Below, in pieces: positions 1-64,000 of a stretch of 64,000 nt of DNA (position 1 is the first letter of the stretch; each line of letters opens with the position of its first letter). The notes beneath the pieces are model-generated. The model saw only the letters and a program-made list of their open reading frames with translations. It had not been told where the DNA came from and made no database searches. Origin of the DNA: Cricetibacter osteomyelitidis (GTDB lineage: Bacteria > Pseudomonadota > Gammaproteobacteria > Enterobacterales > Pasteurellaceae). Made by a program: the position numbers and the translations under genes. The stretch is from NCBI RefSeq assembly GCF_004340985.1, contig NZ_SLYB01000003.1, positions 1 to 64,000 of the forward strand. The letters are read 5' to 3'.

Positions 1-127
1 GGCTTTTTTGTATTGTTTATGGCTCAAATTATGCTCGTCTAGAGTATTTGCAAAAAAATCAGGGAAAATGACTGCTTGTGTGGTTATCTGAAAGGAAAAA
101 TCAAGAGAAAAGCGATAATGTAAAAAA

Positions 128-170
128 ACAAACCCACTTTTATCAAATTATTTTGAAAAGGTGGGTTTGT
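128..170 (+). terminator. hairpin upstream of dsbD, probable terminator of an off-window gene
   Basis: ACAAACCCAC (128-137) pairs with GTGGGTTTGT (161-170), and TTTT (138-141) with AAAA (156-159) around one bulged G. It lies between whatever ends left of the window and dsbD. It could be a terminator or the structured end of a small transcript; the T tract is short. Confidence 0.45.
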
Positions 171-180
171 CAGTGGTCTG

Positions 181-202
181 AAGAGCCGCAAGGCTCTTTT
201 TT
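181..202 (+). terminator. rho-independent terminator
   Basis: AAGAGCC (181-187), loop GCAA, GGCTCTT (192-198), then a run of T. This is a canonical intrinsic terminator just downstream of the 128-170 hairpin. It probably ends a transcript whose gene lies mostly or wholly outside the window. Confidence 0.75.
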
Positions 203-277
203 GTTTACTCAAATTGCTTATAGAGTTTCAACATAAAGTGCGGTAGAATTTGTAAAAATTTTGTAAATCCGATTATT

Positions 278-1990
278 ATGCGAAAACTTTATTCCTTTAT
301 ATTTTTATTCTTAATATTTTTCAGCCTCAATCTGCACGCCGGTTTATTTGATAATAATAAATCCAAATATTTGCGTTCGGAGCAAGCCTTTGTATTTTCT
401 GCTCAGCAACAATCGCAACAAATGACATTGCATTGGCAAATTGCCGATGGCTATTATTTGTATAAAAAAGAAATCAATATTAAACCGCTTAATGCCGAAA
501 TTGGGAACATTGTGTTTCCTGTTGCAGAACAATACCACGACGAATTTTTCGGTAATGTGGAAATTTTCCGTCACGAATTAAATATTGATGTGCCGCTCAC
601 GCAAATCGCCCGGAATGCACTGTTGGAAATCACTTACCAAGGTTGCACCAAAGGCTTTTGTTATCCGCCGGAAACCCAAAGGATTACGCTCAAAAGTGCG
701 GTTGAAAACGCCGAAATTTCTGCAAATTCCACCGCACTTTCCGAACAAGACCGACTGGCACAAGGCTTGGTACAAAATAAAACATCTATGTTTTGGTTTT
801 TCTTACTGGGTTTAGGCTTAGCATTTACCCCATGCGTATTACCGATGCTGCCGTTGCTTTCCGCCATTGTAATCGGACAAAACCGCGGTAATACGATTCG
901 TGCCTTTGGCTTAAGTTTTACCTATGTACAAGGCATGGCGGTCACTTATACGGCAATGGGCTTAATTGTCTCTGCCGTCGGTTTGCCCTTCCAAGTGGCA
1001 TTACAAAGCCCTGCGGTGTTAATCACATTATCGGTGATTTTTGTCTTGTTGGCACTTTCCATGTTCGGTTTATTTGAATTACAACTGCCAAGCAGCCTAC
1101 AAACAAAACTCACGGCTTGGAGCCAAAAACAACAAAGCGGAGCATACGGCGGCGTGTTCGCAATGGGTATGATTGCCGGACTTATCGCCTCACCCTGTAT
1201 CACCGCGCCTCTATCCGGCGTATTACTCTATGTGGCACAAACCGGTGATATGCTTACCGGCGGATTAACGCTCTATTTGCTGGCATTGGGAATGGGCGTT
1301 CCGTTAATGCTGATTACCTTATTCGGCAATAAAGTCCTGCCGAAATCCGGCGATTGGCTGAACGCAGTCAAAACCGCATTCGGTTTTGTGATGTTGGCCT
1401 TGCCGGTATTTTTAATTTCCCGATTATGGCCTGAATGGGAATGGCGATTATGGTCGTTGTTGAGCGTGAGTTTCTTAATTTGGCTCGCTCTGCAATTTAA
1501 ACAAGGCTGGTTCGCCCGTGTGGTGCAAGTGATTTTGTTAGTTGCTGCCATTATTATTGCGAAACCGCTACAAGATTGGATTTGGCAACCCACGGTTACA
1601 CCGCAAAGTGCGGTGGAAAATTACAATAATTTTCAAGCCATCACCACTTATGAAGAACTACAACAAGTATTAGCCGATAACCCTAAATCTTTTGTGATGC
1701 TGGATCTTTATGCGGATTGGTGTGTGGCTTGTAAAGAATTTGAGAAATATACCTTTAGTGACAGAAACGTTCAGCAAGCCTTTGCAAATCTGCTGCTATT
1801 ACGGGTAGATATGACAAAAAATTCAGAAAGCAACCGCACTTTAATGACGCAGTTAAACGTAATCGGTTTACCGACAATAATTTTCTTTGATCAACAGGGC
1901 AAAGAAATTTCCGGTTCCCGCGTTACCGGTTTTATGCCACCGGAATCGTTTTTAGATTGGTTAACAAATATCGGTATTATTAACAAATAA
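278..1990 (+). CDS. dsbD: thiol:disulfide interchange protein DsbD
   Basis: Inner-membrane protein that carries electrons from cytoplasmic thioredoxin to periplasmic DsbC/DsbG and to cytochrome c maturation. All three modules and their cysteine pairs are visible. Residues 1-21 are a signal peptide. The periplasmic alpha domain has C123/C128 (GCTKGFC). The multi-TM beta domain (about 170-430) has C186 (FTPCVLP) and C307 (ASPCITAP). The C-terminal thioredoxin-fold gamma domain has WCVAC (C482/C485). At 570 residues it has the normal family length. The ATG follows an AT-rich region without a strong ribosome site, but the signal peptide starts there. No partner gene is adjacent. Confidence 0.97.
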   Translation: MRKLYSFIFLFLIFFSLNLHAGLFDNNKSKYLRSEQAFVFSAQQQSQQMTLHWQIADGYYLYKKEINIKPLNAEIGNIVFPVAEQYHDEFFGNVEIFRHELNIDVPLTQIARNALLEITYQGCTKGFCYPPETQRITLKSAVENAEISANSTALSEQDRLAQGLVQNKTSMFWFFLLGLGLAFTPCVLPMLPLLSAIVIGQNRGNTIRAFGLSFTYVQGMAVTYTAMGLIVSAVGLPFQVALQSPAVLITLSVIFVLLALSMFGLFELQLPSSLQTKLTAWSQKQQSGAYGGVFAMGMIAGLIASPCITAPLSGVLLYVAQTGDMLTGGLTLYLLALGMGVPLMLITLFGNKVLPKSGDWLNAVKTAFGFVMLALPVFLISRLWPEWEWRLWSLLSVSFLIWLALQFKQGWFARVVQVILLVAAIIIAKPLQDWIWQPTVTPQSAVENYNNFQAITTYEELQQVLADNPKSFVMLDLYADWCVACKEFEKYTFSDRNVQQAFANLLLLRVDMTKNSESNRTLMTQLNVIGLPTIIFFDQQGKEISGSRVTGFMPPESFLDWLTNIGIINK

Positions 1991-2092
1991 GAAAAAGTTA
2001 TTTTCTTTTTTAATTATTGTTAAAAAATTGTAAGCTCACTACAATACGCCCCGAACAAACAATTCAACAATTTTTATAAAGGAAAAATAAAA

Positions 2093-2497
2093 ATGGAAAA
2101 ATTAAACAAATATCATCCCCTTGCTTTAGCATTATTACGTATCGTTGCCGGCTATATGTTCTTGTTGCACGGTACTGCGAAATTCTTTGAATTCCCGATT
2201 TCAATGACCGGTGGCAACGGCAGCGTACCATTATTCTCAATGTACGGCATAGGCGGTTTAATCGAAGTGAGCGGCGGTTTATTATTAATCTTAGGTTTAT
2301 TCACCCGCCCGGCAGCATTTTTAATGTCCGGTCAAATGGCTTACGCCTATTTCATTATGCATGCCAAAGCGGCGGATATTTTCCTGCCATTGGCCAACCA
2401 GGGCGAATTGGCATTATTATACTCTGTCGTATTTTTCTTATTCGTGTTCAGCGGTCCGGGTGCATTTGCATTAGATAATAAATTTGTGAAAAAATAA
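2093..2497 (+). CDS. DoxX family membrane protein
   Basis: A 134-residue protein with four hydrophobic segments. It shows the DoxX pattern: N-terminal ALALLRIVAGYMFLLHG, a middle GGLIEVSGGLLLILGLFTRPAA and a C-terminal TM segment. DoxX proteins are small inner-membrane proteins linked to redox and oxidative-stress functions. The precise role is unknown here. An AAAGGAAAAA ribosome site precedes the ATG. It lies about 100 bp after dsbD, with only a weak hairpin between, so readthrough is possible. A strong terminator follows. Confidence 0.85.
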   Translation: MEKLNKYHPLALALLRIVAGYMFLLHGTAKFFEFPISMTGGNGSVPLFSMYGIGGLIEVSGGLLLILGLFTRPAAFLMSGQMAYAYFIMHAKAADIFLPLANQGELALLYSVVFFLFVFSGPGAFALDNKFVKK

Positions 2498-2520
2498 CCG
2501 CACTTTTTACCGGAATAGCT

Positions 2521-2553
2521 AAAGGGAAAACTATTGTGTTTTCCCTTTGTTTA
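2521..2553 (+). terminator. terminator of the DoxX gene
   Basis: AAAGGGAAAAC (2521-2531) pairs with GTTTTCCCTTT (2538-2548), six-base loop, followed by GTTTATT. Its position directly after the stop codon and a USS fits an intrinsic terminator. Confidence 0.75.
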
Positions 2554-2638
2554 TTGATAAAGTCAATAATTTTAAACTCTCTCCCGTAAACGGGGGAAGA
2601 TTTGTCAGCAATCTAAGGAAAACCCATTGTGTTTTCGC

Positions 2639-3529
2639 TTATTTTTTATTCCGCTCCCAATGCTGTTCCAACATTTTTACCAAATAGGTCATTACTTTGC
2701 CTTGTGATAGTTGACGGGAACGCAGGCAAATCACGGGAATCACATTGCCTTCCGGTTCGGCTTCCAATTTTAATTTTACCAATCGGCCTTGTTTTAACGC
2801 ATTTTCCGCCAACCGTTCCGGTACATCTGCCCAACCAATATTGCCTTCCGCCAAATTCAATAAATTGTAGTAGCTGTTGGAATACCAAGGCATTGGTGAC
2901 AAAGCATTGCTGAATAAATGCTCTTTATGCTCCAAACTTCGATGAACTAAATGGCGGTGACGGGTCAAATCATCCAAAGAAACAATGTCCGACTTTGCTA
3001 ACGGATGTTCCGGTGCCGCCACGGCAATAAATCGGTTATAACCAAGAAAGAACATATCTAATTGATTTTGCGAGGTATAATTGCGATAAGCCACACCTAA
3101 ATGAGCCTGCCCCGAATCAATCATTGTTTCAATATCAAAGGTGGAAGCCGTGATTAGTTCGATAATCGTTGTAGGAAATTGTTCGGCAACCTGTTGAAAT
3201 AAGTCTGTTAAATCATCGCTCAGCAAGGTTTCATCAAAGGCAATAGTAATTTGATGTTCCTGAGTTTGTTCAAGTGCGGTGAGTTTTTGATCTAAAAATT
3301 GCGATTGTTGCAATAATAATTTAATCTGCGGTAATAATGCCTTACCGTTTTCCGTAAGCGTCACCGAACCTTTTTCCCGCACAAATAATTCTTGATTAAA
3401 TTCAATTTCCAAATTGCCAATAGCCTGACTGATGCCGGATTGAGCCCGATTAAGCTTGCGAGCCACCGCAGAAAATGAGCCCAATTCCGTTACAGCGACA
3501 AAAATTTTTAATTGCTCTAATGTGTACAT
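2639..3529 (-). CDS. LysR-family transcriptional regulator
   Basis: A 296-residue LysR regulator. The N-terminal winged helix-turn-helix (about 1-60) reads MYTLEQLKIFVAVTELGSFS and then AVARKLNRAQSGISQAIGNLE. A periplasmic-binding-like co-inducer domain (about 90-290) follows. It is divergent from a PACE efflux gene, and a perfect 8-bp-arm palindrome (3552-3570) lies between them. This arrangement matches Acinetobacter aceR-aceI, where the LysR protein activates the efflux gene in response to biocides or polyamines. Regulation of the neighbour is inferred; the ligand is unknown. Confidence 0.9.
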   Translation of the reverse strand: MYTLEQLKIFVAVTELGSFSAVARKLNRAQSGISQAIGNLEIEFNQELFVREKGSVTLTENGKALLPQIKLLLQQSQFLDQKLTALEQTQEHQITIAFDETLLSDDLTDLFQQVAEQFPTTIIELITASTFDIETMIDSGQAHLGVAYRNYTSQNQLDMFFLGYNRFIAVAAPEHPLAKSDIVSLDDLTRHRHLVHRSLEHKEHLFSNALSPMPWYSNSYYNLLNLAEGNIGWADVPERLAENALKQGRLVKLKLEAEPEGNVIPVICLRSRQLSQGKVMTYLVKMLEQHWERNKK

Positions 3530-3551
3530 TTTGGCTTCCTACACTTCTACC

Positions 3552-3570
3552 CTATCACTTTTAGTGATAG
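3552..3570. promoter_or_regulatory. palindromic operator between LysR gene and PACE gene
   Basis: CTATCACT-TTT-AGTGATAG is a perfect inverted repeat in the 117-bp divergent intergenic region. A TATAAT -10 box for the efflux gene lies at 3601-3606, so the palindrome sits upstream of that promoter, as expected for LysR activation. It also resembles tet operators in sequence, but no TetR gene is nearby. Confidence 0.55.
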
Positions 3571-3646
3571 AGTTTAACTTCTTTTATCATAAATTACGAG
3601 TATAATTCGTAGCAACGTTTGATTAAACTAAATTTTAGGAGTAAAA

Positions 3647-4084
3647 ATGTCTTTAACAGAACGTATTTTCCACGCGATTTTATTTGAAATCTTTGTAGTG
3701 CTCTTCACTGTGTTATTAATGGCGGGAGCCACTCATCACGGAACCGGGGCATTATCCGGTACGATTATCGGTATTTCAGTTATGGCAATGGTGTGGAATA
3801 TGGTGTTTAACTGGGCATTTGATAAATTCCATACGGGAGCAAGAGAAAAACGCAGTCTGGTTACCCGTTTATTGCACGTAACTTTATTTGAAGGCGGGTT
3901 GTTGCTCGCTACGATTCCCTTTGTCGCTTGGGCATTGAATATCAGCTTATGGGAAGCTTTTGTAATGGATATTGCGATGACAATTTTTGTGACGGCTTAT
4001 TCTTTTGTTTATAACTATATTTATGATCATGCCAGAGCAGCTCTTATTGCCCGTCGTGGTGCAAAAAGAGTAAAACCGGCATAA
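3647..4084 (+). CDS. PACE-family (AceI-like) multidrug/biocide efflux transporter
   Basis: A 145-residue inner-membrane protein made of two tandem bacterial transmembrane pair domains, four TM helices in all. Each half starts with a similar motif (RIFHAILFEIFVVLF and RLLHVTLFEGGLLLA), and the first half ends NMVFNWAFDKF, all hallmarks of the proteobacterial antimicrobial compound efflux family. Members export chlorhexidine, acriflavine and short diamines by proton antiport. The acidic residue in the first helix (E16) matches the essential Glu of AceI. TTTTAGGAG precedes the ATG. The divergent LysR gene is the likely activator. Confidence 0.92.
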   Translation: MSLTERIFHAILFEIFVVLFTVLLMAGATHHGTGALSGTIIGISVMAMVWNMVFNWAFDKFHTGAREKRSLVTRLLHVTLFEGGLLLATIPFVAWALNISLWEAFVMDIAMTIFVTAYSFVYNYIYDHARAALIARRGAKRVKPA

Positions 4085-4095
4085 TCAAAAATCAA

Positions 4096-5148
4096 CTATT
4101 CATTAGACGGCCAAGCATTAACCACCGCTTTTACTAAGGTTGCAAGGGGAATGGCAAAAAAGACGCCCCAGAATCCCCATAATCCGCCGAAGATTAATAC
4201 GGCAATAATGATCGTAAGCGGATGCAAATTCACCGCTTCGGAAAATAAGAATGGCACTAATAAATTGCCGTCTAATAATTGACTAATCACATAAGCCGCC
4301 ATGAGATAACCAAAGGTCGGGCTGATACCGAATTGCAGTAATGCCACCAACGCAACCGGGATCGTGACTAAGACCGCACCGATATAGGGCACTAATACGG
4401 AAAAACCTACGGCAACCGCTAATAGCAACGGATAACGCAATCCGAAAAATAAGAAAATAATATAGCTGACTACGGCTACAATCAGAATTTCAAGGGATTT
4501 TCCGCGGATGTAATTTGCAATTTGAAATTGCATTTCTTTCCAGACTTTAGATGCCAACGTACGGTTTCGCGGTAAAAAACGGCTGACTGCCGCCAATAAT
4601 TCTTTCTTGTCTTTTAGCAAGAAAAAAACCATCAAAGGTACAAGAAAAATATAAATACCGATTGTCACCAAACTCATTAAAGAGGTTATCGAAAGTTTTA
4701 CCACAGATTCGCCATAGCCTAGAATGCGTTCGCGGGATGCATTAAACAGGCTGTCCACCATGGCATAATCAATGACTTCGGGATAATGTTCCGGCAATGA
4801 TAAGACCCATTCCTGCAATTGATTCACCATATTCGGCAAATCTTGGATTAAACTGAGCGTTTGGTTCCAGAGCGTCGGTAGCAAGAACACGACCATAAAA
4901 AATACGAGACTGATAAAACCGCCCAACACTAAAAAGAGAGAAAGTGCATGGGGTAATTTTAACGTATCGGTAAGAATTCGAATCGGCCATTCCAATAAAT
5001 AGGCTAATACAATGGCAATTAATAGCGGTGCTATTAAGTGACTGAAAAAATAAAAGACAATAAAACCGAAAAATAAAATGGCAAACAATCCCATTGCTTG
5101 CGGATCGCTGAAGCGGCGTTTGTACCAACTTTTAATCATCTCAATCAT
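4096..5148 (-). CDS. perM: AI-2E family transporter (PerM-like permease)
   Basis: A 350-residue polytopic membrane protein with the AI-2E/PerM fold: an N-terminal hydrophobic pair, a soluble middle region ([20 protein letters not shown]), and C-terminal helices with conserved [20 protein letters not shown] and [20 protein letters not shown]. Homologues include E. coli PerM and Na+/H+ or autoinducer-2 exporters. The substrate cannot be told from sequence. The gene is alone on its strand, convergent with the PACE gene only 11 bp away. Confidence 0.85.
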
Positions 5149-5235
5149 AATGATTCCTTTCGTCGTTTTTCTTTGAATTATAACAATGATTAAGGCAAAT
5201 AAACCAGGATAATATTCTGATAAAAATGAAAGTCG

Positions 5236-5736
5236 TTATTTTTTCAACAATTGATTTAAAGTTTGTCGGCTACCTTTGCTGATCACGCCAAGTTGTGTCA
5301 GTATATCAAAAATTTGTATCAAATCACCCGCACTTTCCGGCTGAATCAATAAACGTTTTCCAGTATTTAAATCAATCACTAAGATCTTGTCTTCGGTCAA
5401 ATTAATTGCATGAATTTTATTATAATGGACAAACAAATTGCCATAAAAAAAGCCGTTATTTTTGAGAAGTAATGCCGGAAAACGGATAAATGCCGCATAC
5501 ACTGCCAAAATAATAATTGCAACCAATAAATATAAAGAAACTTTTTCAATACTGACCGCACTTTGGTAAATAATAATGCCGATTAATCCGATGAAGATGA
5601 CGGCATCAATTTTCGCCCGCTTTTTTAACCGCACTTTAAGCAACGTTTTACCATACAAATGATCCATACCGAATTGATCGTAAAAAGCAAAAATAAAAAA
5701 GAAAATAATGCCGATGAGAATTAAAAGATTTGTCAT
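5236..5736 (-). CDS. yobD: UPF0266 membrane protein YobD
   Basis: A 166-residue protein with three N-terminal TM helices and a C-terminal soluble part. It matches the YobD/UPF0266 (DUF986) pattern: FYDQFGMD, then KIDAVIFIGLIGIIIYQ, then KNNGFFYGNLFVHYNKIHAINL. The function is unknown. In E. coli yobD also follows manXYZ, so the association is old. A terminator (5746-5777) separates it from manZ, so it is expressed either by readthrough or from its own promoter. Confidence 0.85.
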   Translation of the reverse strand: MTNLLILIGIIFFFIFAFYDQFGMDHLYGKTLLKVRLKKRAKIDAVIFIGLIGIIIYQSAVSIEKVSLYLLVAIIILAVYAAFIRFPALLLKNNGFFYGNLFVHYNKIHAINLTEDKILVIDLNTGKRLLIQPESAGDLIQIFDILTQLGVISKGSRQTLNQLLKK

Positions 5737-5745
5737 ATTAAGAAA

Positions 5746-5777
5746 ACAAAAAATTCTCTCCCTTTCGGGAGAGAGAA
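5746..5777 (-). terminator. manXYZ operon terminator
   Basis: On the minus strand CTCTCCC-GAAA-GGGAGAG is followed by AATTTTTTTG. It lies directly downstream of the manZ stop codon and upstream of yobD. Confidence 0.8.
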
Positions 5778-5790
5778 TAATTACATGTAA

Positions 5791-6639
5791 TTAAGCTAAG
5801 ATACCCGTCCAAGCACCGAAAATACCGATAGCAAAGAAGCCGACGATAATCCATAAAGCATTTACACGATTGCGTAGTAACCACATACAGCCAAAGGTGA
5901 CTAATAGCGGCAATAAACCGGGCATTAAGCTATCTAAAATGCTTTGCACAGTAGTGACTTCCAAGGTACCGTCTTGCTTTTGGATTTCGGACACCACCAA
6001 TGGCACGTTAATGCTGGTCCATTTTTGTACCAAGGCACCGATAATAAACAGACCTAGGATAGAAGCCCCTTCCGTGAGTTTTTGCAACAAACCGCCGCTC
6101 ATATCGCCCACGACATCCAACCCTTTTTTATAGCCATAGGTTACGCCGTAGTAACGAGTCGCCAAGCGCACTAAGTTGAATAATAGGAAGAATAGAATCG
6201 GGCCTAAAATATCGCCGTTAAGCGCTAAAGTCGCCCCTAATGCCGCAAAAATAGGACGCGCGGTTCCCCAATAAATTGGATCACCCACGCCGGCAAGCGG
6301 CCCCATAAGACCGACTTTGATCCCATTGATCGCCGCGTCATCAATTTCTTTACCATTAGCACGTTCTTCTTCCATTGCGATAGTTACGCCCAATACCGGC
6401 GCGGCAACGAAAGGTTGGGTGTTAAAAAATTCAAGGTGGCGTTTTACGGCGTTTTTACGCTCTTCGGAATTTGGATCCGGATATAAACGTTTGATTACCG
6501 GCGCCATTGCATAGGCAAAGCCTAAAGCCTGCATACGCTCAAAGTTCCACGAACCTTGGAATAAATTGGAACGGAGCACTACCGCATTTAAATCACTTTG
6601 CGTTACTTTTCTTACTGTTTGTGAATTTTCAGTTGTCAT
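5791..6639 (-). CDS. manZ: PTS mannose transporter subunit IID
   Basis: A 282-residue membrane component of the mannose PTS. With ManY it forms the channel that moves mannose, glucose, glucosamine or N-acetylglucosamine during phosphorylation. Family features are FQGSWNFERMQALGFAYAMA at the N-terminus, GVTIAMEEERANG, VGLMGPLAGVGDPIYWGT and several C-terminal TM segments. It is the last man gene, 13 bp after manY, and a terminator follows. Confidence 0.97.
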   Translation of the reverse strand: MTTENSQTVRKVTQSDLNAVVLRSNLFQGSWNFERMQALGFAYAMAPVIKRLYPDPNSEERKNAVKRHLEFFNTQPFVAAPVLGVTIAMEEERANGKEIDDAAINGIKVGLMGPLAGVGDPIYWGTARPIFAALGATLALNGDILGPILFFLLFNLVRLATRYYGVTYGYKKGLDVVGDMSGGLLQKLTEGASILGLFIIGALVQKWTSINVPLVVSEIQKQDGTLEVTTVQSILDSLMPGLLPLLVTFGCMWLLRNRVNALWIIVGFFAIGIFGAWTGILA

Positions 6640-6652
6640 AATTCAATCCCTA

Positions 6653-7456
6653 TTAATCTAAACGGTTATCCAAGCCATTGTTATCTGCTGCTGCAACTTG
6701 CACTACTTGTTGGCTTTTGTTGTATTTAGGGTGTAATTGGATATAAAGGATAGCCATAATTGCCCCTAACACGCCTAATGCCACTAAGTTGAAATCGGTA
6801 AAACCGGCGATAACAAAGCCCGCATAGAAGAATGGCATTAAATGGCCTGCGCGCATCATATTGATAACCATCGCATAACCCACGATAGCGATAAAGCCAC
6901 CGGCAATTTTCAGCCCCGTTGTGACTACTGCAGGAATGGCATCTAACATCGTTTGTACGGCATCGGTACCTGCTGTTAATGCAACGATTAATGCCGGGAT
7001 CGCAATACGCATTGCTTGCAATAATAATGCCGAACAATGAAGCCAATCCAAACGGCTTAAATTACCGTCTTGAACGGATTTATCCGCCGCGTGTTGGAAA
7101 CCGACGGTAATCGCACGCACTACATAGGTCAACACCTGTCCTGCAGCGGCAAGCGGAATCGCTACGGCAATACCGGTAGAAATATCCTGACGGCCCACAA
7201 TAACCAAAATAGTGGAGATAATTGAAGCCAAAGCGGCATCCGGCGCAATCGCCGCACCGATGTTCATCCAGCCGAGCGCCATTAATTCAAGCGTACCGCC
7301 AATGATAATCCCCGTTTTAATATCGCCCAATACCAAGCCGATAAGCGTACAGGCAATAAGCGGACGGTGGGTTTGCCATTCATCAAGAATTGATCCCATA
7401 CCTGAAATACAGGCAACGAGGAACACGAAAACAATTTGAATTGCTGAAATTTCCAT
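6653..7456 (-). CDS. manY: PTS mannose/fructose/sorbose transporter subunit IIC
   Basis: A 267-residue polytopic IIC subunit that binds and translocates the sugar. It contains the IIC-Man signatures QTHRPLIACTLIGLVLGD, GGTLELMALGWMNIGAAIAPD and a run of alternating TM helices. An AAGGAAA ribosome site lies before the ATG, and the start is only 10 bp beyond the manX stop, so translation is probably coupled. Confidence 0.97.
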   Translation of the reverse strand: MEISAIQIVFVFLVACISGMGSILDEWQTHRPLIACTLIGLVLGDIKTGIIIGGTLELMALGWMNIGAAIAPDAALASIISTILVIVGRQDISTGIAVAIPLAAAGQVLTYVVRAITVGFQHAADKSVQDGNLSRLDWLHCSALLLQAMRIAIPALIVALTAGTDAVQTMLDAIPAVVTTGLKIAGGFIAIVGYAMVINMMRAGHLMPFFYAGFVIAGFTDFNLVALGVLGAIMAILYIQLHPKYNKSQQVVQVAAADNNGLDNRLD

Positions 7457-7466
7457 TGTTATTTCC

Positions 7467-8444
7467 TTAGATTAAGTTGTTTTTCTTTAATAGATCCATC
7501 ATATATTGACGGTTATCGTTAGAGACTTTGCGCACATCCAATTCAATGCCTTGTGCATCAATTTTCTTGAAGGCTTCAATATCCTTCTCATCAACCGATA
7601 CTGCACTGGTGATCATCTTTTTACCATCTTTATAAGCAATACCACCGATATTCACAGACGTCATTGGCACGCCTGCATCAAGTAAACGCACGATATCACT
7701 AGGGTTGGTGAATAATAGCATAACACGATCATCTCCGTATTCCGGGTTGTTATAGACACGGATCATTTTTTCCACATCAACCACGTGAGCGGTCACACCC
7801 GGAGGTGCTACGCTTTTTAACATTGTAGAACGCACGGAATCTTTTGCCACATCATCGTTCACCACGATAATACGACTGACTTTGCTTTCTTTTGTCCAAC
7901 GAGTTGCGACTTGACCATGAATTAAACGGTCATCAATGCGGACCAGACCGAAGGTCATACGTTTACCGTTATCCACAATTTGCGGCTGTGTTGCCGGTTG
8001 TGGTACGGCTTGTTGAGTAACAGACGTTTCTTCTTTTTCCGCTTCTTGGGATTTTAACGCACGCACACCGATACGGCCGCTTTCCAATGCAATTTCCACT
8101 AATTCGGACAGACTCGGACCGTCATCACGTCCCATAAAGGTTTCCACCAACATAGGTACGTTCACGCCGGTCACAATATCCATATTGTCTTTACCGTCTG
8201 CTACGCGACTTGCTGCATTAAACGGACTACCGCCCCAAGTATCTACCAAAAATAGCACTTCATCGCAGTGAGCCAGCTCACCTGCTAATTTTGCTTGATA
8301 CTTTTGCATGATTGTTTCAGCATTTTCACCGGGCACGAAATCAATAAAAGCAACGTTTTCTTGTTCGCCAATCAACATTTCCGTTGTTTTCAGTAACTGC
8401 TCTGCTGCTACGCCGTGAGTTGCAATAATAATAGCAATACTCAT
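7467..8444 (-). CDS. manX: PTS mannose transporter subunit IIAB
   Basis: A 325-residue cytoplasmic fusion of IIA and IIB that passes phosphate from HPr to the incoming sugar. H10 (IIATHG) is the IIA phosphorylation site and H176 (DDRLIHGQVATRW) the IIB site. The domains are joined by an Ala/Pro/Gln-rich linker at about 133-160. Length matches E. coli ManX. AGGAGC precedes the ATG. A perfect CRP half-site pair lies about 140 bp upstream, so the operon should be cAMP-CRP activated. Confidence 0.98.
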   Translation of the reverse strand: MSIAIIIATHGVAAEQLLKTTEMLIGEQENVAFIDFVPGENAETIMQKYQAKLAGELAHCDEVLFLVDTWGGSPFNAASRVADGKDNMDIVTGVNVPMLVETFMGRDDGPSLSELVEIALESGRIGVRALKSQEAEKEETSVTQQAVPQPATQPQIVDNGKRMTFGLVRIDDRLIHGQVATRWTKESKVSRIIVVNDDVAKDSVRSTMLKSVAPPGVTAHVVDVEKMIRVYNNPEYGDDRVMLLFTNPSDIVRLLDAGVPMTSVNIGGIAYKDGKKMITSAVSVDEKDIEAFKKIDAQGIELDVRKVSNDNRQYMMDLLKKNNLI

Positions 8445-8582
8445 TTTGAGCTCCTTATTTAATTTTAGTTAGAATTATTTTATTAAATAAAATTTATTAA
8501 ATAAATTCGGGGGGAAGTCTATCACAATCAAGAAAAGAAATTGATATTAATTTACAAAATAGGAATAGCTTTTATTTGGAAA

Positions 8583-8598
8583 TGTGATCTAAATCACA
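8583..8598. promoter_or_regulatory. CRP binding site upstream of manXYZ
   Basis: TGTGA-TCTAAA-TCACA matches the CRP consensus at all ten key positions. It is about 140 bp upstream of manX and just downstream of typA. cyaA lies in this same window, and CRP activation of mannose PTS genes is established in E. coli. Confidence 0.8.
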
Positions 8599-8605
8599 AA
8601 AAAAT

Positions 8606-8640
8606 AACCGCACTTTTCTGCTATCAAATAAAGTGCGGTT
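8606..8640. terminator. inverted-USS terminator after typA
   Basis: AACCGCACTTT (8606-8616) pairs with AAAGTGCGGTT (8630-8640). Two oppositely oriented uptake signals form the stem, a common Pasteurellaceae terminator design. It lies just beyond the typA stop. Confidence 0.7.
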
Positions 8641-8655
8641 AATTTTGATTAAATT

Positions 8656-10506
8656 TTATTGCGTACTGGTACTGGTCGTCGTACGATTTGCACGTTTACG
8701 TTCCATTTCAGTCAATAATTTTTTACGAATACGCACAGAAGTCGGAGTAACTTCCACTAACTCATCATCATCAATAAATTCTAAGGCTTGTTCCAAGCTG
8801 AATCTTAACGGAGTAGTTAATTGAATCGCATCATCTTTACCTGAAGCGCGCATATTGGTTAATTTTTTACCCTGCAAACAGTTTACGGTTAAATCGTTTG
8901 AACGGCTGTGAATACCAATGATTTGACCTTCATACACATCCGTACCGTGATCAATCATTAATTTACCGCGTTCTTGCAAACCCCAAAGTGCATAAGCCAG
9001 AGCTTTACCCGTTGCATTAGAGATTAACACACCGTTTTTGCGTTGACCGATTTCGCCCGGTTTTACATCATCATAATGGCTGAAACTGGAATATAACAAA
9101 CCCGTACCGGAAGTCATGGTCATAAATTCGTTACGGAAGCCGATTAAGCCGCGACTTGGGATTACATATTCCAAACGGGTACGACCTTTGCCGTCCGGAA
9201 TCATGTCGCGTACTTCGCCTTTACGATAACCCAAAGCTTCCATGACCGCACCTTGATGTTGCTCTTCGATATCGACAGTTACTTGCTCGAACGGCTCCTG
9301 TTTATGGCCGTCTTGTTCTTTGAAGATTACTTTCGGACGGGATACCGCCAATTCATAACCTTCACGGCGCATATTTTCGATTAATACGGATAAGTGCAAT
9401 TCGCCACGACCGGAGACTTTAAATTCGTCCGGATTCACGGTTTCTTCTACGCGTAATGCCACATTGTGTACTAATTCTTTGTTCAAACGTTCTAAAATTT
9501 GACGAGACGTGACATATTTACCCTCTTTACCACAGAACGGAGACGTGTTCACACAGAAGAACATGGTTACGGTCGGTTCGTCCACGCTTAACGCAGGTAA
9601 CGCTTCCACATTGTTTACATCACAAATGGTATCGGAAATATTCAATTCACCCAAACCGGTAATAGCAATAATATCGCCTGCGTTAGCAACATCTTCTTCA
9701 AAACGTTCCAAACCTAAATGCCCCAACACTTGACCCACTTTACCGTTGCGGGTTTTGCCTTCGCTGTCGATAATCGTCACTTGTTGATTCGGTTTAACAG
9801 AACCGCGTTTGATACGCCCGATACCAATAACGCCCACATAGTTATTATAGTCAAGTTGAGAAATTTGCATTTGGAACGGTGCATCTAATTCTACTTTCGG
9901 CGGCTCAACATATTTCACAATGGCTTCGAATAACGGAGTCATATCCGCTGCTAAATCTTCATGTTCCAAACCTGCCACGCCGTTTAATGCGGAAGCATAC
10001 ACAATAGGGAAATCAAGTTGTTCGTCTGTTGCACCAAGGTTATCGAATAAATCAAACACTTGATCCACTACCCAATCCGGACGTGCTCCCAGACGGTCAA
10101 CTTTGTTGATCACGACAATTGGTTTCAAACCGTGAGCAAAGGCTTTTTGCGTTACAAAGCGGGTTTGCGGCATCGGGCCGTCGAACGCATCCACGATCAG
10201 CAATACGCAGTCTACCATGGAAAGCACACGCTCTACTTCGCCGCCAAAGTCCGCGTGTCCTGGGGTATCTACGATATTAATACGATAATCGTTCCAGTTA
10301 ATTGCAGTGTTTTTCGCTAAAATAGTAATGCCACGTTCTTTTTCCAAGTCATTGGAATCCATTACACGCTCGTCTGATTCTCCGCGAGCGGCTTCTAATG
10401 TACCGGATTGTTGCAATAATTTGTCCACCAAGGTGGTTTTACCGTGGTCAACGTGAGCGATAATTGCGATATTACGCAATTTATTGATATCTAATTCGTT
10501 TTTCAT
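8656..10506 (-). CDS. typA: translational GTPase TypA/BipA
   Basis: A 616-residue ribosome-associated GTPase that helps 50S assembly and stress or low-temperature growth. The G1 motif [15 protein letters not shown], the G2 region (RGITILAKN), G3 (DTPGHADF) and G4 (NKVD) are all present, followed by EF-G-like domains and the BipA-specific C-terminal domain ([13 protein letters not shown], then [11 protein letters not shown]). Length is normal. Its start region adjoins a Correia-like repeat (10541-10616) that may supply or alter the promoter. Confidence 0.98.
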
Positions 10507-10540
10507 TTGATATGTCTTGAGTTACTAAAGATAAAGAATA

Positions 10541-10616
10541 TATAGTGAATTAAATTCGTTTTAGGACAGAACGGCGAATCGCTCGCACAGCGCGAAAACG
10601 AATTTAATCCACCATG
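10541..10616. repeat. Correia-like miniature inverted-repeat element
   Basis: A 76-bp element with 22-bp imperfect terminal inverted repeats. The left end (10541-10562) begins TATAGTGAATTAAATTCG and the right end (10595-10616) reads, on the other strand, CATGGTGGATTAAATTCG; both continue into TTTT. The inner part is GC-rich (AGGACAGAACGGCGAATCG). Termini and size class recall neisserial Correia repeats (TATAGTGGATTAA ends). It lies 34 bp upstream of typA. Only one copy was seen in this window; mobility is an inference. Confidence 0.6.
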
Positions 10617-10730
10617 TTTTTAAAAGCGGGCAATTATACAACGTTTTCCTCTTCTCGGCTATGAATTAATCTGCGGTAATATAAAAATTTTTGAAAAAAC
10701 CACCGCACTTTATGTTTCTACTTGATTTTT

Positions 10731-11597
10731 CTACTTACGTTTCAGGCGTCCTAATAAACTGATGGAAGTGATAATTATCACGGCACCAATCCAGAAATTC
10801 ACCGTCGGCGAGTTCCGCCACACCAACCAATCGCACAAGCTGGAAAAGATAACGCCGGTAAAAATAAACGGGCTAACCATCGCCACATTTTGAAAGCGAA
10901 ACGCTTTGGTTAAGAAAATTTGGAAAATCAATCCGGTGATACCTACCAATACTAAATAATAAAATTCCGTTAAATTCGGTATCATCCATTCATAAGCAAA
11001 GATCATAGGGATAATCAATAAACTGACAAAATAGAAATAGAAAATAATTTCTAATGGAGAATGGGTCTGATTAAGTTTTTGTAAAGCAATAAACGCCAAT
11101 GCAGAAAAGATCGCACCAAATAAACCGAGTAATAAATAATACAAGGAAATATCTTGAGTGATATCGCTTAATGTAATAGCAACTCCCACAAATCCCATCA
11201 ACGTACAGCATACCGCTAACAGGGAAATTTTATTACGGAAGAGCAAAAAGGCAAACAACGGTACAAATAATGCGGATGTATTCATCAACAATACGGACAG
11301 CGAAACCGGTAAGTATTGCAAACTGTAAAACATACAAATCATACCGAGTAAACCGAAACCGTCGCGCATGGCGGAATAGCGTTTATCGCGAATTTTAAAA
11401 CTAAAACGGGCATCTTTTTTGATCATCGGCAAAATAAATAGAAACCCTACAAAAAAGCGGGCAAACAACACTTCATTGGGCGGCAACGTGGATGACGCAT
11501 ATTTTACAAATACGCCCATTAATGCAATGCTGGCATACGCGATAATCATATAGAAAACAGATTTACCGTAGGATTGCGGTTGAGTGATTTTTTTCAT
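10731..11597 (-). CDS. DMT-superfamily (EamA) transporter
   Basis: A 288-residue protein with about ten TM helices in two EamA repeats, each with conserved helix-helix motifs (SSTLPPNEVLFARFFVGFLF in the first half; FFYFVSLLIIP-type and VAMVSPFIFTGVIFSSLCDWL in the second). Members export metabolites or amino acids by drug/metabolite-transporter mechanisms. The substrate is not evident. The gene is divergent from glnA; whether they are functionally linked is not clear. Confidence 0.85.
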   Translation of the reverse strand: MKKITQPQSYGKSVFYMIIAYASIALMGVFVKYASSTLPPNEVLFARFFVGFLFILPMIKKDARFSFKIRDKRYSAMRDGFGLLGMICMFYSLQYLPVSLSVLLMNTSALFVPLFAFLLFRNKISLLAVCCTLMGFVGVAITLSDITQDISLYYLLLGLFGAIFSALAFIALQKLNQTHSPLEIIFYFYFVSLLIIPMIFAYEWMIPNLTEFYYLVLVGITGLIFQIFLTKAFRFQNVAMVSPFIFTGVIFSSLCDWLVWRNSPTVNFWIGAVIIITSISLLGRLKRK

Positions 11598-11687
11598 TTT
11601 CCATGCAAATCTTATTAAACAATGATTAAAAATAGTATAGAATGTCGGACTTGTAAATTTGTTTTTTTAATTTTAAAGGATGTTTCT

Positions 11688-13106
11688 ATGACAAATGCTG
11701 CGGCAATTGATGATGTATTTAGATTAATTGAAGAAAACGAGATTAAATTTGTTTTACTTCGCTTTACTGACATGAAAGGCAAAGAACACGGCGTTTCCAT
11801 TCCGGTAAGTTTGGTTGATGAAGACTTATTTGAAGACGGTAAAATGTTTGATGGTTCCAGTGTGGAAGGTTGGAAAAGCATTAATAAAGCGGATATGCTG
11901 TTAATGCCGATCGCCGAAACCGCAGTCGTTGATCCTTTCGCTCAAATCCCTACCCTTTCAATCCGTTGTAGTATTTATGAACCAAGCACAATGCAGCTTT
12001 ATGATCGCGACCCCCGCTCTATTGCCATTCGTGCGGAAAACTATTTAAAATCCACCGGTATTGCAGACAGCGTATTAGTGGGTCCGGAACCAGAATTTTT
12101 CTTATTTGACGATGTGCGTTTCGGCGTGGGTATGAACGGTAACAGCTATGAAGTTGACGATATTGAAGCGGCTTGGAATACCAATAAACGCTATGAAGAC
12201 GGCAACAACGGCTATCGCCCGTTGAAAAAAGGCGGCTACTGTGCCGTTGCACCAAATGATACCGCTCATGATATCCGTTCTGAAATGTGCTTGATTCTGG
12301 AAGAAATGGGCTTAGTCATTGAAGCACACCATCACGAAGTGGCAACAGCCGGTCAAAACGAAATTGCAACTAAATTCAATACGTTAACATTAAAAGCAGA
12401 CGAAACCCAAATTTACAAATATGTAGTACAAAATGTGGCTTACGAACACGGTAAAACCGCCTGTTTTATGCCTAAACCAATCGTCGGCGATAACGGTTCC
12501 GGTATGCACTGCAATATGTCATTAAGTAAAGAGGGTAAAAACGTATTTATGGGCGATAAATACGCAGGGCTTTCCGAAACCGCATTGTATTACATCGGTG
12601 GTATCATCAAACACGCGAAAGCATTAAATGCGTTTACCAATCCGTCCACCAATTCTTATAAACGTTTGGTACCGGGCTTTGAAGCACCCGTGTTGTTAGC
12701 ATATTCCGCCAGCAACCGCTCCGCCTCAATCCGTATTCCGGCAGTGACTTCACCAAAAGCAACTCGCGTGGAAGCCCGTTTCCCGGATCCATTGGCAAAC
12801 CCGTATTTAGCTTTCTCCGCCCTATTAATGGCAGGCTTGGACGGTATTATCAATAAAATCCATCCGGGCGATGCTATGGATAAAAACCTTTACGACTTAC
12901 CGCCGGAGGAATTAAAAGATATTCCGGCAGTAGCAAGTTCTTTGGAAGAAGCGTTAAACGCCTTGGAAAACGACTACCAATTCTTAACCCAAGGCAGCGT
13001 ATTCAGCAAAGACTTCGTGGATGCTTATATCGGCCTCAAACGTAAAGAAGTAGAACGTTTGAATATGACTCCGCACCCGGTTGAGTTTGAGATGTATTAT
13101 TCATAA
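11688..13106 (+). CDS. glnA: type I glutamine synthetase
   Basis: ATP-dependent condensation of glutamate and ammonia to glutamine; a dodecameric cytoplasmic enzyme. Seen are the DGSSVEGW substrate loop, the ATP-binding [17 protein letters not shown] and NRSASIRIP, and the adenylylation loop NLYDLPPEE (Tyr about 402), which implies GlnE-type control. I chose ATG 11688, giving 472 residues, because AAAGGA lies at 11675-11680 and family N-termini start there. An in-frame start at 11622 would add 22 non-conserved residues. A strong terminator follows. Confidence 0.98.
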
Positions 13107-13127
13107 TTTATTCAAATACCTATATTT

Positions 13128-13166
13128 AAGGACTAAGTTTTAAGCAAAAACTTAGTCCTTTTTATT
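13128..13166 (+). terminator. glnA terminator
   Basis: AAGGACTAAGTTTT (13128-13141) pairs with AAAACTTAGTCCTT (13147-13160), followed by TTTTATTTT. This is a strong intrinsic terminator. Confidence 0.9.
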
Positions 13167-13194
13167 TTCTGTTTTAAATTTACATAAAATTTCA

Positions 13195-13213
13195 TATAAT
13201 GATAACCATTTTT
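13195..13213. promoter_or_regulatory. probable Fur box before the ABC exporter-type pair
   Basis: TATAATGATAACCATTTTT matches 15 of 19 bases of the Fur consensus GATAATGATAATCATTATC. It lies about 30 bp before the first ABC gene, over the likely promoter. The position and match suggest iron repression; no binding data are available. Confidence 0.55.
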
Positions 13214-13242
13214 ATTTAAAAATTTGTAAAGGAATTAATCAA

Positions 13243-15006
13243 ATGATGATAGACAAACGGCTCATTAATACCGTGCCTGAAAGTAAAAAATGGATTTTGA
13301 TCAATGTATTATGGAACTGGTTGGCATTACTGGGCGGAATTATAAGTGCGGTCATTTTCGGCTTAATTTTACAAAAAGCCTGGCAACATAATTTAACCGT
13401 CACACTCATTATTTTTTCCACCCTCGGTTTAATTGTTGCACTGGCATTACGCTCTTTCGCCGGTAAAAAAGCCGTGCAAGCCTCTTATTTGGCCAGTGTA
13501 AAAGTAAAACATCAACTTCGCACTTTAATTTATCAAAAACTGGCATACATGCCGCTTAATCAAGTAAACCAACAATCGACTTCGTCCATCATTCAAGTAG
13601 CTTCCGAAGGAGTGGAACAACTGGAAATTTATTTTGGCCGTTATTTACCGCAACTATTTTATAGCCTACTTGCTCCGCTCACATTATTTATTGTTCTCGT
13701 TTTTTTAAATGCCCCCACTGCGTTGATTTTACTCATTTGTGTGCCTTTGATTCCGCTTTCCATTATTGCCGTTAATAAAATTGCCAAACGCTTATTAGCA
13801 AAATATTGGGCGATTTATGTGGGATTAGGCAGCAGTTTTCTGGATAACTTACAAGGTCTGGTCACATTAAAAATCTACCAAGACGACGAATATAAAAGCA
13901 AACAAATGGATATTGAAGCGGAAAATTTCCGTACGATTACCATGAAAGTGCTGACTATGCAGTTAAATTCCGTATCTATTATGGATTTGCTGGCTTACGG
14001 CGGTGCTGCCGTCGGTATTCTGACAGCATTATTAGAGTTTCAAGACGGAAATTTATCTGTTTTTGCGGTAATCGTCTTTATTTTATTGGCATCGGAATTT
14101 TTTATTCCGCTGCGTTTACTCGGCTCTTTTTTCCATGTAGCAATGAATGGTAAAGCAGCTTCCGATAAGATTTTCACCCTACTGGATCTGCCGGTGGAAC
14201 GTAACGAAAGTGCGGTCAAATTTGAAGAAAAAAATGAAGTAGCTATTCGCATAGAAAACCTGCACTTTTCCTATAACCCTGAAAAAACAGCCATTAACGG
14301 TTTAAGCCTAACTATTCAACCGAAGCAACTCACCGTCTTTGTAGGGAAAAGCGGCTGCGGCAAATCGACATTGGTTTCGTTGCTAATGGGATTTTATCGG
14401 GCACAATGGGGCGATATTTGGTTTAATCAACAAAATAGCCGGGATTTAGACCGCACTTCGCTGTATAAACATATTTCCCTTGTCAGCCACAGCAGCTATA
14501 TTTTCAAAGGAAGCGTGCGAGAAAACCTGCAAATGGCTCAACAATATGCGGACGATAATCAGATGTATCAAGCCTTGGAACAAGTAAACCTGGCACAATT
14601 TATCCGAGAAAACGGCGGATTAGATATGCCGTTGCTCAGCCGCGGAACAAATTTATCCGGCGGACAAATCCAACGTTTAGCCCTTGCCCGTGCTTTATTA
14701 CAAGACAGTGATGTTTATATTTTCGATGAAGCCACCAGCAACATTGATGTGGAAAGTGAAGAGATTATTTTGCAATTTATTCAACAACTCAAAACAGAAA
14801 AAACCATTATTATGATTTCTCACCGCTTGGCTAATGCGATCAATGCCGATCAAATTTATGTATTGCAAAACGGACAATTAGCGGAACAAGGCAAACATGG
14901 CGAATTAATGACCGAAAACAGTATTTACGCCGAAATGTTCCGACAACAAAAAAATTTAGAAATGCTGCGTGCTATATCTGATCACAAGGAGGTGCAATAT
15001 GCGTAA
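13243..15006 (+). CDS. ABC transporter, fused permease/ATPase (CydD-like)
   Basis: A 587-residue type IV (exporter-fold) ABC half-transporter. Six TM helices span about 20-310. The NBD has Walker A GKSGCGKST, signature LSGGQIQRLALAR, Walker B VYIFDEATSNID and the switch His in MISHRLA. The TM domain resembles CydD (FGRYLPQ, LDNLQGLVTLKIYQ). It pairs with the next gene, overlapping by 8 bp, to form a heterodimer. The upstream Fur box suggests a role in iron, haem or siderophore handling, as in IrtAB or YbtPQ, rather than cytochrome bd assembly. The substrate is unknown. Confidence 0.85.
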   Translation: MMIDKRLINTVPESKKWILINVLWNWLALLGGIISAVIFGLILQKAWQHNLTVTLIIFSTLGLIVALALRSFAGKKAVQASYLASVKVKHQLRTLIYQKLAYMPLNQVNQQSTSSIIQVASEGVEQLEIYFGRYLPQLFYSLLAPLTLFIVLVFLNAPTALILLICVPLIPLSIIAVNKIAKRLLAKYWAIYVGLGSSFLDNLQGLVTLKIYQDDEYKSKQMDIEAENFRTITMKVLTMQLNSVSIMDLLAYGGAAVGILTALLEFQDGNLSVFAVIVFILLASEFFIPLRLLGSFFHVAMNGKAASDKIFTLLDLPVERNESAVKFEEKNEVAIRIENLHFSYNPEKTAINGLSLTIQPKQLTVFVGKSGCGKSTLVSLLMGFYRAQWGDIWFNQQNSRDLDRTSLYKHISLVSHSSYIFKGSVRENLQMAQQYADDNQMYQALEQVNLAQFIRENGGLDMPLLSRGTNLSGGQIQRLALARALLQDSDVYIFDEATSNIDVESEEIILQFIQQLKTEKTIIMISHRLANAINADQIYVLQNGQLAEQGKHGELMTENSIYAEMFRQQKNLEMLRAISDHKEVQYA

Positions 15007-16657
15007 GAACGGTTTTGTTATTATGTGGCATTTGCTTAAACTCATCACACCGCTCGCTCATATTATGGCATTCACCATTACAATGGGTACACTGGGTTTT
15101 CTGACCGCAATTTTTATTATGGTATTCGGTGCATTGGGATTATTGAATTTACTTGATTTTCAAGTTCATTTCAGTTTTTCCCAAATTCTCACCGCACTTA
15201 TTGTATTCGCCGTGCTGCGTGGCATTCTACGTTATCTGGAACAGATGTCCGGTCACTACATCGCTTTCAAATTATTAGCATTATTGCGAAATAAAGTTTT
15301 TAGTGCATTGCGTAAATTGGCCTTCGTCAAACTGCAAAACAAACAATCCGGTCAACTTCTCTCTTTAGTTACAAACGATATTGAATTATTGGAAGTATTC
15401 TATGCCCACACCATTGCACCGATTGCTATCGCTTTTGTGACATCGGTCATTCTATTATTGGTCTTTGCACATATTTCTTTATGGTTTGTCTGGGTTGCGC
15501 TAGCTGCCTATCTCACCATCGGCGTAATTTTGCCGATTATCACCACTCAATCTGCACGTGAAGACGGCAGAAAATATCGAGAATTGGTCGGCGAAATGAA
15601 CGATTATTTCTTAGACTCTATTCGCGGTATGAAAGAAGTACAACTGTTCGATAATCAACAGCAACGTTTGGTGGAAATCAATCGTCGCAGTCAGGCAATC
15701 GATCAAGCGTTCTTGAAAATCAAAGCTCAAGAAGGCAAAGTACGTAGCTACACGGAAATTGCCGTGTCTGCCTTTAATATTTTGATTTTATTGGTAGGAT
15801 TATTTTTATACCAACAAGAAAGCATCAATTTTGCCGGTTTATTAACCGCAATGATTTTATTAATGTCCAGTTATGGACCGGTAATTGCCCTCAGCAATCT
15901 TTCCAATAATCTGTTGCAAACACTTGCCAGCGGTGAACGAGTATTAACCCTATTAAGTGAAGAACCGACACTGTCCGATGTGAAAAACAAACGGAATTTA
16001 GCTTATGTCGAACAAATTAACGTGCAAAATCTTCATTTTTCTTATGACAATGAACTGATTTTACAGGATCTGAATCTTACGTTACATAAAGGACAGATTT
16101 TGGGTATTCACGGTCGTAGCGGCAGCGGTAAAAGCACATTATTAAAATTGATGATGCGATTTTTTGATCCGCAACAAGGACAAATTCAGATTAATCAATA
16201 TCCGTTATCGGAAATTAACACAGCCAGCTTGCGTGATAATATGGCATACGTTACTCAACAAACGTATATTTTCAATGAAACCATTTATGAAAATATTGCG
16301 ATGGCAAACCGTTCGGCAAGCCGTGAACAAGTGATTGAAGCCGCACAAAAAGCATCTATTCACGAGTTTATTATGAGCTTACCGGAAGGTTATGACACTA
16401 AAATCAACGAATTAGGCAGCAATCTGTCCGACGGGGAAAAACAACGCATCGGCATTGCCCGTGCATTTTTGCACGATGCACCGATTATTTTATTGGACGA
16501 ACCGACCAGCAATTTAGACAGCTTAAACGAAGCCATCATTTTGCAATCGCTCATTCAAGAAAAACAAGATAAATTGATGGTATTAGTTAGCCACCGAGCA
16601 TCCACCATGGCAATTTGTGATCAAGTGATTGAAATTGAAAACGGACGAATGTCTTAA
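14999..16657 (+). CDS. ABC transporter, fused permease/ATPase (CydC-like partner)
   Basis: A 552-residue half-transporter partner of the previous gene. The start at ATG 14999 is set by AAGGAGG at 14984-14990 inside the preceding gene; an in-frame upstream start at 14969 lacks such a site. Six TM helices are followed by an NBD with Walker A GRSGSGKST, a signature with Asp for Gly (LSDGEKQRIGIAR), Walker B IILLDEPTSNLD and VSHRAST. The slightly degenerate signature suggests an asymmetric heterodimer. Its substrate is unknown. Confidence 0.85.
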   Translation: MRKNGFVIMWHLLKLITPLAHIMAFTITMGTLGFLTAIFIMVFGALGLLNLLDFQVHFSFSQILTALIVFAVLRGILRYLEQMSGHYIAFKLLALLRNKVFSALRKLAFVKLQNKQSGQLLSLVTNDIELLEVFYAHTIAPIAIAFVTSVILLLVFAHISLWFVWVALAAYLTIGVILPIITTQSAREDGRKYRELVGEMNDYFLDSIRGMKEVQLFDNQQQRLVEINRRSQAIDQAFLKIKAQEGKVRSYTEIAVSAFNILILLVGLFLYQQESINFAGLLTAMILLMSSYGPVIALSNLSNNLLQTLASGERVLTLLSEEPTLSDVKNKRNLAYVEQINVQNLHFSYDNELILQDLNLTLHKGQILGIHGRSGSGKSTLLKLMMRFFDPQQGQIQINQYPLSEINTASLRDNMAYVTQQTYIFNETIYENIAMANRSASREQVIEAAQKASIHEFIMSLPEGYDTKINELGSNLSDGEKQRIGIARAFLHDAPIILLDEPTSNLDSLNEAIILQSLIQEKQDKLMVLVSHRASTMAICDQVIEIENGRMS

Positions 16658-16854
16658 TTTATAGCAGGGATAGCGACTAGGGCTATCCCTGTGTTATCAC
16701 TGATTAACCCCTGTATCCGACAACGCCTGTAACAGCGAGCAATCGGCTTTTTCGCATAACCGGCTTGAGGAAAATGCTCCGTTAATTTAAAGCAGGTATC
16801 CAATAAAATGCTAAAAGAATCATGTGTGCTGATATTTGGCGGCAAGTCAGACAT
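16654..16854 (-). CDS. possible small or remnant ORF, unknown
   Basis: A 66-codon frame in the 326-bp gap between the ABC pair and pdxH. The product (start MSDLPPNISTHDSFSILL) matches nothing I recognise, has no TM segment or signal peptide, and its ribosome site is weak (poly-T before ATG). Its 3' end runs through the ABC-operon hairpin. It may be a decayed gene fragment or chance. Apart from this and the inverted-USS terminator, the gap holds nothing evident. Confidence 0.2.
   Translation of the reverse strand: MSDLPPNISTHDSFSILLDTCFKLTEHFPQAGYAKKPIARCYRRCRIQGLISDNTGIALVAIPAIN
16665..16691. terminator. hairpin after the ABC pair
   Basis: CAGGGATAGC (16665-16674) pairs perfectly with GCTATCCCTG (16682-16691) around a 7-base loop. 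There is no clear T tract, so termination here is likely but not certain. Confidence 0.5.
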
Positions 16855-16926
16855 AAAAAAACGCCATTTAAAAACTTAGAATATAAATAGAATCCTTTTT
16901 ATTCCATCCCCAAACTGTTTATAAAA

Positions 16927-16963
16927 AAGTGCGGTGGAAATTTTCAGATTTTCCACCGCACTT
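16927..16963. terminator. inverted-USS terminator beyond pdxH
   Basis: AAGTGCGGTGGAAA (16927-16940) pairs with TTTCCACCGCACTT (16950-16963). The 14-bp stem is built from two opposed uptake signals and lies just downstream of the pdxH stop on the minus strand. Confidence 0.7.
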
Positions 16964-16983
16964 GATGAGCTTAGTATGATAAT

Positions 16984-17616
16984 TTACGGATACAGCCGCT
17001 CTTTAATCCATTCACCGTTCTCCAATCGGTAACGGATACGATCATGCAGACGGCTCGGGCGACCCTGCCAGAATTCGATCATATCGGGAATAACGATATA
17101 ACCGCCCCAATGTGCCGGACGTGGTACGTTTACCGGATAAGTCAGGGTGATTTTGGCAGCACTTAGCAATAGCGATGAATAATTTTCTAATACTTGGCTT
17201 TGCTGGCTTGCCCAGGCTCCAATGCGGCTGGTGTACGGTCGAGATGAAAAATATTCATCAGAATCCTGCTCGCTGATTTTCTCCACTCGTCCTTCAATAC
17301 GCACTTGGCGTTGTAATTCCGCCCAGAAAAAAGTGAGATTGGCGAAAGGGTTTGCCGCAAGTTCCTGTCCTTTGTGGCTATCGTAATTGGTAAAAAAAAC
17401 AAAACCTTGCGTACTAACTTCTTTCAATAACACCATTCTGGCACTCGGTCGCCCGTTTGCCCCTACGGTGGCGATATTCATTGCGGTTGGTTCGTTGACC
17501 TTGGCTTGAATGGCTTCTTTTTGCCACAGCTCAAATTGTTTAATCGGATTATCATCACATTGTTTAATGGATAATGCCCGTTTGGTGTATTCCTCTCGAA
17601 TGTTATGTAAATCCAT
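16984..17616 (-). CDS. pdxH: pyridoxamine 5'-phosphate oxidase
   Basis: FMN-dependent oxidation of pyridoxamine- or pyridoxine-5'-phosphate to pyridoxal phosphate. Family motifs include [13 protein letters not shown], the FMN-binding RMVLLKEV and [11 protein letters not shown], and the C-terminal [16 protein letters not shown] followed by WIKERLYP. I place the start at ATG 17616 (210 residues), where AAGGAA precedes it. An in-frame start at 17664 would put the first codons inside the USS terminator hairpin. ThrC downstream of thrB needs the cofactor PLP, but co-regulation is not indicated. Confidence 0.96.
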
Positions 17617-17642
17617 GGTTTCCTTCTTTAAACGAAATGAAA

Positions 17643-17679
17643 AGTGCGGTGAAAATTTTAACATTTTCTACCGCACTTG
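17643..17679. terminator. inverted-USS terminator beyond thrC
   Basis: AAGTGCGGT (17643-17651) and ACCGCACTT (17671-17679) flank complementary AAAAT/ATTTT. It lies next to the thrC stop on the minus strand and ends the threonine operon before pdxH. Confidence 0.7.
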
Positions 17680-17683
17680 GTTC

Positions 17684-18961
17684 TTATTTCGCTAATAAAT
17701 AAGTGCTTAATTTCGCAAAATCATTGTCCATTTCATCAGATAACAACGGTAATTTGTTATGTTTATCCAATGTTTCCGGTAATGGCAATTCAAGATCTAA
17801 AATGCGTTCCACGGATTCTTTGAATTTCGCCGGATGTGCGGTGCACAAGAACAAGCCGGTTTCGTTCGGTTGCAAATCGCCTTTTAATACTTCGTATGCA
17901 ATAGCACCGTGCGGTTCACATAAATAACCTTTACCATACATTTCACGCAAGGTTTGTTCTGTTTGTGCATCTGAAATTGCTGCGGAATGCAAATCGCTTA
18001 ACGACCAGCCGTTGCGTTTAAATAATTCTTCCACGCGCGGCCAATTGTTCGGACGGCTCACATCCATCGCGTTGGATAAGGTTGCTACCGTCGCATTCGG
18101 TTCCCATTTGCCGCTGGTTAAATAACGCGGCACAGTGTCGTTAGTATTGGTTGATGCAATAAAGCGTTTAATCGGCAAACCTAAAGTTTTGGCGATCAAT
18201 CCTGCCGTTAAATTACCAAAATTACCGCTCGGCACGGAAACCACTAGATTTTCACGTTGTTCTTTAGAAAGCTGTGCAGCCGCTTCAAAATAGTAGCACA
18301 CTTGAGCCAATAAACGGCTGATATTAATGGAGTTTGCCGAGTTCAAACCGATAGCTTCACGCAATTTTGCATCATCAAAAGCCTGTTTGACTAAGGCTTG
18401 GCAGGCATCAAAATCGCCATTGATTGCCACGGTACGAATATTGCCGCCCAACGTACAGAATAATTTTTCTTGTAACGGACTGATTTTGCCTTTCGGGTAT
18501 AAAATCACCACATCGATATTTTCTAAGCCGTAAAATGCGTGAGCTACTGCCGCACCGGTGTCCCCTGATGTAGCAGTCAAAATAGTGATTTTGCCGTCGC
18601 CGCGTACAGTGGCTAAAGCTTGTGCCATAAAACGACCACCGAAATCTTTAAATGCCAGTGTCGGGCCGTGGAATAACTCTAACGCATAGATATTGTCTTC
18701 TACTTTTGCGACCGGTGCCGGGAATGTGAAAGCATTTTTCACCATTTCGCTTAATTGATAAGTCGGGATTTCTTCACCGATTAACGCCCCTAAAATTTTT
18801 TGGCTGCGATCTACCAAAGGCAATGCCAATAATTCATCGATGTTATTTAAAGTTGGGATCACTTTGGGAAAAAATAAACCTTGGTCTTTGCCTAAGCCTT
18901 GACGTACAGCTTGTGCAAAACTTACTTGTTCTTCCGGGTGTTTGATGTTGTATAAATTCAT
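17684..18961 (-). CDS. thrC: threonine synthase
   Basis: PLP enzyme converting O-phospho-L-homoserine to L-threonine, the last pathway step. 425 residues, the class of E. coli ThrC. The PLP lysine lies in the LAFKDFGGRFMAQAL block (Lys about 107), and the phosphate-binding glycines in SVPSGNFGNLTAGLIAK. The TATSGDTGAAVAHAFYG stretch is also typical. It follows thrB by 53 bp in the thrABC order, ahead of a USS terminator. Confidence 0.98.
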   Translation of the reverse strand: MNLYNIKHPEEQVSFAQAVRQGLGKDQGLFFPKVIPTLNNIDELLALPLVDRSQKILGALIGEEIPTYQLSEMVKNAFTFPAPVAKVEDNIYALELFHGPTLAFKDFGGRFMAQALATVRGDGKITILTATSGDTGAAVAHAFYGLENIDVVILYPKGKISPLQEKLFCTLGGNIRTVAINGDFDACQALVKQAFDDAKLREAIGLNSANSINISRLLAQVCYYFEAAAQLSKEQRENLVVSVPSGNFGNLTAGLIAKTLGLPIKRFIASTNTNDTVPRYLTSGKWEPNATVATLSNAMDVSRPNNWPRVEELFKRNGWSLSDLHSAAISDAQTEQTLREMYGKGYLCEPHGAIAYEVLKGDLQPNETGLFLCTAHPAKFKESVERILDLELPLPETLDKHNKLPLLSDEMDNDFAKLSTYLLAK

Positions 18962-19014
18962 TTTGATTTCCGTTATAAAATTATTGGCGGATATTTTATA
19001 TCCGCCCTATAAAA

Positions 19015-19959
19015 TTAAGCAAGCTCTCTCGCCCCTTTATTATCAACTTTGCAAATATGCACGAAACCTTCGTTGTTTTGCAAATAATGGTTTTCTAAAT
19101 AATTGGCTAATTTAATCGCTGTGGCTAAATCCGGTGCGATGCTGAACATCGTCGGACCTGAACCGGAAATACCAGAAACCAATGCCCCTAAATCACGGGC
19201 AGCCTGTTTCACTTCGGCAAAATTCGGCAATAGCGATTCACGATAAGGTTCGGCGATCACATCTTTCATCATCAATGCTGCCAGTGCGTCTTGATGAGTA
19301 TGACAGGCGTGTACAAAGCTGCCTAAATGACGACCGTGTGCGATAACATCCTGACGGGTATATTGCTTCGGCAAAATCGCACGGGCTTCCGCCGTGGACA
19401 CTTCAATGCCCGGATAAGCCAACACCCAATACCATTCATCAAAAAACGGCAATGTCTGGCTGATATTGCCCAAAGACTGCACCATTAACTGCACACCGCC
19501 CAAATAGCAAGGTGCTACGTTGTCATAGTGGATTGAACCGGAAATTCGCCCTTCCAATTCGCCCATCATTTCCAATAATTCCATTTTAGAAAACGGTTCA
19601 TTATGGAATTTATTTAATGCTACCAAGGCTGCCACAATAGAACAAGCACTTGAACCTAAACCTGACCCGATAGGCATATTTTTTTCCAAGATTAAACGTA
19701 AGCCTTTGATGCGACCGCCGGCCAATTTTAAACGCTCACTAAATAGCACATAGGCTTGATAAACAATGTTTTTTTGTGGTTCTTTTGGTAATTTTCGGAC
19801 AAAATAACCCGCACTTTCCAATTTAAAACCGCTGGCAATTTCATCAATTTGCACCACATCGCCGAGCAATGAACCGTCAATCGGCGAAATCGCCGCACCT
19901 AAGGTATCAAAACCCACGCTGATATTGGCACTGGATGCCGGTGCGTAAATGCGTAACAT
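19015..19959 (-). CDS. thrB: homoserine kinase
   Basis: GHMP-family kinase that phosphorylates L-homoserine to O-phosphohomoserine. 314 residues. The N-terminal [17 protein letters not shown], the ATP-binding [17 protein letters not shown] and the C-terminal [17 protein letters not shown] are all intact GHMP motifs. Its ATG overlaps the thrA stop (TAATG), so it is translationally coupled. Confidence 0.98.
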
Positions 19960-22418
19960 TAATTGGAGCCCCCGTTTTGTAGTGTTCTTAAAATATCGGC
20001 AAAGATCCCTGCGGCAGTCACCGCATTACCTGCACCGTAACCACGTAATAATAACGGAATCGGCTGATAATAGCGAGTATAGAATGCCAGAGCATTTTCA
20101 CCGTTTTTCACTTTGTGTAGCGGATGATCACCGTCCACTTCCATAATGGACACTTTGCACTGACCGTCGTTGATTTGACCAACATAACGCAGCACCTTAC
20201 CTTCTGCTTTGGCTTTTTCCACACGGGTTTTAAATTCAGCATCTAATTGCGGTAGCATTGCCATAAATTCATTAGCCGATTTTCCTTCGGAGAAACCTTT
20301 CGGCAACACACCTTCGATCACAACATCTTTTAATTCTAAATTCAAACCGCTTTCACGGGCTAAAATCAATAACTTACGGGCTACATCCTGACCAGAAAGA
20401 TCATCACGCGGATCCGGTTCGGTAAAGCCTTTTTCACGGGCAAGTGCGGTAGCTTCCGACAGAGAAAATCCTTCTTCCAGTTTACCGAAAATAAAGGAAA
20501 GTGAACCGGATAAAATACCGTTAAAACTTTCCAATTCATCACCGGCAGCTAATAGATTTTGCAGATTTTCGATAACAGGTAAACCTGCCCCCACGTTGGT
20601 GTCGTATAAAAATTTACGTTGGGTGTGACGGGCATTTTCACGCAATTCTTTGTAATATGCCAATTCACGAGTGTTGGCTTTTTTATTCGGTGTGACAACA
20701 TGAAAACCTTCTTTTAAGGCGCGAGCATATAAGCCGGCAACAGAATCTGCAGATGTGCAATCCACAAAGACCGGATTGACTACGTGATGCAATTTAATAA
20801 AGGACAATAATACATCAAAATCAGATGGCTGTGTGGCATTGTCTAAATCAGACTGCCAGTTTTCCAAATTCAACCCATTTTCGTTCAATAACATTTTGTT
20901 GGAATTTGCCAAAGCACAAACGCGGATTTCAATATCTTTTTGAGCAAGATAATTTTTTTGGCGTTTGACCTGTTCAATCAACTCCCCCCCGACACCGCCT
21001 ACGCCGACTAAGAAAATATCGACCACTTTTTTGTTATTAAATAAGGCTTGATGGGTAGATTTTACCGCTTCAATGGCTTTGTTCAATGGCACGACCGCTG
21101 AAATAGAACGTTCGCTGGAACCTTGTGCAATAGCTACAATGCTGATATTAGCGTGTGCTAAAGCAGAGAAGAAGCGGGCTGCAATACCTTTGGCCGTTTT
21201 CATTCCATCACCCACCACGGAAATGATGGAAAGATCTTTGATAACATCAATAGGTTCAAGCTCTTTTTCCGCTAATTCTTTCGCAAATTCTTGGTTTAAG
21301 GCCTCTAACGCCCCTTTATAGAATTTCGTCGGCACACAGAAACTGATACTGTATTCTGAAGAGGATTGGGTGATTAAAATCACTGAAACACCGGCTTTTG
21401 ACATTGTTGAAAACACGCGAGCCGCCATTCCCACCATTCCTTGCATACCCGGACCGGATACGTTAAACATTACCACATTATCCAAGTTAGTAATGCCTTT
21501 CACTTGCAAGCCGTCGGATTTCACATCCGCATTGATAATTGTCCCTGCTCCGCTCGGATTGCCGGTATTTTTGATTAAGCACGGAATATTGGTTTGCACT
21601 AACGGACCGATAGTACGCGGGTGGATCACTTTTGCACCGAAATAAGACAATTCCATGGCTTCGCGATAAGACAGGCTTGGCAATAAACGGGCATCCGGCA
21701 CTAAACGCGGATCGCAAGTGTAAACACCGTCCACATCAGTCCAAATTTCACACATACTTGCACCTAAACAAGCTGCCAGGCACGCGGCAGAATAGTCGGA
21801 ACCGTTACGACCTAACAGCACTAATTCGCCTTTTTCATTACCCGCAGTAAAGCCCGGCATTAATACGACATTTTGTTTTGGAATGGAACTCGTATCCACA
21901 CGTTTGGTGGATTCGTCGATATCCACAGAAGATTCTAAATAACTGCCGTGAGCCAATAATTTTTCTACCGGATTAATCACCGTTACCGCATAGCCGTTGG
22001 CTTCAAACCAGGCTTTCATCATTGCGATGGAAAGTTTTTCGCCGCGAGAGTCGATAGTGGCTTTTACTGCATCTGGACATACGCCGGTTTTACGCATTTC
22101 ATCTAATAAACCGGCAATTTGAGCAAATTCCGCATCAATAATAGCTTTGGTACCTGCTAGGTCAAATTGATTATTTTTTTCGTGTAAGCCGTTGATGATG
22201 TTGTAAAAGATGTTGACTGCGTCATTGAAATTTTCATCGGTAGGTTGGTTGGCAGTTGCTTTTTCAGAAAGGGCAACCAAGTGATTGGTGATTTTTGCCG
22301 GTGCGGAAAGAACGCCGCCCGCCTGCTCTTCCAAATGTGCCTGTTCGATCAGTTGGGCTGCCTGTACAAACCGCTCCGGATTGGCCAATGATGTGCCGCC
22401 AAATTTAAGAACTCGCAT
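19959..22418 (-). CDS. thrA: bifunctional aspartokinase I / homoserine dehydrogenase I
   Basis: Catalyses the first and third steps toward threonine. 819 residues, the same as E. coli ThrA. The aspartokinase domain (about 1-290) begins with KFGGTSLA. Two ACT regulatory repeats follow (about 310-460; [12 protein letters not shown] and [12 protein letters not shown]), which in the family bind threonine for feedback inhibition. The homoserine dehydrogenase domain starts with the NAD-binding [14 protein letters not shown] near residue 465. CAGGAG precedes the ATG. Expression should be controlled by the leader and attenuator upstream. Confidence 0.99.
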
Positions 22419-22457
22419 TGTGTTTCTCCTGTAAAATAAATTTTAATTTGTAATTAT

Positions 22458-22482
22458 GAAAAAACCCGCTTTTTAGCGGGCC
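22458..22482 (-). terminator. thr operon attenuator terminator
   Basis: On the minus strand CCCGCT-AAAA-AGCGGG is followed by TTTTTTC. It lies between the thrL stop (22514) and the thrA start (22418), exactly where the attenuator should be. Ribosome stalling on Thr/Ile codons of thrL would prevent it from forming. Confidence 0.85.
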
Positions 22483-22513
22483 TTTGTGTATTCACTAAAC
22501 GCACTCACCCGCA

Positions 22514-22570
22514 CTACCTAATGGTAATGGTCATAATAATGGTGGTGGTTGAAGTGCGATTATTTTTCAT
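22514..22570 (-). CDS. thrL: thr operon leader peptide
   Basis: An 18-codon ORF reading MKNNRTSTTTIIMTITIR. Six codons are Thr and five are Ile, clustered after residue 5, like the E. coli thrL peptide ([21 protein letters not shown]). It starts 25 nt downstream of the likely transcription start and ends before a terminator hairpin. Threonyl- and isoleucyl-tRNA shortage would stall ribosomes here. It is too short for automated gene calling. Confidence 0.9.
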   Translation of the reverse strand: MKNNRTSTTTIIMTITIR

Positions 22571-22601
22571 AAAAGTTTCTTTTCAAAAATTAATGTCGTT
22601 A

Positions 22602-22630
22602 GAAATACCGAAAAATGCGTTCATTGTCAA
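22602..22630 (-). promoter_or_regulatory. thr operon promoter
   Basis: On the minus strand a perfect -35 TTGACA (22630-22625), a 17-bp spacer and a -10 TATTTC (22607-22602). Transcription would start near 22595, shortly before thrL. The rest of the 22419-22789 gap, apart from thrL and the attenuator, holds a USS and the inverted repeat AACACAAT/ATTGTGTT (22727-22751), perhaps the terminator of the next minus-strand gene. Confidence 0.65.
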
Positions 22631-22789
22631 ATAGAAATTAAAGAAATTTTTAATTTGTTGAAATTTCTCAAAAACGAACCGCACTTAGCTCATTACCAGC
22701 CTAACATCGGTTTTCGTCCCGTTTTAACACAATCACACAAATATATTGTGTTTATGGAAACCAACAAAATCAATAAAGTACGGTTGTTT

Positions 22790-24088
22790 TTAAAAAAACT
22801 TATCCAAAATTTTATAATATTGTTTACCGATAGTCAGTGCCATTTTTTTCACCAGACGACCGCCATAGATACTTGGAATTTTCAGACCTTCAAACACACG
22901 CAAACGGTGATCATCACCTAAAATCGCTTCGCCGATGATCCGACCGGCTAATCCGCTTAATGCTACGCCGTGTCCCGAATAACCGTGAGCAAAATAAAGA
23001 TTTTTTTGCAACTGACCGAAATGCGGTTTAGCATTTATGGTCATATCAATAGGCCCTCCCCAACCATAATCAATTTTGACATTTTCCAGTTGCGGAAAAA
23101 CGTGCAGCATATTACGTTGCATAACCTCAATCATATGTTTATTGGAACTGGAGTCGCTGCCGAATAATAACCGATTATCCGCACTCAACCGATAATAATC
23201 CAAAAACAGATTATTATCGCAAACGGACATACCGTTATTGATCACTGAATCTGCCGTAGCCTGATCCAAAGGTTCGGTAGCAATAATAAAACTTTCCACC
23301 GGTAAAATTTTACGGGCAATACCTTGATGGATTTTTTTCGGCAAAATATCCACATAGGCATTGGTCGCCAACACTAAATTTTCTGCGATAACCGTGCTTT
23401 TTGCGGTTTTCACAATTACTTGGGAATCCGACGGTAATGCCACATCCACTACCGGGGAATTTTCATAAATACGTACGCCCAATGACAAACAGGCTTTTGC
23501 CAAACCTAAACAATAATTCAGCGGGTGCAAATGACCGGAATTACTGTCATACAATCCGCCAACATAAATATCTGATCCTAAATGTTGCTTGAGCTGTGCC
23601 TTATCCCAAATCTGCATATTAGGATAACCAAAAACAGTGCGGCAGGATTGAGCAGAAAAGATCAAATCATTCATTCTTCGATGATTCAATGCCGCCGTTA
23701 AATAGCCTTTTTTCCAATCGCATTGAATACCATACTTTGCAATGCGTTCATCAATAATATCAATGGCTTCCAGTGACATTTCCCACAAATAACGCGTGTT
23801 TTTCATGCCGATTTCGGTAATATATTCGTCAATACCGTCTTCAAAACCGTTAATTGCCTGCCCGCCACTGCGTCCCGACGCTCCAAAGCCAATACAAGCC
23901 CCTTCCAATACAATTACGCTTTTGCCTTTTTCCGCTAATTCAAGTGCGGTAGATAATCCGGTAAATCCCGCACCAATCACGCACACATCGGCACTCTCGG
24001 CTTGAGTTAATTCGGGTTGAGCCAATTGAGTATTTATTGTGTCGGAATAATAAGTTTTCAGGTGTTTTTGATAAGCAAACTTCAACAT
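22790..24088 (-). CDS. ordL: FAD-dependent amine/amino-acid oxidase (OrdL/PuuB-like)
   Basis: A 432-residue DAO-family flavoprotein. The N-terminal Rossmann motif (ADVCVIGAGFTGLSTALELAE, near 33-53) binds FAD; ACIGFGASGRSGGQ and the C-terminal YFAHGYSGHGVALSGLAGRI are typical of gamma-glutamylputrescine oxidase PuuB and related OrdL proteins. It is divergent from a polyamine-binding-protein gene, so its substrate may be a polyamine derivative. No glutamylpolyamine synthetase gene is adjacent, so full Puu function is unproven. Confidence 0.85.
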   Translation of the reverse strand: MLKFAYQKHLKTYYSDTINTQLAQPELTQAESADVCVIGAGFTGLSTALELAEKGKSVIVLEGACIGFGASGRSGGQAINGFEDGIDEYITEIGMKNTRYLWEMSLEAIDIIDERIAKYGIQCDWKKGYLTAALNHRRMNDLIFSAQSCRTVFGYPNMQIWDKAQLKQHLGSDIYVGGLYDSNSGHLHPLNYCLGLAKACLSLGVRIYENSPVVDVALPSDSQVIVKTAKSTVIAENLVLATNAYVDILPKKIHQGIARKILPVESFIIATEPLDQATADSVINNGMSVCDNNLFLDYYRLSADNRLLFGSDSSSNKHMIEVMQRNMLHVFPQLENVKIDYGWGGPIDMTINAKPHFGQLQKNLYFAHGYSGHGVALSGLAGRIIGEAILGDDHRLRVFEGLKIPSIYGGRLVKKMALTIGKQYYKILDKFF

Positions 24089-24213
24089 AAAATAATCCGT
24101 TGATTAAAATAAATTAATCCTACTCAGATCAGAAAATAAGTCAATTTATTTTCAATTCTGTTATAATTTTGCGAAATTTAACCGCACTTTAACTTAAATT
24201 CAGGAGAACAACA

Positions 24214-25257
24214 TTGAAAAAACAATTATTCCGTACTTTAAAAATTTTAACCCTTGCCGGAACAACCTTATTCAGCAGCCTGTCTTTGGCCGCTGAAAAA
24301 CTTTATGTGTATAACTGGACAGAATACATTCCATCCACTTTATTAAATCAATTCACCAAAGAAACCGGCGTAGAAGTGATTTATTCCACCTTTGAAAGCA
24401 ACGAAGAAATGTATTCCAAATTGAAATTAGTACAAGGCGGTTATGATTTAGTTTTCCCTTCCAGCTATTACACGGGCAAAATGATTAAAGAAGGAATGTT
24501 GGAAAAGATTGATCTCGGCAAATTATCGAACGTTAAAAACATCACACAAAGTTTGCTAAATCAAGATTACGATCCGAATAATCAATATTCCCTGCCTTAC
24601 GTTTATGGCTTAACGGGAATTGGTGTCAATGCAGCCGATGTTAATCCAGACAACGTAACCGGCTGGGCGGATTTATGGAAACCGGAATTTAAAAATAAAG
24701 TATTATTAATGGCCGATGCCCGGGAGGTTTTCCATATTGCCTTGTTATTGAACGGAAAATCCCCAAATAGCTCCGATGAAAACGAGATTAAAGCCGCTTA
24801 CGAACGCTTAGAAACATTATTACCAAATGTTATCGCCTTTAACTCCGATTCACCGGAAATGCCATTCTTGCAGGGCGAAGCCTCCATCGGAATGTTATGG
24901 AACGGATCGGCGGATCGTGCACACAAAGAAAATGCGGATATTCAATTTATTTATCCGAAAGAAGGGGCGATTTTATGGATGGACAACTACGCTATTCCGA
25001 AAGGGGCAAAAAATATCGAAGCTGCTCATCAATTTATTGATTTTATGCTTCGCCCTGAAAATGCCAAAGTCGTTTTAGAAACAATGGGTTTCTCAATGCC
25101 AAACGAAGAAATGAAAGCTTTATTATCCCCGGAAGTGGCAAACGATAAAGTGTTATTCCCATCCGCAGAAGAAATTCAAAAAGCGATAATGCAATCTGAT
25201 GTGGGTGATGCCGTAGATATTTATGAAAAATATTGGAGCCGTTTGAAAACTAATTAG
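24214..25257 (+). CDS. potD: spermidine/putrescine ABC transporter substrate-binding protein
   Basis: A 347-residue periplasmic polyamine-binding protein. Signal peptide residues 1-27 ([15 protein letters not shown] then SLSLAAEK). The mature part shows PotD hallmarks: [39 protein letters not shown] and [13 protein letters not shown]. The start codon is TTG at 24214, with AGGAGA at 24202-24207; no ATG precedes the signal peptide. The potABC transporter genes are not adjacent, so it may be an orphan second receptor. Divergent from the FAD oxidase. Confidence 0.93.
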
Positions 25258-25333
25258 TTTTTGACCGCACTTTATACCTTTATATTTAAAAAATTTTACT
25301 TTTTTTATTAACTTCGAACTGTTTATTCGTTGA

Positions 25334-26500
<1,167 letters not shown>

Positions 26501-26503
26501 ATT

Positions 26504-27016
26504 ATGCTAAATATCGAACCGCAACAATTCGCCAGTTGGGCAGAGCCTATTGAAATGCTGTATGCCTGCCATAGCAAGGCCAAACGTTTTTGCAGACAAT
26601 TGCAAATTTTGCCCGATTATTTGGCTAAAAACGGAGTAAATCAGGCGGTAAAAAACGACGTACAGCAAATTCTTACTTATTTTACGGTGTCGGCTCCGTT
26701 ACATCACGATGATGAAGAAAAAGATTTTTTTCCGGCATTATCAAAGCATTATCCTGAAGCACAAAAAAATATTGATGAACTAGAAAATCAACATGTACTG
26801 TTACACAGCAATTGGGAAAAATTATCGGTGCAACTTAAGGAACTATTAAGAAATGAACGGGATAATATTTCTCGAAAACTGATCGATCAGTTTGTGGCCG
26901 GTTATGACATACACATTGCCCTTGAAGAACCATTATTTGAGTTAGGTAAACAATATCTATCTGAAAATGAATTAAACTCAATGGGTAAAATTATGTCAGA
27001 CCGTCGACACGTTTAA
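26504..27016 (+). CDS. hemerythrin domain protein
   Basis: A 170-residue four-helix-bundle hemerythrin-like protein. Candidate iron ligands are H23 (YACHSK), H67/H68 with E71 (APLHHDDEEKDFFP), H97/H101 (NQHVLLHSNW) and H137/E141 (IHIALEEPLFEL), the standard HxxxE pattern. Such proteins bind O2 or iron, or repair and sense nitric oxide and oxidative stress. It starts 3 bp after tgt, so it is co-transcribed. Its exact role is unknown. Confidence 0.88.
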   Translation: MLNIEPQQFASWAEPIEMLYACHSKAKRFCRQLQILPDYLAKNGVNQAVKNDVQQILTYFTVSAPLHHDDEEKDFFPALSKHYPEAQKNIDELENQHVLLHSNWEKLSVQLKELLRNERDNISRKLIDQFVAGYDIHIALEEPLFELGKQYLSENELNSMGKIMSDRRHV

Positions 27017-27030
27017 TATTTCGATATTTT

Positions 27031-27270
27031 ATGCAATATCAATTGAATGTCACAAAATACCGTTGCCCGATACCGGTTTTGACGGTAAAAAAGGCATTAA
27101 AAACATTAAACGTGAATGATGAACTGCGGGTGTTGATCAACAATGAAAGTACGGTGGAAGATTTCAAATTATTATGCGAAACCAATCACTGTACTATACT
27201 TCTTGAAGCCACCATTGAAACCAACCATCCCGCTCAAAAAACATTAATTATTCGGAAAGTGAATCAGTAA
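27031..27270 (+). CDS. TusA/SirA-family sulfurtransferase-like protein
   Basis: A 79-residue protein with the family motif CPIPVLTVKKAL (active Cys12), preceded by the usual short strand. TusA-like proteins pass persulfide sulfur to tRNA thiolation or other acceptors. Only 14 bp after the hemerythrin gene, so likely co-transcribed with tgt. Whether it is the true TusA or a paralogue cannot be told. Confidence 0.88.
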   Translation: MQYQLNVTKYRCPIPVLTVKKALKTLNVNDELRVLINNESTVEDFKLLCETNHCTILLEATIETNHPAQKTLIIRKVNQ

Positions 27271-27317
27271 CCCGTGAAAGTGCTGTTGATTTTCGATATT
27301 TTTACAAGGATCTTAAT

Positions 27318-27686
27318 ATGAAAAATGTATTAAAAACTACCGTTTTAGCAACCATTATCGGTTTAAGCTCTGCCGGCGTATTCGCAAAATCCATACCAAG
27401 CGAAATCTATCAACCACGCGGTGCCCAATTAATCAAATCCGATCGTCAAGGTAACGGTGAATAGGAAGTGGAGTACCGCTTAAAAGGCAACGATGTTCGC
27501 GGTTTGGCGAAAAAAGTTATCGCTCATGCCAAAAGCAAAGGTTTCCGTGTGGAAGAATCTGAAATCGAGCGTGACGATGCTGATCTAAAATTTGAACGCG
27601 GTAATCAGGAACTTGATGTTTCCATCGAACTGAAAGGCAGAAACCGTATTGAATATAAAGCGGATTTGGATTTAGATAAAAACTAA
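27318..27686 (+). pseudogene. periplasmic protein gene interrupted by an in-frame TAG
   Basis: An ATG at 27318 with AAGGA upstream opens a signal peptide (MKNVLKTTVLATIIGLSSAG, cleavage near VFAKS). It reads 48 codons to TAG at 27462-27464. The same frame continues without a gap for 74 more codons to TAA at 27684, giving a basic/acidic soluble domain (VEYRLKGNDVRGLAKKVIAH). One base change would restore about 122 residues. The family is not recognised. It could be a pseudogene, an amber allele, a sequencing error, or two separately translated parts (GTG at 27468). Confidence 0.7.
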
Positions 27687-27708
27687 TTTTAACTAGGAAA
27701 GCAAATAC

Positions 27709-27749
27709 AAAGTGCGGTAAAAATTTTTAAAATTTCACCGCACTTTTTT
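27709..27749. terminator. inverted-USS terminator between interrupted gene and fadR
   Basis: AAAGTGCGGT (27709-27718) and ACCGCACTTT (27737-27746), with A/T-rich inner pairing, then T5. It is bidirectional and separates the plus-strand gene from convergent fadR. Confidence 0.75.
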
Positions 27750-27766
27750 ACTTAAAAATCTGACAG

Positions 27767-28483
27767 TTATTGTGATTTTATGTTCGCTTCAATCATTACG
27801 ATTAAATCGGCACTCTCGCGCCCATATCGTATAAGACATTCGCTGACTTCATCGATTCTATCTTCTTGACATAATATTCTTAACTGAGCATAAAACTTCT
27901 TCGCTAATTGACGGGCTTGAGGAACGGAAAAGAATAGCATTCCTAGCTGCAAATAAGTCTTTTTAAAACTATTCAAAGCTAAGGTATAGAGCGGATTAGG
28001 TGAAACTTTCGCTAATTTACGAAACAAATCGTAGTCATATTCCACATAGGATTGCACATCATCCGTCAGGGCATCCTGATCGTTTAAAATCTCTAATGAC
28101 TGTTCTTTGGCATATTTAAACGATTTCGGTATATACAACGTAGCCAATTCGGTTCTGGTTGCACGCATATTTGCCCTTAATTTTGCATGTTGTTCTTCAT
28201 CAAGATTAATGATGGTTTCAATGATATGCAGACCTGATGTTTCCCAAATATCATTTACTCTGGTCGGCTTGCCGTGTTGAATCGTTAACCAACCGTCGCG
28301 CGCCAAACGCTGTAACACCTCGCGTAAAGTGGTACGGGTAACACCTATTTTTTCAGCGAGATCCCGCTCTGCCGGTAAAGCCGTACCGGGAGGGAAAATA
28401 TGATTCCAAATGCTTTTGACCAGATATTCTTCTGCCAAAGCTGCCGGACTACGGGCTTGTAATATATCTTTCTGATTATTCAT
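27767..28483 (-). CDS. fadR: fatty acid metabolism regulator FadR
   Basis: A 238-residue GntR-type regulator. In E. coli it represses beta-oxidation genes and activates fabA/fabB, with acyl-CoA as the ligand. The N-terminal winged helix (SIWNHIFPPGTALPAERDLA then EKIGVTRTTLREVLQRLARDG) and an all-helical FCD-like C-terminal domain are visible; length is that of E. coli FadR. It is divergent from nhaB, and the order fadR-nhaB-dsbB is the same as in E. coli. Confidence 0.95.
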   Translation of the reverse strand: MNNQKDILQARSPAALAEEYLVKSIWNHIFPPGTALPAERDLAEKIGVTRTTLREVLQRLARDGWLTIQHGKPTRVNDIWETSGLHIIETIINLDEEQHAKLRANMRATRTELATLYIPKSFKYAKEQSLEILNDQDALTDDVQSYVEYDYDLFRKLAKVSPNPLYTLALNSFKKTYLQLGMLFFSVPQARQLAKKFYAQLRILCQEDRIDEVSECLIRYGRESADLIVMIEANIKSQ

Positions 28484-28516
28484 AGTTTAGTCTTTATACA
28501 ATGAGGAAATAAAAAA

Positions 28517-28532
28517 TGTGATCAAATTAACA
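28517..28532. promoter_or_regulatory. possible CRP site between fadR and nhaB
   Basis: TGTGA-TCAAAT-TAACA has one mismatch from the ten key CRP bases. It lies in the 155-bp divergent region. A single near match in AT-rich DNA may be chance. Confidence 0.3.
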
Positions 28533-28638
28533 TTTTTCAAAAAAGCCTTATGATGGTATTATCCTTTAAAGTTATTTATATTACAATGATTAATGTCAAT
28601 TAAACGCATTGACATAAATTATAATTAGGGTCATAACT

Positions 28639-30171
28639 ATGCAAACTTTTTTAAAAAACTTTTTAGGCAAAAGTCCGAATTGGTACAAGCTGTCCATTCT
28701 GGCTTTTTTAATTATTAATCCAATCGTTTTTTTCTTTGTCAGTCCCTTTTGGGCGGGTTGGATGTTGGTGGCAGAATTTATCTTCACCTTGGCAATGGCA
28801 TTAAAATGTTATCCGTTACCGGCAGGGGGATTACTTGCCATTGAAGCCGTTATGATAGGGATGACGCATCCTGAACATGTAAAAGCGGAAATCATGGCCA
28901 ATTTTGAAGTGATTTTATTATTGATGTTCATGGTAGCAGGGATTTATTTTACTAAACAATTACTACTCTACGCTTTTACCAAACTCCTATTGAGTATTCG
29001 TTCTAAAATAGTTTTATCTCTGGCTTTCAGCTTAAGTGCCGCATTTTTATCGGCATTTTTAGATGCATTAACCGTTGTAGCGGTAATTATCAGTGTATGT
29101 ATGGGATTTTACGGTGTCTATCACAAAGTTGCTTCCGGCTATCATTTTGACGATTCGACGGATATTACAACCGATAATAAAATCACCAATCATCAAGAAA
29201 CTCTGGAAGAGTTCCGTGCATTCTTACGTAGTCTTATGATGCATGCAGGCGTAGGTACGGCATTGGGCGGTGTGATGACGATGGTTGGCGAACCGCAAAA
29301 CCTGATTATTGCCGAACAAGCGGCATGGAATTTTAAAGAATTTTTCTTACGTATGGTGCCGGTCACAATTCCGACATTGATTGCCGGTATTTTTGTTTGT
29401 ATCACCGTAGAAAAATTCAGATTATTTGGTTACGGAGCCAAATTACCGCGTAAAGTTTGGGCCGTACTCGCCTCTTTCGACCGGGCTCAAGAGAAAAAAC
29501 TTAACAAACAAGAGCGTTTAAAACTCTATACACAAGCCATTATTGTAGTTTGGTTAATTTTCGGCTTGGCGTTCCATTTAGCCTCCGTTGGCTTAATCGG
29601 CTTAACGATCATTATCTTTGCCACATCGCTTACCGGCGTAACCGATGAGCATAGTTTTGGTAAGTCATTCCAGGAATCGTTGCCGTTTACCGCACTCTTG
29701 GTGGTATTTTTCTCTATCGTAGCAGTAATTATCGATCAAAAATTATTTGCACCGATTATTAGCTATGTGTTAGCCGCCAGCGAAAGCACACAACTTGCAC
29801 TATTTTATATTTTTAACGGGATTTTATCCTCTATTTCCGACAATGTTTTTGTCGGTACAGTCTATATCAACGAAGCAAAAACCGCCTTTGAATCCGGTGT
29901 AATTTCTCACGAACAATTCGAATTGATTTCTGTGGCTATCAATACCGGTACAAATCTACCATCAGTGGCAACTCCAAACGGTCAAGCGGCGTTTTTATTC
30001 CTGTTGACTTCATCCTTAGCGCCACTTATTCGTCTATCTTACGGTAAAATGGTCTATATGGCTTTACCTTATACTATTGCACTATCAGTGGTCGGGTTAT
30101 TTGCCGTAGAATGTATCTTACCGCCGGCAATGCGTTGGTTAGAACATGTCGGCTTGTTGATTGCGGTTTAA
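28639..30171 (+). CDS. nhaB: Na+/H+ antiporter NhaB
   Basis: A 510-residue inner-membrane antiporter of about twelve TM helices that exports sodium in exchange for protons. Recognised by the NhaB N-terminus ([20 protein letters not shown]), the [21 protein letters not shown] segment and [20 protein letters not shown] near the C-terminus. It lies 19 bp upstream of dsbB and is likely co-transcribed with it. Confidence 0.96.
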
Positions 30172-30190
30172 TATGAAGGAATAACAAATA

Positions 30191-30727
30191 ATGCTGAGTT
30201 TTTTTAAGACACTTTCATTACAACGCAAATACTGGCTTCTGTTGCTTATTTCAACTTTAGCTTTGGAAGCCACCGCACTTTATTTTCAGCATGGCATGGG
30301 ATTAAAGCCTTGCGTAATGTGTATTTACGAACGAGTGGCATTATTTGGAATTGCGTTTGCCGCTATTTTTGGCAGTCTTGCGCCCGGTTTGTTGATTATG
30401 CGTCTTATTGCCTTAGTAATCGGTCTGGGCAGTGCAATCAAAGGCTTAACGATCACATTAACGCATTTGGATTATCAAACCAATCCCGCACCGTGGAAAC
30501 AATGTTCTTTTTTTGCAGAATTCCCGGAAACCTTACCCTTGGATAAATGGTTACCGGCAGTGTTTAATCCGACCGGTAACTGTGCCGAAATTAGTTGGCA
30601 ATTCTTAGGCTTTACGATGGTGCAATGGTTGGTATTTATCTTTGCATTTTATGTAGTTTTACTTGCTTTGCTTTTAATCAGCCAAGTCAAACGCAGCAGA
30701 CCTTCTCAGCGTAATCTATTCCGTTAA
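30191..30727 (+). CDS. dsbB: disulfide bond formation protein DsbB
   Basis: A four-TM inner-membrane quinone reductase that reoxidises DsbA. Both periplasmic cysteine pairs are in place: C41/C44 (KPCVMCIYERV) and C105/C131 (WKQCSFF, TGNCAEISW). 178 residues. AAGGAATAA before the ATG. It is the last gene of the nhaB-dsbB pair, followed by a strong hairpin. It functions in the oxidising branch, opposite to DsbD at the left edge. Confidence 0.97.
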   Translation: MLSFFKTLSLQRKYWLLLLISTLALEATALYFQHGMGLKPCVMCIYERVALFGIAFAAIFGSLAPGLLIMRLIALVIGLGSAIKGLTITLTHLDYQTNPAPWKQCSFFAEFPETLPLDKWLPAVFNPTGNCAEISWQFLGFTMVQWLVFIFAFYVVLLALLLISQVKRSRPSQRNLFR

Positions 30728-30750
30728 AATTTTCTGAAAACTTACCGCAC

Positions 30751-30792
30751 TTTCCCTTTTAGTTAAGACTAAAAGGGAAATCTGCTTTTTTT
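30751..30792 (+). terminator. dsbB terminator
   Basis: TTTCCCTTTTAGT (30751-30763), loop TAAG, ACTAAAAGGGAAA (30768-30780), then TCTGCTTTTTTT. A 13-bp perfect stem preceded by a USS. Confidence 0.85.
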
Positions 30793-30805
30793 AAAGGTAA
30801 CAAAA

Positions 30806-31528
30806 ATGACAATTATCGGTCCTTATATTAATGCCGCCGCAATTATTATCGGCGGGTTAATCGGTGCGGCAATCGGCGGTCGCGTACCACAGCAATTACG
30901 CAGTAATCTTACTCTTGTGTTTGGGCTTTGTTCCATGGGTATGGGAATCACGATGGTGGCAAAAGTCGCCAGTATGCCAGCAATGATTCTATCGATTTTG
31001 TTGGGAACAATTGTCGGTGAAATTATTTTATTGGAAAACGGCATTAACAAAATTGCGGCAGCTACAAAAAACGTTATGGAAAAATTTGTACCGCCAACAT
31101 CCGACCAAGATTCCCATGAAGAATTTTTGCAAAAATTTGTAGCGTTAATGATTTTACTTTCCTTTAGCGGAACAGGCATTTTTGGTGCAATGAATGAAGG
31201 GATGACGGGTGATTCCAGCATTCTAATCATTAAATCTTTTTTAGATTTCTTCACTACGATTATTTTTGCCACTACATTAGGCTTCTCCGTATCCACTCTT
31301 TTCATACCGCAAACACTGGTGCAATTGATTTTAGCTTACTGTGCCGTGTTTATCATCCCCTACGCCACAGAAGCTATGCGGGCGGATTTTGCCGCAACGG
31401 GCGGACTATTGATGATCGCTACCGGCTTACGTATTTGCAATATTCAAATGTTCCGTGTTGCCAATATGCTGCCGGCACTCTTTATCTCAATGCCGATTTC
31501 GGCGGCTTGGCTGCATTTTTTCAGCTAA
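30806..31528 (+). CDS. DUF554 family membrane protein (YqgA/YdfK-like)
   Basis: A 240-residue polytopic protein with about seven hydrophobic segments. It opens with the DUF554 signature GPYINAAAIIIGGLIGAAIG, then GLCSMGMGI, and shows LLGTIVGEIILLENGI and FSGTGIFGAMNEGMTGDSSIL. The function is unknown; it resembles E. coli YqgA. AAAGGTAA precedes the ATG. A terminator sits before and after, so it is a single-gene unit. Confidence 0.85.
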   Translation: MTIIGPYINAAAIIIGGLIGAAIGGRVPQQLRSNLTLVFGLCSMGMGITMVAKVASMPAMILSILLGTIVGEIILLENGINKIAAATKNVMEKFVPPTSDQDSHEEFLQKFVALMILLSFSGTGIFGAMNEGMTGDSSILIIKSFLDFFTTIIFATTLGFSVSTLFIPQTLVQLILAYCAVFIIPYATEAMRADFAATGGLLMIATGLRICNIQMFRVANMLPALFISMPISAAWLHFFS

Positions 31529-31542
31529 AATTTTCAAAAAAA

Positions 31543-31585
31543 TAACCGCACTTTATTGCATCGTTTTATGAATAAAGTGCGGTTA
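31543..31585. terminator. bidirectional inverted-USS terminator
   Basis: TAACCGCACTTTATT (31543-31557) pairs with AATAAAGTGCGGTTA (31571-31585). It lies between the convergent DUF554 gene and narP, and serves both. Confidence 0.8.
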
Positions 31586-31607
31586 TAATTTTATCCTTTT
31601 TACTTAC

Positions 31608-32237
31608 TCAACTGCTTTTATGTTCCAAATACAGCACCGTTGCCGCTACACGGGAATGTACATTTAGTTTGCGTAACAGGTTACGGATATGCACTTTAAC
31701 GGTTTCTTCGGAAATAAACAATTGACCGGCAATTTGTTTATTGGATAATCCCGTCGCAATAAGTTGTAATACGCCCAATTCCCGCTCGGTCAACGCATTA
31801 AGCGGATTATGCATTGAATGGCGTTCCAATAAAAATCCTTTGATGGAATCACTCAAAATCACTTCCCCCTGAGCAATTTGCTTAATTTGAGAAAGCAATG
31901 TGTCCGGTTCGGTATCTTTCAGTAAATAACCGTCCGCCCCGGCATCGACCAACGCAAAAATATCCGATTTTGCATCCGATACCGTTAAGATTACAATTCG
32001 TGCATCCACATCTTCGTTACGTAATGCCTTCAATGTATCTAATCCTGACAGCCCTTTCATATTGAGATCTAAAATGATCAGATCCGGCGAAGTTTTTAAT
32101 GCCAAGGTAATACCTTCATTGCCATTACCGGCATCCCCTACCACTTGGAAACGATCTTCTAATTCGATTAGTTGTTTGATACCGCGACGCATCAACGGAT
32201 GATCATCAATCAATAGTACTTTGATTTTTTCATTCAT
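31608..32237 (-). CDS. narP: nitrate/nitrite response regulator NarP
   Basis: A 209-residue NarL/FixJ-type response regulator controlling anaerobic nitrate/nitrite respiration. Receiver domain with acidic pair D11/D12, phospho-acceptor D57 ([10 protein letters not shown]), T83 and K105-region (GYLLKDT). C-terminal LuxR-type helix-turn-helix ([20 protein letters not shown] then [20 protein letters not shown]). The sensor kinase gene (narQ) is not adjacent, as usual in this family. Confidence 0.93.
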
Positions 32238-32334
32238 AAGATATACCGCTTTTTATATGACTCTATGTTGTTTATTATTCAAAAATATGTGTGGACTATT
32301 TTATACGGATTCACTGAAATGTAAATTAAATAAG

Positions 32335-34815
32335 TTATCTTTTCTGACTATACAACTCAACTTTTATTGAACCGTTTTCATTAATAAGTTGATAAAATTG
32401 CGGATAATTAAATTTATGAGCAACTTTACGATAAGCACCATCATCAACGCTGGATACCGTATAAATATGATTAATTTCTTTCACTTTTTCCATTTTACTG
32501 CCTTCGCAATGACGATAAATCTCTAAATGATTCATTTCGTCCAAAATATAGACATTAAAAGTATCATCATTATTGTCTTCGAAGAAAAACTGCATAAAAC
32601 CTTCGCTGGCAAAGCTGTTAATAACCGTCGGATATTTTTGAGAAATGCCCTTCACCGTATTCGTCGTAGTAAAACCACGATTATCCGCCAAATTCTCGCT
32701 GTTTTTCGACCGCTCTCCAATGATTTCCTGCAAATTGATGCCCCGCTCGGCAAAAAAAAGTTGCCAGGTTTTCCCCGCCACACGCAAATTGCGAACGGTC
32801 GGCGAATGCTCATTATTATTTCGATTCAATATTTTCTGCACTAATTCGCTGACAGCCGCCTTCAAGGTCAGCCCGTAACGGTGGCTGTAACAAAAAATAT
32901 TCAAGCCAGCGGTCTGCAAACTATTGCTGAACGTTTTGTGCGACAACATTTTGAGTGCCTGTAAAATAGCATTCGAACCGGAAAAATGATGCGTATGCAC
33001 CTCGTTCCAAGAATTACGAAAAATAAGATCGATACTGCCCAATAAACTTTGTTGTTCCGGACCGAAGCTAAATAAATCGCTTGCTTGAAGTTCCATGCGG
33101 GGTTCGCCCACTAAACGTCGAGTCGGGTCATCGGTTAAATTCACACCAATCATGACATGACGAATTTCATAAGAACGCTGTAAATCTTCATTTTGTGCAG
33201 GAAGTGTATCTTTTGCTAACGACAAACGTAAATCCGTGAAAAATTGCCGTAATGCCGCCAAAGTCACTGTTGAGCTGGAAATATGTAATTGCGTCTTTAC
33301 CGTAAACAATCCGTTAAAATAAGCATATGCTACTAAATAGCTGAGATTTCGATGATATTTCACATAACGTAAATTAGAAAACGCATTGACAAACGGAGCC
33401 TGATTAATTAAATACCAACCCGGTTGATGCACGCTACTGTTTTCCACTTGCACAAAAGTCAAATGCTTTTCCGACAAATTATGTGACATTTGTAAATTGA
33501 ATAAATTAATTTTATTCGGTAATTCTTCAAAAGCGGTATAAAGTTTACGGGTCAAAATATAAATATCTTGCGGCATAATACTGGCATCAACATGATATTT
33601 CCGACCGAAATTCACTAAATTCCGATAGCTGAGCATCAGCATACTCATTAGCATTTCGTAACTTTTTTTCACCCGTTTGATTTTCCAAAACGGACGGTTA
33701 TTTAAATCGTCGATCTTTTTTTGCGGCCACTGCCAATCTTTAATTAAACGTTGTAAAAAACAAATACGCCAATTATTTTTTTGATCAAAATGCACAATAT
33801 CTTCACTGGCTTTTAAATAGAAACAACGACGGACAAAATCCAAACGCTGCGTGTCACCAAGTGCGGTCAAATATTCCGTCACTTTATCTAACATTGCGAT
33901 ATAAGGATCAAAACCTTCCACCGCTTCGCCTTGTAATAAACGACGTTTGAAATCTAATGCGATCAGTTGCGTATTCGGATATTCCTGCGAATAAACTTCC
34001 AATAAAAGAATTTTCAGTGCAGATTTATAAGGTGCGGCAATACTTTTATTTAATAACCACAATATCGCACCAAAATATTCATTGGCCGATAATCGCCCTA
34101 AGCCGCCAAAATCCACCCATTCGCTTAAGTCAACTTTACCCTCTTCTACTAATCGCTTAACTTGATTTTCATATTCGTGCTCATTTTCCGTATACACGTG
34201 CAACCATAACAACGGTTTTCCGGCTAATCGAATACTGGAACGATAAAATTCTTCCAATAACAGCATATATTGACTTGAACCGCAATTCTCACCGCATAAT
34301 TCATCGATACGATGTTTATGCTTGAAACTTTGTTGATCCATCAAGAAAATATTAATATCAATTTGATATGTCTTTGCCCATTCCTGCAATAATAAAGTTT
34401 TTTGTTCCAATAACCGAAGATCATTCGAATCCAAATCCTGAATATGACAGAGCCAAATATCCAAATCTGAAGAAGAGGTTTGCGTAATCGACGAAATACT
34501 GCCCATTACATACAGCGCATCAATGGTATAATCCGCGCGGGTATTAAATTCTTTTACGGTATCTTCGAATCGACTTTTGGCGACCGAAACGGATAAAAAC
34601 TGTTTTTGATAATCGGATAAAGTGAAGCCGGCAATACCTTGAGGTGCATTAGGCAAATAGCCCGGCAGTGCCGGGTGATTGGCGTGTAATAATAGGCTGA
34701 TCAATTGGAATACATGACGAAAGGCATAGGAAGAATCGGATAACGCTTGATTAAAACGTACCTTATCCAATTCCTGCACATACTTTTTCGCTGCTTCCAA
34801 ATTAAAGTACATCAA
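32335..34815 (-). CDS. cyaA: class I adenylate cyclase
   Basis: Makes cAMP from ATP, feeding CRP control and competence in Pasteurellaceae. 826 residues. The N-terminal catalytic half carries the nucleotidyltransferase motif YVMGSISSITQTSSSDLDIW (G-S...D-D metal residues), and the C-terminal half is the glucose-sensing regulatory domain, ending in HKFNYPQFYQLINENGSIKV. It is divergent from hemC, as in E. coli. Targets in this window include the CRP sites near manX and the sugar island. Confidence 0.97.
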   Translation of the reverse strand: MMYFNLEAAKKYVQELDKVRFNQALSDSSYAFRHVFQLISLLLHANHPALPGYLPNAPQGIAGFTLSDYQKQFLSVSVAKSRFEDTVKEFNTRADYTIDALYVMGSISSITQTSSSDLDIWLCHIQDLDSNDLRLLEQKTLLLQEWAKTYQIDINIFLMDQQSFKHKHRIDELCGENCGSSQYMLLLEEFYRSSIRLAGKPLLWLHVYTENEHEYENQVKRLVEEGKVDLSEWVDFGGLGRLSANEYFGAILWLLNKSIAAPYKSALKILLLEVYSQEYPNTQLIALDFKRRLLQGEAVEGFDPYIAMLDKVTEYLTALGDTQRLDFVRRCFYLKASEDIVHFDQKNNWRICFLQRLIKDWQWPQKKIDDLNNRPFWKIKRVKKSYEMLMSMLMLSYRNLVNFGRKYHVDASIMPQDIYILTRKLYTAFEELPNKINLFNLQMSHNLSEKHLTFVQVENSSVHQPGWYLINQAPFVNAFSNLRYVKYHRNLSYLVAYAYFNGLFTVKTQLHISSSTVTLAALRQFFTDLRLSLAKDTLPAQNEDLQRSYEIRHVMIGVNLTDDPTRRLVGEPRMELQASDLFSFGPEQQSLLGSIDLIFRNSWNEVHTHHFSGSNAILQALKMLSHKTFSNSLQTAGLNIFCYSHRYGLTLKAAVSELVQKILNRNNNEHSPTVRNLRVAGKTWQLFFAERGINLQEIIGERSKNSENLADNRGFTTTNTVKGISQKYPTVINSFASEGFMQFFFEDNNDDTFNVYILDEMNHLEIYRHCEGSKMEKVKEINHIYTVSSVDDGAYRKVAHKFNYPQFYQLINENGSIKVELYSQKR

Positions 34816-34984
34816 ACACCAATCCTTTCCCCATCAAGCGTTATACTAAAAATCGGGAGATAAAATAAAATTTTTTGAACTCTACCACTTTTTAATGATT
34901 AGATCAAAGACTTAAATTATCACTGACTTTTCACCACAACAATGGTAGGATATAACACAATGAATTAGTTATATAATCACAATT

Positions 34985-35917
34985 ATGAAAGAAAAAAATA
35001 AATTAAAAATTGCCACTCGCCAAAGTCCGCTGGCATTATGGCAGGCAAATTTTGTGAAGGGCGAATTAGAACAACGCTATCCCGATTTAACGGTGGAATT
35101 AGTGCCGATGGTAACAAAAGGTGATGTGATTTTAGATTCACCGTTAGCCAAAATCGGTGGTAAAGGTTTATTTGTTAAAGAACTGGAAAATGCACTGTTA
35201 GACGGACGGGCGGATATTGCCGTTCACTCCATGAAAGATGTACCGATGACGTTTCCTGAAGGATTGGATTTAGCCGTTATCTGTCAACGTGAAGATCCGC
35301 GTGACTCATTTGTTTCCAATACTTACCGCACTTTAACGGAACTACCGCAAAGTGCAACCGTCGGCACATCAAGTTTACGTCGTCAATGTCAATTAAAAGC
35401 GTTACGTCCCGATCTCAATATTCAATCTTTACGCGGTAATGTCGGTACCCGATTGAGCAAATTGGATAACGGCGATTACGATGCCATCATTCTGGCTTCT
35501 GCCGGATTAATCCGCTTAGGATTGGCAGAACGTATCGCGTCTTTTATCGAAATGGAAACCTCGCTGCCTGCGGCAGGACAAGGTGCAGTAGGAATTGAAT
35601 GCCGCACGGATGATATAGAAACCAAAACATTGCTTGCACCTTTGGTTCACCAAGCCACAACTTATTGTGTATTAGCCGAGCGGGCTATGAATAACCATTT
35701 ACAGGGCGGTTGTCAAGTACCTATCGGCGGTTTTGCCACATTACAAAACAATGAACTTTATTTACGTGCCTTAGTGGGAGCAGATGACGGTTCGGTAATT
35801 TTACGGGCCGAGGGCAAAAGTGCGGTCGAAAATGCTGAAGTTTTAGGCATTCAAGTTGCCCAATCCCTGCTGAAACAAGGTGCGGATAAACTGTTAAGTA
35901 AATTGCAGCAAGCTTAA
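34985..35917 (+). CDS. hemC: porphobilinogen deaminase
   Basis: Assembles four porphobilinogen units into hydroxymethylbilane in haem synthesis. 310 residues. Motifs: [34 protein letters not shown]-type segment with [24 protein letters not shown], and the dipyrromethane cofactor cysteine in QGGCQVPIG. The ATG lacks a clear ribosome site, and a TATAAT at 34972-34977 lies very close upstream. First gene of hemCDXY. Confidence 0.98.
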
Positions 35918-35933
35918 ATCAAGCGGACTACAC

Positions 35934-36695
35934 ATGGGAATTTTAATTACCAGACCGAACGAAGCCGGCATCACACTCACCGAACAATTAAATAAAGTCG
36001 GCATTACCGCATTGCATTTTCCGTTGTTGACGGTTTCCGGCGGTCGAGAATTAAATACGTTGCCGAATAAAATCAATCAGCTTAAAGCCGGTGATTATGT
36101 GATGGCCGTATCTAAAAATGCTGTTTTTTACGCTAATAAAACGCTCAAAGACGTAGGATTCCATTGGCGGAAAGATTTACATTATTTTACCGTAGGTAAA
36201 GGAACCGCTGCCACATTTTCCGCGGCAACCGAGTTGCCTACGCATTACCCGAACCGACAAGAAAACAGCGAAGGTTTATTGGCATTAGAAAAGATGCAAT
36301 CGGAGCATGTTGAAAATAAAACCGTGCTTATTTTACGCGGTAACGGCGGTCGCGAACTATATCAACAAGAAATGCAACAACGCGGTGCAAAAATAGAAAT
36401 TATTGAATGTTATCAACGTTTAGCAGTAATATATGAAAATAATTCGGAACAGGTAAGTTTATTGCAACGTTCCGGTATTAATAATATTTTAATCACAAAT
36501 GCAGAAAGTTTGACTTATCTTATGGATTTTGTGCCGGAAAGCGAACATAATTGGTTAAAGAATTGTCAGCTTATCACAATTAGCCAACGTATTGCCGATA
36601 TGGCGAAAATGTTCGGTTGGCAAAAAATCGTTATTTCGCCAAAAGCTGATAACAGCAGTTTAGTTCAAACGATTTTAGCGAATCAACCTATTTAA
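35934..36695 (+). CDS. hemD: uroporphyrinogen-III synthase
   Basis: Cyclises hydroxymethylbilane with inversion of ring D. 253 residues with the family's low conservation but typical ITRPNEAG start, FPLLTVSGG, AVSKNAVFYANK, LILRGNGGRELYQQEM and a C-terminal FVPESEHNWLKN-type region followed by ITISQRIADMA. It starts 16 bp after hemC and ends just before hemX, fitting the hemCDXY operon. Confidence 0.95.
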   Translation: MGILITRPNEAGITLTEQLNKVGITALHFPLLTVSGGRELNTLPNKINQLKAGDYVMAVSKNAVFYANKTLKDVGFHWRKDLHYFTVGKGTAATFSAATELPTHYPNRQENSEGLLALEKMQSEHVENKTVLILRGNGGRELYQQEMQQRGAKIEIIECYQRLAVIYENNSEQVSLLQRSGINNILITNAESLTYLMDFVPESEHNWLKNCQLITISQRIADMAKMFGWQKIVISPKADNSSLVQTILANQPI

Positions 36696-36719
36696 AAATT
36701 GAACACGATGGGGAACTCT

Positions 36720-38135
36720 ATGGCAAGACAAAAACGCACATTTTCAGAAACTGAAAACAATGAAAATGTTACCACTGTAGATCAACAAGAAACGGAACAA
36801 ACGACAGACCCTCAAACATCCGAAATACCGGATGAAATGGAGAAAACCGTTAAAGTCGAAACTGAAACTACCGATAAAAAATCAACCGCTAACAAAGAAC
36901 CACAACAAGTTATTGTTAAAAAAGGCGGGGCAGGTTTAGCATTTTTGGCATTATTAGTGGCTCTGGGGGTCGGTGGAGCCGGCTATTATTTCGGCCAACA
37001 ACAACTTGACGAAATTCAGCAAAAACTAACCGCACTTCAGAATGTATCGGCAACCGCCAGCGAAAGCGGCCAAATTGCAATTGAAATGCCAAACTTTGAT
37101 CAAGAGCGAGCTCAAATCGAGCAATTAGCCAAAGATTATCAAGCCGCACAAAAACAAATCGGATTATTGGAACAGGATTTGGCCAGCAAAACTTCCGATG
37201 TCAATAACTTGCAAGCTCAAATCAATAAGCTGAATGCAAATACTAAAACGGATTCTAACGACTGGTTGCTTTCCGAAGCCGATTTCTTATTAAACAATGC
37301 ATTACGCAAATTAGTTTTGGATAATGATATTGATACCACCATTTCTTTATTGAAATTGGCGGATGAAACATTAGAAAAAACCGGTAACGCAAAAGTCGCC
37401 GCCGTACGTACAGCCATCAACAATGACTTAAAACACTTATTGGCGGTAAATAATGTAGATCAAAACGCGATTATGCAACATTTATCCCAACTGGCAAACA
37501 GCTTGGATGAACTCACCGTATTGAATGTAAATTTTGAAGAGCAGGCACAAAATGACACGCCGACCGATTCACTGGAAGATTGGCAAGCTAACGTAGAAAA
37601 AAGTGCAACGTCATTCTTAAACCACTTTATTCGCGTCACTCCGCGCGGCGAAGCAGCCGATAAAGGTTTACTTGCACCAAATCAAGATATTTACTTACGT
37701 GAAAATATCCGCCTGCGTTTACAAATCGCTATTCTCGCAGTGCCGCGTCAACAAGACGATTTATATAAACAATCTTTAGAAGCCGTTTCTTCTTGGATCC
37801 GCAGTTATTTCGATACTAATTCGACCGAAACACAAAATTTCTTAAAATCAGTGGATGAATTATTAGATCAATCCATTTATGTCGATGCACCGGATCAACT
37901 CACCAGCCTAAACGCATTGGATTCTCTGCTTAATCGCCAAACCGTTGAAATGAAAAAAGTAGAAATCAACGTAGATAAAGGTTTAACGGAAGCTACCGAA
38001 GCAAAACAGGAAGAAGTGAACCCCAAAGTAATAAAACCGGAAGCCGCTGCCGAAAAAAGTGCGGTAGAAAATAAAGAAAATTCCGAACCTTCGGCTGAAC
38101 CGAACGTTGAACAACTGCAAGAACCGCAACAATAA
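36720..38135 (+). CDS. hemX: HemX-like membrane protein of the hem operon
   Basis: About 471 residues from ATG 36720, chosen because GGGGA lies six bases upstream; in-frame TTG 36699 and ATG 36708 are alternatives. An acidic, Gln/Thr-rich cytoplasmic N-terminus precedes one TM helix (GLAFLALLVALGVGGAGYYF), then a periplasmic coiled-coil (QIEQLAKDYQAAQKQIGLLE) and helical domain. The role is unsettled; it was once called a uroporphyrinogen methylase, but no methyltransferase motif is visible. It is co-transcribed with hemCDY. Confidence 0.92.
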   Translation: MARQKRTFSETENNENVTTVDQQETEQTTDPQTSEIPDEMEKTVKVETETTDKKSTANKEPQQVIVKKGGAGLAFLALLVALGVGGAGYYFGQQQLDEIQQKLTALQNVSATASESGQIAIEMPNFDQERAQIEQLAKDYQAAQKQIGLLEQDLASKTSDVNNLQAQINKLNANTKTDSNDWLLSEADFLLNNALRKLVLDNDIDTTISLLKLADETLEKTGNAKVAAVRTAINNDLKHLLAVNNVDQNAIMQHLSQLANSLDELTVLNVNFEEQAQNDTPTDSLEDWQANVEKSATSFLNHFIRVTPRGEAADKGLLAPNQDIYLRENIRLRLQIAILAVPRQQDDLYKQSLEAVSSWIRSYFDTNSTETQNFLKSVDELLDQSIYVDAPDQLTSLNALDSLLNRQTVEMKKVEINVDKGLTEATEAKQEEVNPKVIKPEAAAEKSAVENKENSEPSAEPNVEQLQEPQQ

Positions 38136-38149
38136 GGGAGAAATAGAAT

Positions 38150-39454
38150 ATGTTAAGAGTGCTATTCTTAATGCTCGTCTTATTGGCAGGGCTGATTGGT
38201 GGACCATATTTAGCGGGTAAACAAGGCTATGTATTGATCCAAACGGAATCCTACAACATTGAACTCAGCATCACAACCTTAGTGATATTCTTCGTGCTGG
38301 CTATGGCAATCGTCTATTTCTTAGAATGGATCGTCAGCCGTTTTTTCCGTTTAAGCAATAATACCTACTCATGGTTCTCTCGCCGTAAACAGAAGAAAGC
38401 CCAAAAACAAACCCTCGAAGGCTTAATGCGAATGGATATGGGCGACTACTCCAAAGCAGAAAAACTAATCGGTAAAAATGCCAAACATTCCGATGAACCG
38501 ATTTTGAACTTTATCAAAGCTGCCGAAGCAGCCCAACAAAAAGGTGATGAATTTACCGCAAATAAATATTTAATTGAAGCCACCGAACTTGCCGGTAGCG
38601 ACAATTTATTATTAGAAATTGCCCGTACCCGTATTTTATTGCAACAACATAAATTACCGGCGGCACGCAGTTCTATCGACAGCTTATTAATTCTTGCTCC
38701 GAATAATCAAGAAGTGCTTAAACTGGCGGTAGATATTTATTCCAAATCCAAAGCCTATCAAACCCTTGACGGTATATTGGAAAAAGTCGAACGTAGCGGC
38801 TTATATTCACAAACCGATTTTGTCGCCCTAAAACATCTGGTGGAAAACGGTATTTTAGATGAATTACTAAACGAAGAAGGACAAGACGGATTATTAGCCT
38901 GGTGGAAAGCACAACCACGCAAACGCCACAATGATGCCTTTGTACGTATCGGTTTAATTCAGCGTTTGATCGAATGTAACGATCATGAAACCGCCTCTGA
39001 ATTAACCGAAGAAACGCTAAAAAAATTAACGGATCATCAAACTTCCGAATTAAAAGCGTTATTCGCCCAGATTATCCGATTACAGCCTTCTGACAGTTAT
39101 AAATTAATCAAGCTACTAGGAAAACGGGAAAAATCGATTCCTAAAGAATTACAACATGATCTACATCGTGCCTTGGGTTATCTTTATGCACGTGACAATC
39201 AATTTGAAAAAGCCCGTCCATTCTTCCAAACCTTGCTTGAACAAGAACGCATAGCACATGGTGATGCAACAATGGCCGCTTACATTTTTGAACAACTTGG
39301 CGATAAAGTCGCCGCACAACAAATCCGCGAACGCGATTTGCAAGAAGTCATGGCAACATTACCAACAAACAATGTTTCATCTGCGCTTGAATCGGAATCA
39401 ATAGATAATGCTGAAATCATCGCAATAGAAAATAAAGCGGAAAAGCAAAACTAA
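38150..39454 (+). CDS. hemY: HemY, TPR-containing membrane protein
   Basis: 434 residues. Two N-terminal TM helices ([19 protein letters not shown] and [20 protein letters not shown]) and a cytoplasmic or periplasmic TPR-rich remainder, the HemY_N plus TPR pattern. It is required for normal haem synthesis in E. coli, but its biochemical role is unclear. It is not the B. subtilis HemY oxidase. It ends the hemCDXY operon at a hairpin. Confidence 0.95.
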
Positions 39455-39483
39455 AAACCCAACTTAATTAACCTCACATAAAG

Positions 39484-39521
39484 AAAATGGCTATGAACGA
39501 AAGTTCATAGCCATTTTTGTT
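39484..39521 (+). terminator. hemY terminator, left copy of a duplicated hairpin
   Basis: AAAATGGCTATGAAC (39484-39498) pairs with GTTCATAGCCATTTT (39503-39517), then TGTTTG. Nearly the same hairpin occurs at 46034-46066 on the far side of the sugar island; the two share the 14-base arms AAAATGGCTATGAA and TTCATAGCCATTTT. Confidence 0.85.
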
Positions 39522-39577
39522 TGTATCAGAAGATTATATTTTTCTAATCATAATTTCATTTCATAGCCTAGTTAAAA

Positions 39578-39593
39578 TGTTAACTAGATCACA
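39578..39593. promoter_or_regulatory. CRP-like site before the sugar island operon
   Basis: TGTTA-ACTAGA-TCACA has one mismatch from the CRP key bases. A TATAAT -10 box lies at 39632-39637 without a good -35, so the site centre would be about 58 bp upstream of the start of transcription, close to the class I activator position (-61.5). An inverted TTTACT/AGTAAA (39620-39645) straddles the -10 and could be the RpiR operator. Confidence 0.45.
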
Positions 39594-39686
39594 AAATAAT
39601 AAAAAAACACAAAAACAACTTTACTATTTTTTATAATTCAGTAAAGTAATTTACAAATTAGCTAACTATTGTTAAGGAAATATAAA

Positions 39687-40670
39687 ATGGAAAAAATCAA
39701 ATTTGCAACTCGATTAAATTCATTTGCTTCAAAAGCACATACTTATTGGCCTAATTTAAAAGGAAAACCATCAACTCGCCAAGTGATTGAAAGAGCTTCA
39801 ACAGTAAAAGGATTGACTGATGTAGACTTAAATTATCCGCAACATATTCATGAAGATCCTAAAGAATTGCGTAAATTTATTGAAGGTTGTGGCTTAAAGG
39901 TCAATGGTATGGCTATGCGATACAGTATAAATCCGGAATTTCAATTAGGCGCATTTACTCATCCCGATGCTAAAGTTCGCAGTGATGCTATTGAATTAAC
40001 AAAACGCGGTATTGATTGTGGTCATGAACTAGGCACAAATTTGATGACTATTTGGTTGGGACAAGATGGTTTTGATTATAGCTTCCAAGCTAATTATGAA
40101 AAAATGTGGGATGATTTAATTTTTGCATTTCGTGAAATTGCAGAATATGCCCCAGATTGCGATATCAGTATCGAATATAAACCGAACGAACCTCGTTCTT
40201 TCAGTATATTACCTGATGTTTCCACAACATTATTGGCTATAGCTGATATTGGCGCTAAAAATATAGGTATGACTCTTGATTTCGCTCATGTCCTATATGC
40301 AGATGAAATGCCTGCCTTTGCCGCATCAATGATCGCTCGACGTACAAAAATAATGGGATTGCATTTAAACGATGGTTATCACAAACGAGATGATGGCTTG
40401 ATGGTTGCATCAGCCAATCCACGAGCAACTTTAGAATTAATTTGGCAATTAAGAAAAGAAGGTTTTAATGGGGCTTATTACTTTGATACATTCCCGGATG
40501 CTAGTGGTCTTGATCCTGTTCGTGAGTGTGAAGTCAATATTCAAACCGTACTTAAATTAATCAAAATATCCGATCAACTTAATAATATCAAAGAGTTGGA
40601 AGACGCTATCAATCAACAAGATGCTGTAGCCAGTCAAGCTATTATTAATGAATTTTTACTAGGGAAATAA
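39687..40670 (+). CDS. TIM-barrel sugar isomerase/epimerase (RhaI-like)
   Basis: 327 residues from ATG 39687, chosen for AAGGA at 39674-39678; the upstream TTG at 39669 lacks a site. The xylose-isomerase-like barrel shows candidate metal ligands in SIEYKPNEP, TLDFAHV and GLHLNDG, then DDGLMVASANP, a pattern like Pseudomonas L-rhamnose isomerase (EYKP, HFN, DDDLIVGSVNP). It probably turns an imported aldose into a ketose for the kinase downstream. The sugar is unknown. First gene of the six-gene operon. Confidence 0.8.
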   Translation: MEKIKFATRLNSFASKAHTYWPNLKGKPSTRQVIERASTVKGLTDVDLNYPQHIHEDPKELRKFIEGCGLKVNGMAMRYSINPEFQLGAFTHPDAKVRSDAIELTKRGIDCGHELGTNLMTIWLGQDGFDYSFQANYEKMWDDLIFAFREIAEYAPDCDISIEYKPNEPRSFSILPDVSTTLLAIADIGAKNIGMTLDFAHVLYADEMPAFAASMIARRTKIMGLHLNDGYHKRDDGLMVASANPRATLELIWQLRKEGFNGAYYFDTFPDASGLDPVRECEVNIQTVLKLIKISDQLNNIKELEDAINQQDAVASQAIINEFLLGK

Positions 40671-40722
40671 TCAGTTTTTAGGATTATTTTCAAATAATTC
40701 ACCTTACTTAGAGGAAAAATAT

Positions 40723-41766
40723 ATGTGTAAATTTATTAAAACAGTATTAATTACGACCGCACTTTCTTTATCTGTTTCGCCGCTATACGCACAGTTGGCT
40801 CCACTTAATTCCGATACTGAAACGGATCGTATTAATTGGACTGAATTAGAAAGTAAGTTAGGACAATTTCCAACATTAAAAGATGGCCTTAAAATTGGTG
40901 GTGTTTCAAAAACTTTAACTAATGAATATTGGCGCTCTTTAGGTGAAGGATACAAAAACTTTGCCGATAAATATAACGTATTCGTATCTTACCAAGCTGC
41001 GGCAAACGAAGGTGATCAATTAGGTCAACTCTCTATTGCAGAAACTATGATCACTGAAGGTTATAGTGCATTACTATTCTCTCCTCAAACCGACGTCAAT
41101 TTACAACCAGCTGCAGAAGTAGCACAATCCAAAAATGTACCTGTAGTAAATGTAAATGATGCAGTAATGCCGACTGCAACACATTATGTTGGGAATGTAC
41201 AAAAAGATAATGGTGTTCGAGTAGCTAACTGGTTTATTGATAATCGACCTAACGGTGGAAAAGTAGCCGTTATTGAAGGACAACCTGGTGTATTTGCGGC
41301 TAAACAACGTACTGAAGGATTTACCGAAACAATCAAGAAATCAGGTAAGTTTGATGTGGTAGCCAGTGTCCCGGCTAACTGGAGTCGCGAACAAGCCTAT
41401 AACGTTGCTACAACTATTTTGCAACGCCATCCTGATTTAATTGGTTTTTATGTCAATAATGATGGTATGGCGTTAGGTGTAATTGAAGCTGTAAAAGCAG
41501 TGAAATTGCAGGATCAAGTAGCAGTATTTGGTACTGATGGCATTTCCGATGCCTATAAATCTATCTTAGCTGGAGAACTTACCGGTACAGTGGATAGCTT
41601 TCCTGTGTTGACGGGTGAAGTTGCGATGGAAGTTGTACTGCGCTTGCAAGCAGGACAAAAACTACCGCGAGTAGTGACTACTCCGCAAGCATTAATTACT
41701 AAAGATAATGCAAAAACTTATTCAGATGCTAATCCTGAAGAGTTAAGAAAAATTTTGGCTAACTAA
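40723..41766 (+). CDS. sugar ABC transporter substrate-binding protein (CUT2)
   Basis: 347 residues. Signal peptide 1-23 (FIKTVLITTALSLSVSPLYA). The mature part is a periplasmic binding protein type I fold like RbsB or AlsB, with GYSALLFSPQTDVNLQPAAE, VAVIEGQPGVFAAKQRTEGF and VAVFGTDGISDAYKSILAG. GGAAA precedes the ATG. Ligand unknown, probably a hexose or pentose; the RbsB relatives bind D-ribose, D-allose or similar. Confidence 0.88.
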   Translation: MCKFIKTVLITTALSLSVSPLYAQLAPLNSDTETDRINWTELESKLGQFPTLKDGLKIGGVSKTLTNEYWRSLGEGYKNFADKYNVFVSYQAAANEGDQLGQLSIAETMITEGYSALLFSPQTDVNLQPAAEVAQSKNVPVVNVNDAVMPTATHYVGNVQKDNGVRVANWFIDNRPNGGKVAVIEGQPGVFAAKQRTEGFTETIKKSGKFDVVASVPANWSREQAYNVATTILQRHPDLIGFYVNNDGMALGVIEAVKAVKLQDQVAVFGTDGISDAYKSILAGELTGTVDSFPVLTGEVAMEVVLRLQAGQKLPRVVTTPQALITKDNAKTYSDANPEELRKILAN

Positions 41767-41790
41767 AATATCAAAAATACGGAGGGTTCT

Positions 41791-43293
41791 ATGTGTGCAG
41801 ATCGTCTAAGTATGCGTGGAATGACAAAGAAGTATGGTCAAGTCACTGTATTGCAGGATGTTTCATTCAATGTCCGCCCCGGTGAAATTCATGGATTAAT
41901 CGGAGAAAATGGTGCAGGAAAATCCACCTTGCTTAATTTGCTATCCGGTGTACGTGAAGCAACCGAAGGCGAAATTTATATTGATGGACAAAAAGTCAAT
42001 ATCCATTCTCCTAGAGCTGCTAGAGAATATGGTATAGCGATGATCCATCAAGAATTGCAAAATGTACCGGAACTTTCCGTATTTCAAAATATGTTTCTAG
42101 GTCATTCCATTAAAAAAACATTCGGGTTATTTGTAGATAAAACGCAAGAACGCAATGTAGCGCTAGAGATACTGCGTAATTTAGATCCTTCTATTAATCC
42201 TGACGTTCCGATTAAGGAATTGAAAGTTGCTCAGCAGCAGATCGTCGAAATTGCTCGAGCATTATTGGCAAATGCAAAAATCATTGCTATGGACGAACCG
42301 ACTTCCAGTTTAACGCCAAGTGAATTTGAACGTTTGGCTGAATTAATTAAAGGCCTAACATCGCAAGGGGTTTCAATTATTTATGTATCACACAAAATGG
42401 ATGAATTATTTCAAGTTTGCAACAGAGCAACGATTTTACGTGATGGGAAATTTATTGATTGTGTTGAGATGTCGCAAGAAACCGAAGAGAGCTTAGTAAC
42501 TAAAATGGTCGGACGTAAAATTGAAAAATTAACTCACCGCACTTATGCCACTGAAGAATGCATATTAGAAGTTAATAATTTGAGTCGAAATAAAGCTGTT
42601 CGGAACGTTAGTTTTAAAGCAAACAAAGGCGAAGTTCTTGGCATTTCAGGATTAGTCGGTGCCGGTCGAACCGAATTATTTAGATTGATTGCAGGTTTAG
42701 ATAAGCCTACTTCGGGAGAAATAATTATTCACGGTAAAGCACTAAAATTGCACAGTGTTCGAACTTCGATTTCTAACGGTATCGGCTTAGTACCGGAAGA
42801 TCGTAAAAAAGAAGGTATCCTGAGAGATCGCAATGTATCAATCAATATTGCCATGCCATCGATGAATAAATTTAGTCGCTCAGGATTTATCCGCAAAGGG
42901 TATTTGAACGATATTTCCTATAAATTAATGAATGAACTAAATTTAAAACCGTTGGATTTAAATAAAACGGTTGGTACTTTTAGTGGGGGAAATCAACAAA
43001 AAGTTATTATTGGTCGCTGGTTGGCCGCCGGTACAGAGATATTCTTATTTGATGAACCGACGAGAGGAATCGATATCGGAACAAAATCTGAGATTTATGA
43101 TCTTATAGAACAATTAGCCAAAGATGGAAAAGTGATATTAGTTGTATCTTCCGAAATGCCGGAAATTATCAGAATTTCAGATCGCGTACTCGTAATGAAA
43201 GAAGGAAAAATTGCCGCCGAATTAATCGGTGATGAAATAAATGAAGAAAATATCGGCCAATATGCAATTGGTCAACAAAAAGCCGCAGCTTAA
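41791..43293 (+). CDS. sugar ABC transporter ATP-binding protein (RbsA-like)
   Basis: 500 residues with two ATPase domains, the CUT2 architecture. Domain 1 has Walker A GENGAGKSTL, signature LKVAQQQIVEIARALL and Walker B IIAMDEPTSSL. Domain 2 carries the usual degenerate P-loop SGLVGAGRTELFRL, signature FSGGNQQKVIIGRWL and FLFDEPTRGID. It starts 24 bp after the binding-protein gene with GGAGGG, and powers import with the following permease. Confidence 0.93.
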   Translation: MCADRLSMRGMTKKYGQVTVLQDVSFNVRPGEIHGLIGENGAGKSTLLNLLSGVREATEGEIYIDGQKVNIHSPRAAREYGIAMIHQELQNVPELSVFQNMFLGHSIKKTFGLFVDKTQERNVALEILRNLDPSINPDVPIKELKVAQQQIVEIARALLANAKIIAMDEPTSSLTPSEFERLAELIKGLTSQGVSIIYVSHKMDELFQVCNRATILRDGKFIDCVEMSQETEESLVTKMVGRKIEKLTHRTYATEECILEVNNLSRNKAVRNVSFKANKGEVLGISGLVGAGRTELFRLIAGLDKPTSGEIIIHGKALKLHSVRTSISNGIGLVPEDRKKEGILRDRNVSINIAMPSMNKFSRSGFIRKGYLNDISYKLMNELNLKPLDLNKTVGTFSGGNQQKVIIGRWLAAGTEIFLFDEPTRGIDIGTKSEIYDLIEQLAKDGKVILVVSSEMPEIIRISDRVLVMKEGKIAAELIGDEINEENIGQYAIGQQKAAA

Positions 43294-43315
43294 CAATAAA
43301 TATTAGGAGCATTCA

Positions 43316-44278
43316 ATGAGTACAGAAACTATCGTAAATAAAAGTGCTTTTTCGCTTAAATTTAACGTAAGAGATGCCGGCACATTAGTTGGATTAATTA
43401 TTATTTTTGTCGTATTTTCGCTACTGTCACCAGTATTTTTTACAGTTCCGAATTTACTCAATATTTTACAACAATCGTCCTTAAATGCCGCTATTGCCCT
43501 GGGAATGACACTCGTTATTATTTCTGCAGGTATTGACTTATCAGTCGGACCAACTGCAGCTATTGCCGCCGTTCTGGGGGCTAGTTTGATGGTTTCAGGC
43601 ATACCGGTACTTATTGCGGTACTTGGTGCATTGGCTATCGGTATGTTGGGTGGTTTATTTAATGGTATCTTGATTGCGTATGCCGGGTTACAACCATTTA
43701 TCGTTACTCTAGGTAGTTTATCGTTATATCGAGCATTATCACTAATTTATACTGGCGGTAATCCAATTTTCGGTATTCCACCCGAATTTAGAGCATTTAT
43801 GAATGGTTCGTTGCTCGGTATTCCGAGTTCTATTGTGATTGTTGGCATTATAGCATTATTACTCTGGATCGTATTAAATAAGACCCCTTTAGGTGAATAT
43901 ATTTTTGCGATTGGTGGTAATGAAGAAGCTGCTCGGATATGCAGTGTGCCTGTTGCTAAAACCAAAGTGGCAGTTTATATGATATCTGGATTTTTATCTG
44001 CAACTGCGGGACTGGTATTAGTTGGTCGTTTAGGTGCAGCGGATCCGACATTAGGCAACCTGTGGGAATTAGATGCTATTGCAGCAGCAGCTATCGGTGG
44101 GGCATCGCTAATGGGTGGAAAAGGTAGTATTATAGGAACTATTTTAGGGGCAATAATTCTCGGCGCTTTGCGTAACGGGTTAACATTGCTAAATATTCAA
44201 GCTTTCTATCAATTACTGGCCACCGGCCTGATCATCATTGTTGCTATGCTAATTGATAGAGCAACCAGAGGAAAATAA
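43316..44278 (+). CDS. sugar ABC transporter permease (RbsC-like)
   Basis: 320 residues, about ten TM helices of the CUT2 permease family. The motifs GMTLVIISAGIDLSVGPTAA and GNEEAARICSVPVAKTKVAV, which contact the ATPase in this family, are present, as is IGGASLMGGKGSIIGTILGA. AGGAG precedes the ATG, 22 bp after the ATPase gene. Probably a homodimer in the complex. Confidence 0.93.
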   Translation: MSTETIVNKSAFSLKFNVRDAGTLVGLIIIFVVFSLLSPVFFTVPNLLNILQQSSLNAAIALGMTLVIISAGIDLSVGPTAAIAAVLGASLMVSGIPVLIAVLGALAIGMLGGLFNGILIAYAGLQPFIVTLGSLSLYRALSLIYTGGNPIFGIPPEFRAFMNGSLLGIPSSIVIVGIIALLLWIVLNKTPLGEYIFAIGGNEEAARICSVPVAKTKVAVYMISGFLSATAGLVLVGRLGAADPTLGNLWELDAIAAAAIGGASLMGGKGSIIGTILGAIILGALRNGLTLLNIQAFYQLLATGLIIIVAMLIDRATRGK

Positions 44279-44280
44279 CA

Positions 44281-45141
44281 ATGGCTCAGCTAGATCCGAA
44301 ATCAATCGGTGCACATATTCGTACACGAAAACAACAACTCACACCTTTAGAGTTAAAAGTGATTGACCAGATTCTAGCTAAGCCTGATTTTTCAGAGATA
44401 ACCCCATTAAAAGAAATTGCTGATGAAAATCAGGTTTCTGAAGCAATGATTGTGAAAATTGCAAAAAAATTAGGTTTTTCCGGTTATAGAGAACTACGTT
44501 CTGGTCTAGCATATTATAAGCAGTTAGAAATTGCTAATTTACATGCTGAAATATCTGAATCCGATAGCTCTGCTCAATTAATCAAGAAAGTGTTTGAAAC
44601 ATCAATTCAAGCTCTAGAAGAAACAATGGCTATTTTAGATATTGATGCATTCGATCGCTGTGTTGATATTCTACACAATGCTGAACATATTGATCTTTTT
44701 GGTATTGGTGGTTCGGCACAAATTGCAAAAGATATGATGCATAAATTTCTAAAAATAGGCATTAAATCCTCTGTTTATGATGATTCTCATATGATGCTAA
44801 TGTCTGCATCAGTTTGTAATGATTTTAGTGCTGTTATTGCTATAAGTCATTCCGGGACAACAGCAGATGTAATTGAGCCCTTACAACTGGCAAGGAAAAA
44901 TGGGGCAAAAACTATAGTTATTACTAACTATGCTACATCACCAATTACGCAATATGCTGATGTAGTGTTAAATTCCACATCGCAAGGCTCTTTGCTATTG
45001 GGTGAAAATGCAGCTTCTCGTGTAGCTCAATTGAATATTTTAGATGCTTTATATGCTGCGGTAGCCAAACGTGATTTAGATCGTTCCGAACGTAATTTAC
45101 AAAAAACTCGTCTTGCGGTTAAGGGAAAACGAGTCAAATAA
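44281..45141 (+). CDS. RpiR/MurR-family regulator with SIS domain
   Basis: 286 residues. The N-terminal helix-turn-helix (PLKEIADENQVSEAMIVKIA, about 42-61) is followed by a SIS sugar-phosphate-binding domain (about 125-260) with DLFGIGGSAQIAKDM and ISHSGTTADVIEPLQLARKN. It likely senses the phosphorylated intermediate made by the kinase and represses the operon; the AlsR protein of the E. coli D-allose genes is an analogous case. It starts 2 bp after the permease. Confidence 0.9.
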   Translation: MAQLDPKSIGAHIRTRKQQLTPLELKVIDQILAKPDFSEITPLKEIADENQVSEAMIVKIAKKLGFSGYRELRSGLAYYKQLEIANLHAEISESDSSAQLIKKVFETSIQALEETMAILDIDAFDRCVDILHNAEHIDLFGIGGSAQIAKDMMHKFLKIGIKSSVYDDSHMMLMSASVCNDFSAVIAISHSGTTADVIEPLQLARKNGAKTIVITNYATSPITQYADVVLNSTSQGSLLLGENAASRVAQLNILDALYAAVAKRDLDRSERNLQKTRLAVKGKRVK

Positions 45142-45157
45142 ATCAGAGAATTTTATT

Positions 45158-46018
45158 ATGAAAAAAGTAATTGTTGTCGGCAGTTTACATTATGATATTG
45201 TTGTTGAAGCGTCTCATAGACCTGTTAAAGGTGAGACTATATTAGGTCAAAAGTGGTTTCCTAAGTTTGGGGGCAAAGGTGGTAATCAGGCCGTTGCCGC
45301 TGCTAAAGCCGGATGTTCGGTTACGATGGTAAGTGCGGTAGGAAATGATGATTTTTCCGCATTTCTTTTAAACAGACTGAAACAATCTAATATCAATACT
45401 AATTTTATACAGCATATCGATTCTGCAAGTTCCGGCATGAGCGTAGCTATTATGGATGCTGAAGGCGATTATGGAGCAGTGGTTGTTTCTGGAGCGAATC
45501 TGCTTATTGATACACAACAATTAAAAAATGAGCACCTATGGGAAAATGCCGCCATGCTGATCTTACAAAATGAAGTTGCAGAAAAAGTTAATATTGCAGC
45601 TGCACAGCAGGCTCGTCAACACAATGTGCCCGTATGCCTCAATGCCGCACCAGCCAAAATACTTTCTCCCCAATTAATAGAGTTAATTGATATTTTAATT
45701 GTGAATGCAGTTGAAGCGGAAAATATGTGTGGTATTCGTGTCATTAATTTAGATTCTGCATTAGAGGCAGCCTTGATATTAGGTAAGCAATTTAGGCAAG
45801 TCATCGTTACAGCCGGTGGAGATGGTGTTGCTTATACAAACCAACAAGAACAGGGGTATGTACCATCAATAAAAGTAAAATTAATCAGTACGCTTGGTGC
45901 GGGAGATTGTTTTGTCGGTCATTTGTGTGCTTCATTGATTGACGGAACGCCACTGAGTGAATCAGTGAAACATGCCAACCGGAAAGCAGCAGAGCATGTA
46001 TCAATGATTCAAAGTTAA
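45158..46018 (+). CDS. PfkB/ribokinase-family sugar kinase
   Basis: 286 residues from ATG 45158 (MKKVIVVGSLHYD). The preceding in-frame 15 codons overlap the regulator and lack a start signal. PfkB motifs: GGKGGNQAVAAAKAG (N-terminal signature) and the C-terminal STLGAGDCFVGHLCASL with catalytic Asp and anion hole. It probably phosphorylates the ketose made by the isomerase. Lower identity to ribokinase than RbsK suggests a different sugar. No aldolase or epimerase follows, so the product must enter central metabolism through enzymes encoded elsewhere. Confidence 0.88.
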   Translation: MKKVIVVGSLHYDIVVEASHRPVKGETILGQKWFPKFGGKGGNQAVAAAKAGCSVTMVSAVGNDDFSAFLLNRLKQSNINTNFIQHIDSASSGMSVAIMDAEGDYGAVVVSGANLLIDTQQLKNEHLWENAAMLILQNEVAEKVNIAAAQQARQHNVPVCLNAAPAKILSPQLIELIDILIVNAVEAENMCGIRVINLDSALEAALILGKQFRQVIVTAGGDGVAYTNQQEQGYVPSIKVKLISTLGAGDCFVGHLCASLIDGTPLSESVKHANRKAAEHVSMIQS

Positions 46019-46033
46019 TAATTCAAAAATGTC

Positions 46034-46070
46034 AAAATGGCTATGAATTTTCATTCATAGCCATTTTTGT
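46034..46070. terminator. hairpin after the sugar operon, right copy of a duplicated hairpin
   Basis: AAAATGGCTATGAA (46034-46047) pairs with TTCATAGCCATTTT (46053-46066), then TGTT. It lies between the convergent kinase gene and nfuA and repeats the hairpin at 39484-39517. Confidence 0.85.
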
Positions 46071-46085
46071 TTATATATCACTCAA

Positions 46086-46670
46086 TTAATAATATGAATG
46101 TTCGCCGCGTTGATGTTCGGTGATGTCTTTAGCACCGTTCAATTCTCCGGGGAACATATTAACCAATTGTTTTTCCACACCATCTTTTAAGGTAACATCA
46201 ACCATTGAGCAACCATTACAACCACCGCCGAATTGTAAAATGGCATAACCGTCTTCGGTAATTTCCATTAAAGTAATTCTACCGCCGTGGCTGGCTAATT
46301 GCGGATTAATTTGCGTTTGAATGATATATTCCACTCGTTCGATCAACGGCGCATCATCCGCAACTTTACGCATTTTGGCATTGGGTGCTTTTAACGTAAG
46401 CTGTGAACCCATTTCTTCCGTCACATAATCAATTTCCGCATCTTCTAAGAATGGCAAGCTGATTTCGTCGATAAATGCAGAAAAACCATTATATTTCAAT
46501 TCAGTATCCGTTGATTCTACTGAATTAGCCGGACAATAAGACACTCCGCATTCTGCGTTTGGCGAACCAGGATTTACCACAAAAATACGAATATTGGTGC
46601 CTTCTTCTTGGGTTTCCAATAAACGGACAAAATGAGCCTGTGCAGCTTCTGAAATATTAATTTGTTCCAT
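46086..46670 (-). CDS. nfuA: Fe-S biogenesis protein NfuA
   Basis: 194-residue Fe-S cluster carrier. The N-terminal A-type-like domain (with C41 and C46 in ECGVSYCP) lacks the full A-type cysteine set, and the C-terminal Nfu domain holds the CxxC cluster site C151/C154 ([14 protein letters not shown]). It delivers 4Fe-4S clusters to apoproteins, especially under stress or iron limitation. Single gene, convergent with the sugar operon. Confidence 0.97.
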
Positions 46671-46811
46671 AATTGTTCCTATATCTGACTTTTTCAGTCG
46701 GAAATGATACGCCTCTCAAGGCATTTTGTCTATTGATAAAGTGGGATAAAGTTGCGATTTTACTATATCACGGTTAAAATGAGAATAAATCACAACAAGA
46801 AGGAACGATTG

Positions 46812-47612
46812 ATGATTTTTCCCCTGTTATCTATCACGAGCTATTTTATCAGCACCCTGTTGCTCACGCCTACACTAGCGAAAATTCAAGCGGGCGAACA
46901 AAATATAAAGCCAAATAAAGAATTATTTTTTATTACCGCACTTTTAGCGGTAATCCTGCATTTTTTCAGCATTCTTCCGTTACTCGATCATATTAGCCAC
47001 GGCGAAGTGTTTACTCTCACCGATATCGGTTCGTTGGTTAGCTTGCTCGTTGCCGCATTTATGACCTTCGCCATGCTTAGAATTAATACAATGTGGTTCT
47101 TATTGCCTATTGTGTATTGCTTCGCGATCATCAATTTATTATTTGTGATCGTAATGCCGGATCACGTGTTATTGATGTTGAGCCAAGATGTCGGTTTAAC
47201 CATCCATATTATTCTTGCTTTATTTGCTTATGCGTTGTGCTTTATTGCGACGCTGTATGCCATTCAACTTTCCTGGATCGATCATAGTCTCAAAAATAAA
47301 AAAATGACTTTTTCACCGATAATCCCACCGTTAATGACGGTAGAACGACATTTTTTCCGTATATTATTAAGTGCCGAAATACTGCTTACCGTGACGTTGA
47401 TTTCCGGTGCACTGTACTTGGCAGATTTTTTCGCACCACAAAATATTCAAAAAGCAATCTTCTCATTTTTAGCCTGGATTGTCTTTGGCTTGGTCTTAAT
47501 TGGTCATCAAAAACTTTATTGGCGTGGAAAACGAGTGATTATTTATACAATTTCAGGTATGATACTATTCACTATTGCCTATTTTGGCAGCCGAGCAATG
47601 TTAAATATTTAG
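46812..47612 (+). CDS. cytochrome c assembly-family membrane protein (YpjD/CorE-like)
   Basis: 266 residues from ATG 46812, where AAGAAGGAA lies upstream; in-frame ATGs at 46752 and 46779 would add 10-20 residues. Eight hydrophobic segments and the CcsA-like region LTIHIILALFAYALCFIATL match the YpjD family. E. coli ypjD and the neighbouring CorB gene (yfjD) have the same order, where they were linked to cobalt/magnesium resistance. An inverted-USS hairpin separates it from the next gene. Confidence 0.85.
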   Translation: MIFPLLSITSYFISTLLLTPTLAKIQAGEQNIKPNKELFFITALLAVILHFFSILPLLDHISHGEVFTLTDIGSLVSLLVAAFMTFAMLRINTMWFLLPIVYCFAIINLLFVIVMPDHVLLMLSQDVGLTIHIILALFAYALCFIATLYAIQLSWIDHSLKNKKMTFSPIIPPLMTVERHFFRILLSAEILLTVTLISGALYLADFFAPQNIQKAIFSFLAWIVFGLVLIGHQKLYWRGKRVIIYTISGMILFTIAYFGSRAMLNI

Positions 47613-47632
47613 TTTTGTAGCGGTATAACAGT

Positions 47633-47661
47633 AAAAGTGCGGTAAAAATCACCGCACTTTT
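47633..47661. terminator. inverted-USS terminator before corB
   Basis: AAAAGTGCGGT (47633-47643) pairs with ACCGCACTTTT (47651-47661) over a 7-base loop. It may limit readthrough from the YpjD-like gene into corB. Confidence 0.65.
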
Positions 47662-47690
47662 GAATGATTAATCAACAAAGGATTTATGCC

Positions 47691-48971
47691 TTGGACAGTA
47701 TCCCCCTTAGTAGCTTATTTATAACTCTCATTATCTTATTGGTTTTATCTGCATTTTTCTCCAGTTCGGAAACAGCACTCCTTTCCCTTAATAAATATCG
47801 TATGCGATACTTAGCAGAGAAAGGGCATCGCGGAGCCAAAAAAGCAGAAAATCTGTTGAAAAAAACTGACAAACTATTAAGTCTAATCCTTATCTGCAAT
47901 AATTTAGTAAATATTTTGGCTTCTGCTATTGCCACTATTATCGGTATGCGATTATATGGCGATATGGGGGTGGCTATCGCTACCGGCGGATTAACATTCG
48001 TCATGTTGATCTGTTCGGAAATTTATCCAAAAACCGTTGCGGCAATTTATCCGGAAAAAATTGCTTTCGGTGCGAGCCATATTTTATCGGCTTTAATGAA
48101 ACCCTTAATGCCTTTGGTTTATTTGATGAATATCATCATCAAAGGGTTAATCAAACTGACCGGCCTGAATACCGAAGCGAAAGCTCATTCTTTAAGTCCT
48201 GAAGAATTACGTTCTATCGTAAATGAGTCCGGCAAATTTATCCCGTCCGCTCACCAAGAAATGCTACTGTCTATTTTAGATTTGGAACAAGTTACCGTGG
48301 ACGATATTATGGTGCCGCGTAACGATATTGGCGGGATCGATATTGACGATGATTGGAAATCCATTATGCGTCAGCTTAATCATGCGGCACATAGTCGCGT
48401 TGTGCTGTACAAAGACAATATGGATGCTAATGTATTGGGGATTTTACGCGTGCGTGAAGCCTATCGTTTAATGTTGGATAAAAATGAATTTACCAAAGAA
48501 ACCTTAATTCGTGCGGCAGATGAAATTTATTTTATTCCCGAAGGCACGCCGTTGAACGCTCAATTGCTGAATTTCCGTAATAATAAAGAACGGATCGGTT
48601 TAGTGGTTGACGAATACGGTGATATTAAAGGTCTGGTAACCTTAGAAGACATTCTGGAAGAAATCGTCGGCGAATTTACCACGTCCACCACGCCGACCAT
48701 TGATGAAGAGGTAACTACACAATCGGACGGTTCCGTATTAATTGACGGTTCGACTAATATTCGTGATATTAATAAACTGTTTGACTGGAATTTACCCACC
48801 GAAGGTCCGAGAACCTTTAACGGCTTGATTTTAGAGCATTTGGAAGAAATACCGGAAGAAGGCAAAGTCTTCGACATCGACGAATTACAAATCACCGTCT
48901 TAGAAGTTAATGAGAATATGGTGAAACAGGCGAAGGTCGTTAAATTAAATAATTCAATCGGACTAGACTAA
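47691..48971 (+). CDS. corB: CorB/CorC-family (CNNM) transporter
   Basis: 427 residues. An N-terminal DUF21 TM domain (LVLSAFFSSSETALLSLNKY, NNLVNILASAIATIIGMRLY) is followed by two CBS domains (VDDIMVPRNDIGGI, VVDEYGDIKGLVTLEDILEE) and a CorC/HlyC C-terminal domain. These proteins transport or regulate Mg2+/Co2+. I chose the TTG at 47691 because AAAGGA lies 8 bp before it and family N-termini begin MDSIPL; ATG 47664 would add nine residues but lacks a site. Linked to the YpjD-like gene upstream, as in E. coli. Confidence 0.9.
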   Translation: MDSIPLSSLFITLIILLVLSAFFSSSETALLSLNKYRMRYLAEKGHRGAKKAENLLKKTDKLLSLILICNNLVNILASAIATIIGMRLYGDMGVAIATGGLTFVMLICSEIYPKTVAAIYPEKIAFGASHILSALMKPLMPLVYLMNIIIKGLIKLTGLNTEAKAHSLSPEELRSIVNESGKFIPSAHQEMLLSILDLEQVTVDDIMVPRNDIGGIDIDDDWKSIMRQLNHAAHSRVVLYKDNMDANVLGILRVREAYRLMLDKNEFTKETLIRAADEIYFIPEGTPLNAQLLNFRNNKERIGLVVDEYGDIKGLVTLEDILEEIVGEFTTSTTPTIDEEVTTQSDGSVLIDGSTNIRDINKLFDWNLPTEGPRTFNGLILEHLEEIPEEGKVFDIDELQITVLEVNENMVKQAKVVKLNNSIGLD

Positions 48972-48979
48972 CGCTAGTC

Positions 48980-49423
48980 CTATCCTTTTTCCGTCATCAT
49001 TTCAAAGCCAAGCCGGCGGTAAATTTTATAACGTTCTCTCGCAAGAGCTTTTTCATTTTCTGCTTGCGGCACAAAATCAATAACCTGATGAAAATTTTGG
49101 GCAAAATCCGGCACGTTGTTTTGCAAAGAAATCAATAAATCACGGCGTTGGGCATTACGTTTGCCGACCCAGGAAATTTCAATCGGCGTGGCATAATTGG
49201 TAATCTCACCGGATAAATTATGCGGCACAAATTGATCAGGCTCCCGTTGCCACAAGGCCTCATCTAAATTCAATGCTTGTTGTTCCGTTTCACAGGCAAT
49301 CAACACCCGCTTGCCAATCCGCCACGCATCAGCCGCCAAATCACAGGCAAGCACTTCTGCCGCAGATAATTCAGCGGTAGATTGTGTATGCTCAATCACA
49401 TAAAACTTTGCTTGTTTTGCCAT
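48980..49423 (-). CDS. holC: DNA polymerase III chi subunit
   Basis: 147 residues from ATG 49423; the in-frame GTG at 49432 is disfavoured because the AAGGTG site covers it. HolC motifs LIACETEQQALNLDEALWQ and FVPHNL, then KRNAQRRDLLISLQ and DFVPQAENEKALARERYKIY, match E. coli HolC along its full length. It bridges SSB to the clamp loader psi subunit. It converges on corB with only 8 bp between stops. Confidence 0.95.
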   Translation of the reverse strand: MAKQAKFYVIEHTQSTAELSAAEVLACDLAADAWRIGKRVLIACETEQQALNLDEALWQREPDQFVPHNLSGEITNYATPIEISWVGKRNAQRRDLLISLQNNVPDFAQNFHQVIDFVPQAENEKALARERYKIYRRLGFEMMTEKG

Positions 49424-49555
49424 CTTGCTCACCTTGTACTTAACCCAATAAGGGTTGAATTTTAGCGAAAAACAACATAAAAATAAAGAAAATTACCCGT
49501 TTCAGTGATACACTACGCCTCAAATTTTATTTCTGATTTAACGTATTTTAACACT

Positions 49556-50635
49556 ATGCTAGTTTCCGATTTCCATTTTGATTTACCCAATGAACTCATC
49601 GCCTGTTATCCTAAAACCGAACGCAAATCCAGCCGTTTATTGCAGCTCAATGGTGAAAACGGGGAGATTTTCCACCGCACTTTTGCCGATGTAATAGATT
49701 TAATCAATGAAGGGGATTTGCTGATTTTCAATAACACCCGCGTGATTCCCGCCCGTATGTTTGGACGCAAAGCCAGTGGCGGCAAAGTTGAAGTGTTAGT
49801 TGAACGCATATTAAGCGAAAGCCGTTTTCTCGCTCACGTTCGTTCATCCAAAGCACCGAAAGCCGGAACGGCGCTGTATCTCGGTGAAGATAAACTAGGT
49901 GACGGCAACGGTGTAAAAGCAGTAATGATTGGTCGACAAGATGCGTTATTTGAATTAGAAATTGCCGAGAAATCCACCGCACTTTTAGACGTATTACAAC
50001 AAATCGGCCATATGCCACTGCCGCCATACATTGACCGCCCTGACGAAGAGGCGGATCAGGAACGTTATCAAACAGTATATAGCAAAGTGCCCGGTGCAGT
50101 GGCCGCACCGACTGCCGGTTTGCATTTTGATGATGAATTATTGGCTCAGCTTAAAACCAAAGGGGTAAATTTTGCTTTTGTAACGTTGCACGTCGGCGCG
50201 GGAACGTTCCAACCGGTGCGGGTAGAGAAAATTGAAGATCATCATATGCACGCAGAATATGTGGAAGTATCACAAGATGTGGCGGATGCCGTATTAGCCA
50301 CAAAAGCGGCGGGAAAACGTGTTATCGCGGTAGGAACAACATCAGTACGTTCTATTGAAAGTGCCGCGTTGGCATCAGAACAAAATCGCAGTGGGAATTT
50401 GCTTGATCCGTATTTTTCCGACACCTCTATTTTTATTTATCCCGGCAAAAAATTCCGTGTGATTGATTGCCTAATCACCAATTTCCACTTACCGGAAAGT
50501 ACGCTAATTATGCTGGTTTCCGCCTTTGCCGGTTATCAGCATACAATGAACGCCTATAAAAGTGCGGTAGAAAAGCGCTATCGTTTCTTCAGCTATGGCG
50601 ATGCGATGTTTATTACTAAAAACACGGCGCTTTAA
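49556..50635 (+). CDS. queA: S-adenosylmethionine:tRNA ribosyltransferase-isomerase
   Basis: Adds the epoxycyclopentane ring from SAM to preQ1-34 in queuosine synthesis, the step after Tgt. 359 residues from ATG 49556 ([11 protein letters not shown]), the family start; in-frame ATG 49505 would add 17 unconserved residues. Motifs: [70 protein letters not shown]. Ends at a bidirectional terminator facing the glycosyltransferase cluster. Confidence 0.98.
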
Positions 50636-50643
50636 ACAAAGTA

Positions 50644-50680
50644 AAAGTGCGGTAAATTTTCAAAAAGTTTACCGCACTTT
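50644..50680. terminator. bidirectional inverted-USS terminator at the cluster end
   Basis: AAAGTGCGGTAAA (50644-50656) pairs with TTTACCGCACTTT (50668-50680). It closes queA and the minus-strand glycosyltransferase array. Confidence 0.8.
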
Positions 50681-50690
50681 ATTGTTATTT

Positions 50691-51626
50691 CTATTTCTTA
50701 GAAACCTGAACCCTATAAGACTGGTTTCGCTTCCGCATTCCCACTAACTTTTGCTGCCATACTTCAACTGCTTTTTCATAAGTTAGATTATTTTGTGCAA
50801 ATTCCAAAGCATTTTGAGCAATTTCGCGGTAATAGGCTTCGCCGTTACTTTCTACAAAATCTATTTGTTGCAATAAATCTGAAAAATCATTTTTCACTGG
50901 AATAAAATGTTTATACGGATCTAAATCGAAATGGAAATAACTCTTCCATCTGCGTTCTTGAATAAACAATACACGTCCTGTTGCCAATAAAAACGGAATA
51001 CGTCCGCTATAACCGTTGCCTTCAATATCAATTAGATATTTGTAGTGGGTATGATCCGGCAGACTGATATAAGGTACAGATTTACCCAAGAACTTATTAC
51101 TTACCATAGTATCATGAGCTTCGATTTTATCCGGATGTGCAGCTGCGATTTTCATAAACATCGAGCGATTTTTATGCGTTTGCACATTACCGATCCAAAA
51201 CAGTTTATCGCTTTGCGGCGGCATTCTACTACGTCGAATAATTTCTGTCATCGTTTCGGTATAATTCGCGATCCCCGCCACCTTCCACGCATCAAATACA
51301 AAATCCGGCACACAAAACGGCAGATCTTCTTTATCTTCAACGCAATAATAAAAATGATACTCTTGTGGTTTTTCTTTAGGATAATCACCAAAGTGCACTA
51401 TGATATTCATATTCAAATGCACTTTATCAAACAGCCCCTGCAATGCATCCAAAATCATTTTCATACTGGAATCGCCACGCAATTCAATGCGATCGTTTTG
51501 TTTAAAGCTATCTACTCCGCCTTTACGAATGGAAACTTCCATTGAATAATCCGTACTTGGTTTAAGTATTCTTTCTGATACGGGTTGAACTTTATTTTTT
51601 GCTCTATTTATCGTAATCGTAACCAT
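50691..51626 (-). CDS. GT90 (CAP10/POGLUT-like) glycosyltransferase 1
   Basis: 311 residues, no signal peptide or TM segment. After an N-terminal tag (MVTITINRAK) and a 70-residue ferredoxin-like region (SIRKGGVDSFKQNDRIELRG), the GT90 core begins. Seen are PDFVFDAW near 108 (aligning with the POGLUT catalytic-Asp block), LFWIGNVQTHKNR (142-154), KYLIDIEGNGYSGRIPFLLA (196-215) and the C-terminal YKHFIPVKNDFSDLLQ (238-253). Eukaryotic relatives add glucose or xylose to proteins or capsule. The donor and acceptor here are unknown. AAGGA precedes the ATG. Last gene of the array. Confidence 0.8.
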   Translation of the reverse strand: MVTITINRAKNKVQPVSERILKPSTDYSMEVSIRKGGVDSFKQNDRIELRGDSSMKMILDALQGLFDKVHLNMNIIVHFGDYPKEKPQEYHFYYCVEDKEDLPFCVPDFVFDAWKVAGIANYTETMTEIIRRSRMPPQSDKLFWIGNVQTHKNRSMFMKIAAAHPDKIEAHDTMVSNKFLGKSVPYISLPDHTHYKYLIDIEGNGYSGRIPFLLATGRVLFIQERRWKSYFHFDLDPYKHFIPVKNDFSDLLQQIDFVESNGEAYYREIAQNALEFAQNNLTYEKAVEVWQQKLVGMRKRNQSYRVQVSKK

Positions 51627-51664
51627 TTCTAGTCCTTACATTAACTTAACCAACGATCTTTCTA

Positions 51665-52510
51665 TTAATGAGCTTGTAATAATTTAAACAGCAAGACATT
51701 AACCGCTTTTTCATAGGTCAATTTGTTTTGTACAAATTCTAAGGCATTGTGGGCAATTTTGCGGTAATATTCTTCACCTTGTGCTTCCATAAATTTGATT
51801 TGATGCAGTAGGTTGGATAAATCGTTTTTTACCGGAATAAAGTGTTTATAGGGTTCAAGCGAAAAGTGAAAATAGCTTTTCCATTTGCGTTCCTGAATAA
51901 ATAACACCCGTTGGCTTGCCAGCAAAAACGGAATCCTGCCGCTGTAACCGTTGCCTTCGATATCAATCAGATATTTATATTTGGTATGATCCGGCAGGCT
52001 GATATAGGAGGCCGGCTTGCCTAAAAATTTGTCACGTACCATGGTGTCATAGGCTTCGATTTTATCCGGATGGGCCTGGGCAATCTCCATCAGTTTGGCA
52101 CGATTACGATGGGTTTTCACATTACCTATCCAAAACAGTTTTTCACTTTCATAAGGCTGGTTGCCGCGGCTGATAATCTCATTGATGGTGGTTGTATAAT
52201 TCTCAATACCAGCCAGTTTCCACGAGTCAAACACAAAATCCGGTATGACGTGGTTGATGTCTTTTTCATCGGCAATGCAATAATAAAAATGATCTTTTTC
52301 AATCGCTTGTTGCGGATAATCACCGATATGAATCGTAATATCCCGATTTATACCAACCTGTCCCACTAACTTAAACAATGCATCCAGTAACATTTTAAGA
52401 CTGGAATCGCCCCGCATTTCGATTTGTGCATTTTGTTTTACACTTGCCACGCCGCCTTTGCGGATGCTGATCTCCATCGAATAATCAGGCTGTTTTTGTG
52501 CCTCTGTCAT
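51665..52510 (-). CDS. GT90 (CAP10/POGLUT-like) glycosyltransferase 2
   Basis: 281 residues, a paralogue of the next gene downstream with PDFVFDSWKLAGI, LFWIGNVKTHRNR, KYLIDIEGNGYSGRIPFLLA and YKHFIPVKNDLSNLL. It differs in having a shorter N-terminus (MTEAQKQPDYSMEISIRKGG) that lacks the MxITINxAK tag of its two sisters. It also ends earlier, without the WQQ-type tail. AAGGA six bases before ATG 52510. Gap of 73 bp to GT90-3. All catalytic blocks are intact, so it appears functional. Confidence 0.8.
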   Translation of the reverse strand: MTEAQKQPDYSMEISIRKGGVASVKQNAQIEMRGDSSLKMLLDALFKLVGQVGINRDITIHIGDYPQQAIEKDHFYYCIADEKDINHVIPDFVFDSWKLAGIENYTTTINEIISRGNQPYESEKLFWIGNVKTHRNRAKLMEIAQAHPDKIEAYDTMVRDKFLGKPASYISLPDHTKYKYLIDIEGNGYSGRIPFLLASQRVLFIQERKWKSYFHFSLEPYKHFIPVKNDLSNLLHQIKFMEAQGEEYYRKIAHNALEFVQNKLTYEKAVNVLLFKLLQAH

Positions 52511-52583
52511 GGTAAATCCTTATGCTGTTAATTATTTATAGTGTTTTCTGTTTTGTAAAATATCGGCAGAATCCGACCGCACT

Positions 52584-53501
52584 TTATTCTGCCAGCAATC
52601 GCTGCTGCCAGATCTCAACAGCTTTTTGATAAGTCAAGTGACTCTGCACAAATTCTAAAGCATTTTTTGTGATTTTTTGGTAAAAATCATCTCCCTGTTC
52701 ATCTACCCACACTAATTGTTTGAGCAAATCTGACAAATCATTTTTTACCGGAATAAAATGTTTATACGCTTCTAAATCAAAATGAAACCAACTTTTCCAT
52801 TTGCGTTCCTGAATAAACAATACACGCCCTGTTGCCAGTAAAAACGGAATTCTGCCGCTGTAACCCACACCTTCGATATCAATCAGATATTTGTACTTGC
52901 AATGGTCAGGTAAAGACACATAAGGTACATCCGCCCCGCCCTTTAAAGCTTTACCGATAAAGGTGCTGTATGCCTCGATTTTATCGGGATGGGCTTGGGC
53001 GATTTCCATCAATTTGGTTCGGTTACTATGGGTTTGCACATTGCCGATCCAAAAAAGTCTGTCACTTTCAAACGGCATTTTGCCGCGGGCGATGATCTCA
53101 TTAAGGGTATCGGTATAATTTTCCACACCGGCAACCGTCCACGAATCGGCAACAAAATCCGGCACGGCATGGGGTAAATCTTTACGGTCGGCAACGCAGT
53201 AATAGAAATGATTTTTCTCTAATACCGTATCGGGAAAATCTCCCACATGGATCACAATATCTTTGTTTATCGACCGTTTTTGAAATAAACCGATTAATGC
53301 GTCAATCACCATTTTCAAGCTGGATTCACCACGTACTGCCATATGTCCGACTTGCTCGACACGGGAAATCATACCGTCTTGAATACTGATTTTGATATGA
53401 GCGTCCTGTGGCACAATAGAAAATCTCGGTTTCGGTCTGTTCGGAGTTTCTGCCGGTTTCGTGGCCGGTCTGGCTTTTGCTTTATTTATCGTAATAATCA
53501 T
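52584..53501 (-). CDS. GT90 (CAP10/POGLUT-like) glycosyltransferase 3
   Basis: 305 residues. The N-terminal tag MIITINKAKARP and a proline-rich stretch (TKPAETPNRPKPR) lead into the shared ferredoxin-like region (KISIQDGMISRVEQVGHMAV) and GT90 core: PDFVADSWTVAGV, LFWIGNVQTHSNR, KYLIDIEGVGYSGRIPFLLA, YKHFIPVKNDLSDLL. Its middle loop (IGKALKGGADVPYVSLP) is two to three residues longer than in the others. It lies 21 bp after the GT41-A stop, so the two are probably co-transcribed. Confidence 0.8.
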   Translation of the reverse strand: MIITINKAKARPATKPAETPNRPKPRFSIVPQDAHIKISIQDGMISRVEQVGHMAVRGESSLKMVIDALIGLFQKRSINKDIVIHVGDFPDTVLEKNHFYYCVADRKDLPHAVPDFVADSWTVAGVENYTDTLNEIIARGKMPFESDRLFWIGNVQTHSNRTKLMEIAQAHPDKIEAYSTFIGKALKGGADVPYVSLPDHCKYKYLIDIEGVGYSGRIPFLLATGRVLFIQERKWKSWFHFDLEAYKHFIPVKNDLSDLLKQLVWVDEQGDDFYQKITKNALEFVQSHLTYQKAVEIWQQRLLAE

Positions 53502-53522
53502 ATTTACTCTAATTGTTCTGTG

Positions 53523-55364
53523 TTATCTGCACGCTTCCCGCCAAATTTCTCGTATCAGTTTGCACCAATCATCAGCAAAGGCGGCGGTATCAAATAACGG
53601 TGATTGGCGGACTGTTTCCCGCATAGTGTTACGCAGGGTTGCCAGTGCTTGCCGTTGCGAAGGTTTTGCCCAATAGAGCGCTTTGTTGATGTATTCGGCG
53701 TACGAACGGCAGACAAACTGCGGAAAACCCGCCGCGCTCAGTAATTGTTCGCCTTGGCGGGCAATCATACCCGGTTGGGTGTATGTCAGCGTTGGCACGC
53801 CCATCCAAAGAGCATCTACGGTGGTAGTACCGCCCGGAAACGGGAAGGTATCTAAAATCAAATCGATGTTGTTATGTGCCTGCAAATAACCGAGCCACGG
53901 GCTTCTGCTGCTGAATTGTACGTATTGCGGATTAAAACCAAGTGCGGTCAGTTTTTCGGCAAATTTCTGCTGTTTCTGTTTGCCGATGGCATGTCCTTTA
54001 AAATGCCAACGAGCTTGTGGCAGAGCTTGGGCGATTTCGACCCACAGCTGCAATACTTCATCGCTGATTTTCAACGGATTTTGAAAGCAGCCGAAGGTGA
54101 TATAGCCGTTTTTCAATGCCGGTAGTGTGCCAACTTCCACATCGGCAACCGGCGGTTGCATACAGAGGCGGGTATGCGGCAAGCGATAGACGGTTTCGCT
54201 GTATAAATGCTCTTCGCCCATCGGTACGCAATAAGGATCAGCGATAATACCGTTCATATCGGGCAAGCCGGTGGTGGCGAAATAGCCCAGCCATTCCAGC
54301 TGTATCGGTGCGGTTTGGGCAAAAAATACCCCCACGCGGTTTTTGCCGGTGTAACCGCTTAGATCAATCAGAATATCTACGCCGTCTGCACGGATTTGGT
54401 CGCGCACTTTAGCATCCGTCCAAGCATCGATCCGGTGCCAATGGGAAAATAGCGGACGTACTTGTTTGGCAAGATTGTCGTTCATATTGGTATTGAGATA
54501 AAGTGACCAATCAAATTGCTTCACTGCTTCAGATAATAACAATCCGCGTAAAAATCGCCCGACAGGGTGCATATCACGTAGATCGGCGGTAACTAAACCG
54601 ATACGTAGTTTTTTCTCGGCATTGGCAGGGTTTGTAACCTTAATCGGAGGTAAGACTATACGGCTTTCCTGCACACAACGGGAAGCATAGTGCATAGTAT
54701 CTCGGGCAATTTTTGCTGCATCGTAAGGAGAGTTGTAACATTGGGTCATCGCCCAATTTCCTAAGGAATCAATATAAGTCGGGTCATGGTTCAATACGCG
54801 TTTGTGCCAAAGTGCCGATTGCTGTGGCTGTTGCAACTTGCCATATACGGTAGCAATGTTGAACATTGTCGCCGTATCGTTAGGTTGTATAGTTAAGATT
54901 TTTTCATACACAGCTAAGGCTTGCGGATAATCCTGCTTATCCACATATACCGAACCTAATGTCAGCAATGCGGCTACGCCCTTGGGCTGGATGGCAAGCG
55001 AACGGTTAAGGTAATCTACCGCCTGCGGATACTGCTTTAAACGGTGGTAAACGGTGCCGATATTCGCCAATACTACAGCATTATTTTCATAATCGGGAAT
55101 ACGTTGGAATACCTCAATCGCATCCTGATAGCGGCTGCTACGCATCATCATTACAGCGGTGTTGTTTAACAATGCGTAATTTGTCGGATAATCAGCCAAG
55201 GCTTGTTGTGCTAATACGAGCGCATCTAATGCACCATTTTGCTTGTCCGTTTCCATAATGCGTTGAATATACTCGCCTGCAGTCGGTTTGTGTTCGGATG
55301 GTTGCACTGCTGCCGTTTGAACCGGCGGAATAGTCCGTTTGTTGCGGATGATTTGAACTGCCAT
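53523..55364 (-). CDS. TPR-GT41 (OGT/SPINDLY-like) glycosyltransferase A
   Basis: 613 residues, cytoplasmic. TPR repeats span about 30-215. The catalytic part has RIGLVTADLRDMHPVG with His266 (equivalent to the OGT base region), IDLSGYTGKNR (334-343), APIQLEWLGYFATTGLPDMN (352-371), FGCFQNPLKI (424-433, UDP-binding block) and DTFPFPGGTTT (505-515). OGT/SPY relatives transfer GlcNAc, fucose or glucose to Ser/Thr; GT41 HMW1C transfers hexose to Asn. N-terminal tag MAVQIIRNKR. Its ATG touches the GT41-B stop (TAAATG), with AGGAGG inside B. A USS (53940-53948) lies in codons for TALG. Confidence 0.85.
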   Translation of the reverse strand: MAVQIIRNKRTIPPVQTAAVQPSEHKPTAGEYIQRIMETDKQNGALDALVLAQQALADYPTNYALLNNTAVMMMRSSRYQDAIEVFQRIPDYENNAVVLANIGTVYHRLKQYPQAVDYLNRSLAIQPKGVAALLTLGSVYVDKQDYPQALAVYEKILTIQPNDTATMFNIATVYGKLQQPQQSALWHKRVLNHDPTYIDSLGNWAMTQCYNSPYDAAKIARDTMHYASRCVQESRIVLPPIKVTNPANAEKKLRIGLVTADLRDMHPVGRFLRGLLLSEAVKQFDWSLYLNTNMNDNLAKQVRPLFSHWHRIDAWTDAKVRDQIRADGVDILIDLSGYTGKNRVGVFFAQTAPIQLEWLGYFATTGLPDMNGIIADPYCVPMGEEHLYSETVYRLPHTRLCMQPPVADVEVGTLPALKNGYITFGCFQNPLKISDEVLQLWVEIAQALPQARWHFKGHAIGKQKQQKFAEKLTALGFNPQYVQFSSRSPWLGYLQAHNNIDLILDTFPFPGGTTTVDALWMGVPTLTYTQPGMIARQGEQLLSAAGFPQFVCRSYAEYINKALYWAKPSQRQALATLRNTMRETVRQSPLFDTAAFADDWCKLIREIWREACR

Positions 55365-57182
55365 TTATACCGCCTCCTGTTGGCAGGTTTGCTGCCAGAT
55401 TTCCCTGATTAAATTGCACCAATCTTGGGCAAATTTTTCGGTATCAAACAACGGCGATTGCAACACTTGTTCACGCAAAACGGCACGCAATGCTGCTAAA
55501 GATTTACGCTGTGTCGGATTCGCCCAATAAAGGGCTTTTTCACGATATTCCGGTAATGAACGGCAGACAAATTGCGGTAAGCCCGCCGCACTCAGTAATT
55601 GTTCTCCTTGTCGTGCCACCATACCGGGTTGGGTAAAGGTAATCGTCGGCACGCCCATCCACAGTGCTTCCGTAGTGGTTGTCCCTCCTGTGTAAGGGAA
55701 AGTATCTAAGATCAAATCGATGTCATTATAAGCTCGAAAATAATCGGCATGACTGCTACGCCCGCTGAACAATAAACGTTCCGGGTTAAATCCCATTTCC
55801 ACCAATTTTTGCTTAAATTCAAGCTGGCGGCTGGAATCAGGCATGTGTTCTTTACCTTTAAAATGCCAACGGGCATCGGGTAGCTGACGGGCTATGTCCA
55901 ACCATTGCTTTAATACCTCATCATTAAGCTTTTGCGGATTTTGGAAACAGCCAAAAGTGATATAGCCGTTTTGCAATGCAGGTAACGGAGCAACACTGAC
56001 ATCATAACGCGGCGGTCGCATACATAAACGGGTATGAGGCAAATACCAGACTTTTTCGCTGAAAAAACGAGCTTCTTCTTTCGGTACGCAATATTCATCG
56101 GCAATCACACCGTTCATATAAGGCAATCCTGTGGTGTTAAACCAGCCCAACCATTGTAATTGCACCGGCACGACCTGTGAGACAAACAGGCTGGCACGGT
56201 TGTTGCCGGTATAGCCGTTTAGATCGATCAAAATATCTACGCCGTCTGAACGGATGGTTTCCACCAACTGTGCATCCAACCAAATATCAATATCGTGCCA
56301 GTGGCTAAACAGCGGGCGGATACGGCGAGCCAGCCGGTCATTATGGCTTTCGGTCATATATGCCGACCATTCAAACTGCTTAACAGTTTCTGAAGTGAGC
56401 AAGCCGTCAATAAAATAGCCAACGGCGTGTTCGCGTAAATCGGAAGAAACCAAGCCGATATGCAGTTTTTTATGTGGATTTCGTGCCAAAACAGGCGGCA
56501 ATACTTGATGATAGGCGTTACTGAAGGCTTGTGCATACTGCTTGATGTCGTTGCTGATTTTTTCGGCATCATAAGGCTGCATATAATGCAGGGTAAATGC
56601 CCAGTTCGCCAACGCACTGTGATTTTTAGGCGCTAATTCCAAGGCACGGCGATACCAACGGTCTGATTGCTTTAAGTTTTTCAGCCTGCCATATACCAAA
56701 CCTAAATTATATGGCACTTGAGCATTATCTTCCTCAATACTCAAAAACTTCAAATAGGTGTCAACGGCATCTAAATTATAGCCTAAACGTGATTGTGCGA
56801 CCCCAAGATTGAGTAAGGCGGGCAAATGATTGGGTTTAATATCCAAGGCTTTTGTCAAATAATCTAACGCTTGTTTAAAGTTTTCCATCCGGATATAAGC
56901 TAAGCCTATATTGGTCAGTATTGAAATATTTTTTTCATATCCCGGAATACGTTCAAATAACTTAATCGCCTCTTCATAATATTTATTTTCGATCAGTAGA
57001 ATTGCAGTTTTCCGCAATAAGCCTTGGTGTTGCGGAAATTCCGTCAAATAGGCTTTGGCAGCCGCTAATGCCGCAGATAAACCTTTTTGCTTTTCAATTT
57101 GGTCAATTTTCTTTAAATAATCGTCCGCTATGGGATTTACCGGAGAGCAAGATGCTTTTTTTCGCTGAATAATAATCGCCAT
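55365..57182 (-). CDS. TPR-GT41 (OGT/SPINDLY-like) glycosyltransferase B
   Basis: 605 residues, the most divergent of the six. TPR region about 20-205 (five clear units). The catalytic His block is SSDLREHAVGYF (His252), one residue shorter between Asp and His than in its sisters (DLRDMH, DLKDCH, DMKDVH, DFKESH), which is the spacing seen in eukaryotic OGT. It also has LNGYTGNNRASLF (Asn for Ser) and WFNTTGLPYMNG. These differences point to a distinct donor or acceptor. N-terminal tag MAIIIQRKK. It overlaps the GT41-C stop by one base (TAATG), so translation is coupled. Confidence 0.85.
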   Translation of the reverse strand: MAIIIQRKKASCSPVNPIADDYLKKIDQIEKQKGLSAALAAAKAYLTEFPQHQGLLRKTAILLIENKYYEEAIKLFERIPGYEKNISILTNIGLAYIRMENFKQALDYLTKALDIKPNHLPALLNLGVAQSRLGYNLDAVDTYLKFLSIEEDNAQVPYNLGLVYGRLKNLKQSDRWYRRALELAPKNHSALANWAFTLHYMQPYDAEKISNDIKQYAQAFSNAYHQVLPPVLARNPHKKLHIGLVSSDLREHAVGYFIDGLLTSETVKQFEWSAYMTESHNDRLARRIRPLFSHWHDIDIWLDAQLVETIRSDGVDILIDLNGYTGNNRASLFVSQVVPVQLQWLGWFNTTGLPYMNGVIADEYCVPKEEARFFSEKVWYLPHTRLCMRPPRYDVSVAPLPALQNGYITFGCFQNPQKLNDEVLKQWLDIARQLPDARWHFKGKEHMPDSSRQLEFKQKLVEMGFNPERLLFSGRSSHADYFRAYNDIDLILDTFPYTGGTTTTEALWMGVPTITFTQPGMVARQGEQLLSAAGLPQFVCRSLPEYREKALYWANPTQRKSLAALRAVLREQVLQSPLFDTEKFAQDWCNLIREIWQQTCQQEAV

Positions 57183-59056
57183 TATTGCGCCCTTTTTTCA
57201 CAGGCATCACGCCATGTTTGACGGATCAAATCACTCCAATCTTGTGCAAAACGGGCGTTATCAAATAACGGAGAAGCCAGCACTTGTGCACGCAAGCCGT
57301 TATGCAGCTGTGCCAATATTTCACGTTGTGCCGGATTTGCCCAATATAGGGCTTTTTCTATGTATTGCTCACGAGTGTGACAAACAAATTCATTCAAACC
57401 CACCGCACACAACATCTGCTCACCTTGTCGGGCAATCATACCGGTTTGAGTCAAAGTAATGGTCGGCACTCCCATCCATAAGGATTCGGCGGTGGTCGTG
57501 CCGCCCGGATAAGGGAAAGTGTCTAAAATCAAATCTACCTGATTATGGGTTTCAAAATATTCAGCCCGCAGGCTTGGACCGGTAAAAATCAGATGGTTAG
57601 CGTTAAATCCCAAACCGCTTAATTTGTCTGCAAATCGGTGCTGTACCTCACTGCCCGGCTTGTGTTCACCATTTTTAAATAACCAACGGGCCTCCGGCAA
57701 TGCTTTTGCAATTTGTGCCCAAGTTTGTAGCACTTCATCATTGATTTTAGATGGATTTTGAAAACAACCAAAAGTTATATAACCGTTTGATAACGCCGGT
57801 AATGGTGCAACGGCAACCTGCTCTCTTGGCGGTTGCATGCATAAACGAGTATGCGGCAGACGATAAACTTTTTCGCTATATAAATGCTCTTCACCCACCG
57901 GTACACAATACGGATCGGCAATAATACCGTTCATATTCGGCAGACCGGTGGTGGCGAACCAACCCAGCCATTCTAATTGCAACGGTGCGGCTTGCACGGT
58001 AAAAATACCGAAACGGTTTTTCGCGGTATAACCGCTCAAATCAATCAACACATCAATGCCATCTGCACGAATCTGCTCGATGGCTTTGCTGTCTGTCCAA
58101 GGTTCAATATTGTGCCAGTTTTTAAACACCGGACGAACTTCGCGAGTCAGATTATCGTCAAAAGCACCGTTCAAATATGCCGACCAATCAAACTGTTTTG
58201 CCGCTTCAGACAGCAACAAACCCTGAATAAAGAAACCGACAGGATGGCAATCTTTTAAGTCTGCCGTCACTAAGCCGATGTGTAGTTTTTTCTCCGCCTC
58301 ACGTGCTGTTGGTACAGACAGGTTCAACTTATGTGCCTCGGCACAGGCTTTGGCATAATGCATAATTTCTTTAGCAATACGCTCCGGTTCATAAGGCGTG
58401 CGATAATTTTGAATAAATGCCCAATTCCCCAATGCACTGGTAAAGCTCGGATCGAGCTCTAAGGCCTTTAAATAATATTCAGAAGCCCGTGCCAGATCGG
58501 TAGGCTGATACATTGTCGCCAAATTAAAGGCCACCTGCCGTTGGCTTGGATTTTTCGGCAAAGATAATGCTCGTTCATAATAGGCTATCGCCTGTACTTC
58601 ATTGCCTAAGTCTTTTTGCACTAAGCCCATATTCAACACCGCATCCGGCTGATTGGGATCAAGTGCTAAGGCTTTGGCAAGATAATCGGCTGCTTTTTGA
58701 TATTCGCGAATCTGACGGCTGGCCAGCCCAAGATTGGTTAATGCACCGACATTTTTGTCTAAATCAGGAATACGCTCAAACATGGCAATAGCTTCTTGCT
58801 GGCGATGTACCTGCATCAGCAATACCGCGGTCAGATTCAGCAAATTGGCGTTAGTCGGAAAATCTTTTACTGCCTGCTCCGCTAATACTAAGGCGTCTTG
58901 TGCTCCGCGGGATTTCCAAAGATTGTGGACTTCAATATAACGTTTTTTATCCGCCTCGGTCTGAGGTTGCTGCACACCGGCTTTTTGTAAAAATTTAGTC
59001 ATTAAGGGGTTACTGATGGCTTTTTTCTGTTGCGGTACACGCGGTTTTTTACTCAT
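57182..59056 (-). CDS. TPR-GT41 (OGT/SPINDLY-like) glycosyltransferase C
   Basis: 624 residues. The N-terminus begins MSKKPRVPQQKKA and then carries TKFLQKAGVQQP, very like GT41-E but unlike the tagged A and B. TPR about 40-220, catalytic HPVGFF block (LVTADLKDCHPVG), IDLSGYTAKNRFGIF, WLGWFATTGLPNMNGIIADP, FGCFQNPSKI and DTFPYPGGTTTAESLWMG. The stop overlaps GT41-B; 79 bp separate it from the GT41-D stop. Confidence 0.85.
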   Translation of the reverse strand: MSKKPRVPQQKKAISNPLMTKFLQKAGVQQPQTEADKKRYIEVHNLWKSRGAQDALVLAEQAVKDFPTNANLLNLTAVLLMQVHRQQEAIAMFERIPDLDKNVGALTNLGLASRQIREYQKAADYLAKALALDPNQPDAVLNMGLVQKDLGNEVQAIAYYERALSLPKNPSQRQVAFNLATMYQPTDLARASEYYLKALELDPSFTSALGNWAFIQNYRTPYEPERIAKEIMHYAKACAEAHKLNLSVPTAREAEKKLHIGLVTADLKDCHPVGFFIQGLLLSEAAKQFDWSAYLNGAFDDNLTREVRPVFKNWHNIEPWTDSKAIEQIRADGIDVLIDLSGYTAKNRFGIFTVQAAPLQLEWLGWFATTGLPNMNGIIADPYCVPVGEEHLYSEKVYRLPHTRLCMQPPREQVAVAPLPALSNGYITFGCFQNPSKINDEVLQTWAQIAKALPEARWLFKNGEHKPGSEVQHRFADKLSGLGFNANHLIFTGPSLRAEYFETHNQVDLILDTFPYPGGTTTAESLWMGVPTITLTQTGMIARQGEQMLCAVGLNEFVCHTREQYIEKALYWANPAQREILAQLHNGLRAQVLASPLFDNARFAQDWSDLIRQTWRDACEKRAQ

Positions 59057-59135
59057 GTTGGTCTTCCGATTTTATTTTTGCAAGCGGTCTTTTCTTTTAA
59101 TATTTTGCAAAATCCGACCGCACTTTTCAAATGAT

Positions 59136-61202
59136 TTATCCGGCTTGGTGCTCTGCCTGCCGACATCTGTCTCGCCACATGGTGCGGATTAAATCACACC
59201 AATCGCGAGCAAAACGTTCGGTGTCAAACACCGGTGATTCAGCTACTTGCTTACGCATACCGGCACGTAAATCGGCCAACTCCCGCCAGTGTGCCGGATT
59301 CGCCCAATATAAGGTTTTTTCAATATATTCTTCACAGCTGCGACAGACAAACTGTGTTAATCCCGCTGCACTCATCAACTGCTCACCTTGGCGGGCAATC
59401 ATCCCCGGTAGCGGTAAAGTCAGTGTCGGCACCGCCATCCATAGTGCATCTGCCGTGGTAGTGCCGCCCGGATAAGGGAAAGTGTCTAAAATCAAATCAA
59501 TATTATGATGAGATTTCAGATAATTTTCGCGCGATTGGCGGGCAGTGAAAATAATATTATCTGCCTTAAAACCAAGTGCGGTCAGTTTTTCAACAAATTC
59601 ACGCTGTGAATTTTGATCAGACAGCCCACCGCTGGCACTTTGAAAACGCCAACGTGCCGTCGGCAAAGCTTCGGCGATTTTCCCCCAGGTTTGTAACACG
59701 CCTTCGCTGATTTTCAACGGATTCTGGAAACAGGCAAATGTCATATAACCATTTTGCAACGCAGGCAGTGGCGCAATATCCAGTTCATATTTCGGCGGCA
59801 TCATACACAGACGGGTATGCGGCATACGGTAAACGGTTTCGCTGTATAAATGCTCTTCGGATTCCGGCACACAATAGGGATCGGCAATAATCGCATTGAT
59901 ATTCGGTTGGCCGGTGGTCGCAAACCAGCCCAGCCATTCCACCTGCAACGGTGCATTTTGGCTGAAAAACACGCTGATGCGGTTACGCCCTGTATAGCCG
60001 CTCAGATCCACCAGCACATCCACATTATCTGCCTGCACCTGCTCACGCACTTTTTGATCCGCCCAAGAGATAATTTCATGCCAGTGATCGAATAGCGATT
60101 CCACCCGACTACGCAAGTCGTCAAAATCGTGATTATTGACATACAGCGACCAATCATACTGCTTTGCCGCCTTTGATACCAACAGACCTTCTAAAAACTG
60201 CCCCACCGGATGAGATTCTTTGAAATCACCGGTAACAATGCCGATACGCAGTTTTTTCTCCGGATTCAAGGCTTTTACCGGTAACACGTCTATTGACTCG
60301 GCTTGGGCGCATAATCTGCCGTATTTCATGGTATTACGTGCAATACCTTCCGGATCGTAAGGGGAAATATAACATTGAGTCATCGCCCAGTTACCCATAG
60401 CAACCAAGTTTGCAGGATCGATATCCAGTGACTGCAAATACCAGCGGGAAGCCTCTTGCAGATTTTTCACCCGCATATAGGCTTGCGCCAGATAAAAACG
60501 CGCATTAGTGTTTTCCGGTTCCAGTGCCAGTGCTTTATGGAAATTTTCAATTGCCCGCTCCACTATATTCACATTCAGTAACGCCTGACCATAAGCCAAC
60601 AGTGCAGTGATATTATGCGGGCGCAGGCACAAAGCTTTTTCCAGATAATCGATTTCCTGTTGAAATTGGTTCAAGCGGCGGTATGCCGTGGCGATATTGG
60701 ACAATACCACGGCATCTTGGTCATAATTGGGAATGCGGAAAAACATCTCCAATGCCTGTTGGAAAGTCTTACAGCGTAAATGCATCACCCCGCCGTAATT
60801 TAACAGCGAGATGTTATCCGGATATTCCTGCAAGGCTTTTTGAATTTCCACTAAGGCTTCAGACGGACCACGTCGTTGCAACACCGCCCCGATATGATCC
60901 AGATGGGTTTTCAAAGATATTTTAGCAATCTCAGTCTGTTGTGCTCGCACTTTACCGACACGGTCGGTGATGGCAGTTTCCAATTTCGACTTAGGAATTT
61001 CTGCCTGTTTAACCTCTACTTTAATTTGTGATTGCAAACGAGCAGATGACACCTGCACTTTGACATTACCGGGAGCTTGTACCGTAATCGGCACATTAAT
61101 ATCTGCTTTGTTTACAGGCTTAATCCCCCTTGTCTGTAATAATCCACTGACAGCAGACAGTGTGTTGATAGTCTTTTTAATCACACGGACTTTGTTGTTC
61201 AT
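59136..61202 (-). CDS. TPR-GT41 (OGT/SPINDLY-like) glycosyltransferase D
   Basis: 688 residues, the longest. It has an extra N-terminal region of about 90 residues (tag MNNKVRVIKK, then INVPITVQAPGNVKVQVSSA and several short basic-acidic stretches) before the TPR repeats (about 110-290). Catalytic blocks: IVTGDFKESHPVGQF, VDLSGYTGRNRISVF, WLGWFATTGQPNINAIIADP, FACFQNPLKI, DTFPYPGGTTTADALWMA. A USS (59574-59582) sits at the same codons as in GT41-A. The start is 10 bp from the GT41-E stop. Confidence 0.85.
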   Translation of the reverse strand: MNNKVRVIKKTINTLSAVSGLLQTRGIKPVNKADINVPITVQAPGNVKVQVSSARLQSQIKVEVKQAEIPKSKLETAITDRVGKVRAQQTEIAKISLKTHLDHIGAVLQRRGPSEALVEIQKALQEYPDNISLLNYGGVMHLRCKTFQQALEMFFRIPNYDQDAVVLSNIATAYRRLNQFQQEIDYLEKALCLRPHNITALLAYGQALLNVNIVERAIENFHKALALEPENTNARFYLAQAYMRVKNLQEASRWYLQSLDIDPANLVAMGNWAMTQCYISPYDPEGIARNTMKYGRLCAQAESIDVLPVKALNPEKKLRIGIVTGDFKESHPVGQFLEGLLVSKAAKQYDWSLYVNNHDFDDLRSRVESLFDHWHEIISWADQKVREQVQADNVDVLVDLSGYTGRNRISVFFSQNAPLQVEWLGWFATTGQPNINAIIADPYCVPESEEHLYSETVYRMPHTRLCMMPPKYELDIAPLPALQNGYMTFACFQNPLKISEGVLQTWGKIAEALPTARWRFQSASGGLSDQNSQREFVEKLTALGFKADNIIFTARQSRENYLKSHHNIDLILDTFPYPGGTTTADALWMAVPTLTLPLPGMIARQGEQLMSAAGLTQFVCRSCEEYIEKTLYWANPAHWRELADLRAGMRKQVAESPVFDTERFARDWCDLIRTMWRDRCRQAEHQAG

Positions 61203-61212
61203 TCTTATACCT

Positions 61213-63126
61213 TTATTTTTCCTGTGCTGCCTTTTTGCAAGCGTCCTGCCAAATCCGGCGAATTAAATTGCACCAATCTTCGCTGAATTTTACAGTATCA
61301 AATACAGGTGAGCTCAAAACCTGCTCACGCATTCCGACCTTTAATGCTGCCAGTTGCTCGCGGTTAGCCGGATTGCTCCAATATAACGCTTTTTCAACAT
61401 ACTCTTTGTGAGTTTGGCAGACAAATTGCGGATAACCCGCCGCACTCATCAGCTGTTCGCCTTGGCGGGCGATCATGCCCGGTAATGCCAGTGTTAAGGT
61501 TGGAACGCCCATCCATAGGGCATCGACAGTGGTTGTGCCGCCCGGGTAAGGGAAGGTGTCTAAAATCAAATCAATACCGTTGTGCGATTGAAAATATTTT
61601 TCACGTGCTTCGCTGTCGGTAAAAGTCAGATTATCAAGATTAAAACCGAGTGCCACCAGTTTTTCTTGGAATTTAATTTGTGCCGGTTTGCCCGGTGCAT
61701 TAAGCGTACTTTTAAAATACCAACGGGCATCCGGCAGGGCTTGGGCTATTTTCGCCCAAGTTTGCAAGGTATCTTCACTGATTTTCAGCGGATTTTGATA
61801 ACAGCCGAAAGTCATATAGCCGTTTTTTAATGCCGGTAATGTATCGATTTTCACCTGCTGATACGGCGGTTGCATACACAAACGGGTATGCGGCATACGG
61901 TAGATTTTCTCACTGTAAAGATGTTCTTCCGATTCCGGCACACAATAAGGGTCGGCAATCATCGCATTCATATGCGGCAGACCCGTAGTAGCAAACCAGC
62001 CTAGCCATTCAACCTGAACCGGTGCGGTTTGTGCCATAAAAATACCGGCACGGTTTTTCCCGGTGTAACCGCTTAAATCAATGAGAATATCCACTCCGTC
62101 TGAACGGATCTGCTCAATAGCTCGGGCATCCGTCCATACGCCGATATTGTGCCAATGTTTAAACAAGGGACGGACTTTTTGGGTCAGGCGGTCGTCATAA
62201 ACACCGTTCATATAAGCAGACCAGTCAAATTGTTTGGCAGATTCATCACTTAGTAAACCTTCTAAGAAATACCCCACCGGATGCACATCTTTCATATCTG
62301 CGGTCACTAAGCCGATATGCAGCTTTTTCTTCGGATTTTCGGCTTTCACGGCAGGCAGTCGGATATTACGCCCTTTTACTGCTTTTTCGGCATAAGCAAT
62401 GGTTTCACGGGTAATGCGTTTGGCATCGTAAGGCACCATATAATTCTGAATCAGTGCCCAGTTGCCTAATGCCGACAGGTGGGTCGGATTCAACTCCAAG
62501 GTCTTACGATAGCAGGCATTGGAAGCGGGTAAATCCTGTAATCTGCCGTAAGTTGTCCCTAAATTGTAGGAAATTTCTGCATTTTCCGGATCTTTATCCA
62601 AAATCTGGCGGTAATATTTCACTGCATCCGAATAGTTACCTAAATCCGTCTGCACCAAGCCCATATTTTGTAAGGTCGAAGCCCTATTCGGATCAATCGC
62701 TAAAACTTTATGGAAAATCTCAGCCGCTTTTTTGTATTGCTGCATCTGGCGGTAAGTGACCCCGAGATTGGTCAATACGCCGACATTTTTATCATAATCG
62801 GGAATACGTTCAAATGTTGTCACCGCTTCTTGAAAACGATTGTTTTTCATCAGTAAAATTGCCGTACAGTTTAGCAATGCCACCGATTGAGGATATTGTG
62901 CCAGTGCCTTTTCCGATGCGGTCAAAGCGTCCTGTGCACCGCGTGCTTTCTCAATCTGTGCAATTTCCGCCGTCAGCTTTTGTGTAGCTTGGGCGATGTT
63001 TTGAGTAGCTTGTTGCGGTTGTGTGTTCTTTACATCCACACCTGCTTTTTTCAGAAAACCGCTCATAAAAGAGGGGGTCTTTACCGCGCGTTTGGGTTGA
63101 ACGATTCTTGTTGGTTTCTTACTCAT
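61213..63126 (-). CDS. TPR-GT41 (OGT/SPINDLY-like) glycosyltransferase E
   Basis: 637 residues. N-terminus MSKKPTRIVQPKRA then FLKKAGVDV, like GT41-C, followed by a Gln-rich linker (TQPQQATQNIAQATQKL). TPR about 60-245 with full consensus units (NLGTTYGRLQDL). Catalytic blocks LVTADMKDVHPVGYF, IDLSGYTGKNRAGIF, WLGWFATTGLPHMNAMIADP, FGCYQNPLKI, DTFPYPGGTTTVDALWMG. It lies 27 bp downstream of GT41-F, in the same transcript. Confidence 0.85.
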   Translation of the reverse strand: MSKKPTRIVQPKRAVKTPSFMSGFLKKAGVDVKNTQPQQATQNIAQATQKLTAEIAQIEKARGAQDALTASEKALAQYPQSVALLNCTAILLMKNNRFQEAVTTFERIPDYDKNVGVLTNLGVTYRQMQQYKKAAEIFHKVLAIDPNRASTLQNMGLVQTDLGNYSDAVKYYRQILDKDPENAEISYNLGTTYGRLQDLPASNACYRKTLELNPTHLSALGNWALIQNYMVPYDAKRITRETIAYAEKAVKGRNIRLPAVKAENPKKKLHIGLVTADMKDVHPVGYFLEGLLSDESAKQFDWSAYMNGVYDDRLTQKVRPLFKHWHNIGVWTDARAIEQIRSDGVDILIDLSGYTGKNRAGIFMAQTAPVQVEWLGWFATTGLPHMNAMIADPYCVPESEEHLYSEKIYRMPHTRLCMQPPYQQVKIDTLPALKNGYMTFGCYQNPLKISEDTLQTWAKIAQALPDARWYFKSTLNAPGKPAQIKFQEKLVALGFNLDNLTFTDSEAREKYFQSHNGIDLILDTFPYPGGTTTVDALWMGVPTLTLALPGMIARQGEQLMSAAGYPQFVCQTHKEYVEKALYWSNPANREQLAALKVGMREQVLSSPVFDTVKFSEDWCNLIRRIWQDACKKAAQEK

Positions 63127-63153
63127 AAAATTATCCTATTTTTAACCGCACTT

Positions 63154-64000
63154 TTACGCTTTGTTTTGCTCAACGGCATCTTGCCAAATTTGCTGAATCA
63201 AAGTACACCAGTCTTTACTGAATTGTGCCGTATTAAATAACGGTGAATTTCGTGCTTTCTCACGCATGGTTAAACGCATTTGATTTAATAAATTACGGTT
63301 AGCCGAATCCGCCCAATACAATGCTTTTTCCACATATTGCTGAGGCGAATAAGTCACCAAATCAGCGAAACCGGCAGCGGATAACACTTGTTGCCCCTGA
63401 CGGGAAAGCATACTCGGCAATGCCAGCGTAATAGTCGGTACGCCCATCCATAAAGCATCTACGGTAGTTGTTCCGCCCGGATAAGGGAAGGTATCTAAAA
63501 TCAAATCAATCTTGTTGTAAGTGGGAAAATATTCTGAGAAATGGGTTGTGCCGAAAAATTCGACTTGATTCATCGGAAAACCTAACTTTGTTAATTTCTG
63601 TTTGAAATCCGGCAAGTCTTCACTGTCGGTACTCAAACGTGCAGCTTGAAAACGCCAATGTGCACTTGGCACTTTTTTTGCTACTTCCGCCCACAGTTTC
63701 AAGACATCATCATTGACCTTGGTCAGATTTTGAAAACAACCGAAAGTGATATAACCCTTTTCTAAGGCCGGACTCAGATTGACTTGTGCCTCAGTACCGG
63801 GATAGTTCATACACAAACGCGTGTGCGGCAGGCGATAGACTTTCTCGCTGTACCATTTTTCCTCTTCCGACGGCACGCAATACGGATCGGCAATAATTGC
63901 TTGCATGGTCGGCAAGCCTGAAGTCGCAAAATATCCAAGCCAAGTTACTTGCACCGGTGCTGATTGGGCGGCAAAAATAGCTAAACGATGTCCGGCAGTT
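63154..64000 (-). CDS. TPR-GT41 glycosyltransferase F, partial (5' end beyond window)
   Basis: 282 C-terminal codons of a sixth paralogue; the frame is open to position 64000 and aligns with its sisters from TAGHRLAIFAAQSAPVQV onward. It contains WLGYFATSGLPTMQAIIADP, FGCFQNLTKV, DTFPYPGGTTTVDALWMG and ends QIWQDAVEQNKA. The upstream TPR part and true start are outside the window; an internal GTG at 63954 is not the start. A distinctive insert (NYPGTEAQVNLSPALEKG) replaces the usual PP-rich loop. Confidence 0.85.
   Translation of the reverse strand, partial: TAGHRLAIFAAQSAPVQVTWLGYFATSGLPTMQAIIADPYCVPSEEEKWYSEKVYRLPHTRLCMNYPGTEAQVNLSPALEKGYITFGCFQNLTKVNDDVLKLWAEVAKKVPSAHWRFQAARLSTDSEDLPDFKQKLTKLGFPMNQVEFFGTTHFSEYFPTYNKIDLILDTFPYPGGTTTVDALWMGVPTITLALPSMLSRQGQQVLSAAGFADLVTYSPQQYVEKALYWADSANRNLLNQMRLTMREKARNSPLFNTAQFSKDWCTLIQQIWQDAVEQNKA

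Follow-up and report, generated by a model that had tools for sequence, protein, structure and literature searches.

We propose, with moderate confidence, that a nine-gene array in the Pasteurellaceae bacterium Cricetibacter osteomyelitidis specifies a set of soluble enzymes for the O-glycosylation of proteins in the cytoplasm, in which six GT41 enzymes would act on several acceptors and GT90 enzymes would extend or cap the product. The array is real, rare and intact, and its enzymes probably attach sugars to some proteins of the same cell. It consists of nine consecutive minus-strand open reading frames (ORFs), none with internal stops (contig C3, 50691–65271), that encode six TPR-GT41 proteins and three GT90 proteins. 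Direct support comes from the genes themselves, their family assignments, the intact catalytic residues, one predicted fold, the divergence of the TPR regions and phylogeny; the activity, the donor, the acceptors, the order of action and the cooperation between GT41 and GT90 enzymes are what we infer.

The window, by which we mean the whole 64,000-nucleotide stretch of DNA analysed, covers positions 1–64,000 of contig C3 (NZ_SLYB01000003.1); window and C3 coordinates are shared. All nine genes lie on the minus strand, and in the order of transcription they are GT41_1 (63154–64000 in the window, 63154–65271 in full; 705 aa), GT41_2 (61213–63126; 637 aa), GT41_3 (59136–61202; 688 aa), GT41_4 (57182–59056; 624 aa), GT41_5 (55365–57182; 605 aa), GT41_6 (53523–55364; 613 aa), GT90_1 (52584–53501; 305 aa), GT90_2 (51665–52510; 281 aa) and GT90_3 (50691–51626; 311 aa). 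The initial annotation had described nine consecutive genes of these two families, three GT90-like and at least six GT41-like, and this description holds at the same positions, with PF05686 and PF13844 matches above the curated cut-offs. One GT41 gene is incomplete in the window, however: GT41_1, the sixth GT41 and ninth gene of the array counted from queA, extends 1.3 kb beyond the edge to C3 65271, and its full 705-aa product aligns throughout. Gene spacing is operon-like. Intergenic distances (38, 73, 21, 0, −1, 79, 10 and 27 bp) agree with the gaps of at most about 80 bp first reported, whereas the ‘several’ stop/start overlaps reduce to a single 1-base overlap between GT41_5 and GT41_4, plus one exact abutment. 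No signal peptide was found in any of the nine proteins, as had been suggested; the most hydrophobic 15 residues near their N-termini average at most 0.99, compared with 1.97 for a secreted control, in agreement with a cytoplasmic location. A search for phase-variation tracts in the array gave no convincing simple repeats, only two short 10-bp pairs.

The array is flanked by queA (plus strand, 49505–50635) and rsmI (C3 65475–66314). It lies inside a 164-kb contig, with ordinary chromosomal genes on both sides, and the listed completeness and contamination of the genome are 100% and 0.17%. Between queA and GT90_3, after the end of queA, an inverted pair of Haemophilus-type uptake signal sequences (AAGTGCGGT; 50644–50680) forms a 17-bp stem. 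No other terminator-like stem in the stretch is as long, and the pair may act as a terminator. Uptake signals are frequent in the window as a whole (53 observed versus 0.5 expected).

All six GT41 proteins match PF13844 with E-values of 2e-32 to 4e-41 and scores of 113–141 bits, compared with a curated Pfam cut-off of 25. Individual E-values are 7e-33 for the in-window part of GT41_1, 2.5e-36 for GT41_2, 1.6e-32 for GT41_3, 8e-38 for GT41_4, 4e-41 for GT41_5 and 5e-37 for GT41_6, and Pfam TPR families were matched in the five that are complete within the window. The initial annotation was correct in calling them paralogues, but its comparison with HMW1C is not borne out as worded: they are OGT/SPINDLY-type enzymes, and the HMW1C/NGT model NF049992 gives them just 22–35 bits against its cut-off of 1000. 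Membership of the HMW1C/NGT group is thus ruled out. The same genome carries a separate, classical HMW1C/NGT gene (C1:14242–16116; 1070 bits), which has unrelated genes on either side and no adhesin gene next to it. HMW1C/NGT proteins share with the array the general character of cytoplasmic GT41 enzymes that modify proteins (PMC5303269, PMC10507012). A profile of the array GT41s scores 253 bits with TtOGT, 235 with SPINDLY, 153 with OGT and 34–40 with NGT.

Structural modelling, proposed at the outset, succeeded for the GT41 side and failed for the GT90 side. The AF2 model of GT41_4 (pLDDT 82) matches SPINDLY best by VIA (Z 43.4, 579 residues, rmsd 4.0; Foldseek was also run), followed by the T. 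terrenum OGT (TtOGT; Z 41.9), the X. campestris OGT (XcOGT; Z 36.7) and then OGT and NGT at about 30. The likeness to SPINDLY, the protein O-fucosyltransferase of plants and protists, covers the TPR and GT41 layout as well as the fold and the catalytic His, Lys and Thr residues. The array proteins differ in that they are bacterial, have fewer TPRs and occur as six tandem paralogues beside GT90s, with 26–27% identity to SPINDLY over the aligned length. Both TtOGT (30% identity) and XcOGT (22–23% identity) are likewise single-chain TPR-GT41 enzymes, but they are known as single enzymes rather than arrays, and we found no GT90 partners for them in the literature consulted. On bacterial proteins, these two close relatives were inactive or nearly so (PMC9715652); the array enzymes could therefore be hard to assay or have unexpected targets.

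When the active sites were checked for loss of function, the His and Lys equivalent to SPINDLY H495 and K665 and the threonines of the GGTTT segment (SPINDLY T748 region) proved to be kept in all six GT41s. Mutation of either K665 or H495 abolishes SPINDLY activity (PMC9715652). The position of SPINDLY Y744 is a Tyr in GT41_1 to GT41_5 and a Phe in GT41_6; none has the OGT-type Cys. In SPINDLY, Y744 is considered to keep UDP-GlcNAc out; the residue at this position is Cys in human OGT, and ApHMW1C, whose donor is UDP-glucose, also has Phe there (PMC9715652). Since the donor-selecting position is Tyr or Phe and never the OGT Cys, UDP-GlcNAc is an unlikely donor, and the array GT41s are predicted to use another. 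A Tyr is nonetheless no proof of GDP-fucose use, as both XcOGT and TtOGT carry one as well.

Each GT41 TPR region contains an asparagine ladder, with an Asn every 33–36 residues, once per TPR (residues 74, 108, 142, 178 and 211 in GT41_4). The ladder and the catalytic residues are intact in GT41_2, while gaps or substitutions occur in the ladders of GT41_3, GT41_5 and GT41_6; in GT41_3, ladder asparagines are replaced by Ala and Tyr in two TPRs. Pairwise identity among the six proteins averages 35% across the TPR region, compared with 59% across the GT domain. Such divergence fits differing acceptors with conserved chemistry, although relaxed constraint on the TPRs would look alike. Because catalysis is common to the paralogues and their TPRs differ, different GT41s probably serve different acceptors or sites. 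Division of recognition and catalysis between two parts of one chain has a parallel in Caulobacter FlmG, where an N-terminal TPR region picks flagellins and a C-terminal GT-B domain glycosylates them in the cytoplasm (PMC7591256). FlmG differs in its acceptor, flagellin, in its donor, pseudaminic acid, and in being a single gene.

The three GT90 proteins are CAP10/POGLUT-like and match PF05686 at 96–106 bits (curated Pfam cut-off 24), with E-values of 4e-27 for GT90_1, 3e-30 for GT90_2 and 9e-30 for GT90_3. Their profile matches POGLUT2 and POGLUT1. The GD[YF]P motif (GDFP in GT90_1, GDYP in GT90_2 and GT90_3) aligns with GDWP of POGLUT2, as does a Y-K-Y-L...D/EG...R region; the catalytic Asp of POGLUT1 lies in the corresponding motif. 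The structure model reached a pLDDT of 42, too poor to use, so the proposed function of the GT90s is drawn from sequence. Compared with POGLUT1/2, Rumi, fungal Cap10 and the X. pisi apiosyltransferase, with which they share PF05686, the array GT90s are short and cytoplasmic and lack an ER signal. An N-terminal tag shared by GT90_3 with GT41_5 and GT41_6, and more weakly by GT90_1, is not claimed as a real feature, as the peptides are too short and too many pairs were compared.

The targets of the array might instead be lipooligosaccharide, the capsule or some other glycolipid, a reading that we regard as improbable. Characterised GT41 enzymes act on proteins, and lipooligosaccharide, capsule and sugar-nucleotide genes are absent from the array. 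TPR grooves with an Asn ladder, moreover, bind the peptide backbone in OGT and SPINDLY (PMC9715652). A glycolipid target would nevertheless suit the GT90 family, which includes fungal capsule-polysaccharide xylosyltransferases and, in bacteria, acts outside protein glycosylation in the X. pisi apiosyltransferase (PMC6193724), and it would suit the weak single-gene GT90 relatives present in four other Pasteurellaceae genomes.

The GT41 type of the array is rare. In a PF13844 search with 61 relatives, the Cricetibacter genome was the only one within the Pasteurellaceae to have it. Likewise, a six-protein profile run on 140 Pasteurellaceae genomes (43 genera) found full-length matches here and in none of the 139 others; the remaining listed matches scored weakly and fell mostly on its TPR portion. 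A few Neisseriaceae have the nearest relatives, as lone genes: six of 83 genomes have the GT41 domain, with one gene each except for two in Alysiella crassa. When one genome per bacterial species was scanned for two peptide patterns, matches came only from Neisseria weixii, N. iguanae, A. crassa and a Methylococcaceae bin. Apart from a weak match in A. crassa, no GT90 of the array kind was found in the six GT41-bearing Neisseriaceae genomes, which counts against the proposed system. Stronger GT90 relatives (E = 1e-39 to 3e-42) occur in two other proteobacterial genomes with no GT41 alongside.

A maximum likelihood tree of the GT domain places the six array GT41s and the Neisseriaceae proteins in one supported group, beside a Methylococcaceae protein. 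Within it, GT41_1 clusters with four Neisseria-type proteins (support 100/99) and is the counterpart of the main Neisseria type, and GT41_2 to GT41_6 form their own clade (support 100/100). The simplest account would be transfer between Neisseriaceae and this lineage, in either direction, followed by tandem duplication of the GT41s. GC content is close (44% in the array, 41% in its neighbourhood). The home uptake signal occurs five times in the 14.6-kb array versus 79 times in 85 kb of surroundings, a thinning that fits import without proving it. The neisserial DNA uptake core CCGTCTGAA has three sites in the array, where 0.21 are expected, and none in the rest of the window; as an argument for neisserial origin it is weak, given that two of the three sites fall in the same conserved codons (IRSDG). 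A phage origin was also rejected: no phage record has a GT41 domain, with one match covering TPRs only. No viral contig encodes this GT41, two carry distant GT90s, and PADLOC and PHROGs searches of the array returned TPR matches only.

The distribution also bears on a regulatory reading, which we consider very doubtful, whereby the array performs OGT/SPINDLY-like modification of cytoplasmic proteins and its multiplicity reflects chance duplication with little division of labour. The closest structural relatives are indeed intracellular regulators, and the single GT41 genes of Neisseriaceae have no consistent adhesin neighbour. Six diverged yet intact paralogues beside three GT90s would, however, point to retained separate roles.

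A search for the acceptor began with the neighbourhood of the array. An adhesin or autotransporter gene had been expected to the right; extending the contig to C3:100000 revealed instead rsmI, lpoA and other housekeeping genes, and between queA and that point there is no adhesin gene; no neighbour of the array resembles an acceptor. Over this range, the array lacks the arrangement of a serine-rich-repeat adhesin locus, in which glycosyltransferase genes adjoin the adhesin gene. Distant GT41 relatives in Azospirillum have type I secretion genes and RTX-type calcium-binding proteins nearby, and those in Methylosinus have filamentous haemagglutinins; the remaining ones viewed showed no clear acceptor link. 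These neighbourhoods lend partial support to the initial proposal of a multi-sugar glycan, which would be carried on large surface proteins. GDP-fucose synthesis genes are also close to the Azospirillum relatives, which hints at what bacterial TPR-GT41 enzymes may use as donor. Elsewhere in the Cricetibacter genome are three FhaB/CdiA-like proteins, of 2286 aa on C28, 2762 aa on C13 and at least 2625 aa on C33; those on C28 and C13 have nearly identical N-termini.

An ESPR search of the genome identified six ESPR-bearing surface proteins. One of them, a trimeric autotransporter of 899 aa that also has a YadA anchor (C26:1533–4232), is richer in Ser+Thr than the other five, with a 150-aa stretch that is 54% Ser+Thr and 46% Ser. 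These properties would suit an array that glycosylates this one dedicated adhesin through initiation and several extenders, much as the serine-rich-repeat adhesin pathway of streptococci does but in a Gram-negative cell, a reading that we judge unlikely. The array and the autotransporter gene lie on different contigs, the GT41-bearing Neisseriaceae checked have no comparably Ser-rich autotransporter, and A. crassa, with its two GT41s, gives no YadA anchor match. In 20 Neisseriaceae autotransporters, S+T was at most 0.33. Co-occurrence of GT41s and trimeric autotransporters in Neisseriaceae was uninformative, with autotransporters in 18 of 20 genomes and one GT41-positive genome without.

The C26 gene, for a Ser/Ala-repeat trimeric autotransporter, is, moreover, directly followed by a DUF2827 (PF10933) gene, and the pair spans C26:287–4232. 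DUF2827 is present in 38 of the 140 Pasteurellaceae genomes, and a Ser-rich autotransporter (S+T ≥0.40 in a 150-aa window) adjoins it at 16 of 20 fetched Pasteurellaceae loci; at two more, the pair is cut by a contig end. Such pairs occur in many genera without the array. Of four Burkholderia plasmids viewed, three have DUF2827 beside YadA-like genes; on the fourth, its neighbour is a 2573-aa protein rich in Ser and Thr. PDB sequences include no relative of DUF2827, and a full-text literature search returned one unrelated paper. DUF2827 looks like an undescribed dedicated modifier of Ser-rich adhesins. Because the C26 adhesin thus has its own likely modifying enzyme, it is a less convincing target for the array.

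We return to cytoplasmic O-glycosylation of several acceptors. In each GT41, the Asn ladder of the TPR groove would grip a part of the acceptor that bears Ser/Thr and is unfolded or flexible, and the enzyme would transfer one sugar onto it from a nucleotide donor. This donor is probably not UDP-GlcNAc and may carry a smaller or C2-unacetylated sugar (e.g., GDP-fucose or UDP-hexose). The GT90 enzymes may then add a second sugar or a cap. A bolder version is a combinatorial, non-GlcNAc cytoplasmic code written by six SPINDLY-like initiators with differing TPR grooves and three POGLUT-like extenders, an idea that we offer as tentative and on balance doubtful. Such a multi-paralogue O-glycosylation code, if true, has no counterpart that we found in bacteria in the literature consulted. 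The OGT/SPINDLY field has yet to settle how TPR-GT41 enzymes select their acceptors. Here, a natural set of six paralogues combines conserved catalysis with diverged TPRs, and the genes can probably be removed singly, which would make acceptor choice testable. The array would reveal a protein-glycosylation route in the Pasteurellaceae distinct from NGT/HMW1C.
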